From positions 79,566 through 143,565 of the forward strand of contig JAKFVT010000055.1 of assembly GCA_021732005.1 (NCBI GenBank): a stretch of DNA of 64,000 nt. The letters run 5' to 3'. The notes beneath the pieces were generated by a model. That model was not told the origin of the DNA. It was given only the letters and a program-made list of their open reading frames with translations, and did no database searches. The position numbers and the translations under genes were made by a program. Position 1 is the stretch's first letter. The number at the start of each line of letters is the position of its first letter. The stretch comes from Mycobacterium sp. (lineage in GTDB: Bacteria; Actinomycetota; Actinomycetes; Mycobacteriales; Mycobacteriaceae). Below are positions 1-64,000 of this stretch, one piece after another.

Positions 1-375
1 GCCCTCGCGCAGTTGACGCCCGGCGTGCTTCATCACGATGAAAGCACCGGTGAGACAGCAGTCGACGATGGCTCGGAAGTCCTCGACGGCCAGCTCGGTG
101 ATGCGGCCGAAGCCGCCGAATCCGGCGGTGTTCACCACGACGTCGACGGCTCCGGCGCCGTCGAACAACGCTGCGACACTGGCTTCGTCGGTGACATCCA
201 CGCCGACGGCGTTATGCGGAGCGCCGAGTTCCGCGGCCCGCTGCGCGGCACCGTCGGCGTTGCGGTCGGCGATGGTCACCTGTCGCCCGCCGGCGGCCAA
301 TCCCCGGGCCACCGCCCAGCCGATCCCCGATGCGCCGCCCACGACTACCGCCCGTTGCGCTGCTTCTTCCGACAT
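1..375 (-). CDS. SDR family oxidoreductase (3' end cut by window)
   Basis: This is the N-terminal 125 residues of a short-chain dehydrogenase/reductase read leftward off the window edge; the C-terminus is missing. The visible part begins MSEEAAQRAVVVGGASGIGW. That contains the glycine-rich NAD(P)-binding motif GGASGIG, followed by a VDVTD acidic turn and the VNTAGFG motif (family NNAG) that supports the cofactor. The catalytic YxxxK lies outside the window. Substrate cannot be inferred. The start is the ATG complementary to 373-375, with GGAGG-like purine-rich sequence just upstream. Confidence 0.85.
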   Translation of the reverse strand, partial: MSEEAAQRAVVVGGASGIGWAVARGLAAGGRQVTIADRNADGAAQRAAELGAPHNAVGVDVTDEASVAALFDGAGAVDVVVNTAGFGGFGRITELAVEDFRAIVDCCLTGAFIVMKHAGRQLREG

Positions 376-508
376 CCCGCCTCCTGTGAACGCTCGCGCG
401 GGTTCGCTCAAGTCGCGTCTACTGTAAGGGATACGGCAAGAGTCGCGGTAGAGCGACGTCGGGAAGCGGTGAAGGGGAACAGCCCAGAAAGGGACTGACG
501 AAACTGAG

Positions 509-582
509 TGGCCAGGGCCGGGATCGAACCGGCGACCTTCCGCTTTTCAGGCGGACGCTCGTACCAACTGAGCTACCTGGCC
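509..582 (-). tRNA. tRNA-Phe (GAA)
   Basis: The reverse strand folds as a cloverleaf with acceptor stem GGCCAGG/CCTGGCC and discriminator A. The anticodon loop is CTGAAAA, giving anticodon GAA, and the T arm contains GGTTCGATCC. The CCA end is not encoded. It is the first of three same-strand tRNA genes (Phe, Asp, Glu). Confidence 0.96.
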
Positions 583-620
583 GGAAGGCACTGCGTCAAT
601 CCAATGCCTCACCACATACA

Positions 621-697
621 TGGCGACCCTGACGGGACTCGAACCCGCGACCTCCGCCGTGACAGGGCGGCGCGCTAACCAACTGCGCCACAGGGCC
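621..697 (-). tRNA. tRNA-Asp (GTC)
   Basis: Reverse-strand cloverleaf with acceptor GGCCCTG/CAGGGTC (one G-U pair) and discriminator G. The anticodon loop CTGTCAC gives GTC. The CCA terminus is encoded, unlike in the neighbouring tRNAs. The T arm reads GGGTTCGAGTCCC. Confidence 0.96.
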
Positions 698-738
698 TTA
701 CTCGTACTACTCGCTTCCGACGATACCGTCGTCACGCG

Positions 739-811
739 TACCCCCAACGGGATTCGAACCCGTGCTACCGCCGTGAAAGGGCGGCGTCCTAGGCCACTAG
801 ACGATGGGGGC
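739..811 (-). tRNA. tRNA-Glu (TTC)
   Basis: Reverse-strand cloverleaf with acceptor GCCCCCA/TGGGGGT and discriminator A. The anticodon loop CTTTCAC gives TTC. The T arm reads GGGTTCGAATCCC. It is the promoter-proximal member of the Glu-Asp-Phe tRNA cluster. Confidence 0.96.
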
Positions 812-933
812 CAGAACCGAATCACTTCGGGGTACTCACAACGAGTGCACGTTAGAGCGTCGTTAGCTTAGGGCACCACAGGCTCAATCCCAAAACCGAG
901 TGGCATCACCGAAGGCAGTATTGTGTGCGTCGC

Positions 934-1006
934 GCCCCTATAGCTCAGTCGGTAGAGCTACGGACTTTTAATCCGCAGGTCCCAGGTTCGAGCCCTGGTG
1001 GGGGCA
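934..1006 (+). tRNA. tRNA-Lys (TTT)
   Basis: Plus-strand cloverleaf with acceptor GCCCCTA/TGGGGGC and discriminator A. The anticodon loop CTTTTAA gives TTT, and the T arm reads AGGTTCGAGCCCT. It is divergent from the Glu-Asp-Phe cluster; the shared gap at 812-933 presumably holds both promoters. Confidence 0.96.
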
Positions 1007-1093
1007 CAACAGGGGGATGAACGGGTCTTTCGCAAGAATGCGGACCTTTCTGACATCGCCCGGCGCCGTCGGGGGTGACCTATCGTGAACGAC

Positions 1094-1759
1094 ATGAGTG
1101 ACGCGACGCCGCAGGCAGCGGGCAGCGCCGGGCACGGATCGCGCCCCGGCGTCGACCGCCAAACCGGCCGGCATGTGATCGCGCGTCTGGTCGGTCCTGA
1201 ACACGACCAGACGGTCCAAGCGGTCGTCGACCAGCTGTCCGGCGAACAGAGCGCGGTCGACGCGATCGTCGAAGACGCCGTGTCGGACCCCGAACGCCTC
1301 GAGGCGCTGGAGCGGCTCGGCAACCACGACGACACCCGCAGCGCGACCCTGGATCGGGTCGCGGTTCTGACCGCCGAGGCGCTGGGCACCCCGATGGCGG
1401 CGGTGTCCATCGTGTACCCCGACCGGCAGGTGCTTGCCGGGAGCAACGCGAGTGACGAAACGCTGCCGCGCGTGCGGCCGATCGAGATGTCGATCTGCAA
1501 ATTCACCGTCGCCAGCCGCGAGCCGCTGGTGGTCGACGACACCCGAGCGCATCCCCTACTGGCGGACCATCCAGCGGTCAAGGAAGGCGTGTTGGCCTAC
1601 GCCGGAATTCCGTTGATCGACAGCAACGGTCATGTCGCTGGAACGTTGTGCACCTGGGACACTCGCCCGCGGCACTGGTCCAGCGGTCAGGTACAGATCC
1701 TCAACGATCTCGCCGCCGTCGCGCGCCAACGGCTCCTCGCTGAGCCACGCGACAAGTGA
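1094..1759 (+). CDS. GAF domain-containing protein
   Basis: A cytosolic protein of 221 residues whose C-terminal two thirds (about 75-215) read as a GAF domain. Features include the stretch DRVAVLTAEALGTPMAAVSIV, the segment EMSICKFTVASREPLVVDD and the ending GTLCTWDTRPR. This is the layout of stand-alone GAF proteins that resemble the sensor part of diguanylate cyclases; no output domain follows. The ORF track begins at GTG 1085, but that codon lies inside a -10-like TATCGT (1081-1086) placed 7 bases before ATG 1094. I therefore favour a leaderless ATG 1094 start. Ligand unknown. Confidence 0.85.
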   Translation: MSDATPQAAGSAGHGSRPGVDRQTGRHVIARLVGPEHDQTVQAVVDQLSGEQSAVDAIVEDAVSDPERLEALERLGNHDDTRSATLDRVAVLTAEALGTPMAAVSIVYPDRQVLAGSNASDETLPRVRPIEMSICKFTVASREPLVVDDTRAHPLLADHPAVKEGVLAYAGIPLIDSNGHVAGTLCTWDTRPRHWSSGQVQILNDLAAVARQRLLAEPRDK

Positions 1760-1857
1760 TCTTTGCCAAAGTGCGCCACACGGGGGGATATATGACTCGA
1801 CGGGTAATGACATCGGGTAGCGTCCCGCCTGTGGTTCGGTGGGTGAAGTGAGCGGTC

Positions 1858-3342
1858 ATGGCGACACGAACTCTTCACGTCGAGAATCCGCCGGCCGCGC
1901 CGGCTCGTAACGGTACGTCGGGCCCGCGCAAGAAAACCTTTGCCGAGCGGGTCCGCACCGATCCGCTGAGCACCATCATCACTGTCGCCATCGACGTTCT
2001 GTCGGTATCGATCGCAACCGTCCTGGGCGCGTGGTGGGCGATGTCCACCAAGGACTACCCCCCGGATCTGTGGTTGGCCATCCTGTTCGTCCCGGTGGTG
2101 ATCGCCACGCTCGGCGCACGCGGCGTCTACCGGCGTCGCTTGAACCGAGAATTCCTCGACGAGATCGGGCCCATCGAGGCCACGGTCGCGATTTCGACGA
2201 TGTTCCTGCTCGCCGGCATGCTGCTCACCCACGAGTCCGGTCGACCGGGGTCGACCGTGCTGAAGATCTGGCTCTGCGCCGCGGTCCTCATGCCGTTCGG
2301 CCGGCTGATCCGGGTGATCATCCAGCGCAGCCTGCGACGACACCATCACCTCGTGGCGCCGACCCTCATCGTCGGCAACGGCCGCGTCGCCGGCCACATC
2401 ATCAACCGCCTCGAGGAGTTCCCGGAATACGGCCTCGGGCCGGTCGGCATCATCGACGCCGAACCGTGGTTCGGCCAGGCGGGCGACCCGCGGCCCGACA
2501 TCCCCTACCTGGGACCGCCGGAAAACATCGATAAAGCAATCCGGGAAACCGGAGCGCAGAACGTCGTCATCGCGTTCTCCCGGACCCAAGATCAGGTGCT
2601 GACGCACGTGGTCCGGGCCGCCCACCAAAACGGCCTGCGGGTCTGGGTGGTGCCGCGCATGTTCGACACCATCGGCGAGCGGGCCCGGATCGAGCACATC
2701 GGCGGCACCCCGCTGCTGGCGCTGCCCCACACCAACCCGCGTGGCTGGCAGTTCACCGTCAAGCACATCTTCGACCGGGTGATGTCTTTCCTTCTGCTGC
2801 TGTTTATCTCGCCGGTCTTCCTCACCCTGGTTCTCCTCGTGAAGTTGAGCTCGCCGGGGCCGATCTTCTTCCGCCAGCCGCGGGTGGGACGCGACGGACG
2901 CGTCTTCGACTGTCTGAAATTCCGCACCATGAGGGCTCCCGACGCCGCCGACGCGGCGTTCCAGCTCAAGACCGGCGCCGCGCCCGGTGGCGTGGAGGGT
3001 GTCGACCGCCGCACGAAGATCGGCAAAATTCTGCGCGCCACATCGCTCGACGAGCTGCCGCAGTTCCTCAACGTGCTCAAGGGCGAGATGAGCCTGGTGG
3101 GTCCCCGGCCGGAACGGCCGGAGTTCGTCGAGTTGTTCGAGGCACAGATCCAGCGATACGGCGAGCGTCACCGCGTTCGGGCCGGCGTCACCGGCTGGGC
3201 TCAGGTACACGGCCTACGTGGGCAGACGTCCATCGCCGATCGCGCCGAGTGGGACAACTACTACATCGAGAACTTCTCGATCGCCCTCGACCTCAAGATC
3301 TTGGCGCTGACGATTCCGGCGGTGCTGCGTCGCGCGGAGTAA
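1858..3342 (+). CDS. Polyprenyl-phosphate sugar-1-phosphate transferase (WcaJ/WbaP type)
   Basis: This membrane enzyme moves a sugar-1-phosphate from a nucleotide sugar onto a polyprenyl phosphate carrier, the first step in building an exopolysaccharide repeat. The 494-residue length is typical of the exopolysaccharide glycosylphosphotransferase family. Four or so membrane segments lie at about 37-150, then a Rossmann-like CoA-binding domain (TLIVGNGRVAGHII) at about 165-290. The catalytic sugar transferase domain follows a further hydrophobic hairpin (FDRVMSFLLLLFISPVF). Its signatures include FRQPRVGRDGRVFDCLKFRTM-like sequence, TSLDELPQFLNVLKGEMSLVG and PRPERPEF. No glycosyltransferases or Wzx/Wzy genes are adjacent, so the product is unknown. 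Confidence 0.93.
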   Translation: MATRTLHVENPPAAPARNGTSGPRKKTFAERVRTDPLSTIITVAIDVLSVSIATVLGAWWAMSTKDYPPDLWLAILFVPVVIATLGARGVYRRRLNREFLDEIGPIEATVAISTMFLLAGMLLTHESGRPGSTVLKIWLCAAVLMPFGRLIRVIIQRSLRRHHHLVAPTLIVGNGRVAGHIINRLEEFPEYGLGPVGIIDAEPWFGQAGDPRPDIPYLGPPENIDKAIRETGAQNVVIAFSRTQDQVLTHVVRAAHQNGLRVWVVPRMFDTIGERARIEHIGGTPLLALPHTNPRGWQFTVKHIFDRVMSFLLLLFISPVFLTLVLLVKLSSPGPIFFRQPRVGRDGRVFDCLKFRTMRAPDAADAAFQLKTGAAPGGVEGVDRRTKIGKILRATSLDELPQFLNVLKGEMSLVGPRPERPEFVELFEAQIQRYGERHRVRAGVTGWAQVHGLRGQTSIADRAEWDNYYIENFSIALDLKILALTIPAVLRRAE

Positions 3343-3457
3343 AGCTTCGATAACGCCGCGGTTAGCTGGTGTGTGAAAAATACCCGGACCGGGTAACTCT
3401 CAGTTAACGCATCGGGGAGCGGGGCAGTCCTGTTTCACGCGCGCCTCAGGAGTTAAC

Positions 3458-3616
3458 ATGAGTCACCCACTGCTCACGTCGACCGATGTAATCCGCCACG
3501 CGATCGCCGACCAAGTCCGGCGTTTGGGCGGCAATGACGAGAACATCGACGACATCGCATTCGCCGCGTCCTATGCCGTGATGTGCTGGGGTTTGGCTGC
3601 GGCCGAAAGCAATTGA
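3458..3616 (+). CDS. Small conserved-looking hypothetical protein (52 aa)
   Basis: This ORF is too short for the supplied track. It begins ATG 3458 behind a good ribosome binding site (AGGAG, spacing about 6) and encodes 52 residues, starting MSHPLLTSTDVIRHAIADQV and ending GLAAAESN. The first half is predicted helical and amphipathic, with the acidic linker NDENIDD in the middle. There is no signal peptide or metal motif. I do not recognise a family. The strong Shine-Dalgarno and protein-like composition support it being real. Promoter and terminator are not evident. Confidence 0.6.
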   Translation: MSHPLLTSTDVIRHAIADQVRRLGGNDENIDDIAFAASYAVMCWGLAAAESN

Positions 3617-3722
3617 CGGTCGCGTCGGTTCAGCACGCTGCGCCTGGACGCACGGCTGCCGGCCCACCGTCGGTCCGAGGTAGCTGACCACAGCCGTCGG
3701 TCCCGATTTCGTCGGCAAACCG

Positions 3723-4754
3723 TCAGGACGCCACGTTTTTCGCCGGGCACGTGTCGCCCAGGTAATGAATTCCCTTGTCGCGCTCCCCTTTCGGCGGCAG
3801 ATTGCGGGCCGGGGTGTGGATCAGCGGGGCGTCCAGAGGAATCCGGCCGGTGGCGCGGTCCCAGCCCGCACGCGCACGCGGGTGCATCCGACGACGCTCG
3901 GGCAAGACCTTGAACGCCAGATTGACCATGCGGCCGAACAGCCTGTGCATGCGCTCATCTCGCTTCGGCCACGTGTAGCCCATCAGGTCGCGGACCGGCT
4001 GATCGTAGAGCCCGACGGTGATCCAGACTGCGACCGGACCGAGTATCTTGAGGTACGCCGACCACAGGAAGTCCGGAATCCATTGCAGCGAAGGGTGTTT
4101 GGGCATCGTCGACAGGTCGAGAACCTCGCGGGTGGCCCAATTGTTCTCGAGCACGTTGCGGCACATGTGATCCCAGTAGACCTGGAATTCTTCCCAACTC
4201 GCCGGCACCGGGCGCATGCTCATGCCATACATCCGGTACCACGTGACGTGCTCGTCGAACAGTTGGCGCTTCTGATCCTCGGTCAGACCGTCACCGAAGT
4301 GCTCGGCGGTCAGGACCGTGCCCATGAAAAACGTTGCGTGGGCCCAATAGAAGACGTCGGGGTTGAGCGCACTGTAGCGGCGCCCCTGGGAGTCCACGCC
4401 CTTGATCGGAATGTGGTAGTCACGCACTTCCGCGCCGGTCTCCGGCGCCCGATCGCCGTCGAACACCACGCCCCCGATGGGGTAGAGCGATCGCAACAGC
4501 CGAGGCAGCCGCTCGATGAAGAAGATCGAGTGCTGCTCGACGGCAGCGCCGAGCTGAGGATGCATGTTCTGCATCGAGCCGGCCCATGGCCCCTGGAGTA
4601 GTCCGCGCCAGTCACCGAAGTATTTCCATGTCAGCGACTCCGGGCCGAGTACCGCCGGCGGGCTGTCATATCCTCCGTCGGTCACCGGGCAGCCGGACGC
4701 CACTTGCGCGCCGTCGCTGGTGACGGGGCACGATTCGGAAGTATCTTGACTCAA
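3723..4754 (-). CDS. Oxygenase MpaB family protein (DUF2236)
   Basis: A 343-residue DUF2236 protein, a family including the latex-clearing protein and the fungal mycophenolate enzyme MpaB, where characterised members are b-type haem oxygenases. Family-like segments are GPWAGSMQNMHPQLGAAVEQHS, the histidine-containing YWAHATFFMGTV, and the helix DEHVTWYRMYGMSMRPVP. The C-terminus ends in a proline- and charge-rich tail. The start is TTG at 4754, preceded by GGAAGG at spacing 7. It is divergent from a TetR gene 38 bp away, which is a likely local regulator. Substrate unknown. Confidence 0.85.
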   Translation of the reverse strand: MSQDTSESCPVTSDGAQVASGCPVTDGGYDSPPAVLGPESLTWKYFGDWRGLLQGPWAGSMQNMHPQLGAAVEQHSIFFIERLPRLLRSLYPIGGVVFDGDRAPETGAEVRDYHIPIKGVDSQGRRYSALNPDVFYWAHATFFMGTVLTAEHFGDGLTEDQKRQLFDEHVTWYRMYGMSMRPVPASWEEFQVYWDHMCRNVLENNWATREVLDLSTMPKHPSLQWIPDFLWSAYLKILGPVAVWITVGLYDQPVRDLMGYTWPKRDERMHRLFGRMVNLAFKVLPERRRMHPRARAGWDRATGRIPLDAPLIHTPARNLPPKGERDKGIHYLGDTCPAKNVAS

Positions 4755-4792
4755 CTGGTGACCTTCCCGAGGAAGTCTGGCATTTTGACTAC

Positions 4793-5419
4793 ATGCGTTG
4801 TCACCAAGAGCTTAGGAGCGATGTGACGCCGGGTCAACGACGGGGCCGCTGGTCCGGCGTCCCACTGCCGGACCGGCAGGCGCTGCGCCGCGACGAACTG
4901 ATCGCCGCCGGCGTCACATTGCTCGGCAGCCCCGGCGGCCCTGCTCTGACGGTGCGGGCCGTCTGCCGCCATGCCGGCCTGACCGAGCGCTACTTCTACG
5001 AAAGCTTCTCCGACCGGGACGAGTTCGTCCGAGCCGTCTACGACGACGTCTGCAATCGCGCCATGACCGCACTGACAGCGGCCGCGACCCCGCGTGCGGC
5101 CGTCGAGCAGTTCGTGAGTCTGATGGTGGACGATCCGGTTCGGGGCCGCGTTCTGCTGCTGGCGCCGCAGGTCGAAGCCGTACTGATCCACTCGGGTGCC
5201 GAGTGGATGCCGAGCTTCATCGAGCTGCTGCAGAGCAAGTTGACCGCGATCAGTGATCCGGTGCTGCAGAAGATGATGGCCACAGGGCTGATCGGCGCGC
5301 TGACCGCGCTGTTCACCGCCTACCTCGACGGTAGCCTGACGGCGTCGAGAGAGCAGTTCATCGACTATTGCGTCGACCTACTGCTTGCTCGTACGGCGAG
5401 CTATCCGCCGGCGACCTGA
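4793..5419 (+). CDS. TetR/AcrR family transcriptional regulator
   Basis: A 208-residue dimeric repressor-type protein. The N-terminal helix-turn-helix spans about 30-75, with the sequence LTVRAVCRHAGLTERYFYESF matching the recognition region of TetR proteins. The C-terminal ligand/dimer region is variable. It is divergent from the MpaB-like oxygenase gene with only 38 bp between the starts, which suggests it controls that gene and itself. Its last codons overlap the convergent secreted-protein gene by 19 bp. No convincing palindromic operator was seen in the short intergenic gap. Confidence 0.9.
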   Translation: MRCHQELRSDVTPGQRRGRWSGVPLPDRQALRRDELIAAGVTLLGSPGGPALTVRAVCRHAGLTERYFYESFSDRDEFVRAVYDDVCNRAMTALTAAATPRAAVEQFVSLMVDDPVRGRVLLLAPQVEAVLIHSGAEWMPSFIELLQSKLTAISDPVLQKMMATGLIGALTALFTAYLDGSLTASREQFIDYCVDLLLARTASYPPAT

Positions 5420-5871
5420 CCCGCCTCACCTGGCACGTTGCCGGTCTGGTCCAGTTCGCTTGACTCGCTCTGCTGGGCTTCGGCCTGCGCCTCCGCGAGC
5501 TTCTCCTCATAGTCCGAACGAGCCTGTCGGCCCTCCGGGCTGCCGATCGAGTTGCCCGGCACGCCGGCCGTCGCGAAGGTGTTGTTGCAGTTCAGGTACA
5601 GCAACACACGGTTGCCGGGGTTGGTGCCGCTGGAGTCGAGGAAGTCGGCACTGCGCGATCCGGTGACCATGCATTGGTCGGTCGGCAGGAAGCTGCCGAC
5701 CCGGGTGGCAATGGTCGCCGACTGGCCGGCGTCGCTGATCGCCTGCGCCGCATCCGCGTACGTCTGACCCGCATACTCGTTGGTCGCCGAGGCGGTGCCG
5801 GAGCCGAACATCGCAACCGATGCCACCGCTGCACCGAGCGCACCAACGCCGAGGACCAAGTAGTTCTTCAT
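5401..5871 (-). CDS. Secreted PASTA-like small protein, copy 1
   Basis: A 156-residue exported protein with a Sec signal peptide (MKNYLVLGVGALGAAVASVA, cleavage likely after SATA). The mature region contains GQTYADAAQAISDAGQSATIA, two spaced cysteines (DQCMVTG, LNCNN) and GNSIGSPEGRQA, then a glutamine/glutamate-rich tail. The GQ-TYADA pattern resembles the opening of PASTA-type repeats, an inference from pattern only. It is a clear paralog of the gene at 6168-6668, which shares these blocks. It converges on the TetR gene with a 19 bp overlap. Role unknown; secreted or cell-envelope location. Confidence 0.85.
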   Translation of the reverse strand: MKNYLVLGVGALGAAVASVAMFGSGTASATNEYAGQTYADAAQAISDAGQSATIATRVGSFLPTDQCMVTGSRSADFLDSSGTNPGNRVLLYLNCNNTFATAGVPGNSIGSPEGRQARSDYEEKLAEAQAEAQQSESSELDQTGNVPGEAGQVAGG

Positions 5872-6167
5872 CGCGACCTCCGAGATGTGCGTTGCCTGTG
5901 CATTTGCGTACCAAACGCTGGTTGCCTGTGGTGCGCAAATATTACGCCGGGTCGCCGGAATCCGCAGTGCAAGCGTTAAGCGTCGCGGGCACCCCCATGG
6001 ACCAGTCTCGTATCGGCGACGGCTGGCGTCGTTGCTAGGGGCATGGGAGCCCAGTGGCCCTTCCCGCTCGCGACCGAGCTTTGTCAGGTGACCGACCCTA
6101 AATCGCGGTCCGCGACACCAAATCCAACCTTTATCCCATGCGCTCCCATCAGGCAGCGTCGCAGCAA

Positions 6168-6668
6168 TCAGGCACCGGCCGACAGGACTTCGAGTACCTT
6201 ATCGTTGCACTTCCCCGTTTTTTGGCAGATGCCTTGACACTCAGTCGTTTTGGCGCTGTTGCTGCAGTAGGAGGGATACGTATTGATGTAGTTAACAGCC
6301 GCCTGCGCTTGCCGACCCTCCGGCGAAGCCACGGAGTTGCCCGGCCGACCGGGAGCGGCCAGCGTAGCGCCACAGTTTAGATCTAGCAGGACCTCATATC
6401 CCCGTGGTCTTCCACTAGAGTCCCTGAAATCGGCCTTTTGAGCGCCGCTGATGATGCAGTCATCGGCCGCGAACCGCCCACCGACCACTGTCGCGATGAT
6501 CGGCTTTCCTCCAGCGTTCGTTATCTGTTCAGCAACTTTCGCGTAGGTCTGACCGGAAAAATTGCCGAAATCTGGACCCGAGGCGGCAGCAACTGCACTG
6601 CCAAAAGAACTAGCCAATGCCGCCATGGCACTAAGCAGGCCCAGCCCAATCACAACTGTTAGCTTCAC
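6168..6668 (-). CDS. Secreted PASTA-like small protein, copy 2
   Basis: A 166-residue paralog of the 5401-5871 product. It has the same layout: signal peptide (VIGLGLLSAMAALASSFGSA), GQTYAKVAEQITNAG, DDCIISGAQKADFRDSSG, LNCGATLAAPGRPGNSVASPEGRQA. Its tail differs, with extra cysteines (YCSNSAKTTECQGICQKTGKC) that could form disulfides. The track start at 6722 would add 18 residues before the signal peptide. I prefer GTG 6668 behind GGGGGA. Base composition is noticeably more AT-rich than its neighbours, which suggests acquisition from elsewhere or relaxed selection. Confidence 0.78.
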   Translation of the reverse strand: MKLTVVIGLGLLSAMAALASSFGSAVAAASGPDFGNFSGQTYAKVAEQITNAGGKPIIATVVGGRFAADDCIISGAQKADFRDSSGRPRGYEVLLDLNCGATLAAPGRPGNSVASPEGRQAQAAVNYINTYPSYCSNSAKTTECQGICQKTGKCNDKVLEVLSAGA

Positions 6669-6772
6669 ACTTCCCCCGGGGATCTCGGCGCGCCCCACCC
6701 TGCGCAACTCGATGCACAGCATACCCCCGTTGCCGCACGTGCTGAGAAGAGCAACACGCCGAGAGGGGGAAC

Positions 6773-6802
6773 TTGAATGTCACCGAGATACACAGATATA
6801 TT
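6773..6802 (+). promoter_or_regulatory. Vegetative promoter of desA1
   Basis: TTGAAT (6773-6778) and TATATT (6797-6802) are separated by 18 bases. This is close to the sigma-A consensus and unusually AT-rich for this genome. It lies about 37 bp before the desA1 ATG, which has its own GGAGGG ribosome binding site. A strong promoter fits a highly expressed lipid gene. Confidence 0.7.
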
Positions 6803-6838
6803 GCGTGCAACCACTAGGAACAGATAACTGGAGGGCTC

Positions 6839-7834
6839 ATGTCGAAAGACCTGACCGACCTCGATCTCCTGCACGAGCTGGAACCGGTGGCGGAGAAGCT
6901 CATAAACCGCCACATGACGATGATGAAGGACTGGAACCCGCACGACTACATCCCGTGGTCGGACGGCAAGAACTACTACGCCCTCGGCGGCCAGGACTGG
7001 GATCCAGAGCAGTCGAAGCTCTCCGAAATCGCGCGCACTGCGATGGTGCAGAACCTTCTGACCGAGGACAACCTGCCCGCATATCACCGCGAGATCGCGA
7101 TGAACTTCTCGATGGACGGCCCCTGGGGCTACTGGGTCAATCGGTGGACCGCCGAGGAGAACCGGCACGGCATCTCGATCCGCGATTACCTGGTGGTCAC
7201 CCGCAACTGCGATCCCGTCGAGCTCGAAGAGCTGCGGATGGAGCAGATGACCCGTGGCTTCTCGCCAGGCCAGAACCAGCAGGGCGATCTGTTCGCCGAG
7301 AGCCTGTTCGACTCGGTCATGTACGTCAGCTTCCAGGAACTGGCGACCCGGGTGTCGCATCGCAACACCGGCAAGGCCTGCAACGACCCCGTCGCCGAGC
7401 AGCTGCTGGCCAGGATCTCCAACGACGAGAACCTGCACATGATCTTCTACCGCGACGTCAGCGAGGCCGGCTTCGACGTGGCCCCCAACCAGGCGATGAA
7501 GTCGCTGCACCGGGTGCTGCGCAACTTCAAGATGCCCGGCTACACCGTGCCGGACTTCCGGCGCAAGGCCGTCATCATCGCCATGGGCGGCGTGTACGAC
7601 CTGCGTATCCACCTCGACGATGTCGTGATGCCGGTGCTCAAGAAGTGGCGCATCTTCGAGCGCGACGACTTCACCGGCGAAGCGGCGGCAATGCGCGACG
7701 ACCTGGCGAACCTGATCACGGAAATCGAAGAGGCCGCCGACAAGTTCGAAGAGTCCAAGGCTCGCAAGCTCGAGCGGGACGCGCGTCTCGCCGAGAAGCG
7801 CAGCGCCAAGGCATTGGCAGGGGCGGCAACATAG
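6839..7834 (+). CDS. desA1: Acyl-[acyl-carrier-protein] desaturase DesA1
   Basis: A soluble di-iron desaturase that introduces a double bond into acyl-ACP. In mycobacteria DesA1 feeds mycolic acid synthesis. The 331-residue protein shows both ferritin-like iron-binding motifs, EENRH at 106-110 and DENLH at 196-200. It matches Rv0824c in my memory across most of its length. A GGAGGG site precedes ATG 6839. The reading frame ends in two consecutive TAG codons (7832-7837). The dihydrouridine synthase gene follows without a gap, so the two are probably cotranscribed. In M. tuberculosis an antisense RNA (ASdes) overlaps this gene; I cannot confirm an equivalent here. Confidence 0.96.
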   Translation: MSKDLTDLDLLHELEPVAEKLINRHMTMMKDWNPHDYIPWSDGKNYYALGGQDWDPEQSKLSEIARTAMVQNLLTEDNLPAYHREIAMNFSMDGPWGYWVNRWTAEENRHGISIRDYLVVTRNCDPVELEELRMEQMTRGFSPGQNQQGDLFAESLFDSVMYVSFQELATRVSHRNTGKACNDPVAEQLLARISNDENLHMIFYRDVSEAGFDVAPNQAMKSLHRVLRNFKMPGYTVPDFRRKAVIIAMGGVYDLRIHLDDVVMPVLKKWRIFERDDFTGEAAAMRDDLANLITEIEEAADKFEESKARKLERDARLAEKRSAKALAGAAT

Positions 7835-8994
7835 TAGACATCGCACCAGCGGCCACCGGGCTGCGGATCGGGCCTTTCGCCCTCCGCAGCCCGGTTGTCT
7901 TGGCGCCCATGGCCGGCGTCACCAACGTCGCGTTCCGCACCTTGTGCCGCGAACTGGAAGAGGCACGGGCCGGAACGGTGTCGGGCCTCTACGTTTGCGA
8001 GATGGTGACCGCGCGCGCACTCGTCGAACGCCACCCGGTCACCATGCACATGACGACGTTCGCTCCGCAGGAGTCGCCGCGTTCGTTGCAGCTCTACACC
8101 GTGGATCCGGCGACGACCTATGAGGCCGCCCGGATGATCGTGACCGAGGATCTCGCCGACCACATCGACATGAACTTCGGCTGCCCGGTACCCAAGGTCA
8201 CCCGACGCGGCGGCGGGGCCGCACTGCCCTACAAGCGACGCCTCTTCGGCCAGATCGTGGCCGCTGCCGTCCGCGCCACCGAAGGCACTTCGGTGCCGGT
8301 GACCGTGAAATTCCGGATCGGCATCGACGACGATCACCGCACCCACCTCGATGCCGGCCGGATCGCCGAGCAGGAGGGCGCCGCGGCGGTCGCCCTGCAT
8401 GCCCGCACCGCCGCCCAGCGGTACTCGGGGACCGCGGACTGGGACGAGATCGCCCGCCTCAAGGAGGCGGTGACGACGATTCCGGTGCTCGGCAACGGCG
8501 ATATCTTCGAGGCCAACGACGCCCTGGCGATGATGGCTTCGACCGGGTGTGACGGAGTCGTCATCGGCCGCGGCTGTCTGGGCCGGCCCTGGCTGTTCGC
8601 GGAGCTCTCGGCGGCCTTCACCGGCTCGCCTACGCCGACCCCGCCGACCCTCGGCGAAGTCACCGACATCATCCGCCGCCACGGCGAGCTGCTGGCCGAC
8701 CACTTCGGTGAAGACAAAGGCATGCGCGACATCCGCAAGCACGTGGCCTGGTATCTGCACGGCTTCCCTGCGGGTGCCGACATCCGGCGGGCGTTGGCCC
8801 TGGTCAAGACCCTGACCGAGCTGGACAGTCTGCTGGACCGCCTCGACCGCGACATCCCGTTTCCAGACGCCGCAACCGGGCCGCGGGGCCGTCAGGGATC
8901 GGCGGCGTCGGTCACCCTGCCGGAGGGCTGGCTCGACGACCCCGACGACTGCACGGTGCCTGCGGGAGCCGACATGATGAACTCCGGAGGCTGA
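7831..8994 (+). CDS. tRNA-dihydrouridine synthase (Dus family)
   Basis: An FMN enzyme that reduces uridine to dihydrouridine in the tRNA D-loop. Family features are LRSPVVLAPMAGVTNVAFR at the N-terminus, the catalytic cysteine in MNFGCPVPKV, the RGGGAALPYKRR loop, VKFRIGIDDDH and GCDGVVIGRGCLGRPWLF. Length from the first aligned residues is about 385. The start is a problem: the ORF runs open far upstream through desA1, but no ATG, GTG or TTG lies near the expected N-terminus. I mark ATA 7831, which overlaps the desA1 stop. CTG 7861 is the other candidate. The function is secure; the start is not. Confidence 0.85.
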   Translation: MVDIAPAATGLRIGPFALRSPVVLAPMAGVTNVAFRTLCRELEEARAGTVSGLYVCEMVTARALVERHPVTMHMTTFAPQESPRSLQLYTVDPATTYEAARMIVTEDLADHIDMNFGCPVPKVTRRGGGAALPYKRRLFGQIVAAAVRATEGTSVPVTVKFRIGIDDDHRTHLDAGRIAEQEGAAAVALHARTAAQRYSGTADWDEIARLKEAVTTIPVLGNGDIFEANDALAMMASTGCDGVVIGRGCLGRPWLFAELSAAFTGSPTPTPPTLGEVTDIIRRHGELLADHFGEDKGMRDIRKHVAWYLHGFPAGADIRRALALVKTLTELDSLLDRLDRDIPFPDAATGPRGRQGSAASVTLPEGWLDDPDDCTVPAGADMMNSGG

Positions 8995-9228
8995 ACCGAG
9001 ACGGTCCCGACACCGGTGCGAGCTAGCGGTTCGGCGGCTTGTCTCAGTACGATGGTGATCTTGTCTTGTCGTGGGCCGCTGGAGTGGCGGACAGCCACCG
9101 ACTGCTGCTACAAGACATAGGACAGTTGAGACGGCCGCGCATCGATGCCGGCCAAGGTGTCGGTACAACCGGACCATCATTTGCACGCGCGTCGATGCGC
9201 ACGACCTAGAGTCGGAGGCGACTGGAAC

Positions 9229-11217
9229 ATGAGTGACGGCGGCAACGCCACTCCTGGCCAGCACCGCACCCCCGACGAGGGCGAGCGGGTGACCAGGACG
9301 CCCCGAGCCGCGGTCGGCGCCGCGCCCTGGGAGCGGGTGACAGCGCCCGCTCCCCCGAGCGGCAACCACACCGAAGGCGTCACCGTCGCCGACCTGATCG
9401 CGAAGGTGTCCGGCTCCCGGCCCGCTATCGAGCCGACCCGGCACCGGGCCGAGGACGACGAGCACGACGACGACGCCACAGATCTCCCCGACCTGACCGA
9501 CCTCACTGAACCCATCCCCGTCGTCGCCGCCGCCTACGCCGACGAAGTGCCCGACCTCGAGGCGATCCGACGCGCGCGCGGTCCGCTGGCCGCTGACCCC
9601 GACCCGGCGCCGTCGAGCACCACCAAGAACAAGGCCAAGTCGCGTCGCAAGCCCGTGCTGCTGGCCGGACGATCCGCAGCGGCGTTGTTCGCGGTGTCTG
9701 CACTGGTGCTGACCGGCGGCGCCTGGCAGTGGCAGTCCACCAAGAACGATCTGCTGCGCAATGTCGCGGCGCTGGACACCAATTCGCGCGACATCATCGA
9801 TCCGAACGCGCAGTTCGGTGACGAGAACTTCCTGATCGTCGGCGTCGACAGCCGTACCGGCGCCAACGGCGAGATCGGTGCCGGCACCACGGAGGACGCC
9901 GGCGGCGCCCGGTCCGACACTGTGATGCTCGTGAACGTCCCCGCCGACCGCAAGCGCGTCGTCGTGGTGTCGTTCCCTCGCGACCTCGCCATCACTCCCG
10001 CTTATTGCCAGGCGTGGGACCCCGACACCGGCAAGTACGGCCCGGTCGCCGACAAGGCCACCGGCGAGATGAGTGACGACTACCGCTACACCGAGACGAA
10101 GCTGAACTCCGCATACGCCTATGGCGGGCCGAAATGCCTGGTCAAGGTCATCCAGAAGATGTCGGGCTTGTCGATCAACCGGTTCATGGCCGTCGACTTC
10201 GCGGGCTTCTCCAAGATGGTCGACGCGGTCGGCGGCGTCGAGGTCTGCAGCACCACCCCGCTGAAGGACTACGAGCTGGGCACCGTGCTGGAGAACGCGG
10301 GCCGCCAGATGCTCGACGGGCACACCGCGCTGAACTACGTCCGCGCCCGCCAGGTGACCACCGAGCTCAACGGCGACTACGGCCGGATCAAACGCCAGCA
10401 GCTGTTCCTGTCCTCACTGCTGCGCTCGATCATCTCCAAGGACACCCTGTTCAGCCTCACCAAGCTGAACAACGTGGTCAACGAGTTCGTCGACGACACC
10501 TACGTGGACAACGTCCGGACCAAGGACCTGGTCGACCTCGGCCAGTCGCTGCAGGGCGTCAACGCGGGCCGGATCACGTTCGTCACCGTGCCCACCACCG
10601 GCATCACCGACGCCGACGGCAACGAACCGCCGCGCACCCAGGACATCCGCGCGTTGTTCGACGCGATCATCAACGATGATCCGCTACCCGGCGAGAACGA
10701 CACCAACGCGACGATGAGCCCGATGACGGCGTCGCAGAACGCCATTCAGGCGGCCAAACCCAGCCAGGTCGAGCAACCGGGCCAGTCGACGCAGACCGAA
10801 TTGGTCAACGCGGTGACCACCGACCCGCAGGACATCACGGTGCAGGTGTCGAACTCCACCGGACAGGACGGACTGGGCTCTACCGCCGCCACCGCGCTGA
10901 AGCAACACGGCTTCCACGTGCTGGCTCCCGACGACTACACCGGCACCGTCACCGCGACCACGGTGATGTTCTCGGCAGGCAACGAGCAAGCCGCCGCCAC
11001 CGTCGCCGCGGCGTTCCCGGCCGCGCAGATGGAGCGCATGGACGGCCTGGGCGAGACCGTCCAGGTGGTGCTCGGCCCCGACTTCAGCAGTGTGGCCGCC
11101 CCACCGCCGAGCGGATCGGCGGTCAGCGTGCACGTCAGCCACAACTCCAAGAGCACCCCCACCGAGCTGCCCGAGGACCTCACGGTCACCAACGCCGCGG
11201 ACGTCACCTGCGAATAA
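9229..11217 (+). CDS. LCP (LytR-CpsA-Psr) family cell-wall ligase
   Basis: An envelope enzyme that transfers polyprenyl-linked glycopolymer to peptidoglycan. In mycobacteria, LCP proteins attach arabinogalactan. The 662-residue protein has a long disordered, acidic cytoplasmic N-terminus, one membrane anchor ([20 protein letters not shown]), and the LCP domain. That domain shows [26 protein letters not shown] and VVSFPRDLA, with the lipid-phosphate-binding arginines. A C-terminal LytR_C domain follows ([22 protein letters not shown]). ATG 9229 follows GGAGG at 9214-9218, so the earlier track start at 9145 is unlikely. It corresponds to Rv0822c by position. Confidence 0.94.
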
Positions 11218-11244
11218 GCGGGATCAACCGCGACGGCCGTTTGC

Positions 11245-11266
11245 GTTCATTCACCGTTCGTTCACT
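11245..11266 (+). promoter_or_regulatory. PHO-box-like direct repeat upstream of phoU
   Basis: Two adjacent 11-mers, GTTCATTCACC and GTTCGTTCACT, have the period and GTTC core of actinobacterial PHO boxes bound by RegX3/PhoP-type response regulators. A -10-like CATACT lies at 11276-11281, so the box would sit on the -35 region. The phoU ATG is 46 bp downstream of the box. Confidence 0.65.
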
Positions 11267-11312
11267 CCACCTCGGCATACTGGGTGCACTGGCAGAAAGT
11301 AGGGTGGACGCC

Positions 11313-11978
11313 ATGCGCACCGCATACCACGAGCAGCTTGATGCTCTGACCGACCAGCTGGCCGAGATGTGCCGGATGGCCGGACTCGCGATGGAACGAG
11401 CCACCCAGTCGCTGCTTCAGGCCGACCTGGTGCTGGCCGAACAGGTCATCACCGACCACGAGCAGATCTCGGCGGCCAGTGCGCGCGCCGAGGAGGCCGC
11501 CTTTGTGCTGCTGGCGTTGCAGGCGCCGGTCGCCGGTGATCTGCGGGCGATCGTCAGCTCCATTCAGATCGTCGCCGACGTCGACCGGATGGGAGCGCTG
11601 GCGCTGCACGTCGCCAAGATCGCCCGTCGCCGGCATCCGCAGCACACGCTGCCCGAGGAAGTCAACGGTTACTTCGCCGAAATGGGCCGTGTCGCAGTCG
11701 ATTTGGGTAACAGTGCGCGCGAGGTACTGCTTTCCCGGGATCCGGAGAAGGCACGTCGCATCCGCGAGGAAGACGACGCGATGGACGACCTGCACCGGCA
11801 TCTGTTCACCGTGCTGATGGATCGCGAGTGGAAACACGGCGTGGCCGCCGCGGTCGACGTAACGCTGCTGGGCCGCTTCTACGAGCGCTTCGCCGACCAT
11901 GCCGTCGAGATCTCCCGCCGCGTGATCTTCCAGGTCACCGGCCGGCTGCCCGAAGAAGAGGAAATCGCGGCGACCTGA
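11313..11978 (+). CDS. phoU: Phosphate signalling regulator PhoU (PhoY2-like)
   Basis: A cytosolic all-helical protein that couples Pst transporter activity to the SenX3-RegX3 two-component system. It dampens the phosphate-starvation response. The 221 residues contain two PhoU repeats; recognisable blocks are [20 protein letters not shown] and [16 protein letters not shown] near the C-terminus. ATG 11313 was chosen because upstream codons in the track ORF run through the promoter. It is convergent with pstB, and a hairpin terminator lies between. By position it matches Rv0821c (phoY2), which is implicated in persister formation in M. tuberculosis. Confidence 0.93.
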
Positions 11979-11998
11979 GCCTCGACCCGACATACAAG

Positions 11999-12032
11999 AA
12001 ATCCGGTATCGCCTTTGGGCGATACCGGATTT
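11999..12032. terminator. Bidirectional terminator between phoU and pstB
   Basis: A perfect 15-bp inverted repeat (AAATCCGGTATCGCC with its complement) has a TTTG loop. It is followed by T-rich sequence on the plus strand, and the run of A's on the other flank serves the minus strand. It sits between convergent phoU and pstB, and is among the clearest intrinsic terminators in the window. Confidence 0.9.
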
Positions 12033-12049
12033 TTGTTGGGTGCGTGAGC

Positions 12050-12826
12050 CTACCCGAATCGGCCGGAGATGTAGTCCTCGGTGGCCTTCTGGCGCGGGTT
12101 GGAGAAGATCTTCTCAGTGTCGTCGATCTCGACCAGGCGGCCCGGCTTACCGGTGGCCTCCAGGTTGAAGAACGCGGTCTGGTCGCTGACCCGCGCGGCC
12201 TGCTGCATGTTGTGCGTGACGATCACGATCGTGAACTCCTGCTTGAGTTCACCGATCAGGTCCTCGATGGCCAGCGTGGAGATCGGGTCCAGCGCCGAGC
12301 ACGGCTCGTCCATCAGCAGCACGTCGGGCTGGACGGCGATGGCGCGGGCGATGCACAGCCGCTGCTGCTGACCGCCGGACAGCCCGCCGCCGGGCTTTTC
12401 CAGCCGGTCCTTGACCTCGTTCCACAGGTTGGCGCCCTTGAGGGAACGCTCGGCGGTCTCGTCGAGCACCTTTTTGTTGCGGACGCCTTGCAGCTTCAGG
12501 CCGGCCACCACGTTGTCGCGAATCGACATGGTGGGGAACGGGTTCGGCCGCTGGAAGACCATGCCGATGGTCTTGCGAACGCCGACCGGGTCGACCCCGG
12601 ATCCGTAGATGTTCTCGCCGTCGAGCAGCACCGAACCCTCGACCCGAGCACCCGGGATCACCTCGTGCATGCGGTTGAGCGTGCGGAGCACCGTGGACTT
12701 GCCGCAACCCGACGGGCCGATGAACGCGGTCACGTTGCGCGGCGGCACCGCCAGCGAAACGTCGGCGACAGCGTGGAATGCGCCGTAATAGATGTTGACG
12801 TCTTTGAGATCAAGCCGCTTGGCCAT
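12050..12826 (-). CDS. pstB: Phosphate ABC transporter ATP-binding protein PstB
   Basis: The ATPase that powers high-affinity phosphate import by PstSCAB. The 258-residue protein has Walker [10 protein letters not shown], the ABC signature LSGGQQQR, Walker [14 protein letters not shown] and the switch histidine in VIVTHNM. Its length is normal. It is the last gene of pstS-pstC-pstA-pstB, 9 bp after pstA. In M. tuberculosis the corresponding ATPase gene is called phoT (Rv0820). Confidence 0.97.
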
Positions 12827-12835
12827 CGAAGGCTC

Positions 12836-13750
12836 CTAAACCTTTTTCGGGGCAAAGAATTTGGCGATGAAGCGCGCACCGACGTTGAGGATCGCGATCA
12901 GCACGATCAGCGTCAGCGCTGCGCCCCACAGCCGGTCGGAGGGAACGGGATTGGCACCCGCACCGGCCGATGTCTGGTCGTACATCATGCCAGGCAGCGA
13001 GCCCATGAATCCGTTGAACATGTCGAAGTTCATCGCCTGCGAGTAGCCGACCAGGATCAGCAGCGGCGCCGTCTCGCCCATGACGCGGGCCAGCGCCAGC
13101 ATGACACCGGTGACGATGCCCGACAGCGCGGTCGGAATGACAATGCGCGCAATGGTTTTCCATTTCGGCACGCCGAGCGCATAACTGGCCTCGCGCAGGT
13201 CCATCGGAACGATCCGCAGCATCTCCTCGGTGGAGCGCACGATCACCGGGATCATCAACAACACCAGGGCCAGTGACACCGCGAACCCGGAACGCTGAAA
13301 ACCCAACGTGGCCACCCACAATGCGTAGATGAACAGCGCGGCGACGATCGACGGCACACCGGTGAGAATGTCCACCATGAACGTGGTGAGCTTGCCCAGC
13401 CGGGTCCCGCCGCCGTACTCCACCAGATAGATGCCGACGAATACGCCGACCGGAATAGAGATCACCGCGCAGAACAAGCCCTGCAGCAGGGTTCCCACCA
13501 ATGCGTGGTAGACGCCACCGCCGGGCATGAACGCGGTCATACCGGACTGCGAATGCGTCCACCAGCCGCTGTCGAGGACGATCTTCAAGCCCTTGCTGAT
13601 CACCGAGTACAGCACCCAGATCAGCGGCACCACAGCCACGAACACCGACAGCGTCACCAGAACGGTGGCGGTGTTGTTGGTCAGCTTGCGCCGCAGGCTG
13701 ACCGCCTGGAAGGTTGGCGCCTTGACCGGCTTGTCGAGGGTCGAGGTCAT
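12836..13750 (-). CDS. pstA: Phosphate ABC transporter permease PstA
   Basis: One of two membrane channel subunits of the Pst phosphate importer. The 304-residue protein has about six membrane helices and the permease EAA-type loop ([21 protein letters not shown]) that contacts PstB. The segment [20 protein letters not shown] is typical of PstA. ATG 13750 overlaps the pstC stop by 4 bp, indicating translational coupling. Confidence 0.96.
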
Positions 13751-14820
13751 CGGGCACCCCTTCCGGCCACCGCGGCGCGGGCCGCCGAGTTGACCACGAA
13801 CGTCAGGATGAACAGCACCAGGCCGGCGGCGATGTAGGCCCCCGCCTTGTACTGGTCATTGAATTCCGAAGCGGCCGAGGCGATCTTGCTGGCGAAGGTG
13901 TAGCCGGCGTCGAACAGCGACCAACCGAACGCCTTCTGCGTGCCGCGCAGGATGATCAACAGCGCGATCGTCTCACCCAGGGCGCGACCCAGGCCGAGCA
14001 TCGCGCCGCTGATGTAGCCGGACAGACCGAACGGCAACACCGTGGTCCTGACCACTTCCCAGCGGGTCGCGCCGAGCGCCAGCGCGGCCTCGATCTGTCC
14101 CCGCGGGGTCTGCACAAACACCTCGCGGCTGACTGCGGTGATGATCGGCAGGATCATCACCGCAAGCACGATCCCGGCGGTGAAAATGGTGCCGCCGCCT
14201 GCCACCGACGCGTTGCCGGTGTCGAACAAGAACAGCCAGCTCAGGTTGCCGTTGAGCCACATCGCGAGCGGCTTGATCACGGGCGCCAGCACATACAGGC
14301 CCCAGACGCCGTAGATGATCGACGGCACGGCGGCCAGCAGATCCACCATGTAGCCCAGCGGCCCGGACACCCGACGCGGGGCGTACTGCGTCAGGAAGAT
14401 CGCGATACCGAGCGCGACGGGCATCGCCAGGACCAGGGCGAACAGCGAGACGAACACCGTCACCTGCAGCAGGTCCAGGATGCCGAACTTCATGTGGGCG
14501 GTGTCGGTGGTGAGCCAGTTGCCGCCGTAGGTGAAGAAGTTGGCGTCGTTTCGGCCCAGCGCCGGTACCGCACGCCAGACGAGGAACAGGCCGATCGCGG
14601 CGATCAGCGCGATGACGAGAACGCCGGAACCTTCGGACAACCCGCGGAAGATCCGGTCGCCGAGGCGCACCTTGGCTGTTCCGGACGGGTTCGTCGGGAT
14701 CGAGGGCTTCTCGGGAAAGGGCTCAGCCACGACCTCGCCGGCTCCAGCCTCAGCTGGATTAGGCCCGGGCATGTCTTGGGTCACATCCACCCCATCGCTC
14801 ACTGATCTCTCCATCGTCAC
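13747..14820 (-). CDS. pstC: Phosphate ABC transporter permease PstC
   Basis: The partner permease of PstA. The 357-residue protein has a proline-rich cytoplasmic N-terminus of about 60 residues and then six or more membrane helices. The conserved [20 protein letters not shown] loop and [18 protein letters not shown] identify PstC. It lies 27 bp downstream of pstS and overlaps pstA by 4 bp. The start is ATG 14820; an in-frame ATG two codons later is an alternative. Confidence 0.96.
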
Positions 14821-14847
14821 CGCAATCGACCTGCCTCGCCAGCGCTC

Positions 14848-15978
14848 TTACTGAATTGCTTTGACGGCGGTCAGCAACCGCTGCTTGAAGGCGTCCGGCA
14901 GCGGGACGTACCCGGCGGCCGGCAGACCGGCCTGGCCGTCATTGGCCGACACGGTCAGGAACGACTTCACCGCCGCCGACGTGTCGGCGTCGTAGCCCTT
15001 CGAGCAGACGATCTCGTAGGTCGCCAGCATCAGCGGGTAGGCGCCCGCGGCCTTGGTGGCGTACAGCGAGTTCAGATCCAGCTTCAGGTCGTTGCCGTCG
15101 GCCGCGAACTTCGCGGCGTCGATGCCGGCCTTGGCGGAATCATCGGTCAACGCCACCGGCCCACTGCCGGTGTCGATCTGGGCCATGCTCAGCTTGGCCT
15201 GGTCGGCGAAGCCCTTCTCGACGTATCCGATCGCGCCCGGGGTGGCCTGCACGGCCTGCACCACGCCGGCCGTCTTCTGCGCACCCTCACCGGCGCCGCC
15301 CTGGAACTCCTTGCCGGCACCCTTGGTCCAAGTCTGCGGAGCAGCGGCGGTCAGGTACTTCTGGAAGTTGTCGGTGGTGCCCGAGGAGTCCGAGCGGTAG
15401 ATCGGCGTGATCTTCTGATCCGGCAGCGACACCCCGCTGTTCAGCGCAGCGATCGCCGGATCGTTCCAATTGGTGATCGCACCGGTGAAGATCTTGGCCA
15501 GCACATCGGCGTTGACGACGAGCTTGTCGACACCCGGGAGGTTGTAGCCCATGGCGACGGGCCCGAAGACCATCGGCAGATTCCAGGCCGGGTTGCCACC
15601 GCACCGCTTGGCGGCCGGGTCGACCTGGTCCTTGGCCAACGGCGAGTCAGAGCCCGCGAAGTCGACCTGGCCGGCGACGAACTGGGTGACACCCGCGCCG
15701 GAACCGGTCGGGTTGTAAGAGAGGTTCTTGCCCGGACACTTCTGGCCCCACACCTGGTTGAACACCGCAACGGCGTTCTGCTGTGCGGTCGAGCCCTCGG
15801 CGGTCACGGCGTTCTTGCCACCGCAGTCGGCCGAAGCGCTGGACGAACCGGACGCCGCGTTGGTCGAGGACGACGTTCCGGCGTTGTTGTCGCTTCCGCA
15901 GGCGGTGAGCGTCAGGCCGGTGATGGCCGTTGCTGACGCAGTCACGAAGAACGCCTTGCCAAACCTGTTCAGATTCAC
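14848..15978 (-). CDS. pstS: Phosphate-binding lipoprotein PstS
   Basis: The lipid-anchored phosphate-binding subunit of the Pst importer, exposed outside the membrane. The 376-residue protein starts at GTG 15978. It has a signal peptide ending in lipobox LTAC (Cys27), then a serine/alanine linker. Phosphate-contact motifs are AEGSTAQQ, TGSGAGVTQF and SSGTTDNFQKYL. It heads the pstSCAB operon and is preceded by a three-unit PHO-box-like repeat, so phosphate-starvation induction is expected. Confidence 0.96.
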   Translation of the reverse strand: MNLNRFGKAFFVTASATAITGLTLTACGSDNNAGTSSSTNAASGSSSASADCGGKNAVTAEGSTAQQNAVAVFNQVWGQKCPGKNLSYNPTGSGAGVTQFVAGQVDFAGSDSPLAKDQVDPAAKRCGGNPAWNLPMVFGPVAMGYNLPGVDKLVVNADVLAKIFTGAITNWNDPAIAALNSGVSLPDQKITPIYRSDSSGTTDNFQKYLTAAAPQTWTKGAGKEFQGGAGEGAQKTAGVVQAVQATPGAIGYVEKGFADQAKLSMAQIDTGSGPVALTDDSAKAGIDAAKFAADGNDLKLDLNSLYATKAAGAYPLMLATYEIVCSKGYDADTSAAVKSFLTVSANDGQAGLPAAGYVPLPDAFKQRLLTAVKAIQ

Positions 15979-16039
15979 CTATCCCACTTTCTCCAGTGTT
16001 GCCCTGTTCGCCCCGGTAGGAGCACATGCACCACCCGGG

Positions 16040-16045
16040 AAGTTA
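16040..16045 (-). promoter_or_regulatory. -10 element of the pstS promoter
   Basis: On the minus strand, TAACTT lies 16 bases downstream of the PHO-box repeat and about 62 bp before the pstS GTG. The repeat would occupy the -35 position, as expected for an activator-dependent promoter. Confidence 0.5.
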
Positions 16046-16061
16046 GGCGTTGGTAATGGAC

Positions 16062-16094
16062 GGAACCCACCCGGAATATGAACGGAAGGTGAAC
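16062..16094 (-). promoter_or_regulatory. PHO box: three exact-period 11-bp repeats upstream of pstS
   Basis: Read on the minus strand the site is GTTCACCTTCC, GTTCATATTCC and GGGTGGGTTCC, three abutting 11-mers that all end in TTCC. The GTTCACC heptamer is the textbook actinobacterial PHO-box core. It lies about 84 bp before the pstS start. The expected binder is RegX3, the mycobacterial phosphate response regulator. Confidence 0.8.
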
Positions 16095-16129
16095 AGGTTG
16101 ATGAACGACGCATTGCGGGCAGCCGCTAA

Positions 16130-17859
<1,730 letters not shown>

Positions 17860-18060
17860 CAAACTCTCCAATGCCCCGGATACTCATCGTCGACAGCGCC
17901 GTCGCGGTGACCCACCAGACTCATGGGCGACATATGGCCGTTACCCGGCCATGGGTCATCTAACTTTAACCCGCTACCTGCTATTTAGCTGATTTGAACG
18001 ACTCCACCTGCCGTCAAGGGGGTGCGCGACGGTGGCTGCGCACCGGTTGTACGCCAGAAT

Positions 18061-18864
18061 ATGCAGGTGCGAAAGCTGCTGATCACTCTTGGTGCCACGC
18101 TGCTGGCCGTGGTCGTCGGGGCGGTCGGCGTCGATTTCGGGGCGACGATTTACGCCGAGTACCGGCTGGCACGCACCGTGCGCAGCGCCGCCGGACTGTC
18201 GTTCGACCCGTCGGTGGCGATACTGGGCTTTCCGTTCATTCGCCAGGCCATGCAGCACCACTTCGACGAGATCGAGATCAAGGCCAACGGAGTGGGCCAT
18301 CCCGTGGTCGGCAAGGCCTCACTCGAGGCCACCCTGCACAACATCGATCTTACCCAAGCATCGTGGCTGATCAGGCCCGATGCGGATCTGCCGGTCGGCA
18401 AGCTCGAGAGCCGCATCATCATCGACTCCCTGCACCTCGGCCGGTTCGTCGGGATCACCGACCTGATGGTCGAGGCTCCGTCGAAGGAGACGAACGACGC
18501 CACCGGCGGGACCACCGAATCGGGTATCTCCGGAAGTAAGGGCCTGGTCTTCACCGGGACGCCGAAGAAAGCCGACTTCGACAAGCCGGTCAGCGTCGCC
18601 GTCGACCTCTCGGTGGCAGGCCCGGAACAGACCACGTTGGTTTTCACGGCCACCGATGTGCAGACCGGTCCCGGCACCGCTGACCAGCCGGTACCCGATG
18701 ACAAGAAGGCGGCGGTGCTGGCGGCGTTCAGCGGCAGCTTGCCCGGCCAGAAGCTGCCGTTCGGGGTGCGCCCGACCACCGAGGGTGCTCGCGGCTCGGA
18801 CATCATCATCGAAGGCATCGCCGAGGGAGTAACCATCCGGCTCGACGGGTTCACACAGTCATGA
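18061..18864 (+). CDS. lmeA: LmeA family phospholipid-binding protein
   Basis: An envelope protein that in M. smegmatis is needed for normal mannan elongation of lipomannan and lipoarabinomannan, through the mannosyltransferase MptA. The 267-residue protein has one N-terminal membrane anchor or signal segment (LLITLGATLLAVVVGAVGVD). A DUF2993-type beta-rich domain follows (FGATIYAEYRLARTVRSAAG, LGFPFIRQAMQHHFDEIEI). Its place beside glnR matches Rv0817c. ATG 18061 was chosen over the track start; GTG 18067 (MRKLLITLG) is also possible. Its last codons overlap thiX by 4 bp. Confidence 0.9.
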   Translation: MQVRKLLITLGATLLAVVVGAVGVDFGATIYAEYRLARTVRSAAGLSFDPSVAILGFPFIRQAMQHHFDEIEIKANGVGHPVVGKASLEATLHNIDLTQASWLIRPDADLPVGKLESRIIIDSLHLGRFVGITDLMVEAPSKETNDATGGTTESGISGSKGLVFTGTPKKADFDKPVSVAVDLSVAGPEQTTLVFTATDVQTGPGTADQPVPDDKKAAVLAAFSGSLPGQKLPFGVRPTTEGARGSDIIIEGIAEGVTIRLDGFTQS

Positions 18865-19280
18865 GCCCCGCATTGATCACCGCGATCGTCGCCATCGTCG
18901 CCGCGCTGGGCGTGGCGATCGTCGCAGGCGTGCTGCACAACCGGCGGTCCGGAGTCGTTCGCGAAGCCGAATCGCACGACGTCGACGTGAGCGACCTGGG
19001 TTTATCCCGGACCGGTCCGACCGTCGTGCATTTCAGCGCAGTGTGGTGCGGACCCTGCGCAGGGGTGCGGCGCGTGGTCAACCAGGTGTGTGCCGACCTT
19101 CGCGACGTCGCCCACGTCGAAATCGACATGGATGCCGATCCGGCTGCCGCACGCAAGCTTTCGGTGCTGTCGCTGCCGACCACGTTCATCTTCGACGCCG
19201 ACGGCCGGCAGCGGTACCGGACGGCAGGGGTCCCCAAGGCCGCTGACCTGCGCGCAGCCCTCGAGCCTCTGTTGGCCTGA
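18861..19280 (+). CDS. thiX: Membrane-anchored thioredoxin-like protein ThiX
   Basis: A 139-residue thioredoxin-fold protein with an N-terminal membrane anchor (ALITAIVAIVAALGVAIVAG). The redox-active CxxC is in SAVWCGPCAGVRRVV, and the cis-proline is in LSLPTTFIFD. The active site probably faces the cytoplasm or cell wall depending on anchor orientation. It corresponds to Rv0816c. It overlaps lmeA by 4 bp and lies just upstream of the sulfurtransferase operon, suggesting a link to thiol or sulfur redox handling. Confidence 0.92.
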   Translation: MSPALITAIVAIVAALGVAIVAGVLHNRRSGVVREAESHDVDVSDLGLSRTGPTVVHFSAVWCGPCAGVRRVVNQVCADLRDVAHVEIDMDADPAAARKLSVLSLPTTFIFDADGRQRYRTAGVPKAADLRAALEPLLA

Positions 19281-19296
19281 GACCCCGGTCATTGGG

Positions 19297-19302
19297 TACC
19301 AT
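19297..19302 (+). promoter_or_regulatory. -10 element for the polycysteine leader
   Basis: TACCAT matches the mycobacterial TANNNT -10 consensus and ends 7 bases before GTG 19310. Transcription would therefore begin at or next to that GTG, making the leader ORF leaderless. It overlaps the upstream in-frame ATG (19301), which argues against that ATG being used. Confidence 0.6.
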
Positions 19303-19309
19303 GACTCGC

Positions 19310-19402
19310 GTGTCGACCCGCCTCGAGCTAGCGCTCACCAAGCGTCGCGCAGTCGATCTGTGCCGCATTGCGGGTTGTTGCTGTTGTTGCTGTAGCTGCT
19401 GA
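19310..19402 (+). CDS. Polycysteine leader peptide (cysteine-responsive attenuator ORF)
   Basis: A 30-residue ORF not in the track, ending IAGCCCCCCSC: eight cysteines in all, six of them consecutive. It lies 90 bp upstream of the DUF4395/sulfurtransferase operon. Polycysteine leaderless short ORFs are known in mycobacteria as cysteine-responsive attenuators of this operon. Here the codon tract contains TGTTGCTG twice (19376-19383, 19385-19392), exactly complementary to CAGCAACA (19473-19480) directly before the downstream GGAG site. Ribosomes stalled by low cysteine would mask the tract and free that site. An in-frame ATG at 19301 would give 33 residues, but it overlaps the -10. Confidence 0.88.
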   Translation: MSTRLELALTKRRAVDLCRIAGCCCCCCSC

Positions 19403-19472
19403 GTCGCCGCGCCCTTCTTTCGCGCCGCCACTCTGGAGCGGCCGTTTGCGGCTCGTCTCCGCCCAGCCCGAT

Positions 19473-19484
19473 CAGCAACAGGAG
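19473..19484 (+). promoter_or_regulatory. Ribosome binding site with anti-SD complement in the leader
   Basis: CAGCAACA abuts the GGAG ribosome binding site of the DUF4395 gene. Its eight bases can pair perfectly with either of two TGTTGCTG copies in the polycysteine codons about 80-100 bases upstream. It is the likely occluded site in the attenuator. Confidence 0.6.
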
Positions 19485-19492
19485 AAGAAAAC

Positions 19493-19963
19493 ATGTCGAC
19501 AAGCATCACCAACGCCCCCGCCGTCGCCCAGGTGGATGTCCGCGGCCCCCGCTTTGCGGCCTGGGTCACCACGGGCGTCCTGGTCGCGGTTCTCGTCGTC
19601 TCCGGATTCAGCACGGTCGCGGCGGCCGTGCTCCTGGGGTTGCAGGCCGTGGTGTTCGCAATCGGGGCGCTGCGCGGGCCGCGTCAGCACCCCTACGGAT
19701 TGATCTTCGCCAACGTCGTCGCCCCGCGGCTGAGCCCCGTCTCCGAGCGGGAGCCGGTGCCGCCGTTGAAGTTCGCACAATTGGTGGGGTTCGTGTTCGC
19801 GGTCGCCGGCACCGCCGGCTTCGCCCTGGGAGCACCGCTGCTCGGCACCGTCGCCACCGCTTTCGCCCTGTTCGCCGCTTTCCTCAACGCGGCCTTCGGC
19901 ATCTGCCTGGGCTGCCAGATCTACCCCCTCGTGGCCAGGCTGCGTACGCCGGCCACCACCTGA
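19493..19963 (+). CDS. DUF4395 family membrane protein
   Basis: A 156-residue integral membrane protein with about four hydrophobic helices (VTTGVLVAVLVVSGFSTVAA, GLQAVVFAIGAL, FAQLVGFVFAVAGTAGFAL, FAAFLNAAFGICLGCQIY). The cysteine pair in GICLGCQIY and the histidine in PRQHPYG are typical of DUF4395. A redox or sulfur-related role is inferred from context only. It is the first gene of the operon controlled by the polycysteine leader, with a GGAG ribosome binding site. The sulfurtransferase follows 36 bp later. Confidence 0.9.
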   Translation: MSTSITNAPAVAQVDVRGPRFAAWVTTGVLVAVLVVSGFSTVAAAVLLGLQAVVFAIGALRGPRQHPYGLIFANVVAPRLSPVSEREPVPPLKFAQLVGFVFAVAGTAGFALGAPLLGTVATAFALFAAFLNAAFGICLGCQIYPLVARLRTPATT

Positions 19964-19999
19964 GCTTTTTCTAGACACGCAACCGAAAGGAACTACTTC

Positions 20000-20833
20000 A
20001 TGGCACGCTCCGACGTCCTGGTCTCCACGGACTGGGCCGAGAGCAATCTCGATGCGCCGAACGTCGTCTTCGTCGAGGTCGACGAGGACACCTCGGCTTA
20101 CGAAGACGGCCACATCGCCGGCGCCGTCAGGCTGGACTGGAAGACCGAACTGCAGGACCAGGTCAAGCGTGACTTCGTCGATCAGCAGCAGTTCTCGAAG
20201 TTGTTGTCCGACAAGGGAATCAGCAATGACGACACCGTGATCCTGTACGGAGGCAACAACAACTGGTTCGCCGCGTACGCCTACTGGTACTTCAAGCTGT
20301 ACGGCCACGAGAACGTCAAGCTGCTCGACGGCGGCCGCAAGAAGTGGGAACTCGACGGACGCCCCCTGGTGACCGAGGTGCCCGACCGGCCCGCCACGTC
20401 GTACGCCGCGAAGGCCCCCGACAACACCATTCGGGCGTTCCGCGACGAGGTGATCGCCGCGATCAACGCCAAGAACCTGGTGGACGTGCGGTCCCCCGAC
20501 GAGTTCTCCGGCAAGATCCTCGCGCCGGCCCACCTCCCACAGGAGCAGAGCCAGCGCCCCGGGCATATCCCCGGCGCCATCAACGTTCCGTGGAGCAGGG
20601 CTGCAAACGAGGACGGCACCTTCAAGTCCGACGAGGAACTGGCCAAGCTCTACGCCGCGGCCGGCCTGGACGGCGAGAAGGAGACGATCGCCTACTGCCG
20701 AATCGGCGAGCGGTCATCGCACACCTGGTTCGTGCTGCAGGAACTCTTGGGGCACAAGAACGTCAAGAACTACGACGGTAGTTGGACCGAATATGGCTCC
20801 CTGGTGGGGGCCCCGATCGAGTTGGGAAGTTGA
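20000..20833 (+). CDS. cysA2: Thiosulfate sulfurtransferase (tandem rhodanese), CysA2/SseA type
   Basis: A cytosolic enzyme that transfers sulfane sulfur from thiosulfate to an acceptor such as cyanide or a thiol. The 277 residues form two rhodanese domains. The N-terminal one is inactive (no cysteine at the loop). The C-terminal one has catalytic cysteine in AYCRIGERSSHTWF, a six-residue rhodanese loop. Conserved marks are DEDTSAYEDGHIAGAVRLDW and VRSPDEFSGK. A GAAAGGAAC site precedes ATG 20000. It is cotranscribed with DUF4395 and sseC, and corresponds to Rv0815c. Confidence 0.94.
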   Translation: MARSDVLVSTDWAESNLDAPNVVFVEVDEDTSAYEDGHIAGAVRLDWKTELQDQVKRDFVDQQQFSKLLSDKGISNDDTVILYGGNNNWFAAYAYWYFKLYGHENVKLLDGGRKKWELDGRPLVTEVPDRPATSYAAKAPDNTIRAFRDEVIAAINAKNLVDVRSPDEFSGKILAPAHLPQEQSQRPGHIPGAINVPWSRAANEDGTFKSDEELAKLYAAAGLDGEKETIAYCRIGERSSHTWFVLQELLGHKNVKNYDGSWTEYGSLVGAPIELGS

Positions 20834-20835
20834 TC

Positions 20836-21138
20836 ATGTGCTCTGCACCTAAACAAGGACAGACTCTGCCCGCCGGTGTCGACCTCGAGAAGGAGACCGT
20901 GATCACGGGCCGCGTGGTGGACGACTCGGGTCAGACGGTGGGCGGTGCCTTCGTGCGTCTGCTGGACTCGAGCGACGAGTTCACCGCCGAGGTGGTGGCC
21001 TCGGCGACCGGTGACTTCCGGTTCTTCGCGGCACCGGGCACCTGGACAGTGCGTGCGCTGTCCAAGGTCGGCAACGGCGACGCCACCGTCGCGCCGACCG
21101 GCGCCGGGATCCACGAAGTCGACATCAAGGTCGCGTGA
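20836..21138 (+). CDS. sseC: SseC family protein (DUF1416)
   Basis: A 100-residue protein of the DUF1416 family that always partners the rhodanese gene in mycobacteria (Rv0814c, sseC2). The sequence ITGRVVDDSGQTVGGAFVRLLDSS reads as a transthyretin- or CarboxypepD_reg-like beta sandwich. A conserved cysteine follows the initiator (MCSAPKQG). ATG 20836 was chosen because it starts two bases after the rhodanese stop; the track start at 20782 lies inside that gene. A role in sulfur metabolism is inferred from linkage. Confidence 0.92.
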   Translation: MCSAPKQGQTLPAGVDLEKETVITGRVVDDSGQTVGGAFVRLLDSSDEFTAEVVASATGDFRFFAAPGTWTVRALSKVGNGDATVAPTGAGIHEVDIKVA

Positions 21139-21212
21139 CGCCGAAGCCGGCGAGGAACGAGCCGGTGAGAAGTCGCGCCATCAGGCGTCGCGTAAGTCAC
21201 GAAAGAGACGGC

Positions 21213-21239
21213 GGCTCGGGCGGTGACCTCGCCCGAGCC
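21213..21239 (+). terminator. Hairpin terminator after sseC
   Basis: A perfect 10-bp stem (GGCTCGGGCG with its complement) has a 7-base loop and no T-run. This is the GC-rich, U-less hairpin style often seen at mycobacterial operon ends. It separates sseC from the next promoter only 5 bases later. Confidence 0.65.
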
Positions 21240-21244
21240 CCGGA

Positions 21245-21250
21245 TAGACT
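21245..21250 (+). promoter_or_regulatory. -10 element for leaderless small membrane protein
   Basis: TAGACT fits TANNNT and ends 6 bases before GTG 21257, so the transcript should start at that GTG without a 5' untranslated region. Confidence 0.6.
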
Positions 21251-21256
21251 GTCACC

Positions 21257-21355
21257 GTGGTTCTTTTCTACGAGATCCTGCTGGTTGCGACGGTCGTGTT
21301 GATCACCTGGTTCGCGTTGTACGCGCTCTATCGACTGATCACCGACGAGTCGTGA
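21257..21355 (+). CDS. Leaderless 32-aa single-span membrane protein
   Basis: Missing from the track because of its size. It encodes 32 residues, [20 protein letters not shown] followed by [12 protein letters not shown]. This is a single hydrophobic helix with a short charged tail, expected in the cytoplasmic membrane. A TANNNT -10 sits 6 bases upstream, with no ribosome binding site, fitting leaderless translation. Its stop codon overlaps the GTG of the nitrobindin-like gene (GTGA), so it may serve to couple translation as well as have its own function. No family is recognised. Confidence 0.7.
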
Positions 21356-21996
21356 GCTCCGAGGACATCTCCGGTAGCGGCGATCGTGCCGTAGCAGCGG
21401 CGGTTGAGAGGGCGAGGGAAACGGCCGGCCGCAACATCCCGGTTTTCGACGACCTTCCGGTTCCCGCCGACACCGCCAACCTGCGCCTGGGCGCCAACCT
21501 CAACGATGCGCTGCTCGCGTTACTCCCGCTGGTCGGGGTGTGGCGCGGCGAGGGCGAGGGTCGCGGAGCCCACGGCGACTATCACTTCGGACAGCAGATC
21601 ATCGTCTCGCACGACGGCGGTGAATATCTGAACTGGGAATCCCGGTCCTGGCGGCTCGACGAGGCCGGCGAGTACGCCGGCCCGGGGTTGCGGGAGTCCG
21701 GCTTCTGGCGGTTCGTCCCCGACCCGGGAGATCCGAGTGAATCGCAGGCCATCGAGCTGATGCTGGCGCACTCCGCGGGTTACGTCGAGTTGTTCTATGG
21801 CCGCCCCCGCAATCAGTCATCCTGGGAGCTGGTGACCGATGCGCTGGCACGCAGCACGTCCGGCGTGCTGGTCGGCGGGGCGAAAAGGTTGTACGGGATC
21901 GTCGAGGGTGACCTGGCCTACGTCGAGGAGCGGGTCGACGCCGACGGCGGACTTGTTCCGCACCTGTCCGCGCGGCTGACGCGATACGTCGGCTGA
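21352..21996 (+). CDS. Nitrobindin/FABP-like beta-barrel protein
   Basis: A 214-residue protein with a C-terminal beta-barrel of about 160 residues, homologous to Rv0813c. That protein was described as fatty-acid-binding-like and later grouped with haem-binding nitrobindins. Visible blocks are [39 protein letters not shown] and [22 protein letters not shown]; the histidine in the last is the likely haem ligand by family analogy. The start GTG 21352 overlaps the 32-aa gene by 4 bases. Upstream track codons fall in the terminator and promoter. Confidence 0.88.
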
Positions 21997-22328
21997 TGCG
22001 CAGCGTTGCCCTCGGGGTCGCCACGGCGGCCACCGCGCTTCTCGCCGGGTGCGCCCCGGCCCCGTCCCCATCGCAGCCGACCGCGATCAGCCCGGCGCCG
22101 AGCACCACCAGTCCCCTGCAAGACACCACGTCCCCGAACACCCCGTCCCCGAGCACCACGACGCCCGGGTCGGCCGAGCACGGTTCGCTGGCCCGCTGCC
22201 TGCACGAGCACGGCGTCCCCGACTCGGCCGGTACCGCGGTCCTGGGTCCGCCGTCTGGGGTCGACCCCGGTGTCTGGGATCGGGCGATGAAAGCGTGCTC
22301 GTCGCTGGAGCCAGGCCCGGCCGGCTAG
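21996..22328 (+). CDS. Putative lipoprotein with VWDxxxxAC motif, copy 1
   Basis: A 110-residue exported lipoprotein. It has a signal peptide with lipobox LLAGC, a long Pro/Ser/Thr linker, and a short C-terminal domain (LARCLHEHGVPDSAGTAVLG ... GVDPGVWDRAMKACSSLEP). Two cysteines in the domain could pair. The ATG overlaps the stop of the nitrobindin-like gene by one base, so they are coupled. A paralog lies at 22471-22836. The role is unknown; it is expected on the outer face of the plasma membrane. Confidence 0.8.
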   Translation: MRSVALGVATAATALLAGCAPAPSPSQPTAISPAPSTTSPLQDTTSPNTPSPSTTTPGSAEHGSLARCLHEHGVPDSAGTAVLGPPSGVDPGVWDRAMKACSSLEPGPAG

Positions 22329-22470
22329 CCACCGACGAATCCGCCGAGCCGACAACGGTTTTCCCGACGTCCGGTCACACATCGCTCACAGCTGTCGCAC
22401 AGGCGCGTGCTAATCAGCGCCTACGCAGATTGCATACGGTCGGTCTTCCCTTAGAGATGGAGACGACGAG

Positions 22471-22836
22471 ATGACTCTGCGACCGTTGCATGCCGCAGCG
22501 ATGGGCGCCATGGGCGCGGCCCTCATCGGCGCCGTGGTGGCGTGTGCGCCCTCGAGCGATGCGGCACCGGGCAACCCGGCCGGGCCGAACGATCCGTTCG
22601 TGAAATGTATGACCGACAACGGTGTGCCCACACCGCCTGAGGGCGGTCCCGGTGACCCCGGCGGGCAGGGCGGTCAGCGGAGCGGCCCGCCACCGCAGGG
22701 TGGTCCGGGCGGGCAGCCCGACTTCGGCGCAGCCGGCGGTCCGCCGCCGGCACCGCCGGGTGTCGACCAATCGGTGTGGGACAAGGGACTACAGGCGTGC
22801 GCGTCATTGGCGCCCGCGCCGCCTCAGCAGCGCTGA
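22471..22836 (+). CDS. Putative lipoprotein with VWDxxxxAC motif, copy 2
   Basis: A 121-residue paralog of the preceding lipoprotein. It shares FVKCMTDNGVPTP and GVDQSVWDKGLQACASLAPAP, but the two motifs are separated by a Gly/Pro/Gln-rich linker (GGPGDPGGQGGQRSG). The lipobox is VVAC. ATG 22471 follows AGAGATGGAGACG. It has its own 142-bp upstream region, so it may be separately transcribed. It converges on the candidate sRNA. Tandem duplication with linker divergence is the simplest history. Confidence 0.8.
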   Translation: MTLRPLHAAAMGAMGAALIGAVVACAPSSDAAPGNPAGPNDPFVKCMTDNGVPTPPEGGPGDPGGQGGQRSGPPPQGGPGGQPDFGAAGGPPPAPPGVDQSVWDKGLQACASLAPAPPQQR

Positions 22837-22846
22837 GGAGCCTGAG

Positions 22847-23035
22847 TAAAGGGGCGGCCCCCGAGCCGTTGTTCCCTGGTCGGACTAACCAAGAGCTCGG
22901 GGGCCGGGTAGCTGCCTGGAATTCGCCAGCGCGCTCAGAGCGCAGGTGAAATCCCGGCACCTGGTGCTGCTAGCGGGCAGCCACCTCACATGTCCTAGAA
23001 GCTATCAATTTTCCGGACCACCTCCCTTCTCGTGT
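22847..23035 (-). ncRNA. Candidate structured small RNA (about 190 nt)
   Basis: The gap between convergent genes has a strong minus-strand promoter: TTGGCA (23067-23072), 18-base spacer, TACTTT (23043-23048). The predicted start is A 23035. The transcript is rich in nested stems, for example GGTGGCTGC...GCAGCACC and GCGCT-CAG-AGCGC. It ends in an 11-bp GC stem (22856-22866 with 22895-22905) followed by CCCCTTTAC. There is no credible ORF. I could not match it to a known RNA family from memory. Confidence 0.55.
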
Positions 23036-23042
23036 ACCGACG

Positions 23043-23072
23043 AAAGTACCCGCGTCAGAAAGGTTGTGCCAA
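23043..23072 (-). promoter_or_regulatory. Promoter of the candidate sRNA
   Basis: Minus-strand TTGGCA and TACTTT are separated by 18 bases. It begins 14 bp after the aminodeoxychorismate lyase stop codon, so it drives only the intergenic region. Confidence 0.6.
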
Positions 23073-23085
23073 GAGATTTTCGCGA

Positions 23086-23973
23086 TCAGCGATCACAGAC
23101 GATCGCGGCGTCGACCAGAGCGGCCACCTCGGCGGCCAGGCCAGTGGGCGGCAGCGCCTGCCCGTCGAGAGTGTGCACCCGGGCCGCCAGCGTCATGCTG
23201 GACACCAGCCAAACCCCCTGTGCGGCATACAAGTCGGATGGCCGCAGCGCACGGAAGTCGCAGTCGTAGCCCTTTTCACGGGCTACCTCGAACAGCGCCT
23301 GCTGCGTGGTGCCACGCAGGATCGGGTACCACGGCGGCGGGGTGAGCAGGGTCGTTCCCGAGCCCTCGTCGGTGGCGATCACCACCGTCGAGCGCGGACC
23401 CTCGAGCAGGTACCCGTCGGAGCTGACGAAGATCACGTCACCGGCGCCCTTGTCGGCGGCGTGCCGCAGCGCGGCCATGTTCACCGCGTACGACAGCGTC
23501 TTGGCGCCGGCCACCAGCCACGGCATGGCGTCCACTCCGCTGGACGGCAACCCGCGATCGAGCAGCACCGCGGCGATCCCGTCGCGGCGGGTGGCGACAA
23601 CGCGGTCCGGCACGGGATTGACCGTGAGGTAGGCGGTCGGATCCGAGCCGCTCTCCCGACCGCGGGAGTACACCAGCCGCAACGCGCCCTCGGCCGCCGT
23701 CGATGACGTCCACTCGCCGACCGCGACACCGATGGCCCGCCGCCAGGCCGACAGGTCCGGTTCCGGAAGGTCCATCGTCTTCGCCGACTGGGTGAGGCGG
23801 CGCAAATGCGCGTCCACCAAGCAGGCGCGGCCGTCGCGGACCAGCAGAGTCTCGAACACGCCGTCGCCCCGGACGGCCGCGAGGTCGTCGGCGAACAGCA
23901 GCGGCTGCGCCGGGTCGCGCACCTCGCCGTCGAGAGTGACGAGCACCGAGAGGCGGCCGGGCATTCCAAGCAT
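23086..23973 (-). CDS. pabC: Aminodeoxychorismate lyase-like PLP enzyme (class IV aminotransferase)
   Basis: A fold-type IV pyridoxal phosphate enzyme that splits 4-amino-4-deoxychorismate to p-aminobenzoate for folate. The M. tuberculosis equivalent Rv0812 has been assigned this activity. The 295 residues show ADDLAAVRGDGVFETLLVRDG, the PLP lysine in VAGAKTLSYAVNMAALRHA, and the phosphate-binding region YLLEGPRSTVVIA. The start is ATG 23973, with a TACGCT -10-like hexamer 8 bases upstream (possibly leaderless). The upstream track codons overlap the divergent gene's promoter. A branched-chain or D-amino acid aminotransferase role cannot be excluded by sequence. Confidence 0.85.
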   Translation of the reverse strand: MLGMPGRLSVLVTLDGEVRDPAQPLLFADDLAAVRGDGVFETLLVRDGRACLVDAHLRRLTQSAKTMDLPEPDLSAWRRAIGVAVGEWTSSTAAEGALRLVYSRGRESGSDPTAYLTVNPVPDRVVATRRDGIAAVLLDRGLPSSGVDAMPWLVAGAKTLSYAVNMAALRHAADKGAGDVIFVSSDGYLLEGPRSTVVIATDEGSGTTLLTPPPWYPILRGTTQQALFEVAREKGYDCDFRALRPSDLYAAQGVWLVSSMTLAARVHTLDGQALPPTGLAAEVAALVDAAIVCDR

Positions 23974-23999
23974 GGAGCATGAGCGTAGTGGCAGCCCCG

Positions 24000-24005
24000 T
24001 AGAGT
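24000..24005 (+). promoter_or_regulatory. -10 element for the leaderless ygfZ-like gene
   Basis: TAGAGT ends 6 bases before GTG 24012, the TANNNT-N6-GTG layout of leaderless mycobacterial transcripts. Confidence 0.55.
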
Positions 24006-24011
24006 TGATGT

Positions 24012-25103
24012 GTGTCAGCAGTCCCCGCACCTGACAATTCCCCCGATGCCGGCGCGATCTGGCACTACGGCGACCCGTTCGGTGAGCAGCGCAGCGCCGA
24101 GCACGACGCCGTCGTGGTCGATCGCTCGCACCGCGCGGTCATCACACTCACCGGATCCGACCGGCGCAGCTGGCTGCACTCACTGTGCTCCCAGCACGTC
24201 AGTGAGCTGCCCGACGGCGCCTCCACCGAGAACCTGAGCCTCGACGGGCAGGGCCGTGTCGAAGACCACTGGGTGCAGACCGAATTGGGTGGCGTCACGT
24301 ATCTCGACACCGAACGCGGCCGCGGTGAACCGCTGCTGGCCTACCTGCGCAAGATGGTGTTCTGGGCCGATGTGGCTCCTGAGGCCGCCGACCTGGCTGT
24401 GCTCTCGCTGCTCGGCCCGCGCCTCGCCGATGCGGCGGTCCTCGGCGCGCTGGGTGTCGACGAACTGCCTGCGGAGTCGACGGCCGTGGCCCTCGCCGGC
24501 GGTGGTTTCCTGCGCCGGATGCCCGCCCGGCCCGGTCAGATCGAACTGGACCTCGTGGTTCCCCGCGGCGATGTGACGACCTGGTTGAGCAGGCTGGACG
24601 CGGCCGGGGTGCGCCGCGCCGGGGTGTGGGCGTACGAGGCGCTCCGGGTCGCGGCGCAGCGCCCACGTCTGGGAGTGGACACCGACGAGCGGACAATCCC
24701 GCACGAGGCCGGGTGGATCGGCGGCCCCGGGCAAGGAGCCGTGCACCTCGACAAGGGTTGCTATCGCGGCCAGGAGACGGTCGCGCGGGTCCACAACTTG
24801 GGAAAGCCGCCCCGAATGCTGGTCCTGGTGCACCTCGACGGATCCGGTGAGCGCCCGGTCACCGGTGATCCGCTGCTGGCCGGTGGGCGTGTCGTCGGCA
24901 GGCTGGGCACCGTCGTCGACCACGTCGATCTCGGGCCGATCGCCTTGGCTCTGGTAAAGCGGGGTATTCCGGCCGATACCGCTCTGACCACGGGCGGCGA
25001 GCATGAGGTGGCCGCCGAAATCGACCCGGAATCACTGCCGCCGACCGACGCCGTGGGGGCCGGGCGGCTCGCGGTGGAGCGCCTGCGTCGCGGCGCGGTG
25101 TGA
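24012..25103 (+). CDS. ygfZ: Folate-binding protein YgfZ (GcvT-like)
   Basis: A cytosolic tetrahydrofolate-binding protein related to the glycine cleavage T protein. In E. coli, YgfZ supports certain iron-sulfur enzymes such as MiaB. The 363 residues contain the family signature KGCYRGQETVARVHNLGKPP with its conserved cysteine, and the folate fold segments SDRRSWLHSLCSQHV and VALAGGGFLRRMP. GTG 24012 is the leaderless start. It is divergent from the aminodeoxychorismate lyase, an apt pairing since both concern folate. It corresponds to Rv0811c. Confidence 0.92.
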   Translation: MSAVPAPDNSPDAGAIWHYGDPFGEQRSAEHDAVVVDRSHRAVITLTGSDRRSWLHSLCSQHVSELPDGASTENLSLDGQGRVEDHWVQTELGGVTYLDTERGRGEPLLAYLRKMVFWADVAPEAADLAVLSLLGPRLADAAVLGALGVDELPAESTAVALAGGGFLRRMPARPGQIELDLVVPRGDVTTWLSRLDAAGVRRAGVWAYEALRVAAQRPRLGVDTDERTIPHEAGWIGGPGQGAVHLDKGCYRGQETVARVHNLGKPPRMLVLVHLDGSGERPVTGDPLLAGGRVVGRLGTVVDHVDLGPIALALVKRGIPADTALTTGGEHEVAAEIDPESLPPTDAVGAGRLAVERLRRGAV

Positions 25104-25181
25104 CGTTCACCCTCGGCCTAACGGGCCTGCCAGCACATCGCAGTGCGGCACGGTAAGGTGTTGGCAGGACAATAACCAATA

Positions 25182-25213
25182 CACAGATCGGAGCCGCCTG
25201 CATCCCGGGCCGC
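25182..25213 (+). promoter_or_regulatory. 5' UTR hairpin upstream of the DUF3073 gene
   Basis: CGGAGC...GCTCCG arms enclose about 20 bases (CGCCTGCATCCCGGGC) within the 137-bp gap before the DUF3073 ATG. The stem is modest. It may influence translation, but nothing ties it to a known riboswitch. Confidence 0.3.
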
Positions 25214-25240
25214 TCCGTTATTGCGCGAGGGGGTTCCCCC

Positions 25241-25432
25241 ATGGGCCGCGGCCGGGCAAAGGCAAAGCAGACCAAGGTTGCTCGGGAGCTGAAATACAGC
25301 TCTCCGCAGATCGATGTCGATCGGCTCCGCAAGGAGCTGTCGGGGTCGGAGTCGGAGTCGCGAGAGTCTGACACCGTAGACAACGGGTTCGACGAGGACC
25401 CGTGGGCCGACGAGGGTAGCTGGCGGCGCTGA
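25241..25432 (+). CDS. DUF3073 family protein
   Basis: A 63-residue basic-then-acidic protein, MGRGRAKAKQTKVARELKYS followed by an acidic C-terminus ending WADEGSWRR. The sequence matches the actinobacterial DUF3073 family (Rv0810c), which is conserved next to purM. The basic start suggests nucleic acid or ribosome contact, which is inference. GAGGGGG lies just before ATG 25241. It is convergent with purM. Confidence 0.92.
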   Translation: MGRGRAKAKQTKVARELKYSSPQIDVDRLRKELSGSESESRESDTVDNGFDEDPWADEGSWRR

Positions 25433-25471
25433 GCCGCCGCCCCTCCTCTTCAAAGCGCTGGGCCTGATCCG

Positions 25472-26542
25472 CTAAAAGCGGGGATGTAGGCCTACCAGCT
25501 TCGCTCTCGGGCCATCCTTGCCCTTGGTGACGGTGCCCAGTGTCCAGCAATTCAGGTGGCGTGCAGTCAGGATCGCCAGCGCGCGGTCGGTGTCCTCCGG
25601 CGCGACGACGGCGACCATTCCGACGCCCATGTTGAACGTCTTCTCCATCTCCGGGCGGTCGATGCGGCCGCGCTGCGCGATCATCGCGAACACCGGTGCG
25701 GGAGTCCACGTTCCGCGATCCAGTTCGGCGACCAGACCGTGCGGGATGACGCGTTCGAGATTGGCGGCAAGCCCGCCGCCGGTCACGTGGCAGAACGTGC
25801 GCACCTGCGTCTCGGCGGCCAGCGCCAGGCAATCCTTGGCGTAGATGCGGGTGGGCTCGAGCAGTTCCTCCCCGAGCGTGCGGCCGAACTCCTCGACGTG
25901 GCCGGCGAGGTTCATCCGGTCGATCTCGAGCAGAACTTTGCGGGCCAGCGAGTATCCGTTGGAGTGCAGGCCGGACGATCCCATCGCGATGATCACGTCA
26001 CCGGGGCGCACCCGATCGGGTCCCAGCACGTCATCGGCCTCGACGACGCCCACACCGGTGGCGGAGATGTCGTAATGGTCGGGTTCCATCAGGCCGGGAT
26101 GTTCTGCCGTCTCCCCGCCGAGCAACGCACATCCGGCGATCACACAACCCTCGGCGATACCCGAGACGATCGCGGCGACGCGCTCCGGAACGGTACGTCC
26201 GACGGCGATGTAGTCCTGCAGGAACAGCGGTTCGGCTCCGCACACCACGAGGTCGTCGACCACCATCGCGACCAGGTCCAGGCCGACGGTGTCGTGCTTG
26301 TCCATCGCCTGCGCCACGGCGAGCTTGGTGCCGACCCCGTCGGTCGACGCGGCCAGCAGCGGTTCCCGATAGTCCCCGCGCAGCGCGAACAGCCCGGCGA
26401 AGCCGCCCAGTCCGCCCCGCACCTCGGGCCTGGTGGCCCGCTTCGCCAGCGGCTTGAACAGCTCGACCGCGCGGTCACCGGCCTCGATATCCACCCCGGC
26501 CGATGCGTAGGAGATCAGGTTGTCTTCCTCGCGATCCGTCAT
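25472..26542 (-). CDS. purM: Phosphoribosylformylglycinamidine cyclo-ligase (AIR synthetase)
   Basis: The fifth step of purine synthesis, closing the imidazole ring of FGAM to AIR with ATP. The 356 residues show the AIRS-fold nucleotide region LLAASTDGVGTKLAVAQ, the LVAMVVDDLVVCGAEPLF stretch, GCALLGGETAEHPG, MGSSGLHSNGYSLARKVL and HVTGGGLAANLERVIP. Normal length. ATG 26542 has a TAGCCT hexamer 8 bases upstream, possibly leaderless. In H37Rv (Rv0809) it is separated from purF by the Rv0808/Rv0807 region; here a DUF2461 gene, a cupin gene and an SDR intervene. Confidence 0.97.
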   Translation of the reverse strand: MTDREEDNLISYASAGVDIEAGDRAVELFKPLAKRATRPEVRGGLGGFAGLFALRGDYREPLLAASTDGVGTKLAVAQAMDKHDTVGLDLVAMVVDDLVVCGAEPLFLQDYIAVGRTVPERVAAIVSGIAEGCVIAGCALLGGETAEHPGLMEPDHYDISATGVGVVEADDVLGPDRVRPGDVIIAMGSSGLHSNGYSLARKVLLEIDRMNLAGHVEEFGRTLGEELLEPTRIYAKDCLALAAETQVRTFCHVTGGGLAANLERVIPHGLVAELDRGTWTPAPVFAMIAQRGRIDRPEMEKTFNMGVGMVAVVAPEDTDRALAILTARHLNCWTLGTVTKGKDGPRAKLVGLHPRF

Positions 26543-26590
26543 CGGGCATAAGGCTACCGGTCGACGCCCGCTGCCGAAACGGGCCAGTCG

Positions 26591-27208
26591 TCAGCCGACG
26601 TGGCGGGTCAGCCAGTCACGCAGCGGCGCGCCGGCGCGCAGGGCGATGACCACCCGGTCCTTGGCCTTCGCCGTGCCCAGCCAGGCACCGACCGGCCACG
26701 TCTTCATCATCGCGATGCCCTTGTGACGCAGCAGCTCGATGCGCGGATGGTCCTTCGGATAACCCCTCGGCGCGGTCTTGAGGACGTCGTGGGCCATGGT
26801 GTCGTAGCCGCCCTTGTGCAGCGCGTCGACGATCCCGGCCAGCTCGGCGCCGGACTTCTCGGCGTCGACCGCCGCCCGGTAGCGGGCCAGGGCCGCAGCA
26901 TCGGGCATGTACAGACCGCTGCCCACCGACAGCCCCTCGGCCGAGAACGACACGTAGCCGGAGCCGAGCCTGGCCGCGCAGTTGGTTTTGTACGGGGATT
27001 TGTCGGCGCTGAACCGTACGTCGCGGTGCGGCCGGAACAGCGTGCCCTCGCCGAACTCCGCGGCCAACTCGGTGAGCAGCTCCTCCATCGGCGCCTTCAC
27101 CTGACGGTCGTAGACGACGCGATGCCGAGTCCAATAGACCTTGGAGTTGTCGGCCTCCAAGCCTTCGTAGAACTCCACAGCCTCGATCGGCCAGCCCCGA
27201 AACGCCAT
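26591..27208 (-). CDS. DUF2461 family protein
   Basis: A 205-residue cytosolic protein. The sequence WPIEAVEFYEGLEADNSKVYW and RPHRDVRFSADKSPYKTNCA are the hallmark blocks of DUF2461 (the TIGR02453 family). The biochemical function is unknown. The start was placed at ATG 27208 (MAFRGWPIEA) rather than GTG 27226, because family members usually begin there. It lies upstream of purM in the same direction, 48 bp away, and is divergent from a cupin gene. Confidence 0.87.
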   Translation of the reverse strand: MAFRGWPIEAVEFYEGLEADNSKVYWTRHRVVYDRQVKAPMEELLTELAAEFGEGTLFRPHRDVRFSADKSPYKTNCAARLGSGYVSFSAEGLSVGSGLYMPDAAALARYRAAVDAEKSGAELAGIVDALHKGGYDTMAHDVLKTAPRGYPKDHPRIELLRHKGIAMMKTWPVGAWLGTAKAKDRVVIALRAGAPLRDWLTRHVG

Positions 27209-27237
27209 TTCGACATTGTGTGACACTCTGGTGCCCG

Positions 27238-27672
27238 ATGAAACCAGTGCAATATTTCCCTGTGGCGTTGACCGTCGCGATAACCGGTGCGGTGTTGTTC
27301 CCCGCGTCGGCTGCGGCGACGCCCAACTCGGGCATCGAGGCGGACACCCTGGTCCAGTCCACGCTCGACGGCAGGGACTTCGTCACCCGGGAGCTGACCA
27401 TCGCCCCCGGCGGAACGACCGGCTGGCACTACCACCCCGGCCAGGTGTTCGGGGTGATCAAGCAGGGCACGTTGACCCACTACAAGGGCGACTGCTCGGT
27501 CGACGGTGTGTACAACGCGGGCGACTCGATCAGCGAGGGCAGCGGCAACGGTTACATCCACGAGGGCCGCAATGAAGGCCCGGTCCCCGTGGTCATGTGG
27601 GTGCTCTATATCAAGCCCGCGGGCAGCCCACTGGCAGTCGATGCACCGAATCCGGGTTGCCCGTTCGAATAA
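27238..27672 (+). CDS. Secreted cupin-domain protein
   Basis: A 144-residue exported protein with a Sec signal peptide (VALTVAITGAVLFPASAAAT). A single cupin barrel follows with metal-binding motif 1 (GWHYHPGQVFGVIKQG) and a late histidine (YIHEGRNEG) in motif 2. Two cysteines (GDCSVD, NPGCPFE) could form a disulfide. Ligand unknown. ATG 27238 sits 29 bp from the divergent DUF2461 gene. The ATG at 27220 in the track gives an odd extra N-terminus and is unlikely. Confidence 0.83.
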   Translation: MKPVQYFPVALTVAITGAVLFPASAAATPNSGIEADTLVQSTLDGRDFVTRELTIAPGGTTGWHYHPGQVFGVIKQGTLTHYKGDCSVDGVYNAGDSISEGSGNGYIHEGRNEGPVPVVMWVLYIKPAGSPLAVDAPNPGCPFE

Positions 27673-27728
27673 GGGGCAATCCAACCGGTCCTCGGCTCCG
27701 AATTACGTGGGCGACGAACGGAGGATCC

Positions 27729-29051
27729 ATGTCGACGAAGCAGATCCGATGCTTGGTGACCGGTGCCACCGGTTACGTCGGCGGCCGTCTGGTGCCGCGA
27801 CTGCTGGAGGACGGCTTCGCGGTGCGCGCGCTGGCACGAAATCCGGACAAGCTCGCGAACGTGCCGTGGCGCGACCAGATCGAGATCGCCCGCGGTGACC
27901 TCACCGACGCCGACTCGCTCGCCGAGGCGTTCACCGACGTCGACGTCGTCTACTACCTGGTGCACTCCATGGGCACGTCGGCGGATTTCGCCGCGGACGA
28001 GCGGCGCGCGGCCCAGAACGTCGTCACCGCCGCCCGCAGCGCGGGCGTGAAGCGCATCGTTTACCTCAGCGGCCTGCACCCAGAGGGCGCCGAGTTGTCC
28101 ACGCATCTGGCGTCGCGCACGACCGTCGGTGAGATCCTCATCGCGTCGGGCATCGAGACGGTGGTGCTGCAGGCCGGGGTCGTCGTCGGCTCGGGATCGG
28201 CGTCGTTCGAGATGATCCGTCACCTCACCGACCGGCTGCCGGTGATGACGACGCCGAAATGGGTGCACAACAAGATTCAGCCGATCGCGGTCCGCGACGT
28301 GCTGCACTACCTGGCTGCCGCCGCCACCGCCGAGGTGCCCAAGTCGCGGGCTTGGGACATCGGCGGGCCGGACGTCCTGGAGTACGGCGACATGATGCAG
28401 ATCTACGCCGAGGTGGCCGGGCTGAGTCGACGACACATGATCGTGCTGCCGGTGCTGACCCCGCGGATCGCCGCTTTGTGGGTGGGGTTCGTGACGCCCA
28501 TCCCGTCGGGTCTGGCCCGTCCGCTGGTCGAATCCCTGCACTGCGATGCCGTCATGGGCGACCACGACATCGACACCATCATCGACCGGCCGGCTGCCGG
28601 CCTCACCCCCTACCGGCGGGCGGTCTCTCTCGCCCTGGCCCGGATCGCCCGCGGCGAGGTGGAGACGACGTGGGACACCGGCACCGCCGCACCGCTGCCC
28701 AGCGACCCGGACTGGGCCGGCGCCATTGTCTACACCGACGCCCGGTCGTGGCGCACGAAGGCCAGCCCGGAGCGGCTGTGGGAAGCGGTCGAGCACAGCG
28801 TTCCGGAGCGCTGGCATGTCGAGGGCCGCGACGAGGGTGCGCTGCTGCGGCTACGGGCCGACGATCGCAGCCCAGGCGTGCGGTGGCTGGAGATGCGGGT
28901 CTCACCCGAGCAGGGCGGCAGCCGATACGAGCAGCGGGCGATCTTCTATCCGCGCGGGCTGCTGGGCCGGGTCTACTGGCTCGCCGGACGTCCGCTGCAC
29001 TCGGCGATGCTGCGCGCGCAGCTGCGCAAGGTCAGCGAGGCCGCCGGGTGA
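27729..29051 (+). CDS. NAD(P)H-binding SDR (atypical) with C-terminal DUF2867
   Basis: A 440-residue two-domain protein. The N-terminal Rossmann domain of atypical SDR type starts CLVTGATGYVGGRLVPRLL and includes YYLVHSMGTSADFAADERR. A C-terminal DUF2867 or SRPBCC-like region follows from about 320 (WRTKASPERLWEAVEH, PRGLLGRVYWLAGRPLHSAML). Similar proteins are annotated as nucleoside-diphosphate-sugar epimerases, but no epimerase YxxxK is obvious, so catalysis is uncertain. ATG 27729 follows a strong GGAGG. It is convergent with purF. Confidence 0.87.
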   Translation: MSTKQIRCLVTGATGYVGGRLVPRLLEDGFAVRALARNPDKLANVPWRDQIEIARGDLTDADSLAEAFTDVDVVYYLVHSMGTSADFAADERRAAQNVVTAARSAGVKRIVYLSGLHPEGAELSTHLASRTTVGEILIASGIETVVLQAGVVVGSGSASFEMIRHLTDRLPVMTTPKWVHNKIQPIAVRDVLHYLAAAATAEVPKSRAWDIGGPDVLEYGDMMQIYAEVAGLSRRHMIVLPVLTPRIAALWVGFVTPIPSGLARPLVESLHCDAVMGDHDIDTIIDRPAAGLTPYRRAVSLALARIARGEVETTWDTGTAAPLPSDPDWAGAIVYTDARSWRTKASPERLWEAVEHSVPERWHVEGRDEGALLRLRADDRSPGVRWLEMRVSPEQGGSRYEQRAIFYPRGLLGRVYWLAGRPLHSAMLRAQLRKVSEAAG

Positions 29052-29054
29052 GCC

Positions 29055-30584
29055 TCAGGGCCTGCTGAGCGCCGAGACGTTGTCGTTGTCGACGGACACC
29101 GGCTGGATCGGCAGGCCGGTGCGGGCGGCGGTGGCCAGCATGTGCTCGACGACATTCTTGCCCAGGGCGGCCTCGCCGGGCAGTTCGATGGGATAGGTGC
29201 CGTCGAAGCAGGCACAGCACAGCCGTGTCGCGGGCTGTTCGGTCGCCGCGATCATGCCCTGCTGCGAGATATAGCCGAGGGTGTCGGCGCCGATCGCGTG
29301 GCGTACCGCTTCGAGCATCTCGCCCTGGTGGTCCACGGCGTTGGCGATGAGTTCGGCCGGGGTGGCGAAGTCGATGCCGTAGAAGCACGGCCATTTCACC
29401 GGGGGCGACGCGATGCGCACGTGCACCTCGACCGCACCCGCCTCCCGCAGCATGCGGACCAGCGCGCGCTGGGTGTTGCCGCGCACGATCGAGTCGTCGA
29501 CGACGATCAGCCGCTTGCCGCGGATCACTTCTTTGAGCGGGTTGAGCTTCAGCCGGATACCGAGCTGACGGATGGTCTGCGATGGCTGGATGAACGTGCG
29601 CCCGACGTAGGCGTTCTTCATCAGCCCCTGGCCGAACGGGATGCCGGACCCCTGGGCGTATCCGACCGCGGCTGGCGTCCCCGATTCCGGAACGCCGATG
29701 ACCAGGTCGGCGTCGACGGGTTGCTCGGCGGCGAGCCGGCGGCCGATGTCGACGCGGGTGGCGTGCACGGACCGGCCGCCGATGACACTGTCGGGCCGCG
29801 CGAGATAGACGTACTCGAACACGCAGCCCTTGGGGGTCGGGTTGGCGAACCGGGTGGAGCGCACCCCGTCGGCGTCGATGGCCAGCAGCTCACCGGGCTC
29901 GATCTCCCGGACGAAGGAGGCGCCGACGATGTCGAGGGCGGCGGTTTCCGACGCCACCACCCAGCCGCGGTCGAGCCGGCCCAGCGAAAGCGGGCGCACG
30001 CCGTGCGGGTCCCGCGCGGCGTAGAGCGTGTTCTCGTCCATGAAGGTCAGGCAGAACGCACCGCGCACGCTGGGCAGCAATGCCAGGGCGGCCTGCTCGA
30101 TGGTGGAGTCGGCCGCGCCGTGGGCCAGCAGGGCGCCGAGGATGTCGGAGTCGGTGGTCGCCGCGCCCGGCATGCGCGGGTTGATCAGGCCGGCGTCGCG
30201 GGCGCGAGTGGCCAGGTCTGCGGTGTTGACCAGGTTTCCGTTGTGGCCCAACGCGATTCCGGTGCCCGCCGCGGTGTTGCGGAACACCGGCTGGGCGTTT
30301 TCCCAGGTGGTGGACCCGGTGGTGGAATACCGGCAGTGGCCGATGGCGACGTGGCCCGGCATGGCGGCCAGCGTCTGCTCGTCGAACACCTGGCTGACCA
30401 GGCCCAGATCCTTGAAGACCAGGACCTGCGATCCGTCGGCGACGGCGATGCCTGCGGCTTCTTGACCCCTGTGCTGCAGGGCATAGAGACCGTAATAAGT
30501 GAGTTTGGCTACATCCTCGCCTGGAGCCCATACGCCGAAGACGCCGCACTCTTCCCGAGGGTCGTTCTCCACTTGTTCGGTCAC
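29055..30584 (-). CDS. purF: Amidophosphoribosyltransferase
   Basis: The committed first step of purine synthesis, making 5-phosphoribosylamine from PRPP and glutamine. The 509-residue precursor has a short propeptide before the catalytic cysteine in EECGVFGVW. It has the N-terminal glutamine amidotransferase domain (YALQHRGQEAAGIA, IGHCRYSTTG) and PRPP-binding LIVVDDSIVRGNT. The cysteines RLCCACFDG suggest the Fe-S-containing B. subtilis type. I chose GTG 30584 (MTEQVENDPREE), 11 bases after GGGAG. The track's upstream 95 codons do not look like PurF. Confidence 0.96.
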   Translation of the reverse strand: MTEQVENDPREECGVFGVWAPGEDVAKLTYYGLYALQHRGQEAAGIAVADGSQVLVFKDLGLVSQVFDEQTLAAMPGHVAIGHCRYSTTGSTTWENAQPVFRNTAAGTGIALGHNGNLVNTADLATRARDAGLINPRMPGAATTDSDILGALLAHGAADSTIEQAALALLPSVRGAFCLTFMDENTLYAARDPHGVRPLSLGRLDRGWVVASETAALDIVGASFVREIEPGELLAIDADGVRSTRFANPTPKGCVFEYVYLARPDSVIGGRSVHATRVDIGRRLAAEQPVDADLVIGVPESGTPAAVGYAQGSGIPFGQGLMKNAYVGRTFIQPSQTIRQLGIRLKLNPLKEVIRGKRLIVVDDSIVRGNTQRALVRMLREAGAVEVHVRIASPPVKWPCFYGIDFATPAELIANAVDHQGEMLEAVRHAIGADTLGYISQQGMIAATEQPATRLCCACFDGTYPIELPGEAALGKNVVEHMLATAARTGLPIQPVSVDNDNVSALSRP

Positions 30585-30676
30585 GATATGGGCTGCTCCC
30601 TGGCGCAGGTTGGTGACGTAAGCCAGTTTACGGGCATCGGCGGGAAACACGGAACTGAACGCCGAGTGTCGGGGCC

Positions 30677-31069
30677 TCAGTCGGGAAGTGTCACGACGGG
30701 GAGCCAGCCCGCCACCTCGCCGGCCCGGGATCCCGACAGTCGCAGCGCACCCAGCCGGGACGCCTCGTCGACGTCGAGAAGACCCGTCGCCAGCCGCAGC
30801 CACGTCCGCGGATCGGCCTCCACCACATTGGGGGGTGTGCCGCGGGTGTGGCGGGGCCCGGAGATGCATTGCACCGCAACAAAAGGTGGCACGCGCACCT
30901 CGACACTCGCGCCTGGTGCGAGCGCGGCCAGGGTGCGGGCGGTCAAGCGGACGGCCGTCGCGATGGCCGGGCGGTCGGGGGTGGCCGCGGTGTCGTCGCG
31001 CAGCCAGTCCGCCACGGCGCGGACCGCGGCGACGGTGGCTTCGGGGTCGGCGCTGCTGCGGGCGGGCAC
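30677..31069 (-). CDS. Sterol carrier family protein
   Basis: A 130-residue cytosolic protein matching the mycobacterial sterol-carrier-like family (Rv0807 by position). Visible blocks are VAAVRAVADWLRDD, VRVPPFVAVQCISGPRHTRG and WLRLATGLLDVDEASRLGALRLSGSRAGEVAGWLP. The last is the typical SCP2-like helix and strand. Ligand untested. GTG 31069 has a CATACT hexamer 6 bases upstream; TTG 31096 would add nine residues. It is 92 bp upstream of purF on the same strand, and divergent from the PPOX gene. Confidence 0.82.
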   Translation of the reverse strand: MPARSSADPEATVAAVRAVADWLRDDTAATPDRPAIATAVRLTARTLAALAPGASVEVRVPPFVAVQCISGPRHTRGTPPNVVEADPRTWLRLATGLLDVDEASRLGALRLSGSRAGEVAGWLPVVTLPD

Positions 31070-31111
31070 CAGTCGAGTATGCGGTATTGACGTCAACCGA
31101 AGTTGAGGTCC

Positions 31112-31117
31112 TACCGT
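31112..31117 (+). promoter_or_regulatory. Promoter for leaderless PPOX gene
   Basis: TACCGT (-10) lies 6 bases before ATG 31124. TTGACG at 31087-31092 could serve as -35 with a 19-base spacer. Confidence 0.6.
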
Positions 31118-31123
31118 GGCGTG

Positions 31124-31534
31124 ATGGCGTTCAAACCGCACGAAATCGAGTACCTGAAGTCGGCGGATCTCGGCAGGCTGGCCACCATCGCGCCGGACGG
31201 CACCCTGCAGAACAGTCCGGTCGGCTTCTCCTACAACGACGCGCTCGGCACCCTCGACGTGGTCGGCTACAACATGGCCAAGAGCCGCAAGTTCCGCAAC
31301 CTGGCCACCAACAACACCGTGGCGTTCGTGGTCGACGACATCGCGTCGCGCAGCCCGTGGCGGGTGCGGTGTCTGGAGATCCGCGGCACCGCCAAGCAGG
31401 CCGAGGCGCCCGACGGGGACGCGATCATCCGGATCACGCCCAAACGGATCATCAGCTTCGGCATCGACGACTCCGAGACCGAACCGCACGACCTGGTGCC
31501 GGACAGCCGGGATGTGCCGACGACGGGCGACTAA
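31124..31534 (+). CDS. PPOX class F420-dependent oxidoreductase
   Basis: A 136-residue split-barrel flavin/deazaflavin reductase. The sequence AFKPHEIEYLKSADLGRLATI, then GTLQNSPVGFSYNDALGTLD and KSRKFRNLATNNTVAFVVDD, follows the mycobacterial TIGR03618/TIGR04023-like PPOX pattern. These proteins bind F420 or FMN; physiological substrate unknown. The ATG is leaderless by promoter position, so the track start at 31103 is rejected. It converges on a CPBP protease gene. Confidence 0.87.
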   Translation: MAFKPHEIEYLKSADLGRLATIAPDGTLQNSPVGFSYNDALGTLDVVGYNMAKSRKFRNLATNNTVAFVVDDIASRSPWRVRCLEIRGTAKQAEAPDGDAIIRITPKRIISFGIDDSETEPHDLVPDSRDVPTTGD

Positions 31535-32079
31535 CGCCGCTGCACCACCATCGCGGCCACCGCGGCCGACTCGTTGAACGCGATGTGCGCGAGCACCGGC
31601 GCCAGCACGCTCCCCGACCGTCTGGCGAGCCAGCCGAACACCCAACCGGCCACACCCGTCACCACCACGGTGCCCAGCACCGGGTCGCCGACCCGTCGGG
31701 CATCGGGGATGTGCCAGAGCCCGAAGGCCACCGCCTGCGCCAGCGGGCCGAACGTCGGCCCGAGCGCGCGCACGGCGACGGTCTGAAGCAGGCCCCGGAA
31801 CAGCATTTCTTCCGTCCACGCCGTGGCGACCGGAATCTCCAGCGCCAGCCAGCGGACGGGATCCGGCGGGATCCGGCGGTCGTTCATCCCGGTGCGTACC
31901 CGGGGCACTGCTGTCAGACCTGCGACACCCGTGGCCACCAGCCCGAAGGCCACCACGCCGAACCTCAGCCCCGACCACAGCCGGGGCGGCCGCAACCCCA
32001 ACGGCGCACCGACGGCCGCCGCCAACCCGGTGCTGACGATCGCACGCACGGCCGGCCCGCCGGAATCCTTGGTGATCAT
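31531..32079 (-). CDS. CPBP family intramembrane metalloprotease
   Basis: An integral membrane protein of 182 residues with about five helices. It carries the three family motifs: TEEMLFRGLLQ (EExxxR), AFGLWHIPD (FxxxH) and HIAFNES (HxxxN), which form the metal site of Abi/CAAX-type proteases. Rv0804 lies at this position in H37Rv. ATG 32079 overlaps the upstream alpha/beta-hydrolase stop by 4 bp. Substrate unknown; some relatives give immunity to self-made peptides, but nothing here suggests that. Confidence 0.88.
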   Translation of the reverse strand: MITKDSGGPAVRAIVSTGLAAAVGAPLGLRPPRLWSGLRFGVVAFGLVATGVAGLTAVPRVRTGMNDRRIPPDPVRWLALEIPVATAWTEEMLFRGLLQTVAVRALGPTFGPLAQAVAFGLWHIPDARRVGDPVLGTVVVTGVAGWVFGWLARRSGSVLAPVLAHIAFNESAAVAAMVVQRR

Positions 32080-33860
32080 TGGAATTCGGGTCCGCCTGCC
32101 GCGATGAGCTTGTCGAGGGAACGCCGGACACGGTCGGTGTCGGCGTGTGTCCAGCCGTCGGGTGCGGCGACCGCGACCCAGCCGTCGAGCGGGCTGTCGC
32201 CATAGTTGTGACCGTGCCCGTTCGGCGCGGCCTGCGAGCTGGTGACGTTGCCCGCCATGTCGGCGCTCACCTGCCAGAACGTGACGATCGGGTACCACTG
32301 CATGGCGGGGCTGCGGTCGAAGCCCGGCGGCTCCCGCAGCCAGTCCGGCCGGGTGAACAGCAACCGAGGCGACCACCACACCACCGGGTCCGACGGGTGC
32401 TGCAGATACAGCACCCGGGTGCCCTTCCACGTCGGGGACGCCGCGATCCCGGCGATCTGCTCGGGCCCGGCGGCCTGCGCGAACCGCACGGTGCGCCCGC
32501 CGTCGTAGCGCGGCTGGTACTCCGGGCTGCCCGGATCGCGCCGCACGGTCAGCGCTTTCCACAAGACGCTGGCGTTGGGCGGTCCCACCCACAGCACCGA
32601 CGAGAAACCTTTGTCGACGACGTCGGGCAGGTATCCGAACGCGCCCTGACCGGCCAGTGACCCCAGGCTCTCGCCGTAGAGCATCAGCTTGGGCCGGCCG
32701 GCCTCCGGCCACTGCAGCCATCGGCGTTGAATGCCGTTGATCATCGCCCGGCCCGCCTCGACCGACTTGTCGCGGTCGGCCAGGAACGAGATCCAGCTCG
32801 GCAGGTAGGAGTACTGCATGGCGACCAGCGCGGTGTCGCCGTTGTACATCGACTCGATCGCCCGGGCCGCCACCGGGTCGACCCAGCCGGTGCCGGTGGT
32901 GGGGATGATGACCAGGATCTTGCGCTCAAAAGCCTTGGTGCGCTGCAACTCCGAGAGCAGGACGGCCACCCGGCCCTCGGTGGTGTCCGCCGTTTCCAGG
33001 CCGGCGTAGATCCGGATCGGTTCCTTGGCAGGCCGCCCGCTGAGCTCGGTGAGCTCGGCGGCATGCGGACCGGTGCCGACGAAGTTGCGGCCTTGGAATC
33101 CCAAGGTGCCCCACCCGGCGAATGACGCTGAGCTGCCTGATCTTTCGGGCTGGACAGGTTGTTCGACACCTGGGCGGGTGGTGTCGTTCTGCGGCTGGAA
33201 CACCGCACTGGCACCGGCGATGAAGCCGCGGTAGAGCACACCGTTGACGAGGGTGATGACCAGCACCACGACGATCGCGGTGCCGATGAACATCGCGACC
33301 TCGTCGTTGATGTGCCAACGCCGGATCATCAACCGTGCCAGGAACTTGATGGCGTCCTTGATCACCCGCGCGACACCGACGAACAGACCACCGGCGACCA
33401 GCGCGACGGCCAACGTGCGCAGGTAGATCAGCGTGGACGGACCTTCGATACCCATCACGGCGGCGATCTCGCGCTGCCAGGCGGCGGCCGGAACGAGCAT
33501 CAGCACGCTGGCACCGATCGACAGCACCACGGTCGCGGCCTTGAGGCGGAAGGCAACCCGCGCACTCGGCGGCCACCACGGCTGGTGGCCGAGGAAGAGC
33601 CGGCGAACGACCTTGCCGGCGAGCACCCCGATGCCGTACCCGATGGCGGCGTTGATCCCGCCGATCACGCCGGCCAGAACCCAGTCGCGCGGCACCAACG
33701 ACGGCGTCAGGGACAGGCAGAAGAACAGCGCGCCGACGGCCACCCCGACGAAGTCCAGCCGGACCAGGCTCCACGCCCACTCGACGAACGATTCCTTGCG
33801 GGCCGCCGACCTCGGTGGGGCCGGGGCCGCACCGGTAACGTCGTCGACCGCACTGGTCAT
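32076..33860 (-). CDS. Membrane-bound alpha/beta-hydrolase family protein
   Basis: A 594-residue protein. The N-terminal region of about 230 residues has five or six membrane helices ([58 protein letters not shown]). A soluble hydrolase domain follows, with a nucleophile elbow GESLGSLAG and a late [12 protein letters not shown] plus HNYGDSP for the acid and histidine. This matches a mycobacterial family of membrane lipases or esterases resembling Rv1069c. It overlaps purL and the CPBP gene by 4 bp each. Confidence 0.87.
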
Positions 33861-36151
33861 CCGAACAGCCCGGGCAGCACTTTCTCGGAGGTGGCGCGCA
33901 GCTCCGCCAGTGTCACGGTGAACAAGCCTTGCACTTCAACGGAATCCGAGCCGGGGTCCGACACCCCGATCCGGGTGACCGGTAGCCCGCGGGCCTCGCA
34001 CATCGACACGAAACGGCTCTCCTCGGTGCGCGGCACGGCGACCAGGGCGCGGCCGGCGGACTCGGAGAACAGTGCGACGAAAGGATCAGCAGCTTCGGGA
34101 AGCACGATGCGACAACCGGTTTCACCGGCGAGTGCCGCTTCGATGATCGCCTGGATGAGCCCGCCTTCACTCAGGTCGTGGGCTGCCGAGGCCAGGCCGT
34201 CGCGGGACGCGGCCGCCAGCACCTCGGCAAGCAGCTTCTCCCGATCCAGGTCCACCTTCGGCGGTACGCCGCCGAGGTGGTCGGCGGTGACCTGAGCCCA
34301 GATCGAGCCGTCGAACTCGTCGCGGGTGTCGCCCAGCAGGAGCAAAGTCTCCCCCGGCTCGTTGCCGAGCCCGGTGGGCAGCCGGCGCGTCACGTCGTCG
34401 AGGACGCCCAGCACACCCACCACCGGGGTCGGCAGGATGGGCGTCGCCCCGGTCTGGTTGTAGAAGCTGACGTTGCCGCCGGTGACCGGAATGCCAAGGG
34501 CTGCACAGCCATCCGCCAATCCGCGGACGGCCTGCGAGAACTGCCACATCACCCCGGGGTCTTCGGGCGAACCGAAGTTGAGGCAGTTGGTCACCGCGAT
34601 CGGCGTCGCCCCGGTGACGGCAACATTGCGGTAGGCCTCGGCCAGCGCCAGCTGCGCGCCGGTGTACGGATCGAGCTGGGTGTAACGCCCCGACGCGTCG
34701 GTGGACAGCGCGATGCCGCGGCCGGTGGTTTCGTCGATGCGCAGCACACCGCCGTCGGCGTGCTCGGCCAGCACGGTGTTACCGCGCACGTAGCGGTCGT
34801 ACTGCTCGGTGATGAACGCGCGGCTGCACAGATGCGGACTGCCAACCAGCGCAAGCACAGTCGCCCGCAGCTCGTCGCCGGTCCGCGGCCGGGGCAACTT
34901 GGCCGACGTGTCGGCGATCAGCGCGTCCTGGCTGTCGGGCCGTTGCACCGGCCGCTCGTAGACCGGACCCTCGTGGGCCACGGTCCGCGGCGGCACGTCG
35001 ACGACAGTCTCGCCCTGCCAGGTGATCTGCAAGCGGTCGCCGTCGGTGACCTCACCGATGACGGTGGCCAGCACATCCCATTTGCGGCACACCGCCAGGA
35101 ACGCGTCGACGTTCTCCGGGGTGACCACCGCGCACATGCGTTCCTGCGACTCGCTGGACAGCACCTCGGCCGGGGTCATGTCCTTGGCCCGCAACGGCAC
35201 CCGGTCCAGCTCGATGCGCATACCGCCGTCACCGGCGGACGCGAGTTCGGATGTCGCACAGGACAATCCGGCGCCGCCGAGGTCCTGGATCCCGACCACC
35301 AGACCGGCGGCGTACAGCTCCAGGCAGCATTCGATGAGCACCTTCTCGGTGAAGGGGTCACCCACCTGAACGCTCGGCAGCTTCTTGCGGCCCGCGCCGG
35401 ATTCGTCGCCGGAGAACGTGTCCGACGCCAGCACCGACACCCCGCCGATGCCGTCGAGACCGGTGCGCGCGCCGAACAGGATGATCTTGTTGCCGGTGCC
35501 GGAGGCGAACGCCAGGTGCAGGTCCTCCTTGCGCAGCACGCCCACGCACAGCGCGTTGACCAGAGGATTGCCGGCGTAGGAGGCGTCGAACACCGTCTCA
35601 CCGCCGATGTTCGGCAGGCCCAGCGAGTTGCCGTAGCCGCCGACGCCGCGGACCACACCGTCGAGCACCCGGCGGGTGTCGGGGGCATCGGCCGCACCGA
35701 AGCGCAGCTGGTCCATGACCGCCACCGGGCGCGCGCCCATGGCCATGATGTCGCGCACGATGCCGCCGACACCGGTGGCCGCGCCCTGGTAGGGCTCGAC
35801 GTAGGACGGGTGGTTGTGCGACTCGACCTTGAACGTCACCGCCCAGCCGTCGCCGATGTCCACCACGCCGGCGTTCTCGCCGATACCGGCCAGCATCGAC
35901 TGCCGCATGGCCTCCGTGGTGGTCTCACCGAAGTAGCGCAGGTGCACCTTGGAGGACTTGTACGAGCAGTGTTCGCTCCACATCACCGAGTACATGGCGA
36001 GCTCGGCGTCGGTGGGCCTGCGGCCGAGGATGTCCCGGATCCGCTGATATTCGTCGTCTTTGAGGCCGAGTTCGCGATACGGCTGCGGGTGCTCGGGGGT
36101 GGTTGACGCGTGGTCGACGGTGTCGACTGCTCCAGAGAGCCCAGATGTCAC
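33857..36151 (-). CDS. purL: Phosphoribosylformylglycinamidine synthase, large subunit
   Basis: Converts FGAR to FGAM using ammonia from PurQ, with PurS as bridge. At 764 residues it is the small PurL type that needs PurQ and PurS, both present at 41.1-42.0 kb. Signatures are [57 protein letters not shown] and [14 protein letters not shown]. The start is GTG 36151, seven bases after a TAGACT -10, so probably leaderless; the track start lies in the antiporter. It is translationally coupled to the hydrolase gene downstream. Confidence 0.97.
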
Positions 36152-36158
36152 GCCAGAC

Positions 36159-36164
36159 AGTCTA
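36159..36164 (-). promoter_or_regulatory. -10 element of leaderless purL, shared with antiporter stop codon
   Basis: Minus-strand TAGACT ends 7 bases before GTG 36151. Its first three bases are the TAG stop of the upstream antiporter gene. Confidence 0.6.
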
Positions 36165-37391
36165 GTGGCGCAGCTGCGCGGCGCCGTGTCGTCGCGCCTG
36201 GGAGCGGGCGAAGGCGTGTGCGACGCCCCCGGCGGACAGTCCGTGAACCACCACACTGCTCAACACCACCAGCACCATGATCAACAGCACTTGCTTCTCG
36301 ATGCCGCCTTCGAGCACGTTGAACGCCAGCAGTCCGAAGACTATCGAGGTGGTCCCCCGGGGTCCCAGCCAGCCGACCAGCAGCCGTTCGCGCCAGTCCA
36401 TCCTCGATCCGAGCAGCGCGAGCATCACCGGGATGAGCCGGACGACGGTCACGGCGACGACCGTGTAGCCGACGATGCCCCACGTGACACCGCCCGACAT
36501 CAGCGCGATCACGCCGATGCCGGCCACCACGAACCACATGAACGCGGTGAGCAGCACGGCCACGTCGTCGATGAGCTCCAGTTCGCGGTGCTTCTCTCGG
36601 GCCTCCCGCACATAGTTCAGCGCCATCCCGCACAGGAACGCCGACACGAACCCGTTGCCGCCCAGCCCCACACTCAGCGAGTAGGACAGCAGCGGTGCGG
36701 CCACGTAGATGATCCGCTTGGACTGCTCGGTCATCAGGTTGCGGCGGTCGGCGGCGTTGGCCAGCCTGCCGAGTAGCCATCCGACCGCCGGGCCGACGAG
36801 CAGGGCGATGCCGATCTCGGGAAGCGCCTCGGCGAGCGCGTCCATCGGCGGCTCTTCGTCGTCGGGACCCGACGCCAAAGCCAGCGCGAAGACCAGCACC
36901 GGCGCGATGATTCCGTCTTTGTAGCCCGCCTCGACGTTGAGCAGGTCGCGCACCCGCTCGGGAATGCGTGCGTCGCGCAAAATCCGGGACGCGGGCGCGA
37001 AGTCGGTCGGCACCACGATGCAGGCCAGCACGAGAAGCACCGGCCAGGTGGCCCCGGGCAGCAGCAACCAGCCCAGGACGAAGGCCAACCCGATGCTGAG
37101 GGGAAGCGCGACACCCAGCAACCGCAACGCTGACTTCGGGTCGCGGCCCAACAGTCCGCCGCGCACGTCGGTGGCGTCGACGAACACCAGCACCGCCAGG
37201 ATCAGCTCCGCCAGATGCTGGGCGACCTGGGAGTTCAGCGTGTCGGCGACCGCGTGGTAGGTGCCGTACTCGATACCCGCCCCGACGACCACCAGAAGGA
37301 TCGGCGCGGTGATCCGGCCCCGCTGCATCGGGCGGGCCAACAAGGCCCAGACCGCCAGCACCAGCGAGAGCGCGATCAGCGACTGCACCAC
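36162..37391 (-). CDS. Cation:proton antiporter (CPA1/NhaP-like)
   Basis: A 409-residue membrane transporter with about 12 helices, exchanging Na+ or K+ for H+. The conserved acidic segment [16 protein letters not shown] carries the ion-binding TD motif of the family (ND in CPA1 relatives). [14 protein letters not shown] follows, and [17 protein letters not shown] near the C-terminus is characteristic. The start GTG 37391 (MVQSLIALS) is preceded by GGAAAG at spacing 10. The track start 61 codons upstream reads non-protein-like sequence. It lies directly upstream of purL. Confidence 0.9.
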
Positions 37392-37535
37392 AGCAACGCA
37401 TCTTTCCGCAGACACCCGGGCTGCGCTCGCCGGGGGCGACCCCCATGACCTCACGGGTAATTGAGCGGCCGCACCGACGGCGACACGCTGGCGGTGACGC
37501 GCTCGACACGGAGCGCCCGACGCAGGAGGCCGACC

Positions 37536-37928
37536 ATGACCGATATCCAGACCACCCCGAAGTTCAGCGCGCAAATGTGGGCCGCGTTCTGGGCCGCGCC
37601 CGAGTTGTCGGCCGGCCAGGACATCCTCGCCGACGACATCGTCGGGTACTGGCCCGGACAGCAGGAACCGGTTCGGGGCCTCGACGGCTATGCGCAGAAG
37701 ATCACCGATCTACTGACGGCCTACCCCGACCTGCGGCTCGAATTGGTGGACAGCGCAACGGTTCCCGGCGAATCAGCGAACGAGGAGCTGGTGTTCCTGC
37801 ATTACGTCGGGACCGGGACAGGTCCACGCGGGCCGTTCCGCATCCGTGGAATCGACCGCGTTCGCACCCGTGACGGCATCGTGGTGGAGAACGTCATCCG
37901 CTACGACCCGGCCGAGCTGCCCGGCTGA
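37536..37928 (+). CDS. SnoaL-like/NTF2 family protein
   Basis: A 130-residue cone-shaped NTF2-like fold protein. Marks include FWAAPELSAGQDILADDIVG, YWPGQQEPVRGLDGYAQKIT and GPFRIRGIDRVRTRDG. This is the nuclear-transport-factor pattern with conserved tryptophan-proline near the N-terminus. Such proteins may be cyclases, isomerases or simply bind small molecules. ATG 37536 follows CAGGAGG at good spacing, so the ATG at 37461 is rejected. Divergent from the antiporter. Confidence 0.85.
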   Translation: MTDIQTTPKFSAQMWAAFWAAPELSAGQDILADDIVGYWPGQQEPVRGLDGYAQKITDLLTAYPDLRLELVDSATVPGESANEELVFLHYVGTGTGPRGPFRIRGIDRVRTRDGIVVENVIRYDPAELPG

Positions 37929-37934
37929 GCGCAG

Positions 37935-39206
37935 CTACTGCGGCGCCAGAAACGCCTGCAGCGCAGCGGCATACGCGATGATGTCAGCCGCACCCATCAG
38001 TTCGCGGGCCGAGTGCATGGCCAGCTGGGCCGCCCCGACGTCGACGGTGGGGATGCCGGTGCGCGCCGACGTCATGGGCCCGATCGTGGAGCCGCACGGC
38101 AGGTCGGCACGGTGTTCGTAGCGCTGCAGCGGCACGCCCGCCTGCCGGCAGGCCAGTTCGAACGCGGCCGCGGTCCGGCCGTCGGTGGCGTAGCGCAGGT
38201 TCGGTTGCACCTTGAGCACCGGGCCGCCGTCGACGGCGATCAGGTGCCCGGGTTCGTGGCGGTCGGGGTAGTTGGGATGCGTGGCGTGTGCCATGTCGCC
38301 GGAGGCCACCATCGACGCGGTGAGCCGGCGCAGGAAGTCCTCACGGTCGCCACCGGCGGCCAGCACGATGCGCTCCAGCGTGGTCAGCAGCAAATCGGAC
38401 TGGGCGCCGTGATCCGACGTCGAGCCGACCTCTTCGTGGTCGAACAGTGCCAGCACCGGCAGATAACCCTGCGGCTCGGCGGCCAGGAACGCTTCCAGCC
38501 CGGCGTAGCAGGTGCCCTGGTTGTCCAGCCTGGGTGCGCTGACGAACTCGCCATCCACACCGATGAGCGCCGACGGGGTCAGGTCGTGGGTCATCAGGTC
38601 GGCCGACAACAGATCGGCCGGGTTCACCCCGGCGTGCTCGGCGACGTAGGAGAGGAACGACCGTGGCGTGTCCCCCAGCCCCCAGACCGCATTCACGTGG
38701 CGTTGCGGATCGAGTTTCACCGCCGCGCGGTCTTCGGCGAGATGGATGGCCAGCTGCGGCACTCGCAGGATCGGGGTGTCGATGCGCACCAGCCGGTGCG
38801 ACACCCCGCCGTCGGCGCCGCGATCACGTATCGAGATCCGCCCACTGATCCCGAGGTCGCGGTCCAGCCAGGAGTTGAGCCACGCCCCGCCGTACGGTTC
38901 GAGCGCGACCACCTGCCAGCCGGCCACCACCCGGTCCGGATGCTGTTTGACGCGCAGGTTCGGGCTGTCGGTGTGGCCGCCGACGATGCGGAACGGCAGG
39001 CTGGGGTCCGTGCTCTCCCAGGCGACCAGAGAGCCGGCTCGCACGGTGAAGAACCGGCCGCCCCGGTCGGGCCATCGATCGGTTTCGGCCAGTTCGGTGT
39101 AGCCCGCGTCGCGTAGCCGCTGCGCCACGGTCTCGCAGACGTGGAACGGCGACGGCGACGCGTCGATGAATTCGCACAATCCCCGCGCGCTGGCAGCTGT
39201 GGACAT
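37935..39206 (-). CDS. pepC: M18 family aminopeptidase
   Basis: A cytosolic zinc aminopeptidase (aspartyl aminopeptidase type) that removes N-terminal residues; in M. tuberculosis it is Rv0800. The 423 residues hold the metal ligands of the M18 family. These are [12 protein letters not shown], the [13 protein letters not shown] block, [15 protein letters not shown] (catalytic glutamates) and [11 protein letters not shown], with a C-terminal histidine in [10 protein letters not shown]. The start was moved to ATG 39206 (MSTAASARG) from the track start; no clear ribosome binding site precedes it. Divergent from the DyP gene. Confidence 0.94.
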
Positions 39207-39236
39207 GATCACCATCATCGCCGACGTCATTTTCGT

Positions 39237-39242
39237 TAGGGT
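39237..39242 (+). promoter_or_regulatory. -10 element for leaderless DyP-encapsulin operon
   Basis: TAGGGT ends 6 bases before GTG 39249, giving a leaderless transcript for the peroxidase-encapsulin pair. Confidence 0.6.
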
Positions 39243-39248
39243 CAGACG

Positions 39249-40271
39249 GTGCCCACCCCGCTACCGCAACCGGTACTGGCTCCCCTGACACCTGCCGCCA
39301 TCTTCTTGGTGGCCACGATCGACGACGGCGGCGAGGCCGCGGTGCACGACGCGCTGCCCGACCTCGCCGGGCTGGTCCGGGCGATCGGCTTTCGCGACCC
39401 GTCCAAGCACCTCTCGATGGTGACGTCGATCGGCTCGCAGGCGTGGGATCGCCTGTTCTCCGGACCCCGCCCGAAGGATCTGCACCCGTTCGTCGAGCTG
39501 CACGGCTCCCGCCACCACGCCCCGTCCACTCCGGGTGACTTGTTGTTCCATATCCGCGCCGAGGTGCTCGACGTGTGCTTCGAGCTGGCCGGCCGGGTCG
39601 CCAAGGCGATGGCGGGGGCGATCACTATCGTCGACGAGGTGCACGGCTTCAAGTTCTTCGACAACCGCGATCTGCTCGGCTTCGTCGACGGCACGGAGAA
39701 CCCGGATGGTCCAATTGCGGTGAGCGCCAGCCAAATCGGGGACGAGAACCCGGATTTCGCCGGCGGCTGTTATGTGCACGTGCAGAAGTACCTGCATGAC
39801 ATGACGTCGTGGGAGGCGCTGTCGGTGACCGAACAGGAACGCGTCATCGGCCGTTCCAAACTCGAGGACATCGAGATGGCCGACGACGTGAAGCCGGCCA
39901 ACTCCCACATCGCGCTCAACGTCATCGAGGACGCCGACGGCAACGAGCTCAAGATCCTGCGGCACAACATGCCGTTCGGGGAGATCGGCAAAGACGAGTT
40001 CGGCACGTTTTACATCGGCTACTCGCGTTCCCCGGCCGTCACGGAGAAGATGTTGGAGAACATGTTCATGGGGGACCCGCCCGGGAACACCGACCGGATT
40101 CTGGATTTCTCCACCGCCGTCACCGGCACTCTGTTCTTCACTCCCATCACCGATTTCCTCAACGATCCGCCGCCGATGCCGGGCTTCGGCGACGTCGACG
40201 CAGCTCCCCCGGCATCCGCCCCCACTTCCGACGGCTCATTGGCGATCGGCAGCCTGAAAGGACAGTCCTGA
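39249..40271 (+). CDS. Dye-decolorizing peroxidase (DyP), encapsulin cargo
   Basis: A haem peroxidase that is packaged inside encapsulin nanocompartments. The 340 residues contain the DyP signature GFVDGTENP (catalytic aspartate), the proximal haem histidine in [10 protein letters not shown], and the catalytic arginine in ILRHNMPFG or nearby. The C-terminal tail [17 protein letters not shown] is the encapsulin targeting peptide (core DGSLxIGSLKG), joined by a Pro/Ala linker. It corresponds to Rv0799c. It overlaps the encapsulin gene by one base (TGATG). The GTG start is leaderless. Confidence 0.96.
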
Positions 40272-41068
40272 TGAACAACCTCTACCGCGAGCTCGCTCCG
40301 ATCACCGAATCGGCTTGGAGCGAAATCGAATTGGAGGCCAGCCGGACGTTCAAGCGGCATATCGCCGGCCGTCGCGTCGTCGACGTCAGCGAGCCGGGCG
40401 GTCCGGTGACGGCCGGGGTGAGCACCGGTCATCTACGCGACGTCGCGGCGCCGGCCGACGGCGTGCTGGCGCACCTCCGGGAATCCAAGCCGTTGGTTCG
40501 GCTGCGGGTGCCGTTCACGGTGTCGCGCACCGCAATCGACGACGTGGAGCGCGGCGCGCAGGACTCGGACTGGGATCCGGTCAAGGCCGCGGCCAAGAAG
40601 CTGGCGTTCATCGAGGACCGCGCGATCTTCGAGGGGTACGCCGACGCGTCGATCGACGGCATCCGGATGTGCAGCTCCAACCCGGCGCTGGCACTGCCGG
40701 AGGATGCCCGCGAGTACCCCGACGTCTTCGCCCAAGCCCTGTCGGAGCTGCGGCTGGCCGGTGTCGACGGTCCCTACTCGGTGCTGCTGTCCGCCGACGC
40801 CTACACCAAGGTCAGCGAGACCACCGAGCACGGCTATCCGATCCGCGAGCACCTCAACCGGCTGGTGGACGGCGAGATCATCTGGGCGCCCGCGATCGAC
40901 GGCGCGTTCCTGCTGAGCACCCGCGGCGGCGACTTCGACCTGCAGCTGGGCACCGACGTCGCGATCGGCTACCTGAGCCATGACGCGGAAACGGTGCAGC
41001 TGTACCTGGAGGAGACGCTGACGTTCCTGTGTTACACCGCCGAGGCGTCGGTCGCGCTGACCACCTAG
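40271..41068 (+). CDS. Encapsulin nanocompartment shell protein (Cfp29 type)
   Basis: The HK97-fold shell protein that self-assembles into an icosahedral compartment; M. tuberculosis Cfp29 (Rv0798c) is the same family. The 265 residues start [20 protein letters not shown]. Typical landmarks are FKRHIAGRRVVDVSEPGG, the E-loop region RLRVPFTVSRTAIDDVERG, and the C-terminal LGTDVAIGYLSHDAETVQLY. Cargo is the DyP peroxidase directly upstream, so the pair likely protects against oxidative stress. Translation is coupled by the TGATG overlap. Confidence 0.97.
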   Translation: MNNLYRELAPITESAWSEIELEASRTFKRHIAGRRVVDVSEPGGPVTAGVSTGHLRDVAAPADGVLAHLRESKPLVRLRVPFTVSRTAIDDVERGAQDSDWDPVKAAAKKLAFIEDRAIFEGYADASIDGIRMCSSNPALALPEDAREYPDVFAQALSELRLAGVDGPYSVLLSADAYTKVSETTEHGYPIREHLNRLVDGEIIWAPAIDGAFLLSTRGGDFDLQLGTDVAIGYLSHDAETVQLYLEETLTFLCYTAEASVALTT

Positions 41069-41084
41069 CCAGCCCCTCGCGATT

Positions 41085-41132
41085 TCGGCGCGTTTTCGTT
41101 CGCTCAGCGGCGGTTTGCGCGCCGAAATCGCT
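41085..41132. terminator. Long inverted repeat between encapsulin and purQ
   Basis: A perfect inverted repeat with 14-bp arms (GCGATTTCGGCGCG and its complement) around a loop of about 20-25 bases. It fills the short gap between convergent genes. It could be a bidirectional terminator or a dispersed intergenic repeat. No T-run follows either arm. Confidence 0.55.
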
Positions 41133-41133
41133 A

Positions 41134-41808
41134 TCAGGCGGCGAGTACCGCGTCCAGCGCGGAGTAGAAGATGCCGAGCCCGTCGTCGGACGGGCCGGTC
41201 AGCGCTTCGGTGGCGTGTTCGGGGTGGGGCATCAGCCCGACCACCCGGCCGTTGGCGGAGCTGATCCCGGCGATGTCGCGCATCGAGCCGTTGAGGTTCT
41301 CGGCGTAGCGGAACACCACCCGGCCTTCGCCTTCGAGTTCGTCGAGCACGGCCTCGCTGGCGACGTAGCGGCCCTCGCCGGACTTCAGCGGCACCAGCAG
41401 TTCGGCGCCGGATTCGTACCGCGACGTCCATGCGCTGGTGATCGAATCCACCCGCAACCAGACATCACGACAGATGAAGTGCAGCCCGGCGTTGCGGGTC
41501 AGCGCGCCCGGCAGCAGTCCGGCCTCGCAGAGCACCTGGAAGCCGTTGCAGATGCCGAGCACCGGCAGGCCGGCCTTGGCGGCGGTGATCACCTCGCCCA
41601 TCACCGGCGCGAACTTCGCGATCGCACCGCAGCGCAGGTAGTCGCCGTAGGAGAAGCCGCCCGGCACCACCACGGCGTCGACGCCCTTGAGGTCGGCGTC
41701 GCCGTGCCAGAGGTTGACCGCCTCGGCGCCGGCGAGCCGTACCGCGCGGGCCGCGTCGACGTCGTCGAGCGTGCCGGGGAAGGTGATGACCCCGATCCGG
41801 GCGCTCAC
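41134..41808 (-). CDS. purQ: Phosphoribosylformylglycinamidine synthase, glutaminase subunit
   Basis: Releases ammonia from glutamine for PurL. The 224-residue class I glutamine amidotransferase has nucleophile cysteine in [13 protein letters not shown] and the His-Glu pair in [10 protein letters not shown]. The start [21 protein letters not shown] is typical. GTG 41808 overlaps the purS stop by 4 bp. It corresponds to Rv0788. In H37Rv a block including IS1547 lies between encapsulin and this gene; here they are adjacent. Confidence 0.97.
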
Positions 41809-42044
41809 CCTTGTTCCCGGGTGACCGACCAGTCCTCGATGACCGTGTTCGCCAGAAGCGATTCGGCGATCTCCGCTAGCGCCGAGTCGCTGATCGAATC
41901 GTCGACCTCGAGCTCGAATCGCTTGCCCTGCCGGACATCCGAGATGCCGGTGTGTCCCAGACGGCCCAGTGCACCGACGATCGCCTGACCTTGCGGGTCG
42001 AGGATCTCGGCTTTGGGCATCACGTTGACCACTACTCGGGCCAC
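41805..42044 (-). CDS. purS: Phosphoribosylformylglycinamidine synthase subunit PurS
   Basis: A 79-residue bridging subunit that allows PurL and PurQ to form the FGAM synthase complex. The sequence [20 protein letters not shown] and [21 protein letters not shown] match PurS, with the expected length. It overlaps purQ by 4 bp, giving a purSQ pair. ATG 42044 follows AGGAG-like sequence (GCAGGAGCGCC). Confidence 0.95.
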
Positions 42045-42098
42045 AGGCGCTCCTGCTGACGTCGGGGAATGTTGCGGTGTAACTCTACCGGCGGCTCA

Positions 42099-42749
42099 TC
42101 AGCAGGACCCGATGTAGGCGGTGCAGAGCGGCGCGCCGAGGGCGTCGAGCAGGTTGTCGTCGCTGGCCATCGGCCATGGGGTCTGCGGCGGTGCGGTTGA
42201 CCACATCGCCAGCTCGGTCACGGTGCTGTTGGCCGGATTGGCCACCACGTACTGGCGCAGGATCACCGGACCGCTGATCACCGCGGCCATCCGGTCGGGC
42301 TCGTTGACGGTCAGTGACGGCGACGCCGTCGGGTTTGTGCGCTGGCAGGACCGCAGTGCGGCCACCGCGGCGTGGAAGACGTCCTGCGCCAGCTGACCGC
42401 CCCGCCAGGTCTCTCCTCGCCAATGCATCACCTGTGCCTGCAGCTGCCACTGGCCGTCGGGGTTGACGACGGTGGCGCGTTCGGCGACGGCGTAGGCGCG
42501 TGGATCCTGCGCCACCGGCGGGGTGCCGCACAGCTCCTCGAACCGGAACCGGGGTGCGACGGCGGTGACCGCCACCCCGGCCAGCCGGGGCCAGGCGTAC
42601 CGGGCGTTCAGCGGTATCGCCCAGGGGGCCACCCACGCCGCGTCCGGAATGCGGTCGCAGTTGGGCGGGCAGGTGTCCGGGTCGGCGGCAGCGTGCGGCG
42701 GTACGGCGAGCCCGCAGGCCACCAGCATCACCGCGATGACCAACCGCAT
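42099..42749 (-). CDS. Secreted protein of unknown function (216 aa)
   Basis: An exported protein with a clear signal peptide (LVIAVMLVACGLAVPPHAAA) and mature start DPDTCPPNCDRIPDAAWVAP. It has about six cysteines (PDTCPPNC, EELCGTPP, ALRSCQRT, APLCTAYIGSC), which suggests disulfide-stabilised folding outside the membrane. The pattern is shared by mycobacterial ATPase-like hypothetical secreted proteins. I do not recognise a defined domain. ATG 42749 was chosen since earlier codons precede the signal peptide. It is on the same strand upstream of purS, 54 bp away. Confidence 0.82.
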   Translation of the reverse strand: MRLVIAVMLVACGLAVPPHAAADPDTCPPNCDRIPDAAWVAPWAIPLNARYAWPRLAGVAVTAVAPRFRFEELCGTPPVAQDPRAYAVAERATVVNPDGQWQLQAQVMHWRGETWRGGQLAQDVFHAAVAALRSCQRTNPTASPSLTVNEPDRMAAVISGPVILRQYVVANPANSTVTELAMWSTAPPQTPWPMASDDNLLDALGAPLCTAYIGSC

Positions 42750-42786
42750 GTATTCGACGCCTTCCAGTGCGCGCACAATCGTAAGC

Positions 42787-43425
42787 ATGGAGCTGACGCA
42801 TTTCGGGCATTCATGTCTTCTCGCCGAGTTCGACGGCGCCACCTTGCTGTTCGATCCGGGTAATTTCTCGCACGGCTTCGAGGGTGTGACCGGTCTGTCG
42901 GCCATCCTGATCACCCACCAGCATCCCGACCATGCCGACCGCGAACGGCTGCCGGCGCTGGTGGAGGCCAACCCGAACGCGGTGCTCTACGCCGATCCGG
43001 CCACCGCGGCCGAGCTCGGCGAACCCTGGCGCGCCGTACAGGTCGGCGACGAGCTGAACGTGGCCGGGCTGACCATCCGCGGGGTGGGCGGGCGCCACGC
43101 CGTCATCCATCCGGAGATTCCGGTCATCGACAACATCTCGTATCTGGTCGGCGACGCCGAGCACCCGGCCCGGCTCATGCACCCCGGTGACGCGCTGTTC
43201 GTCCCCGGCGAGCCGGTGGATGTGCTGGCCGCCCCGGCGGCCGCGCCCTGGATGAAGATCTCCGAGGCGGTGGACTATCTGCGGGCGGTCGCGCCGGAGC
43301 ACGCGGTCCCGATCCATCAGGGGGTAGTGGCCCCGGAGGCGCGCGGCATCTACTACGGTCGGCTCACCGAGATGACCGATACGGATTTCCGGGTGCTTCC
43401 GGAAGAGAGTTCGTTCCGGTTCTGA
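42787..43425 (+). CDS. MBL-fold metal-dependent hydrolase
   Basis: A 212-residue metallo-beta-lactamase fold protein. It has the start MELTHFGHSCLLAEFDGATL, the zinc motif ITHQHPDHADRERLPAL (HxHxDH), and later metal histidines in MHPGDALF and AVPIHQGVVAP. This UPF0173-like pattern is near Rv0786c by position. Substrate unknown. ATG 42787 is 37 bp from the divergent secreted-protein gene; no ribosome binding site is evident. Confidence 0.9.
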   Translation: MELTHFGHSCLLAEFDGATLLFDPGNFSHGFEGVTGLSAILITHQHPDHADRERLPALVEANPNAVLYADPATAAELGEPWRAVQVGDELNVAGLTIRGVGGRHAVIHPEIPVIDNISYLVGDAEHPARLMHPGDALFVPGEPVDVLAAPAAAPWMKISEAVDYLRAVAPEHAVPIHQGVVAPEARGIYYGRLTEMTDTDFRVLPEESSFRF

Positions 43426-43458
43426 GCGCACAAGGCGGACAGGCGAATTGATCAACTG

Positions 43459-43800
43459 ATGTTCGACAACTGGCGGGTGCGCCGGCACGGACAACGCTGT
43501 CAGGCGACCGTCGTGCACGCGCAGCAGGCCGCCAAGATCGCGACCAACGACTACCGCAAGTACCAATTCGTCGTCGACGTTCACCCTCCGGGCGCCGACC
43601 CGGTCCGCCTCGAGATCACCGAGACGTTCACCGTCGGCGGATTGAAACCCGCGGTGGGCGACATCGTGGGGGTGCGATGGGACGCCACTTCGAACCGTGC
43701 CGTCTTCGACCTCGACGGTGACCCCCGCTACGACATCAAGGCGCTTCGCGCACAGCAAGACGCGCGGCGCCAGAACCTACTCGACCAGCCGCCGGATTAG
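43459..43800 (+). CDS. Hypothetical protein (113 aa)
   Basis: I do not recognise a family. The sequence FDNWRVRRHGQRCQATVVHAQQ then NDYRKYQFVVDVHPPGADPV and GGLKPAVGDIVGVRWDATSNRAVFDLDGDPRYD reads as a small beta barrel. It resembles DUF3592-like or OB-fold regions, followed by a short helical tail. It is cytosolic. ATG 43459 lies in line with the hydrolase gene 33 bp upstream and the SDR 17 bp downstream, so the three probably form one transcript. Confidence 0.75.
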   Translation: MFDNWRVRRHGQRCQATVVHAQQAAKIATNDYRKYQFVVDVHPPGADPVRLEITETFTVGGLKPAVGDIVGVRWDATSNRAVFDLDGDPRYDIKALRAQQDARRQNLLDQPPD

Positions 43801-43817
43801 AGACACAGGAGATATTC

Positions 43818-44624
43818 ATGAGCACAGCTGACCTGACCAGACTGTTCGGGTTGTCCGGCAAGACCGCGCTGGTCACCGGCGGCAGCAGCGGCATCGGGGT
43901 GATGATCTCCCGCGGCCTGCTGCAGGCCGGTGCCGAGGTGATCATCAGTTCCCGCAAGGCCGACAAGTGCGATCAGGTCGTCGCCGAACTGTCGCAGTTC
44001 GGCACGATCCGCGCCATCCCGGCCGACCTGTCCCGTCAGGACGAATGCAAGCGGCTGGCCGCCGAGGTCCTGGCCGGCACCGACAAGCTCGACATCCTGG
44101 TCAACAATGCCGGGGCGACGTGGGGCGAACCGCTGGAATCGTTTCCGACCTCGGCCTGGGACAAGGTGCTCGACCTCAATGTGAAGTCGCCGTTCTGGCT
44201 GGTGCAGGAACTGGTCGGCGCGCTGCGCAAGGCCGGGACCGCCGACGATCCCGCACGGGTGATCAACATCGGCAGCATCGACGGGATCCAGGTGCCGGTG
44301 ATGAACATCTACTCGTACTCGGCCAGCAAGGCGGCCGTGCACCAGTTGACTCGTGTGCTGGCCAAAGAGCTTGGCCCCCAACATATCACGGTGAACGCGG
44401 TGGCACCGGGGCCGTTCCAGTCGAAGATGATGGCCGCCACCCTGGATGCGTTCGGGGACTCGATCGCGGCCTCGTCGCCGCTGGGGCGGATCGGCCGCGA
44501 CGACGACATGGCCGGTATCGCGGTGTTCCTGACCAGCCGAGCCGGGTCCTATGTGAACGGGGCGATCATCCCGGTCGACGGCGGCATGGCGACGACGGCG
44601 AGCGGGTCCAGCTCACGCAGCTAG
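43818..44624 (+). CDS. SDR family oxidoreductase
   Basis: A 268-residue classical short-chain dehydrogenase. The nucleotide motif is TGGSSGIGVMISRGL, NNAGATWGEP is the central NNAG, catalytic serine is in NIGSIDGIQVP, and YSYSASKAAVHQL holds YxxxK. The C-terminus IPVDGGMATTASG is usual. AGGAGATATTC precedes ATG 43818. Related mycobacterial enzymes are annotated as 3-oxoacyl-ACP reductase-like, but the substrate cannot be assigned. It converges on the DUF2334 gene. Confidence 0.93.
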   Translation: MSTADLTRLFGLSGKTALVTGGSSGIGVMISRGLLQAGAEVIISSRKADKCDQVVAELSQFGTIRAIPADLSRQDECKRLAAEVLAGTDKLDILVNNAGATWGEPLESFPTSAWDKVLDLNVKSPFWLVQELVGALRKAGTADDPARVINIGSIDGIQVPVMNIYSYSASKAAVHQLTRVLAKELGPQHITVNAVAPGPFQSKMMAATLDAFGDSIAASSPLGRIGRDDDMAGIAVFLTSRAGSYVNGAIIPVDGGMATTASGSSSRS

Positions 44625-45329
44625 TCAGGCGGCGGAAGCTGCGGGGACCTGGGGGTCCCAGCGGTACACCGTCGGCGTGCAGCCGTGCAGCAGGGCCAGA
44701 TCGATCGCGTCGAGCATGGCCTGACGGGGCCCGACCTTGCGCAATTGCTTTGCGGTGACGGCTAATCGGACGATCCCGCCACGGCGTGCGGTGCGTTCTG
44801 CCGACAGCACCAGCGTGCGGCACCACCACGGTTCGGTGACGAACCCTTCGCCGATTCCGACCACCCGGGAGCGCGTCGTCGTGCCGGTGACCAGGTCGGT
44901 GACGCCGTGCAGATCGACAAGCAGCCGGAAGCCGTTGCGCGGCAATGCCAGCGCCGTTCCGGCGGAGACCGTCCAGCCCGGGGCGGCGAACAGCCTGCTC
45001 CGAAGACCGACGTGCTCGAGGACACGATCGGCGCCCATCAGCCGAAGGTTCGCCTCGTGCGCGGGCAGCGCACCGAACTCGCCGCGACGCTTCTTGGTGG
45101 CGGCGGCGTCGAAACCGTGCAGCACCACCGCATCACCGCCGGATCGCCGGTGCGCCAGCCAGCCGATGGTGCGGGCGTCGGATTCCAGGCGGTACCCGTC
45201 CTTCAGCCTGGGGGCGACGAGCAGTGACAGCGGAACCGCGCGACTGTCGAGCGCGGCGCAGAACTCGTCGACATCGCCGAGCGTCCGATCACTGATCCCG
45301 GACACCGACACGATGAGTTGTCCAGCCAC
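44625..45329 (-). CDS. DUF2334/polysaccharide-deacetylase-like protein
   Basis: A 234-residue protein resembling Rv0784. The N-terminus QLIVSVSGISDRTLGDVDEFC and VVLHGFDAAATKKRR, plus HEANLRLMGADRVLEHVGLR, follow DUF2334 (NodB-like deacetylase superfamily). The usual metal-binding HxxxH is not clear, so activity is doubtful. I took GTG 45329, six bases after a CAGACT hexamer; GTG 45335 adds two residues. It ends in the gap convergent with the SDR gene. Confidence 0.82.
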   Translation of the reverse strand: MAGQLIVSVSGISDRTLGDVDEFCAALDSRAVPLSLLVAPRLKDGYRLESDARTIGWLAHRRSGGDAVVLHGFDAAATKKRRGEFGALPAHEANLRLMGADRVLEHVGLRSRLFAAPGWTVSAGTALALPRNGFRLLVDLHGVTDLVTGTTTRSRVVGIGEGFVTEPWWCRTLVLSAERTARRGGIVRLAVTAKQLRKVGPRQAMLDAIDLALLHGCTPTVYRWDPQVPAASAA

Positions 45330-45397
45330 ACTCACAGTCTGGCAATTCCAGGTGTCCAAACGGTGTCTGTCACCTTGAGGTCAGGCGACCATTGGGG

Positions 45398-45886
45398 TCA
45401 GCCCGGCAGGACCGCCTCGATCGCGGCGATCACTTCGGGGGCGTCGGGCTCGGTCTGCGGCCGGAACCGGTTGACCACCCTCCCGCCCGGCGCGATCACG
45501 AACTTCTCGAAGTTCCACGCGATGTCGCCGGCCTTGCCGTCACCGTCGGCGACGGAGGTGAGCTCGGCGTACAGCGGGTGCCGGTCGTCGCCGTTGACAT
45601 CGGTCTTGGCCAACAGCGGGAACGTCACCCCGTAGGTGGTGGAGCAGAACGTCTGGATCTCCTCCGCGGTCCCCGGCTCCTGACCCATGAACTGGTTGCA
45701 GGGCACCCCGATCACGGTCAGGCCGCGGTCCCCGTAATCACGTGCCAGCTGCTCCAGCGCCCCGTACTGCGGGGTGAGGCCGCATTTGGATGCGACGTTG
45801 ACCAGCAGGATCGCCCGGTCGGCGTAGTCGGCCAGCGAGGTGGCTTTGCCGTCGAGGGTGGTGAGCGGGATGTCGGTCAGACTCAT
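45398..45886 (-). CDS. Glutathione peroxidase-family thiol peroxidase
   Basis: A 162-residue thioredoxin-fold peroxidase with cysteine in place of selenocysteine (VNVASKCGLTPQY). The conserved glutamine is in GVPCNQF and tryptophan in AWNFEKF. Since mycobacteria lack glutathione, reduction probably comes from thioredoxin or mycothiol. ATG 45886 overlaps the oligopeptidase stop by 4 bp; upstream track codons are that gene in another frame. Function in peroxide or lipid hydroperoxide removal. Confidence 0.93.
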   Translation of the reverse strand: MSLTDIPLTTLDGKATSLADYADRAILLVNVASKCGLTPQYGALEQLARDYGDRGLTVIGVPCNQFMGQEPGTAEEIQTFCSTTYGVTFPLLAKTDVNGDDRHPLYAELTSVADGDGKAGDIAWNFEKFVIAPGGRVVNRFRPQTEPDAPEVIAAIEAVLPG

Positions 45887-47994
45887 GCCGGTGACGTTAC
45901 CTCGTGCTGTTCGGCGCCGGCGGTGGCCAGCAGCCAGGAGTACTGGAACGCCGCTTCCTTCCACCGCTCGTAGCGGCCGCTGATGCCACCATGGCCCGCG
46001 GCCATCTGTGTCTTCAGCAGCACGGGGTGCTCATCGGTCTTGGTGTGCCGAAGGGCGGCAACCCACTTCGCGGGTTCGACGTAGAGAACGCGGGTGTCGT
46101 TGAGCGATGTCATCGCCAGAATCGCCGGGTACTCCTTGGCTTCGACGTTCTCGTACGGCGAATAGGACTTCATGTAGAAGTAGACGTCCTTGTTCTCCAA
46201 CGGGTTTCCCCACTCGTCCCATTCGGTCACCGTCAGTGGCAGCGACGGGTCGAGGATCGAGGTGAGCGGGTCCACGAACGGCACCTGCGCGAGGATGCCG
46301 GCGAACAGGTGCGGCGCCAGATTCGCCACCGCACCCATCAGCAGACCGCCCGCGCTGCCGCCGAGCGCCACCAGATTCTGCGGCCGGGTCAGCCCGGTGT
46401 CGACCAGATGCTGTGCGACCGCGATGAAGTCGGTGAACGTGTTGCGCTTCTGGAGGAGCTTGCCGTCCTCATACCAAAGGCGTCCCATCTCACCGCCACC
46501 ACGAATGTGGGCGACGGCGAAGACCATCCCGCGGTCGAGCAGCGAGAGCCGCGCCACCGAGAATCGCGGATCCTCCGAGGATTCGTAGGCACCGTATCCG
46601 TACAGCACTGTGGGGGCAGGGAATTCGATGCCGGCTTTGTGGACGATCGAGATCGGGACCCTGGTGCCGTCCTCGGCGATGGCCCAGTCGCGGCGTTCGA
46701 CGTAGTCCTCGCTGCGGTAGCCCCCCAGCACCGGCTGCTCGCGCAGCAGGGTGCGTTCACCGGTGGCGAGATCGAGATCGTAGATGCGCAGCGGAGTGAC
46801 GAACGAGGTGGTACCCACCCGCAATTTGGCTGTCGACCAGTTGGGGTTGCCGGCCAGGCCCGCCGAGGCCAATTCGGAGTCGAACGCGATCTCCTCCGGT
46901 GCTCCGTAGCCATCGATGCCGATGGGCCACAACTGAATCCGCGGCAACGCCTCCCGCCGGTAGCTGACGACCAGGTGGTCGGCGAAGGCGTCCACCCCGT
47001 CCAGGCGGACGTCGTCACGTGCGGCGATCAGGGTGCGTTGGTCTCCTGCGTCGCTGACCGGCGCCTCCACCAGGGTGAAGTTGACCGCGCCGTCGTTGTG
47101 CAGGATCAGGAAGCGGTCCTCGCCGCCGATCACCGCGTGTTCCACCGAGTACTCGATACCGTCGCGACGCGGCAGCACCGAGGTGAACTCCGCGTTCGGG
47201 TCGGCGGCGTCACCCACCCACACCTGGGAGGTGATCGCCGAGCCGGCCGCGATGATCACGTACTTGTTGCTGCGGGTGCGGCCCATGCCGACCCAGAACC
47301 GTTCGTCCGGTTCGTGGAACACCTGCTCGTCGGGCTCGCCCGAGCCGAGCCGGTGCCGCCACACGGTGTCGGGCCGCCACGCCTCGTCGACGGTGGTGTA
47401 GTACACGGTCGCGTTGTCGGCCGCCCAGGTCACCCCGGACGAAATCCCGGCGATCTCGTCGGCGTACAGCTCACCGGTACGTAAGTCCTTGAACCGCAGC
47501 GTGTATCGCTCGTCGCCGACGGTGTCGACCGAATAGGCCAGCAGGTGACCGTCGAGGCTCACGCTGCTGGCGCCGAGCGAGAAGAACTCGTGCCCGTCGG
47601 CTTCGGCGTTCTCGTCGAGCAGCACCTGCTCGCCGGGGACGGCGGTGTCCTCGTCGAACACCGGCGGATCCCAGTCGTCGGGACCGGCGACCGGGCAGCG
47701 GCAGTGCGCCCCGTACTGCTTGCCTTCGAAGCTGCGGCCGTAGTACCACCAGTCACCGCGGCGCGTCGGAATAGACATGTCGGTTTCCTTGGTGCGCGCC
47801 TTGATCTCGTCGAAGATCTTCTGCCGCAGCGGTTCCAGATGAGCGGTGGCCTCATCGGCGTAGGCGTTCTCCGCTTCGAGGTGGGCGATGACCTCCGGAT
47901 CAGCCTTCTCGCGCAACCATTCGTAGGGGTCGACGAAGACGTCGTCGTGGAACACCCGCTGGGTGTCGATCCGCTTCGCGATGGGTGGGTTCAT
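45883..47994 (-). CDS. ptrB: Oligopeptidase B (S9 family prolyl oligopeptidase)
   Basis: A cytosolic serine peptidase that cuts short peptides after basic residues. The 703 residues comprise a seven-blade propeller (about 60-410) and alpha/beta-hydrolase domain. The catalytic serine is in [13 protein letters not shown], the oxyanion region is [14 protein letters not shown], and the histidine is in [12 protein letters not shown] near the end. In H37Rv this is annotated as two ORFs, ptrBa and ptrBb; here the frame is intact. It overlaps purC and the peroxidase gene by 4 bp each. Confidence 0.95.
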
Positions 47995-48899
47995 GCGCTT
48001 GCTCCGATCCAGTCGTCGAACGACAGTCCCGAAATGCGTTCGTATGCCTCAATATAACGGGCGCGGGTGGCCTCGACGATCTCGTCCGGCAGAGGCGGTG
48101 GCGGCGCCGAACCATAGCGGTCCCAACCTGATTCGGGCCCGGTGAGCCAATTACGGACGAACTGCTTGTCGAAGCTGGGCTGCACCACACCGGCCTGGTA
48201 AGTGTCGGCCGGCCAATACCGCGACGAGTCCGGGGTGAAGACCTCGTCGGCCAGCACCACCCGGCCGTCGGCGTCCACGCCGAACTCGAACTTGGTGTCG
48301 GCGATGATGATGCCCTTCGTCAGCGCGTGACCGGCGGCCTGCAGGTAGATCTGCAGCGTGCGTTCGCGAAGCTGGTTGGCACGCACCGGGCCAACCAGCT
48401 CGATGGCCCGGTCGAACGAGATGTTCTCGTCGTGCTCACCGAGTTCGGCCTTGGTCGCCGGGGTGAACAGCGGCTGGTCGAACCTGCTCGCCTCGACCAG
48501 ACCCGGCGGCAGCGCGATGCCGCACACGGTGCCGTCGCGCTGGTAGTCCAGCAGGCCCGACCCGGTCAGGTAGCCGCGGGCAACGCATTCGATCGGCACC
48601 ATCTCCAGCTGCCGCACCACGAGCGCGCGACCCAGCACCTCGGCGGGGATCCGCGGGTCGTCGGGTGGCCCGGCGAGATGGTTGGGCGCCTGAATCTGGT
48701 CCGAGATGAAATCGAAGAAGAACACGCTCATCGCGGTGAGGATGCGGCCCTTGTCGGGAATCAGACTGTCCAGGATGTGGTCGTAGGCCGAGATCCGGTC
48801 GCTGGCGACGAACAGCAGGTGTTCGTTGTCGATGCGATAGATCTCGCGGACCTTGCCGCTGGCCAGGTGCCGATAGTCGCTCAGAGCGGGGCGGGACAT
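47991..48899 (-). CDS. purC: SAICAR synthetase
   Basis: Joins aspartate to CAIR, the step that makes SAICAR in purine synthesis. The 302 residues are the longer actinobacterial-type enzyme. The start includes [27 protein letters not shown], the ATP-grasp-like substrate region [15 protein letters not shown], and [14 protein letters not shown] with [19 protein letters not shown] near the C-terminus. ATG 48899 begins [15 protein letters not shown]. It overlaps oligopeptidase B by 4 bp. It corresponds to Rv0780. Confidence 0.97.
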
Positions 48900-48950
48900 C
48901 GCGTCAGCCTATCGGCCGCTGACTTGGCGCGACTGTGCTGGGATCGAGCC

Positions 48951-49589
48951 ATGAGATCGCGGTTCCTGCCCTACGCCACCACCCCGGGCCGACTGCTGGC
49001 GCAGTTGGTCAGCGACCTGCTGGTCGCCTCGTGGATCACCGTGTGGGTCGTGGTCGGCCTGGCGGTGCACACCGCGGTCACGACGATCGCCGACGTCGGC
49101 CGTCAGGTCAAAGACGGTGCCACCGGGATCTCGGACAATCTGCATTCGGCCGGTGACAGCGCGCACAAGATCCCGTTGGTCGGCGACACCGTCGCCAAGC
49201 CGCTGCGGGCCGCCAGCGAGGCCGCCCTCGATGTCGCGGGCGCGGGCCACAACCTGGACACCACTGCCAGCTGGCTGGCGGTGGTGCTGGCGTTCGCGGT
49301 GGCGGCACCGCCGATTCTGGCCGTCGGTATGCCGTGGCTGTTTCTGCGGATCCGGTTCTTCCGCCGCAAGTGGACGGTCATCGCGCTGGCCCGCACGCCC
49401 GCCGGTGAACAGCTGCTGGCGCTGCGCGCCCTGGCCAACCGGCCGCTGCGCAAGCTCACCGAAGTGACCTTCGACCCGGTCGGCGCCTGGCGGCGCGAGG
49501 ACCCGTATGCGATCCGCGGCCTGGCCACCCTCGAACTGCGTTCGGCAGGTGTGGCCGCCCCGCGCTATTGGCGGAATCCGGCGCGCTGA
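48951..49589 (+). CDS. Membrane protein, Rv0779c-like
   Basis: A 212-residue protein with two hydrophobic segments (AQLVSDLLVASWITVWVVVG and WLAVVLAFAVAAPPILAVGM), probably both membrane-spanning. They enclose an extracytoplasmic loop of about 80 residues rich in alanine. The C-terminal half RFFRRKWTVIALARTP and LTEVTFDPVGAWRREDPYAIRGLA is cytoplasmic and basic. It is divergent from purC, as Rv0779c is. Function unknown. Its stop codon lies inside the first of two 36-bp direct repeats. Confidence 0.87.
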   Translation: MRSRFLPYATTPGRLLAQLVSDLLVASWITVWVVVGLAVHTAVTTIADVGRQVKDGATGISDNLHSAGDSAHKIPLVGDTVAKPLRAASEAALDVAGAGHNLDTTASWLAVVLAFAVAAPPILAVGMPWLFLRIRFFRRKWTVIALARTPAGEQLLALRALANRPLRKLTEVTFDPVGAWRREDPYAIRGLATLELRSAGVAAPRYWRNPAR

Positions 49590-49616
49590 CGAGCGCTGTG
49601 CGCACGTAACCGCGCC
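49581..49616 (+). repeat. 36-bp direct repeat, left copy
   Basis: Sequence GCGCGCTGACGAGCGCTGTG onward, ending in CGTAACCGCGCC. It matches 34 of 36 bases of the copy at 50515-50550. Its left end includes the last codons and stop of the membrane protein gene. Confidence 0.8.
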
Positions 49617-49662
49617 CGATTCGGATGGGAACCGGCGCGGGGCTGCCGGCGTCCGATCTGGT

Positions 49663-50523
49663 GTGCTTGAAGATCTTTTGCGCCGCCATGACGGTGTGAT
49701 CACGCTTGCGCAGGCCCAGCGCGCCGGCATGAGTGAGTTCGCCGTTCGCCGCCGCGTGCGGTCGGGGCAGTGGCGGCGCTGCGCGCTGGGCGTGTATTTC
49801 GCCGACGACCGACCGTTCACGCCGGCGGCCAGAATTCGCGCCGCGGTATGGAGTCGCGGACACCGCGCCACGGCGAGCGGGCTCGCCGCCGCGTGGTGGT
49901 TGGGGCTGACCGCGACAGGGCCTGACATCGTGGAGATCACCGTGCCGCGCAACAGCCACGGTCGCGCGACCCCGGGGACCCGGGTGCGGCGGCGGGATCT
50001 CGCCGAGGTCGACGTCGTCGAGCACCGGTCGCTGCGGGTCACGGCGCCCGCGCTGACCGTGATCGAAGCAGCCGTATCGCGCGGCGGTGGGCCGGCCATC
50101 ATGGACACCGCCCTGCAACGGCGCGTCGAACTGCCCGCCCTGGAACGCGCACACGCCCGTAACCGCGGCCGCAGCGGATCCACCGCGAGCCGGCGCCTGC
50201 TGGACGCTGCCGCCGGCGGCGCGCGCTCCGAGGCCGAACGCCTGATCATTCGACTGCTCAAGCAGGCGGGTATCACTGGCTGGCGGGCCAACTTCCCGGT
50301 CGGCAATTACGTTGTGGACGTTGCCTTTCCGGCTCAGCGTGTGGCCATCGAGATCGACGGCTGGGCGTTCCACAGCGATCAGGCCGCTTTCCAGAACGAC
50401 CGCACGCGGCAGAACCGGCTCGCCCTGCAGGGCTGGCAGGTGTTGCGGTTCACCTGGCTGGACCTGACGCAGTATCCGGATCGGGTGCTCGCTCAGGTGA
50501 GCGCCGCCATCTCGGCGCGCTGA
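49663..50523 (+). CDS. DUF559 (VSR-like) protein with AbiEi-like N-terminal domain
   Basis: A 286-residue protein. The N-terminus (DLLRRHDGVITLAQAQRAG, then SEFAVRRRVRSGQWRRCALGVYF) resembles the winged-helix, AbiEi-type antitoxin domain. The C-terminus (VGNYVVDVAFPAQRVAIEIDGWAFH, then RTRQNRLALQGWQVLRFTW) is DUF559, an endonuclease-like PD-(D/E)xK fold with aspartate and glutamate of EID. These proteins are common solitary genes in mycobacteria. GTG 49663 was chosen for the family-like start. It is bracketed by the 36-bp direct repeats, and may be a recently acquired or mobile gene. Confidence 0.85.
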   Translation: MLEDLLRRHDGVITLAQAQRAGMSEFAVRRRVRSGQWRRCALGVYFADDRPFTPAARIRAAVWSRGHRATASGLAAAWWLGLTATGPDIVEITVPRNSHGRATPGTRVRRRDLAEVDVVEHRSLRVTAPALTVIEAAVSRGGGPAIMDTALQRRVELPALERAHARNRGRSGSTASRRLLDAAAGGARSEAERLIIRLLKQAGITGWRANFPVGNYVVDVAFPAQRVAIEIDGWAFHSDQAAFQNDRTRQNRLALQGWQVLRFTWLDLTQYPDRVLAQVSAAISAR

Positions 50524-50550
50524 CGAGCGCTGGGCGCGCGTAACCGCGCC
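50515..50550 (+). repeat. 36-bp direct repeat, right copy
   Basis: It differs from the left copy at two positions. It carries the TGA stop of the DUF559 gene at its left end and has a GGCGCG...CGCGCC hairpin within it. Confidence 0.8.
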
Positions 50551-50560
50551 AAATCTTCAC

Positions 50561-50588
50561 TAGTAATCAATCAAACGATTGATTACTA
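50561..50588 (+). promoter_or_regulatory. Palindromic operator upstream of the Rieske operon
   Basis: A perfect palindrome with 12-bp arms: TAGTAATCAATC-AAAC-GATTGATTACTA. AT-rich in a GC-rich genome and about 30 bp before the Rieske start. This is the size and symmetry of a TetR-family operator; the TetR gene at 55060-55713 in the same cluster is the likely binder. Confidence 0.75.
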
Positions 50589-50618
50589 TCGGCAGCAGAC
50601 CACGAGGGAGGTTCATCA

Positions 50619-51974
50619 ATGACGTCTACAGCCCTGCCCGGCGAATGGGTCGACCACGCACCGGGGCTCGACGACCTGGCGGGCAGCTTCAAGTCTCAGG
50701 TCTCCGCGGACCGCTACCGATCGCGGGAGTACGCCGAACGCGAGCGTGCGGCGATCTGGATGAAGACGTGGCAGATCGCCGGCCGGGTGGACGACCTTCC
50801 CAAAGTCGGCGACTGGCTGGAATACAAGATCTACGACCAGTCCTTCCTCGTCGTGCGCGGCAAGGACGAGCAACTGCGCGGTTTCGTCAACGCCTGCCGG
50901 CATCGCGGCAATGCCATCTGCCAGGGCCGCACCGGCAACGCCAAGCGCGGCTTCCTGTGCCAATACCACCTGTGGTCCTACGACCTCGACGGCCGGCTCA
51001 AGGGACTGCTGCGGGAACAGAACGCCGGCGGCATCGACAAGAGCGACAACTCGCTGATCACGGTTCCGGTGGACACCTTCGGTGGCTTCATCTTCATCAA
51101 CCCCGATCCCGGCGCACAGCCGCTTGCGGAGTGGATCGGTGAGGAGGCGATGGCGACTCTGCAGCCGTATCACCTCGAACTGATGTCGACGGTGATGAAT
51201 GTCCGAGAAGCCCTGGATTGCAACTGGAAGGTCGTGATGGACGCCTTCAACGAGGGCTATCACGTCAATGGAGTCCACCCACAACTGTTGGCAGTGCTCA
51301 ACATTCAGCCCGAGACCACCCGCTACAAGTTCTTCGAGAACCACACCATCGCGATGGCCCCGTTCGACGTCGTGGGGGCCACCCCCGAAAAACAGGTCGA
51401 GGGCACGCTGTCGCTGCCCGAGACCTTCCCGGGGACGGTCGCGGTGATCCCTCGATTCCAAGAACTCGTCAAGGAGTACACCGCGGACGACGGCTCCATC
51501 GACTTCCCCGACGGTGTCACGGCGCGCACGCTGCTGCAGAAGGCAACCCGTGCGCACCTCACCGAGATGGGCTTGGACGTCAGCGGTCTGACCGACGCCC
51601 AGATGAGCGACAACCACGGCTGGTTCCTCTTCCCCAACTTCATGATGACCATCAGGGCCGGCGAGTGCCACGTGATCTTGGCGAGGCCGCACCCCGATGG
51701 GGACCCCAACCGGTGCATCTGGCATGTCGCGAGCTACATGTATCTGCCACCGGAGATGGCGGCGGCGTTCACCGTGGACCTGACCGAGGTCGACGAACCA
51801 GGCAGTTACAAGTATTTCGAAGCGCTGCAACAGGATTACGAGCAGATGCAGCGTCAGCAGGCAGGGCTGCGCAACGAGAGCCTCGATCACCTGATGCTGG
51901 TGAACGAGGAGATCGTCGTCGCAAAGTTTCACGACACCATGGATCGATGGATGGCAGGAAAGGCCGCACAGTGA
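50619..51974 (+). CDS. Rieske non-haem iron oxygenase, alpha subunit
   Basis: A ring-hydroxylating dioxygenase or monooxygenase subunit. The 451 residues hold the [2Fe-2S] Rieske motif, Cys93-x-His95 and Cys114-x2-His117 (NACRHRGNAIC, FLCQYHLW). The catalytic domain has mononuclear iron ligands His215 and His220 in NEGYHVNGVHPQ. Downstream in the operon are two NTF2-like proteins, a ferredoxin and a GMC oxidoreductase, but no typical reductase, so the electron chain is unclear. It is preceded by the palindrome. Substrate unknown, likely an aromatic or polycyclic compound. Confidence 0.93.
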   Translation: MTSTALPGEWVDHAPGLDDLAGSFKSQVSADRYRSREYAERERAAIWMKTWQIAGRVDDLPKVGDWLEYKIYDQSFLVVRGKDEQLRGFVNACRHRGNAICQGRTGNAKRGFLCQYHLWSYDLDGRLKGLLREQNAGGIDKSDNSLITVPVDTFGGFIFINPDPGAQPLAEWIGEEAMATLQPYHLELMSTVMNVREALDCNWKVVMDAFNEGYHVNGVHPQLLAVLNIQPETTRYKFFENHTIAMAPFDVVGATPEKQVEGTLSLPETFPGTVAVIPRFQELVKEYTADDGSIDFPDGVTARTLLQKATRAHLTEMGLDVSGLTDAQMSDNHGWFLFPNFMMTIRAGECHVILARPHPDGDPNRCIWHVASYMYLPPEMAAAFTVDLTEVDEPGSYKYFEALQQDYEQMQRQQAGLRNESLDHLMLVNEEIVVAKFHDTMDRWMAGKAAQ

Positions 51975-52498
51975 ACCTCGAAGAACGCATCGCCCTACAC
52001 AATCGGATGGCCCGGGCCTACGGTGACGCCTATTTGCGCCAGGGTGTGCAAGACGGCGAAAAGTTCGTCGACGTCTGGAAATTCCACCCGGACTGCATGT
52101 ATGCCTCGCCCTACTTCACCGGCGACGAGGCGTTCAAACTCAGCGAGTTCCCGGAGGAATCCGCTCGTGCCTCGACCATGGAGGCCAAGGTCTACTCACT
52201 GCGGTTCCCGGACTGGAAGCCCGTCGATTTCAAGCACTGGCCGGCCGACAACGGCTTCGTGATGAAGACCCGCTGGCAGGGCACCAACAAGGATACCGGT
52301 GCCGTAATGGGCTTCTACTCTTACAGTTTCATCGACACCGACGACAACGGTGAAGTGGTGCGCTGGGAGACCCACGTCAACAGCGAGTACAGCGACTTCC
52401 TGGACGTCGCGATCGGTGTGCACGGGCCGTTCCACGGAACCCACGAATACACCGACGCCTTGGATCGCCGGCTGGCCGAGGAGGGATTGACCGTCTGA
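51971..52498 (+). CDS. NTF2-like protein, Rieske cluster (175 aa)
   Basis: A 175-residue protein that begins at GTG 51971, overlapping the Rieske stop by 4 bp. Opening LEERIALHNRMARAYGDAYL and later MKTRWQGTNKDTGAVMGFYSYSFIDT with VRWETHVNSEYSDFL give the cone-shaped NTF2-like pattern. It could be a non-catalytic beta subunit of the oxygenase or a separate isomerase. It overlaps the next gene by one base. Family not recognised beyond the fold. Confidence 0.8.
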   Translation: MNLEERIALHNRMARAYGDAYLRQGVQDGEKFVDVWKFHPDCMYASPYFTGDEAFKLSEFPEESARASTMEAKVYSLRFPDWKPVDFKHWPADNGFVMKTRWQGTNKDTGAVMGFYSYSFIDTDDNGEVVRWETHVNSEYSDFLDVAIGVHGPFHGTHEYTDALDRRLAEEGLTV

Positions 52499-52923
52499 TG
52501 GCGCTGTCGCAGACCGTGCTGGACTACAGCGCCCTGATGAAACGCTTGGTCGACGAGGCCAAGCAGCCGGGCTTCAGCACCGACAGCTGGGCCCCGTTGG
52601 CCGAGCTGATCGATACGCAGAACTTCGTGCGAGTGGGCAATTTCAAAGAGGTGATGAACTGGGGCGAGTACATCGCGTTCCTCACCAACTGGGCGACGTC
52701 GTCGGAGTGGGAGTCCGATTTCAAGCGGGTCACCGAGGCCGGCAACGTGGTGTTCCTCGAGCTCGAAGAGCGCAGCAGAATCGGCGAATTCAGCAACTCG
52801 GTCAACTCGGTGTCGGTCTACCAGTTCGACCAGAGCGGAAAGATCACCCGCATCGACGTATACCTCCAAATGGCACTGCCCGATCCGGATATGCTCGCCA
52901 GCTACGAAGGTGTCGAGATCTGA
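52498..52923 (+). CDS. NTF2-like protein, Rieske cluster (141 aa)
   Basis: A second NTF2-like protein, 141 residues, with YSALMKRLVDEAKQPGFSTD, VGNFKEVMNWGEYIAFLTNW and SVYQFDQSGKITRIDVYLQM. The last is the strand pattern seen in SnoaL-type and beta-subunit proteins. It is coupled by TGATG to the preceding gene. Having two such subunits next to one Rieske alpha is unusual. Role inferred only: either oxygenase beta-like or downstream isomerase. Confidence 0.78.
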   Translation: MALSQTVLDYSALMKRLVDEAKQPGFSTDSWAPLAELIDTQNFVRVGNFKEVMNWGEYIAFLTNWATSSEWESDFKRVTEAGNVVFLELEERSRIGEFSNSVNSVSVYQFDQSGKITRIDVYLQMALPDPDMLASYEGVEI

Positions 52924-52937
52924 CGGATAGGGAACCG

Positions 52938-53129
52938 ATGAAGGCTTCGGTGGATCCCGACCGCTGCGCCGGGCACGGCGACTGCGTGTCGACATGCCCG
53001 GACGTGTTCGCCTGGACCGCCGACGGCTACGCCGAAGTGGTGCTCGACGAGATACCGGACCAGTACCACGATCTCGTCGCCAAAGCCGTGCAGGACTGCC
53101 CCGAACACGCGATCAGCGCGCAAGGCTAG
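52938..53129 (+). CDS. Ferredoxin, [3Fe-4S] or [4Fe-4S] type
   Basis: A 63-residue electron carrier. Cysteines C10, C16, C20 and C55 are in CAGHGDCVSTCPDVF and DCPEHAI. Typical mycobacterial P450-linked ferredoxins have three cysteines here, with alanine where this one has C20, so a [4Fe-4S] cluster is possible. Small size and position suggest it feeds electrons to the Rieske enzyme. ATG 52938 is 14 bp after the NTF2-like gene, and the GMC gene overlaps its stop. Confidence 0.9.
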   Translation: MKASVDPDRCAGHGDCVSTCPDVFAWTADGYAEVVLDEIPDQYHDLVAKAVQDCPEHAISAQG

Positions 53130-54694
53130 TGGCCGCATTCGACTTCGTCGTCATCGGCGCAGGGTCGGCGGGCTGTGCGGTCGCCGCGCGCCTGGCCGAA
53201 GGAAGTGCACGTGTCCTGCTGCTGGAGGCCGGCGGTTCGGACCGGCGCCTGACGGTGCGGGCGCCGCTGGCCTTCGCCGCGCAGATGGGCGGCCCGACCG
53301 ACTGGGACTACCGCACGGCACCCGAACCGGCGTGCGACGGCCGGGTCATCCCGCAGCCCCGGGGTCGCGTGCTCGGCGGGACCAGCTCGATGAACGCGAT
53401 GGTGTGGATCCGCGGCACCCGACTCGACTACGACGGCTGGGACCTGCCCGGTTGGGGGTGGTCCGATGTCGAGCCGGTGTTCCGCCGCATCGAGTCGCAC
53501 TATCTGGGCGGCCCGGCGCACGGGACCGCCGGCCCGATCCGAATCACCCGGCTGGCGGAGCCCGACGTGACCTCCGTCCGATGGGTGCACGCCGCCCGCG
53601 CCGCCGGTGTCAGCGACAACGAGGACATCGGCGGACCTGATCTCGACGGGTCGTCCATTGCTCCGGTGACGGTCTGGAAGGGGCAGCGCTGGAACACCGC
53701 TCGGGCGTATCTGCCTGCGGCGCGGCGTCGTTCGAATTTCAGTGTCGTGACCGGGGCGCTGGTGCACCGGGTGGTGATCCGCGACGGACGCGCGGTGGCC
53801 GTGGAGTACGAACGCAAGGGGCGGCGGCATATCGTCTCCGCCGGCCGCGAGATCGTCCTGTCGGCCGGGGCGTACGGAACGCCGCAGCTGCTGCAGCTCT
53901 CCGGCGTCGGCGCGGCCGACCACCTCAGCGCGGCGGGAATCACGCCGGTCATCGAAAGCCCCAGGGTGGGAACCAACCTCACCGATCATCCGGCTGCCGC
54001 GATGAGTTGGGACGTACACCCCGGCTTCATCGGCCTGTCGGATGCTCAGAAGCCACAGTGGTTGCTGCGGTGGTTGTTTCGGCGCACCGGAAAACTCACC
54101 AGCAATGCGATGGAGGCGATCGCGCAGGTCCGGTCCCTCCCCGACCTGCCTGCCCCGGATTTCCAGCTGATTCACTCCCCCAGCTACGTCAACCTGATCG
54201 CGATGGAGCAAGAGCTTCGCCGCGCCTCGTCGGTGCTGCAGTCCTACTGGACCCCGGAAAGCCGCGGCACCGTGATGGCGCAGTCCGCGGATCCACATGT
54301 GCCACCGGAGATTCGGCTCAACACCTTGGCCCACCCGGACGACGTGCAGGCGTTCATCCGTATCGTGCGACGCACCCGGGAGATCGTCGGCACCGAGCCG
54401 TTCGCCTCGGTGATCACGACCGAACTGCACCCCGGCCCGGACACCGTCACCGACGCCCAGATCGAGGCGTGGCTGCGTAGTTCGATCGCCACCACCGGAC
54501 ACCCCGCCTGCTCGGCGGCGATGGGCACCGACGCCGGCAGCGTACTGGACGAGAACCTGAAAGTGCGTGGCGTCACCGGCCTGCGGGTGGCTGACGCGTC
54601 GGTGTTCCCCCGCATCCCGCGGGCCAACACCAACGCCCCGGCGATCCTGGTCGGTGAGCGGTGCGCCGACTTCATCAAGGCGGCGGACCGGTGA
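53129..54694 (+). CDS. GMC family FAD-dependent oxidoreductase
   Basis: A 521-residue flavoprotein alcohol or choline dehydrogenase type. The FAD motif VVIGAGSAGCAVAARLAEG is at the N-terminus. PRGRVLGGTSSMNAMVWIRG and NTARAYLPAARRRSNF follow, then TTGHPACSAAMGTDAGSVLD (catalytic histidine) and NTNAPAILVGERCADFI. Start GTG 53129 overlaps the ferredoxin stop. It may oxidise an alcohol from the Rieske pathway. It overlaps the amidohydrolase remnant by 4 bp. Confidence 0.92.
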   Translation: MAAFDFVVIGAGSAGCAVAARLAEGSARVLLLEAGGSDRRLTVRAPLAFAAQMGGPTDWDYRTAPEPACDGRVIPQPRGRVLGGTSSMNAMVWIRGTRLDYDGWDLPGWGWSDVEPVFRRIESHYLGGPAHGTAGPIRITRLAEPDVTSVRWVHAARAAGVSDNEDIGGPDLDGSSIAPVTVWKGQRWNTARAYLPAARRRSNFSVVTGALVHRVVIRDGRAVAVEYERKGRRHIVSAGREIVLSAGAYGTPQLLQLSGVGAADHLSAAGITPVIESPRVGTNLTDHPAAAMSWDVHPGFIGLSDAQKPQWLLRWLFRRTGKLTSNAMEAIAQVRSLPDLPAPDFQLIHSPSYVNLIAMEQELRRASSVLQSYWTPESRGTVMAQSADPHVPPEIRLNTLAHPDDVQAFIRIVRRTREIVGTEPFASVITTELHPGPDTVTDAQIEAWLRSSIATTGHPACSAAMGTDAGSVLDENLKVRGVTGLRVADASVFPRIPRANTNAPAILVGERCADFIKAADR

Positions 54695-55072
54695 CCGTCT
54701 TCGATGCGCATTTCCACATCGTCGATCCCCGGTTTCCGCTGTTGCCCATCCTGACCGGCCTGCCCCAGATCAGCATCGACCACCCGGCCATGTCGGACGA
54801 CACAGGCGGAGCGCTGCTGCGGCTGGTGGAGTCCGGCGCCGTGGTGAAGGCCACCGGCTTGGGCCGGATCAGCGTCACCGACCCCGACGCCCTGATGCGC
54901 GACATCGTGACCGCGAATCCCGCCGCACCGATCTTCGGCAGTGACCTGCCCTCTACCCCGGGCGGCAATTCCGTTCCAGGACAGCGATATCGAGCGGCTC
55001 GCGGATGCCGTCGGCGCCGACCACGTCGATGCGGTGCTGGCGACGAACGCGCGGAACTTCTACCGGCTCTGA
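54691..55072 (+). pseudogene. Decayed amidohydrolase (metal-dependent hydrolase)
   Basis: A remnant of a TIM-barrel amidohydrolase. The first 19 residues (TVFDAHFHIVDPRFPLLP) match the metal-binding start. The sequence then jumps to the C-terminal half (ISIDHPAMSDDTGG, KATGLGRISVTDP, PIFGSDLPST), about 140 residues missing in frame. After PST a one-base change at the CCCC run shifts the frame; the other frame continues IPFQDSDIERLADAVG and ends ATNARNFYRL. Both lesions suggest loss of function. It begins at GTG overlapping the GMC stop. Confidence 0.8.
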
Positions 55073-55713
55073 CCGAAGAGCTGGCCCCGCAGCAGCTGTT
55101 TGAGCGCGGCCACCGTCGCGTGGTACTCCTCTGGCGGCGGTGTGCTGGCGGCGTATTCGTTCAGGCCCCGGAAGATCATGTACACCGCGTTGGCCGCGCT
55201 CTCCACGTCGACCCCGCGGCCCAACACCTTCTCGCGGGCGCCCTGGGAGAGGATGTCGCGGATCAGGTTGCGTAGCGCGACGAATCGGGTGTCGCTGTTC
55301 TCGGCGAGGTGCAGGTGCTGCGGGCTCTCGGCGCGGATGGCCCGGTCGAAGGCGACGGCGAGCGGGTAGTCCTGCATCACCCGCACGCTTTCGTCCAGCA
55401 CCGCCATCAGTTTGTCCAGGGTGGCGGCGTTGTCTTCGGCGGCCTGCTCCAGCCGGGGTACGGCGATGGTCGCGACCTCGTCGAAGGTGGCCTTGACGAG
55501 TTCAGCCTTGTTCGGAAAGTAGTGATAGAGACTGCCGCTGGTCATATTCGCCTCGCGGGCGATCTCGCGGATCGTCGTCCGCGAGTAGCCGACGGCCGCG
55601 ACGCAGCGCATGGTCGCCTCGAGAATGCGCCGCCTCGTCTCCTCGCTGTTGGCGCCCACCGGCCGGCCGAGGAGCGAGGAAGCGGCCGACTCTGCACCTT
55701 TGGGTTTCGCCAT
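55060..55713 (-). CDS. TetR family regulator of the Rieske cluster
   Basis: A 217-residue TetR protein with DNA-binding domain at about 20-70 (RRRILEATMRCVAAVGYSRT, REIAREANMTSGSLYHYFPN). A ligand domain resembling TetR_C proteins of the KstR or FadR type follows. ATG 55713 begins MAKPKGAESAASSLL. It is divergent from a mycofactocin-coupled SDR and convergent, with a 13 bp overlap, with the amidohydrolase remnant. It is a candidate binder of the palindrome at 50561-50588. Confidence 0.9.
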   Translation of the reverse strand: MAKPKGAESAASSLLGRPVGANSEETRRRILEATMRCVAAVGYSRTTIREIAREANMTSGSLYHYFPNKAELVKATFDEVATIAVPRLEQAAEDNAATLDKLMAVLDESVRVMQDYPLAVAFDRAIRAESPQHLHLAENSDTRFVALRNLIRDILSQGAREKVLGRGVDVESAANAVYMIFRGLNEYAASTPPPEEYHATVAALKQLLRGQLFGQSR

Positions 55714-55751
55714 CGCTTTCAGAAGCTTCTCACAGTCGCGAGCCGATCGGT

Positions 55752-55757
55752 TAGAGT
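55752..55757 (+). promoter_or_regulatory. -10 element for leaderless mycofactocin SDR
   Basis: TAGAGT ends 7 bases before GTG 55765. It lies within the 51 bp between the divergent TetR and SDR genes. Confidence 0.55.
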
Positions 55758-55764
55758 CCGCGTC

Positions 55765-56586
55765 GTGGCAGACCTCATCGACACCGTCGCAGTAGTCACC
55801 GGCGCGGCCCGCGGCCAGGGCCGCAGTCATGCCGTCGCACTGGCCGCCGAGGGCGCCGACATCATCGCGATCGACCGCTGCGCCGACATCGACTCGATCC
55901 CGTACCCACTGGCCACCAAGGACGATCTCGACGAGACCGTCCGCCTCGTCGAGGCGCAGGGCCGCCGCATCGTTCCGGTCGTCGCCGATGTGCGCGACCT
56001 CGACGCCATGGCGGCCGGGGTACGCAGCGGTGTGGACGCGCTCGGGGAGATCGACATCGTGGTGGCCAACGCCGGGGTGGTGGCGATCGGTCTCAAGGAT
56101 CCGCTCGACACCGAGGTGTACCGCGACATTGTCGAGACCAACCTCAACGGGGTGTGGCACACCATCGTTGCCACCGTGCCCTCGATCATCCGCAAGGGCC
56201 GCGGCGGCTCGATCATCTTGACGAGTTCGGCGCAGGGCCTGGTCGGCAAGGGCGGCGACGGCAGCGCGGCGATGTTCGCCTATGCGGCGGCCAAGCACGG
56301 TGTCGTCGGACTGATGCGCTCCGCGGCCAACGCCTATGCCCAGCACAGCATCCGCGTGAACACGGTGCATCCCAGCGGCGTCGGCACCCCGATGATCCTC
56401 AACGACCACACACTCAAGACGTTCCAGGAGAACCCCAACGGTGCCGCGCTGTCGGCCAATCTGCTGCCGGTCCCGTTCGTCGAGGCCGAGGACGTCACCA
56501 ACGTGGTGGTCTTCCTGGCCGGCCCCAAGGCCCGCTACATCACCGGCGTCGCGCTACCGGTCGATGCCGGTCACGCGGTGATGTGA
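55765..56586 (+). CDS. Mycofactocin-coupled SDR family oxidoreductase
   Basis: A 273-residue dehydrogenase with the nucleotide motif VTGAARGQGRSHAVALAAEG. An insertion CADIDSIPYPLATKDDLDETVRLVEAQ marks enzymes whose bound NAD is recycled by mycofactocin. Catalytic residues are in LTSSAQGLVG and YAAAKHGVVG (YxxxK). It probably oxidises an alcohol substrate linked to the neighbouring Rieske and GMC steps. GTG 55765 is the leaderless start. Its end overlaps the convergent transporter gene by 33 bp. Confidence 0.93.
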   Translation: MADLIDTVAVVTGAARGQGRSHAVALAAEGADIIAIDRCADIDSIPYPLATKDDLDETVRLVEAQGRRIVPVVADVRDLDAMAAGVRSGVDALGEIDIVVANAGVVAIGLKDPLDTEVYRDIVETNLNGVWHTIVATVPSIIRKGRGGSIILTSSAQGLVGKGGDGSAAMFAYAAAKHGVVGLMRSAANAYAQHSIRVNTVHPSGVGTPMILNDHTLKTFQENPNGAALSANLLPVPFVEAEDVTNVVVFLAGPKARYITGVALPVDAGHAVM

Positions 56587-57507
56587 CCGGAGGGAGAGCA
56601 GCCCGCCCGCGGTCAGAATGACCCACGCGGCCAACGCGACCCAGAAGAACACCAGCGAGATGGTGTTCAGTCCGCACCACCCCGTTTCGGCGGCCATCGC
56701 GAACGTCGCCGCCGAGAACATGCCGAGCGGGAACACCATCGCCCACCACACGCCCCTGAACTTCCACCCGCCCGGCTCGTAGTTGATCCGCCGGATCGCG
56801 AAGTAGGCCAGCACCGGAATCCACAGTGTCGCAATCACCCAGGTGAGCACGGTGATCGCGACGACGGTGTCCGACGGCCAGACACGGTGAATCCGATCAC
56901 CGGCCAGGGTCGCGATTGCCAGGCCTCCCATCAGGATCCAGCCGTCGGGTTCGAACCCCTCCGGGTTCAGCCGCTCGTAGAAGGCCCGCCAGAGGATCAG
57001 CGCGGTCATCGCGGCGTACGCCACCAGCGCCAGCGCCCAGAACAACAGCGCACCGAACAGCCAGTGCAGATCCGCGGACAGGATGGCCAGCCCCGAGGTT
57101 GCCACACTGGCCAGCTCCCACGCACCATGCGAACGGTCTCGCAACCCGAGCCATCGGATCCGCCACATCCGCCGGACCACCACTGGCGTCAGCGTGAGCC
57201 AGAATTGCAGTGCCAGAGCGGCCAGGATCCACAGCACGGCGCGGTATTCGGCCAGGCGGGTACCGAGCACCCCGCACGCCGCCACGTAGGTGAAGAGCCT
57301 CAGCAGCACGTCGGGGTCGCCGAAGTCCGGCCCCGTCCGCCGCCAGATGAGCGCGCACGCCACGACGAGGACCGCCAGCGCAACCGCGGCGATCACGGCC
57401 AGCGCCGCGCTGATCCAGCGATACCCGTGGTCGGCGGCAGCTATCGAAACGATGCCGGTGGCCATCACCGCCGCGAACACGTCGGGCGGTGGCCGCATCT
57501 CAGCCAA
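56554..57507 (-). CDS. TDT family transporter (tellurite/dicarboxylate)
   Basis: A 317-residue membrane protein with about ten helices. Start [19 protein letters not shown] is the hallmark of the TehA/Mae1 family, whose members pass organic acids or anions. Further features are [22 protein letters not shown] and [21 protein letters not shown]. Substrate is unknown; with the adjacent catabolic genes it could export or import an organic acid. It overlaps the CYP126 gene by 8 bp on the same strand. Confidence 0.88.
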
Positions 57508-58726
57508 GCTCGACGAAGAGGTGCCGAATGCCGGTGTGCCGGTTGCTGCGGGCCCATTCGACCGGCTTGACCACCTGGATCTCCGGGAAACGGGTCAACA
57601 GTTCCTCGTAGAGCACCCGCAGCTCCAGCCGGGCGAGGTTGGCGCCCAGGCAGTAATGCACGCCCTGCCCGAACCCCAAGTGCGGGTTCCGTTTACGGCC
57701 CACGTCGAAAGAGTCTGGGTCGTCGAACACAGAGCCGTCGCGGTTGGCCGAACCCTCCCAGACCAGCACCTTGTCACCAGCCCGGATCGAGCACCCGCCG
57801 AGCTCGGTGTCCCGGGTTGCGGTGCGCCGCTTGGACGGTGACGGCGAAGTCCAGCGGACGATCTCCTCCACCGCAGTCGGCAACAGTGCGGGATCCGCCC
57901 GCAACCGCATGCGCTGATCGGGGTGCTCAGCCAACGCCAGCAGGCCGCCGGCCACCGCGTTACGGGTAGTTTCAGCGCCCGCGCTGAACAGTAGATTGAA
58001 GAACAGGTACAGCTCGAGGTCACTCAATGACGGCGCGTCGGGGTCGTCGACGGTGGCGTTGGCCACCACCGAGAGCATGTCGTCACCGGGCTCGGCGCGC
58101 TTCTTCGCGATCAGCTCGGAGCCGTAGGCGTAGATCCGCGATCCCGCCTCCTCGATCGACATGGTGCCGATCTCACCTTTGCGGGAGTCACCGAAGTCGA
58201 AGCTCGGTTCGATGGCCCGGAACAGCCAATGTCGTTCGCTCTCCGGCACTCCCAGCAGAATGCAGATCATCTGCATGGGTAGTTCGGCGGCCACCTCGAC
58301 CAGGAAATCGAAGGGCACCCCGGGCTGAACGGCATCCAGCAGTACGCGGGTGCGCTGGCGGAGGTCGTCTTCGACCCGGCCGATCATCCGCGGAGTCAGG
58401 CCCGAGCTGACCAGGCGCCTGATACGGGTGTGGCGCGGGTCGTCCATCATGTTGAGCACCTGACCGGCGATCGACAGGTCCTGCAGAAGCGTGCCGCCGA
58501 ACGGGCGCTCACCGCCGGTCACCGACGAGTAGGTGTCCTGATCTCGCAGCACGGCAAGGGTTTCCGGATGAGTCGCCACCGACCAGAACCCTTCGCCGTC
58601 CGGCGTGTTGTCGGTCGGCGAGTGCCAGTACACCGGTGCTTCGCGGCGGTGGATCGCGAACAAGTGGTGCGGGAAACCCTCGGCGAAGTTGTCGAGGTCG
58701 GTGAAGTCGATGTCGCTCAGCAACAT
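57500..58726 (-). CDS. cyp126: Cytochrome P450 CYP126
   Basis: A soluble P450 of 408 residues that closely matches M. tuberculosis CYP126A1 (Rv0778) as I recall it. The I-helix is [17 protein letters not shown], ExxR is in EEIVRW, and the haem cysteine is in [18 protein letters not shown]. The natural substrate of CYP126 is unknown. The start M is followed by [20 protein letters not shown]. It lies 4 bp downstream of purB on the same strand, so the two are likely cotranscribed. Confidence 0.96.
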
Positions 58727-58730
58727 TGGA

Positions 58731-60149
58731 CTACAGGATCGCGCCGGGCGTGTACTTGGCGGCGTCGGGGTAGTCGCTGACCACGTGGTCCACCGCGGCG
58801 ATCACCTGGTCGACCTGACTTCCCGCCGCCCCGGTGAACGCCGCCTTGTCGGCCAGCGCGGCGTCCAGCGCCGCCCGGTCCAGCGGCAGCCTATCGTCGG
58901 CGGCCAACCGATCCAGCAGGTCAGGTTCGGCGCCCTTCTCCCGCATCGCCAGCGCGACCGCCACCGCATGTTCCTTGATGACCTCGTGCGCGGTCTCGCG
59001 GCCCACACCGGCCCGCACCGCCGCGATCAGCACCTTGGTGGTGGCCAGGAACGGCAGGTAGCGATCCAGTTCTCGCTGGATGACCGCGGGATAGGCGCCG
59101 AACTCGTCGAGCACCGTCAAGAACGTCTCGATCTGCCCGTCGACGGCGAAGAACGCGTCCGGCAGCGCCACCCGGCGCACCACCGAACAGAAGACATCGC
59201 CCTCATTCCATTGCGCGCCAGCCAGTTCCGCCGTCATCGACGCGTAGCCGCGCAGCACCACCTGCAGTCCGTTGACCCGCTCACAGCTGCGGGTGTTCAT
59301 CTTGTGCGGCATCGCCGACGAGCCGACCTGTCCCGCCGCGAAGCCTTCGGTGACCAGCTCATGGCCGGCCATCAGTCGCACGGTGTGCGCGAACGACGAC
59401 GGGCCGGCACCCAGCTGAACCAGCGCCGAAACCACGTCGTGGTCCAGCGAGCGCGGGTAGACCTGGCCGACGCTGGTGAAAACGGCGTTGAAACCCAGGA
59501 ATTCGGCGACCCGGCGTTCCAGCTCGGCCAGCCGGACGGCGTCGCCGTCGAACAGGTCGAGCATGTCCTGAGCGGTGCCCATCGGGCCCTTGATGCCGCG
59601 CAGCGGATACCGGTCGATCAGCTCGCGAACCCGCGCCAGCGCGATCAGGGTCTCCTCGGCGGCCGACGCGAACCGCTTGCCCAACGTGGTGGCCTGCGCC
59701 GCGACGTTGTGACTGCGGCCGGCCATCACCACATCGCGGTACAGCACCGCGCGCTCGGCCAGGCGTGCCACCACGGCCACACCGTGGGCGTGCACGAGTT
59801 CCAGCGAGCGGCGGATCTGCAGCTGCTCGACGTTCTCGGTGAGGTCGCGGCTGGTCATGCCCTTGTGCACGTGCTCGTGTCCGGCCAGGGCATTGAATTC
59901 CTCGATGCGGGCCTTGACGTCGTGGCGGGTGACCCGTTCGCGGGCGGCGATCGACGCGAGGTCCACCTGCTCGAGCACCCGCTCGTAGTCCGCGACCACG
60001 CCGTCGGGCACGTCAACGCCGAGTTCGGACTGGGCGCGCAGGACTGCCAGCCACAGCCGGCGTTCGGCGACGATCTTGGCTTCGGGCGACCAGATCGCGA
60101 CCATGTCCGCGCTGGCGTAGCGGCCGGCCAGCACATTGGGGATTGTCAC
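58731..60149 (-). CDS. purB: Adenylosuccinate lyase
   Basis: Acts twice in purine synthesis, splitting SAICAR and adenylosuccinate to release fumarate. The 472-residue protein carries the fumarase-superfamily signature [11 protein letters not shown] and [23 protein letters not shown] 60149 ([11 protein letters not shown]) was chosen; TAAGCT lies 8 bases upstream, so it may be leaderless. The track's upstream codons lie in the divergent fusion gene. The last purine gene of the window; Rv0777. Confidence 0.97.
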
Positions 60150-60189
60150 AATCCCACAGCTTACGGCCCTGGTACGGCAAGGTAGACGG

Positions 60190-61908
60190 ATGCACTTTGT
60201 CGGCCTGGATCTGGCCTGGGGTGAACGCAAGCCGACGGGTGTCGCCGCGCTAGACGACGACGGACGGCTCGTCCATATCGCTAGCGCGCAAGACGATTCG
60301 AGCATCCTCGACGAGGTCGGCCCGTTCGTCGACGGACCGTGCCTGGTCGCCATCGACGCCCCGCTCATCGTGACCAACGCGACCGGCCAGCGTGGCTGCG
60401 AAACCGACCTGAACCGCGACTTCGCCAAATTCGAGGCCGGCGCGCACCCGTCGAACAGGGGTAAGCCCGAATTCGCCGGAACCCCGCGCGGCGCGCGGAT
60501 CGCCGAAGCGCTCGGCCTGGACATGGACCCGCACTCACGGGCGTCGCGGCGGGCCATCGAGGTCTATCCACATCCGGCCACGGTGGTGCTGTTCCGGCTG
60601 GGCCGCACGCTGAAGTACAAACAGAAGCAGGGCCGCGGCCTGCCCCAACTGCGCACCGAACTGCTGCGGCTGATGGACGAGATCGAGCGACTCGCCCACG
60701 CCACGGTGCCGCTGCGGGTCGGCGATCATCCGGACTGGATGGCCATGCGTGCGACCGTCGAGAACGCCCAGCGCAAAAGCGAATTGCGCCGCGCAGAGGA
60801 CCCGATCGATGCAGTCGTGTGCGCCTACGTCGGGTTGTACGCCACCCAGCGGCCGGGTTCGGTGACCACCTACGGAGACTTCGCCACCGGCTACATCGTC
60901 ACGCCGACACTGCCGTCGGATCTGACGCCCACTCCGCCGGAACCCATGCCCGGTGTGGTCGGTGACGCCGTCGCCCGGTACGCCGAGCGTCGGCCTGCTT
61001 TGGTCGCCACCACCGAGCACTACCTGGCGCTGGTCACGCGTCTGCTCGACGATGCGGGCATCAACTACCTCAGCGTGACGGCCCGCACCAAGAGCGTCGC
61101 GTCGTTCGCGGCCAAGGCTGATCGCAGCAGCAACGGCCAGCGGCTCTACACCGACCCGTCCTCGCAGATCACCGACCAGGTCGGCCTGCGGGTGATCACC
61201 TACCTGCGCGAGGACGTCACCGCGGTCGGCACCCTGCTGTCTGAGGAATTCGACGTGTTGACCGACCTCGACATGGGGCAGGTCACGGCTCGCGAGGGCC
61301 GCTGGGGATACGCCAGCAGGCACATGCTGATCGCCAATGACGCTGAGACGCAGCCGGCCTCGGTCCAGATACGCACCGTCCTGCAACACGCGTGGGCAGA
61401 ATTCGAACACGACATCCGGTACAAGGGAACGGTCCCCGAGCAGGACGCCGCGGAACTCGACCGCCGGTTCACCCTGGCCGCGGGCCTGCTCGAGTTGGCC
61501 GACCGCGAGTTCACCGAGATCCGTGACCGATTACGCACATCCATGGCCGAAGTGCGCAGCCCGGACACGGCGGAGTCGGGTATCGCGACGCCGGTGCTGG
61601 CCACCTACCTGGGGCACCGCTTTCCTGAAGCCGGGTGGTCGCGGACCGAGCATTACGGCTGGATGGCGGCGCTGCTCGTCGACCTCGGCATCCTCACCCT
61701 CGACGCCCTCGAGGAGCTGTTGACCAATGTCGACACCGAGGCCGTCAACAAGAAGATGGACTACCGTTTCCCGGCAGGTGCGGTGCGACGCTTGGACGAC
61801 GCACTACTGGCCACGTTCGCCGACCGCTACGTCGGCCTGCCGGGCAACGCGCATCGGGTGGCGCTGCTGCAGAACCGGCTCGCGCGGTTGCAGAGCCCGC
61901 CGAACTGA
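60190..61908 (+). CDS. DUF429-RelA/SpoT synthetase fusion (RHII-RSD type)
   Basis: A 572-residue two-domain protein. Residues 1-255 are DUF429 (HFVGLDLAWGERKPTGVAAL, then CLVAIDAPLIVTNA and AVVCAYVGLY), an RNase H-like fold. From about 270 is a small alarmone synthetase domain (TDPSSQITDQVGLRVITYLR, GRWGYASRHMLI, QIRTVLQHAWAEFEHDIRYK). The M. smegmatis homolog MS_RHII-RSD was described as a combined RNase HII and (p)ppGpp synthetase. ATG 60190 is divergent from purB by 40 bp, so alarmone and purine genes share an intergenic region. Confidence 0.93.
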   Translation: MHFVGLDLAWGERKPTGVAALDDDGRLVHIASAQDDSSILDEVGPFVDGPCLVAIDAPLIVTNATGQRGCETDLNRDFAKFEAGAHPSNRGKPEFAGTPRGARIAEALGLDMDPHSRASRRAIEVYPHPATVVLFRLGRTLKYKQKQGRGLPQLRTELLRLMDEIERLAHATVPLRVGDHPDWMAMRATVENAQRKSELRRAEDPIDAVVCAYVGLYATQRPGSVTTYGDFATGYIVTPTLPSDLTPTPPEPMPGVVGDAVARYAERRPALVATTEHYLALVTRLLDDAGINYLSVTARTKSVASFAAKADRSSNGQRLYTDPSSQITDQVGLRVITYLREDVTAVGTLLSEEFDVLTDLDMGQVTAREGRWGYASRHMLIANDAETQPASVQIRTVLQHAWAEFEHDIRYKGTVPEQDAAELDRRFTLAAGLLELADREFTEIRDRLRTSMAEVRSPDTAESGIATPVLATYLGHRFPEAGWSRTEHYGWMAALLVDLGILTLDALEELLTNVDTEAVNKKMDYRFPAGAVRRLDDALLATFADRYVGLPGNAHRVALLQNRLARLQSPPN

Positions 61909-61928
61909 CGCCGAGATCGACGTAATGC

Positions 61929-62927
61929 TCAGGCCCGCAGGCCGGTCCACTCGTCCGACGTCCCGGTCAGCCGGCTCACCTGTTCCAGCAGGCGCCGCAC
62001 CTTGGCCGGATTTTCGTGGCGTTGCCAACCGAATGTGGTCGGCCGCTGACGGCGGTCATGCCAGAAATGCCCCGGCGTGGACTCCGGCCGGGTGGCGACC
62101 AGCCACACCGCGGTGTCCGCGCCGTCGGCCACGTCCCGCAGCAGCGGCCTGGTGAGGACCCGGAACCGCGGCAGGTACTCGGCCACGCCGGGGGTGTCGA
62201 CCCAGCCGGGATGCATGCTCTCCACCCGGATGTCGGTGCCGGCCAGCCGGCGTGCCCACGAGTCGGCCAGCACCACTTGCATCTTCTTGGTCCGCGCGTA
62301 GGCCCGGACCCCGTTGTAGCCGCGCCGGAACTCCAGATCGTCGACCACCAGCGGTGAGCCGTACATGCCGCCCGAGGACACCCACACCACCGACGCCCCG
62401 CCTGCCGCCCGCAGCAACGGGAGCAGCCGCTCGGTCATCAGATGGGGACCCAGTACGTGCGTCGCCAGCTGCACCTCATGGCCCTGCGGGGTGAGGACGC
62501 GGTCCTTGGGCATCAGGCCGGCGTTGTGGACCAGGCCGTTGAGCGCAGGGACCCGGTTGGCGAAATCGGTTGTCCAGTCCCGGACGGCATCGAGGTCCGA
62601 GACGTCGCACACCTCGCCCACCACGTGGGCGCCGGCCACCGATTCCCGGATCGCGGCGCACGACGTTTCCACTTTCTCGGGGTTGCGGCCCAGCAGGTGG
62701 ACCGTCGCACCCAGCGCGGCGAACGAGCGCGCCATCTCCAGGCCGATCCCGGCCGTCGCGCCCGCGATCACCACCCGTTTGCCCAGCAGAGCCTGCGGGT
62801 CGGCGTCGGCGGCCCACCAATGCCTGCGCAGGCCCGACCCGATTTTGGTGTAGCCCAGGACCAGCGCCCGGTCCATCACGCCGTCGAGCAGTTCCGTAGC
62901 CGGCCGGGCTAGCCCGGAAAGTTCCAT
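61929..62927 (-). CDS. SDR family oxidoreductase (332 aa)
   Basis: A long-form SDR. It has a N-terminal extension of about 45 residues (ELLDGVMDRALVLGYTKIGS) before the nucleotide motif IAGATAGIGLEMARSFAALG. NNAG is replaced by HNAGLMPKD; catalytic motifs are VWVSSGGMYG and YARTKKMQ (YxxxK). Resembles retinol dehydrogenase-like mycobacterial proteins; substrate unknown. It lies 18 bp after the TetR gene on the same strand. Confidence 0.9.
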   Translation of the reverse strand: MELSGLARPATELLDGVMDRALVLGYTKIGSGLRRHWWAADADPQALLGKRVVIAGATAGIGLEMARSFAALGATVHLLGRNPEKVETSCAAIRESVAGAHVVGEVCDVSDLDAVRDWTTDFANRVPALNGLVHNAGLMPKDRVLTPQGHEVQLATHVLGPHLMTERLLPLLRAAGGASVVWVSSGGMYGSPLVVDDLEFRRGYNGVRAYARTKKMQVVLADSWARRLAGTDIRVESMHPGWVDTPGVAEYLPRFRVLTRPLLRDVADGADTAVWLVATRPESTPGHFWHDRRQRPTTFGWQRHENPAKVRRLLEQVSRLTGTSDEWTGLRA

Positions 62928-62945
62928 GTCTTCGAACGTAATCGC

Positions 62946-63554
62946 TCAGACCCGGACCGTGCGCTCGTCGATCGGGACCAACACGTCGATCACGTCCATC
63001 ACCGTGGCCCTGGCCACCTCTCGCGGACCGTCGCCGTCGCTGACCAGAGCCGAGACCACCGATCCGTCGACGGCGTGGACCAGAGCCGTCACCAGATCGG
63101 TCCGCACATTGCGCCCCGACCGCGCCATGGCCGACACCACGGCATCGACCCGCTGCTGGGCCAGCCGGTGCTGGATTTCGCGCAGTTCGGGGTGCCGGGC
63201 GCAGGCGATGTAGCGCTCGTACCGCGAGATCAGTTCTTCGCTGCTCGCCTCGCCGTCGGGATCGCCGACCAGCAGGTCGACCAATACGTCGGCAATCGCC
63301 TCCGCGCCGCGCCGCCGCCGCGGGAGCGCGTCCACCCGGGCCCGCAATTGCGCGGTCTCCACCGCACAGATGTACTCGACCGCCTTGAGCACCAGGTCGT
63401 CCAGCGAGGAGAAGTAGTAGGTGGTGGACGCCAGCGGCAAACCCGCGCGACGCGCCACCGAACGATGGCGCACCGCTTCGAATCCGCCTTCGCGAAGCAG
63501 CTCGGCGGCAGCGCTGATCAGCGCATACCGTCGCCGCTCGCCTTTGGGCGTCAT
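62946..63554 (-). CDS. TetR/AcrR family transcriptional regulator
   Basis: A 202-residue repressor-type protein. DNA-binding helices include RRRYALISAAAELLREGGFE and RHRSVARRAGLPLASTTYYF. The variable C-terminal domain likely binds a small molecule. Start ATG 63554 (MTPKGERRRY) was preferred over the track start, with GTG 63566 as alternative. It is followed by the SDR gene, which it may control; Rv0775 is the positional equivalent. Confidence 0.9.
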   Translation of the reverse strand: MTPKGERRRYALISAAAELLREGGFEAVRHRSVARRAGLPLASTTYYFSSLDDLVLKAVEYICAVETAQLRARVDALPRRRRGAEAIADVLVDLLVGDPDGEASSEELISRYERYIACARHPELREIQHRLAQQRVDAVVSAMARSGRNVRTDLVTALVHAVDGSVVSALVSDGDGPREVARATVMDVIDVLVPIDERTVRV

Positions 63555-63687
63555 CGCTGCCGTCACGTTCAGCAATGCTGCCAGCAGCATCAACGGGACA
63601 TCGCTCTTTCACCGAATCATTAACCTGGCATCGACCTGCCGCTAGGCTCGATCGCCCTCTCCGCGGCGCAATGGCAAGATGGCCCGC

Positions 63688-64000
63688 ATGGCGAACCTGA
63701 GCCGTCGCGCAGTTCTGCGACTCGGCGTCGGAGCCGTTGCAGGTGCCGCCGGCGCCTTTGCTGCCGGCCGAACCCTGGATTCCGCGGCTCAGCTCGCGGG
63801 GCCGGACGTCGCGATGACCGGCGTCGGCGCTCCCCTGGCACCGCCCGCCCCGCTCGAGCCGCCCGCGGCGGGCGCCGCCGCCCCCACGATGGTCACCGGT
63901 TCGTTCGTCTCGGCGGCGCGCGGCGGGGTCAGCACCAACTGGGCCATCGCCCGCCCACCCGGGCAGACCGCGCCGTTGCGGCCGGTCATCGCGTTGCACG
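63688..64000 (+). CDS. Tat-exported protein, probable esterase (3' end outside window)
   Basis: The first 104 residues of a larger protein not in the track because it is cut by the window end. ATG 63688 begins ANLSRRAVLRLGVGAVAGAA, a twin-arginine (RRAVLRL) signal with hydrophobic core. A Pro/Ala-rich linker (APLAPPAPLEPPAAGAAAP) and GSFVSAARGGVSTNWAIARP follow. This fits Rv0774c-like exported alpha/beta-hydrolases by position, but the catalytic part is not visible. Location outside the plasma membrane. Confidence 0.8.
   Translation, partial: MANLSRRAVLRLGVGAVAGAAGAFAAGRTLDSAAQLAGPDVAMTGVGAPLAPPAPLEPPAAGAAAPTMVTGSFVSAARGGVSTNWAIARPPGQTAPLRPVIALH

Follow-up and report, generated by a model that had tools for sequence, protein, structure and literature searches.

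A short cysteine-rich open reading frame (ORF) precedes the DUF4395-rhodanese-DUF1416 operon in the window, the stretch of 64,000 nucleotides analyzed here, and very probably functions as a cysteine-responsive translational attenuator. Its Cys codons carry two copies of TGTTGCTG, and both are exactly complementary to CAGCAACA, which abuts the GGAG of the ribosome binding site (RBS) of the first gene; a first-pass annotation of the DNA had claimed this perfect match, and direct reading bears it out. The features of the locus are as follows.

19297-19302, plus strand: -10 element TACCAT, read directly from the sequence; its position predicts a transcript start at the GTG
19310-19402, plus strand: leader ORF, predicted to be leaderless, with a GTG start, 30 aa and 8 Cys; from reading and translation, conserved in relatives
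19376-19399, plus strand: Cys codon tract TGT TGC TGT TGT TGC TGT AGC TGC; putative sensor codons and anti-RBS strand
19385-19392, plus strand: 3' copy of TGTTGCTG, the preferred register with CAGCAACA; mean pair probability 0.91
19376-19383, plus strand: 5' copy of TGTTGCTG, the minor register; mean pair probability 0.07
19403-19472, plus strand: spacer of 70 nt, GC-rich, with a central GC-rich hairpin; from the fold and from RNAalifold on relatives
19473-19480, plus strand: CAGCAACA, the complement of the Cys tract, adjoining the Shine-Dalgarno (SD) sequence; from sequence, complement test and computed pairing
19481-19484, plus strand: SD sequence GGAG; without a ribosome, 3/4 bases are computed to be paired with the tract at ~0.88
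19493-19963, plus strand: DUF4395 gene, first of the operon, ATG at 19493 (PF14340, E 1.7e-42)
20000-20833, plus strand: rhodanese / thiosulfate sulfurtransferase gene, CysA2/SseA-like (PF00581)
20839-21138, plus strand: DUF1416 gene, SseC-like (PF07210)

The proposed 30-aa, eight-Cys ORF was confirmed by direct reading and translation; its Cys run is C-terminal. Pfam confirmed the identity of the operon that follows, a sulfur/cysteine-related one. The leader peptide is VSTRLELALTKRRAVDLCRIAGCCCCCCSC; its C-terminal end reads AGCCCCCCSC and is followed by a TGA stop codon (19400-19402). The first base of the GTG lies 7 nt past the TACCAT element. The ATG further upstream (19301-19303) shares bases with the -10 hexamer and therefore cannot start a transcript made from that -10. 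Among relatives, 121/127 leaders have TAnnnT at a distance of exactly 7 nt from the start codon. The overlap and the conserved spacing uphold the earlier choice of the GTG, not the upstream ATG, as the start of the leader, and the arrangement strongly suggests that the leader is leaderless, with its start codon at the 5' end of the transcript.

Two further observations were made around the leader. A thioredoxin-fold gene (18861-19280) is located directly upstream on the same strand and ends 29 nt before the leader start. At the transcript's 5' end, GTGTCGAC (19310-19317) is complementary to ATGTCGAC (19493-19500) at the start of DUF4395; the match includes the palindromic GTCGAC, and its two sides pair in the fold. 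Several close relatives have a different sequence on the leader side, and this pairing may be due to chance.

Conservation was assessed in the upstream regions of 136 DUF4395 relatives, drawn from the genus and the family. Of these regions, 127 have the leader, its end rich in Cys and its core resembling KRRAVDLCR, and GTG is the start codon in 125 of the 127. It was also present in 76/80 named records, a set that overlaps the 136 regions. The nearest named genome is that of Mycolicibacterium rhodesiae (M. rhodesiae), whose DUF4395 is 97% identical. The leaders are related by descent, and the 85 from the genus do not amount to 85 independent events. In nine DUF4395 relatives (L066, L067, L072, L081, L093, L096, L102, L103 and L115) the leader was not recognizable; in several of these, AGGAG follows straight after the apparent end of the upstream gene.

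High conservation of the peptide, including KRRAVDLCR, would also fit a role for the Cys-rich leader peptide itself, for example as a metal- or redox-binding small protein. Such a role is extremely unlikely, as third codon positions are constrained beyond the peptide and a cis regulatory role of the leader has been published for the ortholog.

For each of 75 distinct genus leaders, the 18 nt that end within the SD were compared with the Cys tract, and the longest perfectly complementary stretch was recorded. Its mean length was 7.05 nt, as compared to 4.51 nt with the 18 nt shuffled and 4.19 nt in other segments of the same spacer. Leaders from other genera (n = 34) displayed no enrichment (4.53 nt vs 4.58 nt shuffled). 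The motif CAACAGGAG is present in 58/85 genus leaders and in 0/42 of the others. RNAduplex with full loops was also tried as a test of the complement and was rejected as too permissive to discriminate.

A complement of this kind could be a by-product, if low-complexity TGY repeats pair with whatever RBS context is rich in CAA/CAG and if TGT is favored only for slow decoding. Pairing barely changed when tracts were swapped between species (7.05 vs 6.94 nt), and this lack of species-specific pairing is in keeping with a by-product, as is the result for the window sequence alone, in which 11% of Cys-codon permutations form a duplex at least as good (p 0.11). However, CAACAGGAG, common as it is in the genus leaders, seldom precedes a start codon in the genome at large (10 occurrences in 5.76 Mb, the same number as for a reversed-pattern control), and we regard a by-product as unlikely. 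Taken by itself, the window sequence is weak evidence for a complement beyond chance; the comparative set is what supports it.

Since paired positions hardly vary, a 51-sequence alignment shows almost no covariation (a double change in 1/17 pairs, that pair lying outside the tract-RBS helix), and covariation gives no independent support. A suggestive exception is seen in tracts bearing Arg (TGTCGT), which tend to be accompanied by ACGAC in the anti-element near the SD (4/7 vs 2/68; Fisher p 4e-4, post hoc and ignoring relatedness). This tendency also speaks against a by-product. In one leader, L117, the exact match between tract and anti-element extends to 11 nt.

Folding was performed to assess the pairing between the Cys codons and the RBS. 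The minimum free-energy fold of the window leader pairs the Cys tract with the RBS element, and in the ribosome-free state the 8 nt before the SD (CAGCAACA) are paired with the tract at a computed probability of 0.997. In the models, the central hairpin of the spacer brings the Cys tract to the RBS, and CCAGCCC near the 3' end of the spacer may pair with AGCTG at the end of the leader. A stalled ribosome was modeled as a mask on the Cys tract, with the cost of opening the whole RBS region as the readout. The unpaired probability of the SD, flat at ~0.25 in every ribosome state, had been tried as a readout and was replaced by the opening cost.

Masking the tract lowered the opening cost by a mean of 5.1-5.5 kcal/mol in the genus leaders, and by more than 1 kcal/mol in 76-78 of the 85. 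A control mask at codon 6 gave a mean relief of 0.4 kcal/mol in genus leaders, and outside the genus (39 leaders of other genera) the tract mask gave ~1 kcal/mol. The predicted sequestration depends on the choice of Cys codons: across the 85 genus leaders, a relief of 5.3 kcal/mol for the real sequences fell to 1.7 kcal/mol with Cys codons randomly redrawn at 75% TGC and to 0.3 kcal/mol with all Cys codons TGC, and real relief exceeded recoded relief in 77/85. Shuffling the 16 nt that precede the SD reduced it to 1.3 kcal/mol. Abolition of the predicted effect by either the shuffle or the recoding is a further argument against a by-product. According to these computations, the RBS is hidden in a structure that a ribosome sitting on the Cys tract would prevent. 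The claimed pairing of Cys codons with the RBS-adjacent element is supported, with sequestration lost on synonymous recoding.

In the case of the window leader, the opening cost was 14.3 kcal/mol unmasked and 8.6-11.1 kcal/mol with the tract masked; it was 8.2 kcal/mol with all-TGC codons and 9.1 kcal/mol with CAGCAACA changed. Here the codon-6 control mask gave relief as well (14.3 to 10.3 kcal/mol), probably because the 5' end is modeled to pair via GUCGAC with the region of the start codon. With the tract masked, most of the SD remains paired with other partners, probably TCTCC in the spacer as modeled; what becomes cheaper to open is the RBS region as a whole. A conserved CUCC anti-SD in the spacer was not clearly enriched (40/85 leaders vs 34 in shuffles).

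The two copies of TGTTGCTG had been read as two alternative pairing registers. This reading did not hold up. The 3' copy is paired at 0.91 and the 5' copy at 0.07, and both copies are present in only 14/75 genus tracts; the two-register model was rejected as a conserved feature.

The mechanism that we propose would begin with an mRNA starting at the leader GTG, hence 70S ribosomes would translate the leader first. With ample Cys-tRNA, ribosomes would clear the tract, and the UGUUGCUG strand (mainly the 3' copy) would pair with CAGCAACAGGAG, burying the DUF4395 RBS. With scarce Cys-tRNA, a ribosome would pause on the Cys codons and cover the strand; the RBS would be cheaper to open and the operon would be translated. 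We infer the pausing and the in vivo structure, and the direction of regulation would follow, by analogy, that of the published M. smegmatis work.

Leader translation might instead govern termination, intrinsic or by Rho, in the spacer ahead of DUF4395. Such layouts in leader-peptide attenuators often act on transcription, as does the M. tuberculosis ilvB1 attenuator (PMC13236596). However, the conserved complement targets the RBS and not a terminator, and the spacer contains no stem followed by a U run that would mark an intrinsic terminator. Only one match resembled a terminator; it falls within the leader ORF and has TTGCTGTTGT as its tail. Transcription attenuation is very unlikely at this locus, and translational attenuation is the reading carried forward.

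A second cysteine leader of the same genome, MTAPQTLRSPALVVRRHVDFKRVCTCCCLA, is located before nirA (L204, contig C4) and has an interrupted Cys run; no pure four-Cys leader other than that of DUF4395 was found in this genome. The nirA RBS lacks CAACA and has no complement to the Cys tract; an inverted repeat, CTCCT...AGGAG, surrounds its SD and suggests a local hairpin. Within this one genome, the two leaders may differ in how they conceal the RBS.

Leaders of other genera in the family (L032-L057 in part, L118-L137) conserve the peptide RRAVDLCRLGGCCC..C. Their spacer is longer, mostly 105-160 nt, and their RBS, which reads GCGCAGGAG or a similar sequence, does not complement the tract. TGT makes up 62% of tract Cys codons in the genus and 42% in other genera, and 16% of Cys codons in the window's genes (69 long ORFs). 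This enrichment could alternatively reflect slow decoding. On balance we lean towards selection of the TGT-rich Cys codons of mycobacteria to form the RBS-hiding strand, with Rhodococcus, Nocardia and others, which have the same peptide and no complement, having to use a different expression platform. The locus offers a clean, testable case of synonymous codons carrying regulatory pairing information. The comparative set of 127 leaders predicts a change that should abolish control, all-TGC recoding, and suggests that lineages divide into those whose leaders have an RBS complement and those whose leaders lack it.

Shell 2015 described a Cys-rich leaderless ORF before cysA2/Msmeg_5788 in M. smegmatis, conserved in mycobacteria and occupied by ribosomes, and proposed cysteine attenuation for it (PMC4633059). 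Canestrari 2020, as represented in papers that cite it, reported cysteine-responsive attenuation (PMC13236596, PMC9094748, PMC9031893). The window leader is the ortholog of the M. smegmatis leader and a probable member of the polycysteine leaderless attenuator class, and the first-pass annotation was right that the class is known in mycobacteria, the M. smegmatis ortholog having been described in 2015. The latter is reportedly named Ms5788A by Canestrari 2020, whose abstract is said to state that stalled ribosomes block RBS-sequestering structures. Ms5788A has the same locus and C-terminal Cys run as the window leader, and the leaderless start that is predicted for the latter; it differs in species, the window's nearest named genome being M. 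rhodesiae. A search of Rfam gave no match above the gathering score, the best being an unrelated lncRNA at 8.5 bits.

The novelty is limited: the orthologous locus has been known since 2015 and a translational mechanism was reported in 2020, according to the citing papers. The present analysis adds a test of codon choice in 85 leaders and the absence of the complement outside the genus; tract-RBS pairing may already figure in Canestrari 2020. Other mycobacterial cysteine leaders precede sulfur-metabolism or hypothetical genes, among them nirA and Rv0485/Msmeg_0932 (PMC4633059). These share with the window locus the presence of Cys codons in the leader. In ermC-type translational attenuators and in the trp, his and ilv leaders, a ribosome stalled in the leader ORF alters downstream mRNA structure. 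Compared with these systems in general terms, the attenuator proposed here differs in that the sensing codons are themselves the RBS-pairing strand and in that the leader is predicted to be leaderless.

Follow-up and report, generated by a model that had tools for sequence, protein, structure and literature searches.

A predicted TetR-family operator before a Rieske oxygenase operon in Mycobacterium sp.

What recognises the A+T-rich palindrome that stands before a Rieske oxygenase operon in Mycobacterium sp., and is the TetR-family protein encoded at the far end of that operon its reader? Here we follow the palindrome through the window, by which we mean the whole 64,000-nt stretch of DNA that was analysed (GCA_021732005.1, contig JAKFVT010000055.1, positions 79,566-143,565 of the forward strand), and through a comparison of about 380 genomes, 298 of which form the genus set.

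The palindrome and its gene neighbourhood

The palindrome TAGTAATCAATCAAACGATTGATTACTA occupies positions 50561-50588 and consists of two perfect 12-bp arms around an AAAC loop (TAGTAATCAATC-AAAC-GATTGATTACTA). Sequence, coordinates, arms and loop agree with the original prediction, and so does its A+T richness in a G+C-rich context (20/28 bases, 71%, in a window of 67.3% G+C). The further claim that it is the longest perfect dyad of its kind in the window did not hold, as it is exceeded at 11999-12032 (15-bp perfect arms, 4-nt loop, flanked by T/A runs) and at 14134-14164 (13-bp arms, 5-nt loop). The former is a strong intrinsic terminator candidate by terminator scoring, and thus a different kind of element. 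When 60 first-order Markov copies of the window were searched for dyads with arms of at least 12 bp and loops of 3-8 nt, the mean was 0.12 (7/60 copies had one), and none with at least 65% A+T occurred in the 60 copies. What sets the palindrome above chance is its conservation before orthologous genes, not its arm length, which by itself is only mildly unusual.

A conserved 20-bp core, AATCAATCAAACGATTGATT, lies at 50565-50584. When 24 sites were tallied column by column in both reading directions, the predicted operator AATCAATCRN-NYGATTGATT emerged, in which A-10, A-5 and C-3 are invariant. The dyad (20-28 bp) is 31-58 bp upstream of the Rieske start codon, with about 30 bp between its end and the gene, and its length falls within the range of about 15-30 bp for palindromic sites at target promoters. 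A ribosome-binding site, GAGGGAGG, can be read from the sequence at 50604-50611 on the plus strand.

The genes that follow are all on the plus strand as far as the TetR gene. The first encodes a Rieske oxygenase alpha subunit of 451 aa (50619-51974; Pfam Rieske 2.2e-13, Ring_hydroxyl_A 1.9e-24), whose PDB relatives are phthalate dioxygenase and carnitine monooxygenase. The second (51971-52498) has no Pfam hit; its predicted fold (pLDDT 85.5) matches SnoaL-like proteins with a TM of about 0.5, and the product is a small protein of SnoaL/NTF2-like fold, a possible oxygenase partner. Another small protein (52498-52923) has a weak SnoaL_2 match at E=0.04, below the cut-off. A ferredoxin (52938-53129; Fer4_15 3.6e-13) and a GMC-family FAD oxidoreductase (53129-54694; GMC_oxred_N/C) come next. 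The remnant at 54691-55072, named amidohydrolase-like by inspection and without a hit in a Pfam search, carries an internal deletion and a frameshift, while the gene is open at about 250 aa in G004, G018, G285 and L102.

The TetR-family gene (55060-55713, minus strand; TetR_N 5.6e-18) faces the operon and lies about 4.5 kb downstream of the palindrome. Its product has the N-terminal TetR helix-turn-helix (PF00440, 64.9 bits against a cut-off of 24). Across a 51-bp gap (55714-55764) it diverges from a plus-strand gene for a mycofactocin-coupled short-chain dehydrogenase, or SDR (55765-56586; TIGR03971, 350 bits against a cut-off of 300). On the other side, just upstream of the palindrome, is a DUF559/AbiEi-like gene (49588-50523), which is present in some relatives only and therefore lies outside the proposed switch.

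A consensus scan of the window for the promoter found no full sigma-70 site and no clear -35. A candidate -10 hexamer, TACTAT, which fits TAnnnT, overlaps the right end of the palindrome (50584-50589, plus strand). In the relatives G004, G294, G024, G177 and L103, TTGACA is followed after 17 bp by CAGAGT or CACAGT, immediately adjoining the left end of the site. With the promoter abutting the left end in relatives and the candidate -10 at the right end here, the window's sublineage has probably rebuilt its promoter and kept the predicted operator in place.

Pairing of the site with the TetR gene

Among the 298 genus genomes, the site is present before all Rieske orthologues of at least 85% identity. 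These and TetR orthologues of at least 80% identity co-occur in the same genomes, with the exception of G137. In that genome the first two operon genes, starting with the Rieske gene, and most of the third have been lost, and the palindrome is retained in front of the ferredoxin-GMC operon that is left. In G004 the Rieske gene is split by a frameshift (L033, 3007-4358), and operator, TetR gene and the rest of the operon are retained.

The core was found at no more than 2 mismatches in 39/298 genus genomes: in all 15 genomes with a TetR at least 80% identical, compared with 24/283 others (Fisher 4e-15, a value inflated by relatedness). Scored simply against TetR presence, the palindrome occurred in 27/77 versus 12/221 genomes (p=9e-10, relatedness ignored). 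A control motif made by reading the palindrome backward matched in 29 genomes and showed no TetR association (8/77 versus 21/221, p=0.49, relatedness again ignored). As 29 control matches stand against 39, raw match counts across the genus mean little and were dropped as evidence; the analysis relied on where the site lies and on its pairing with the TetR. The motif is not exclusive, as 12 genus genomes that lack a TetR at E<=1e-50 also have near-matches (up to 2 mismatches), several of these preceding an ArsR-like gene. A look-alike palindrome, TAATCAACCAAWTGATTGATCA, stands around 1501-1522 in L006, L014 and L016, directly after TTGACA-type promoters of the ArsR-like gene; found before that gene in about seven genomes, it makes up a separate putative operator family.

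For a comparison beyond the genus, the Rieske alignment was scanned against 84,980 species genomes, which gave 80 Rieske-gene loci from several genera. The site was sought in the 300 bp upstream of each Rieske gene, and a TetR at least 50% identical to that of 55060-55713 was sought nearby. All 18 loci with such a TetR nearby had a site with 0-5 mismatches, whereas 60 of the 62 loci without it showed at least 6 mismatches; site and regulator are thus inherited together (18/18 versus 2/62 loci). Both exceptions belong to genomes with the TetR on another contig. One (L096) corresponds to the operon of G168, a genome in which the TetR orthologue is found elsewhere; the other (L137) is from Nocardia vaccinii, where a 62% identical TetR has its own 1-mismatch site close by. 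Palindromes with shuffled half-sites reached 4 mismatches or fewer in only 2/540 trials.

The site persists at considerable distance. In Nocardia nova the arms around the same core are perfect over 16 bp and the TetR is 62% identical, and the site also accompanies TetR proteins of Actinomadura (60-61% identical) and Frankia (55-62% identical), the best upstream site at two Frankia-type loci having 5 mismatches. In G013, G026 and G059, the genes for distant TetR homologues (50-55%) carry similar sites immediately upstream of their start. An uncultured Mycobacterium (L103) has at 6931-6976, ahead of its Rieske gene, a perfect 46-bp palindrome, GTGGTCGCACAGTAATCAATCAATCGATTGATTACTGTGCGACCAC, with the same core at its centre. 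In many genomes (L060-L090), two TetR homologues (46-53% identical) are encoded divergently, and up to 4 kb from them stand one or two sites of the type GATACGATCAAGCGATTGATTA and CATACTATCAACCGATTGATTA, frequently spaced by 57-58 bp; these represent a related putative operator in which one half is altered.

At E<=1e-50 the window's own genome encodes a single TetR of this kind, and it contains a single strong site. No second copy of the palindrome was found in the window at up to 3 mismatches, and the 18-base core TAATCAATC-N4-GATTGATTA is single-copy in the 5.76-Mb genome at the same threshold. A degenerate pattern turned up two more weak places; one is within a coding stretch, and the other (TATTGATCGATCGATCAAAT; L175, 1501-1520; C33:17794-17813 of the genome) precedes another mycofactocin-type SDR gene that is accompanied by a different TetR. 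No wider regulon is claimed.

A predicted repressor switch and its alternatives

The near-perfect co-occurrence across genomes, genera and gene orders supports the original proposal that the TetR of 55060-55713 controls the Rieske operon through the palindrome. We consider it very probable that the palindrome is the operator at which this TetR represses the Rieske/NTF2-like/ferredoxin/GMC operon and from which a small molecule releases it. One TetR dimer, or two, would sit on AATCAATCRN-NYGATTGATT, overlapping the operon's promoter and keeping RNA polymerase off. The releasing molecule would probably be a compound of the oxygenase pathway, either a substrate or an intermediate. We infer binding, repression, promoter position and inducer from the observed site, its conservation and its pairing with the TetR clade; repression is preferred to activation because of the position of the site and the habit of the TetR family. 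In the window's lineage the TetR gene and the divergent mycofactocin-type SDR gene, which lack the site, would probably be outside the switch. The type of switch proposed is ordinary, and the comparative support is unusually clear. A TetR clade in Mycobacterium, Nocardia, Actinomadura and Frankia gains a precise predicted operator and target operon, which allow direct tests of binding and of the inducer, hence of the oxygenase substrate.

It is improbable that the palindrome is bound by some other regulator of the genome, with the neighbouring TetR a bystander, even though the TetR gene is not adjacent to the site and similar palindromes precede ArsR-like genes elsewhere in the genus. Presence of the site tracks the TetR clade over genera and gene orders, and distant homologues have similar sites at their own start, which is hard to explain unless the TetR clade binds.

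Still less probable is a hairpin in the leader RNA, acting as an attenuator or stability element. RNA folding is predicted to be good (z = -4.2); however, a U-run and a terminator score are both absent, and a terminator or attenuator was rejected on these grounds. Changes among relatives are often one-sided, as in GATTGATT to GATCGATT, or AATTAATC on a single arm, so that the letters are kept and not the pairing. Moreover, the site touches the -10 in relatives and would be at best partly transcribed.

A chance palindrome or a mobile repeat is the least credible of all. Roughly one simulated window in nine contains 12-bp arms, but conservation of the site in a constant position across all orthologous operons already contradicts this reading, and a repeat family was rejected because the genome holds a single copy.

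A literature search by operator sequence returned nothing relevant. Closest in logic, on its published description, is the M. tuberculosis pair Rv3160c/Rv3161c, in which a TetR-type repressor likewise meets a palindrome in a Rieske oxygenase promoter. Gel shifts showed Rv3160c binding to the promoter of rv3161c, the Rieske gene, for which inverted repeats of 12 bp and 8 bp and the -10 region are all needed (PMC7810876). Unlike in the window, TetR and oxygenase share one operon there, and a second, inner repeat is required. Like the window's TetR as proposed here, BkaR is a mycobacterial TetR whose dimer has a conserved palindromic motif, found by genome comparison, and a small regulon; its motif GTTA(N)T(N4)A(N)TAAC differs, and it is autoregulatory (PMC3920632). 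MftR, the mycobacterial TetR repressor of the mycofactocin cluster, shares a palindromic operator (27 bp, T-N2-GGCA-N5-TGCC-N2-A; PMC8728441) and a related redox theme, but the two operators are unrelated and the window's TetR scores 29.7 bits against the MftR cut-off of 224.9. Among the NCBIfam equivalogs for KstR, BetI, MftR, FadR and ScbR it passed no curated cut-off, the best score being 83.4 bits for ScbR_bind_reg (cut-off 150).

Self-control of the TetR gene

Autoregulation is common among TetR-family pairs and is not a requirement. The original prediction saw no similar site at the TetR gene's own promoter, and a sequence search of the gap at 55714-55764 bears this out. The suggestion that the regulator may not be self-controlled fits the window's clade, in which the gap lacks the site, but does not extend to four close outgroups (G285, G296, G269 and bin79). 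In these the TetR/SDR gap is longer and carries AATCAATCA..CGATCGATT-like sites, which adjoin the -10-like TTAGRGT of the SDR gene. The gap is 51 bp without operator in the window and in ten other genus genomes, and L102 and L103 have the same short TetR leader; in this clade of 13, about 39 bp, operator included, are missing.

In the TetR tree the 13 site-less members are nested within the group as a clade with support of 99/93, and the four site-bearing loci branch outside it, a topology that favours one loss within the clade. Relatives from Nocardia, Actinomadura and Frankia have no operator at their TetR. The operator may have been gained at the root of the mycobacterial clade and lost later, both being possible steps; a single loss is the simplest reading within that clade, and the lack of self-control in the window's species looks derived. 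We lean slightly towards one deletion of about 39 bp in the ancestor of the 13 having rewired the regulon, which would have freed TetR and SDR and left the Rieske operon repressed. If so, the relatives would offer natural before/after pairs for regulon rewiring, and the clade that lost its second operator would be a natural experiment on the contribution of autoregulation.

A TGAGAAGCTT/TGAGAAACT element lies just before the TetR start in the window (55722-55740) and in the TetR leaders of L046-L048, L141 and L142, thus in several genera, and is probably part of the TetR gene's own promoter.
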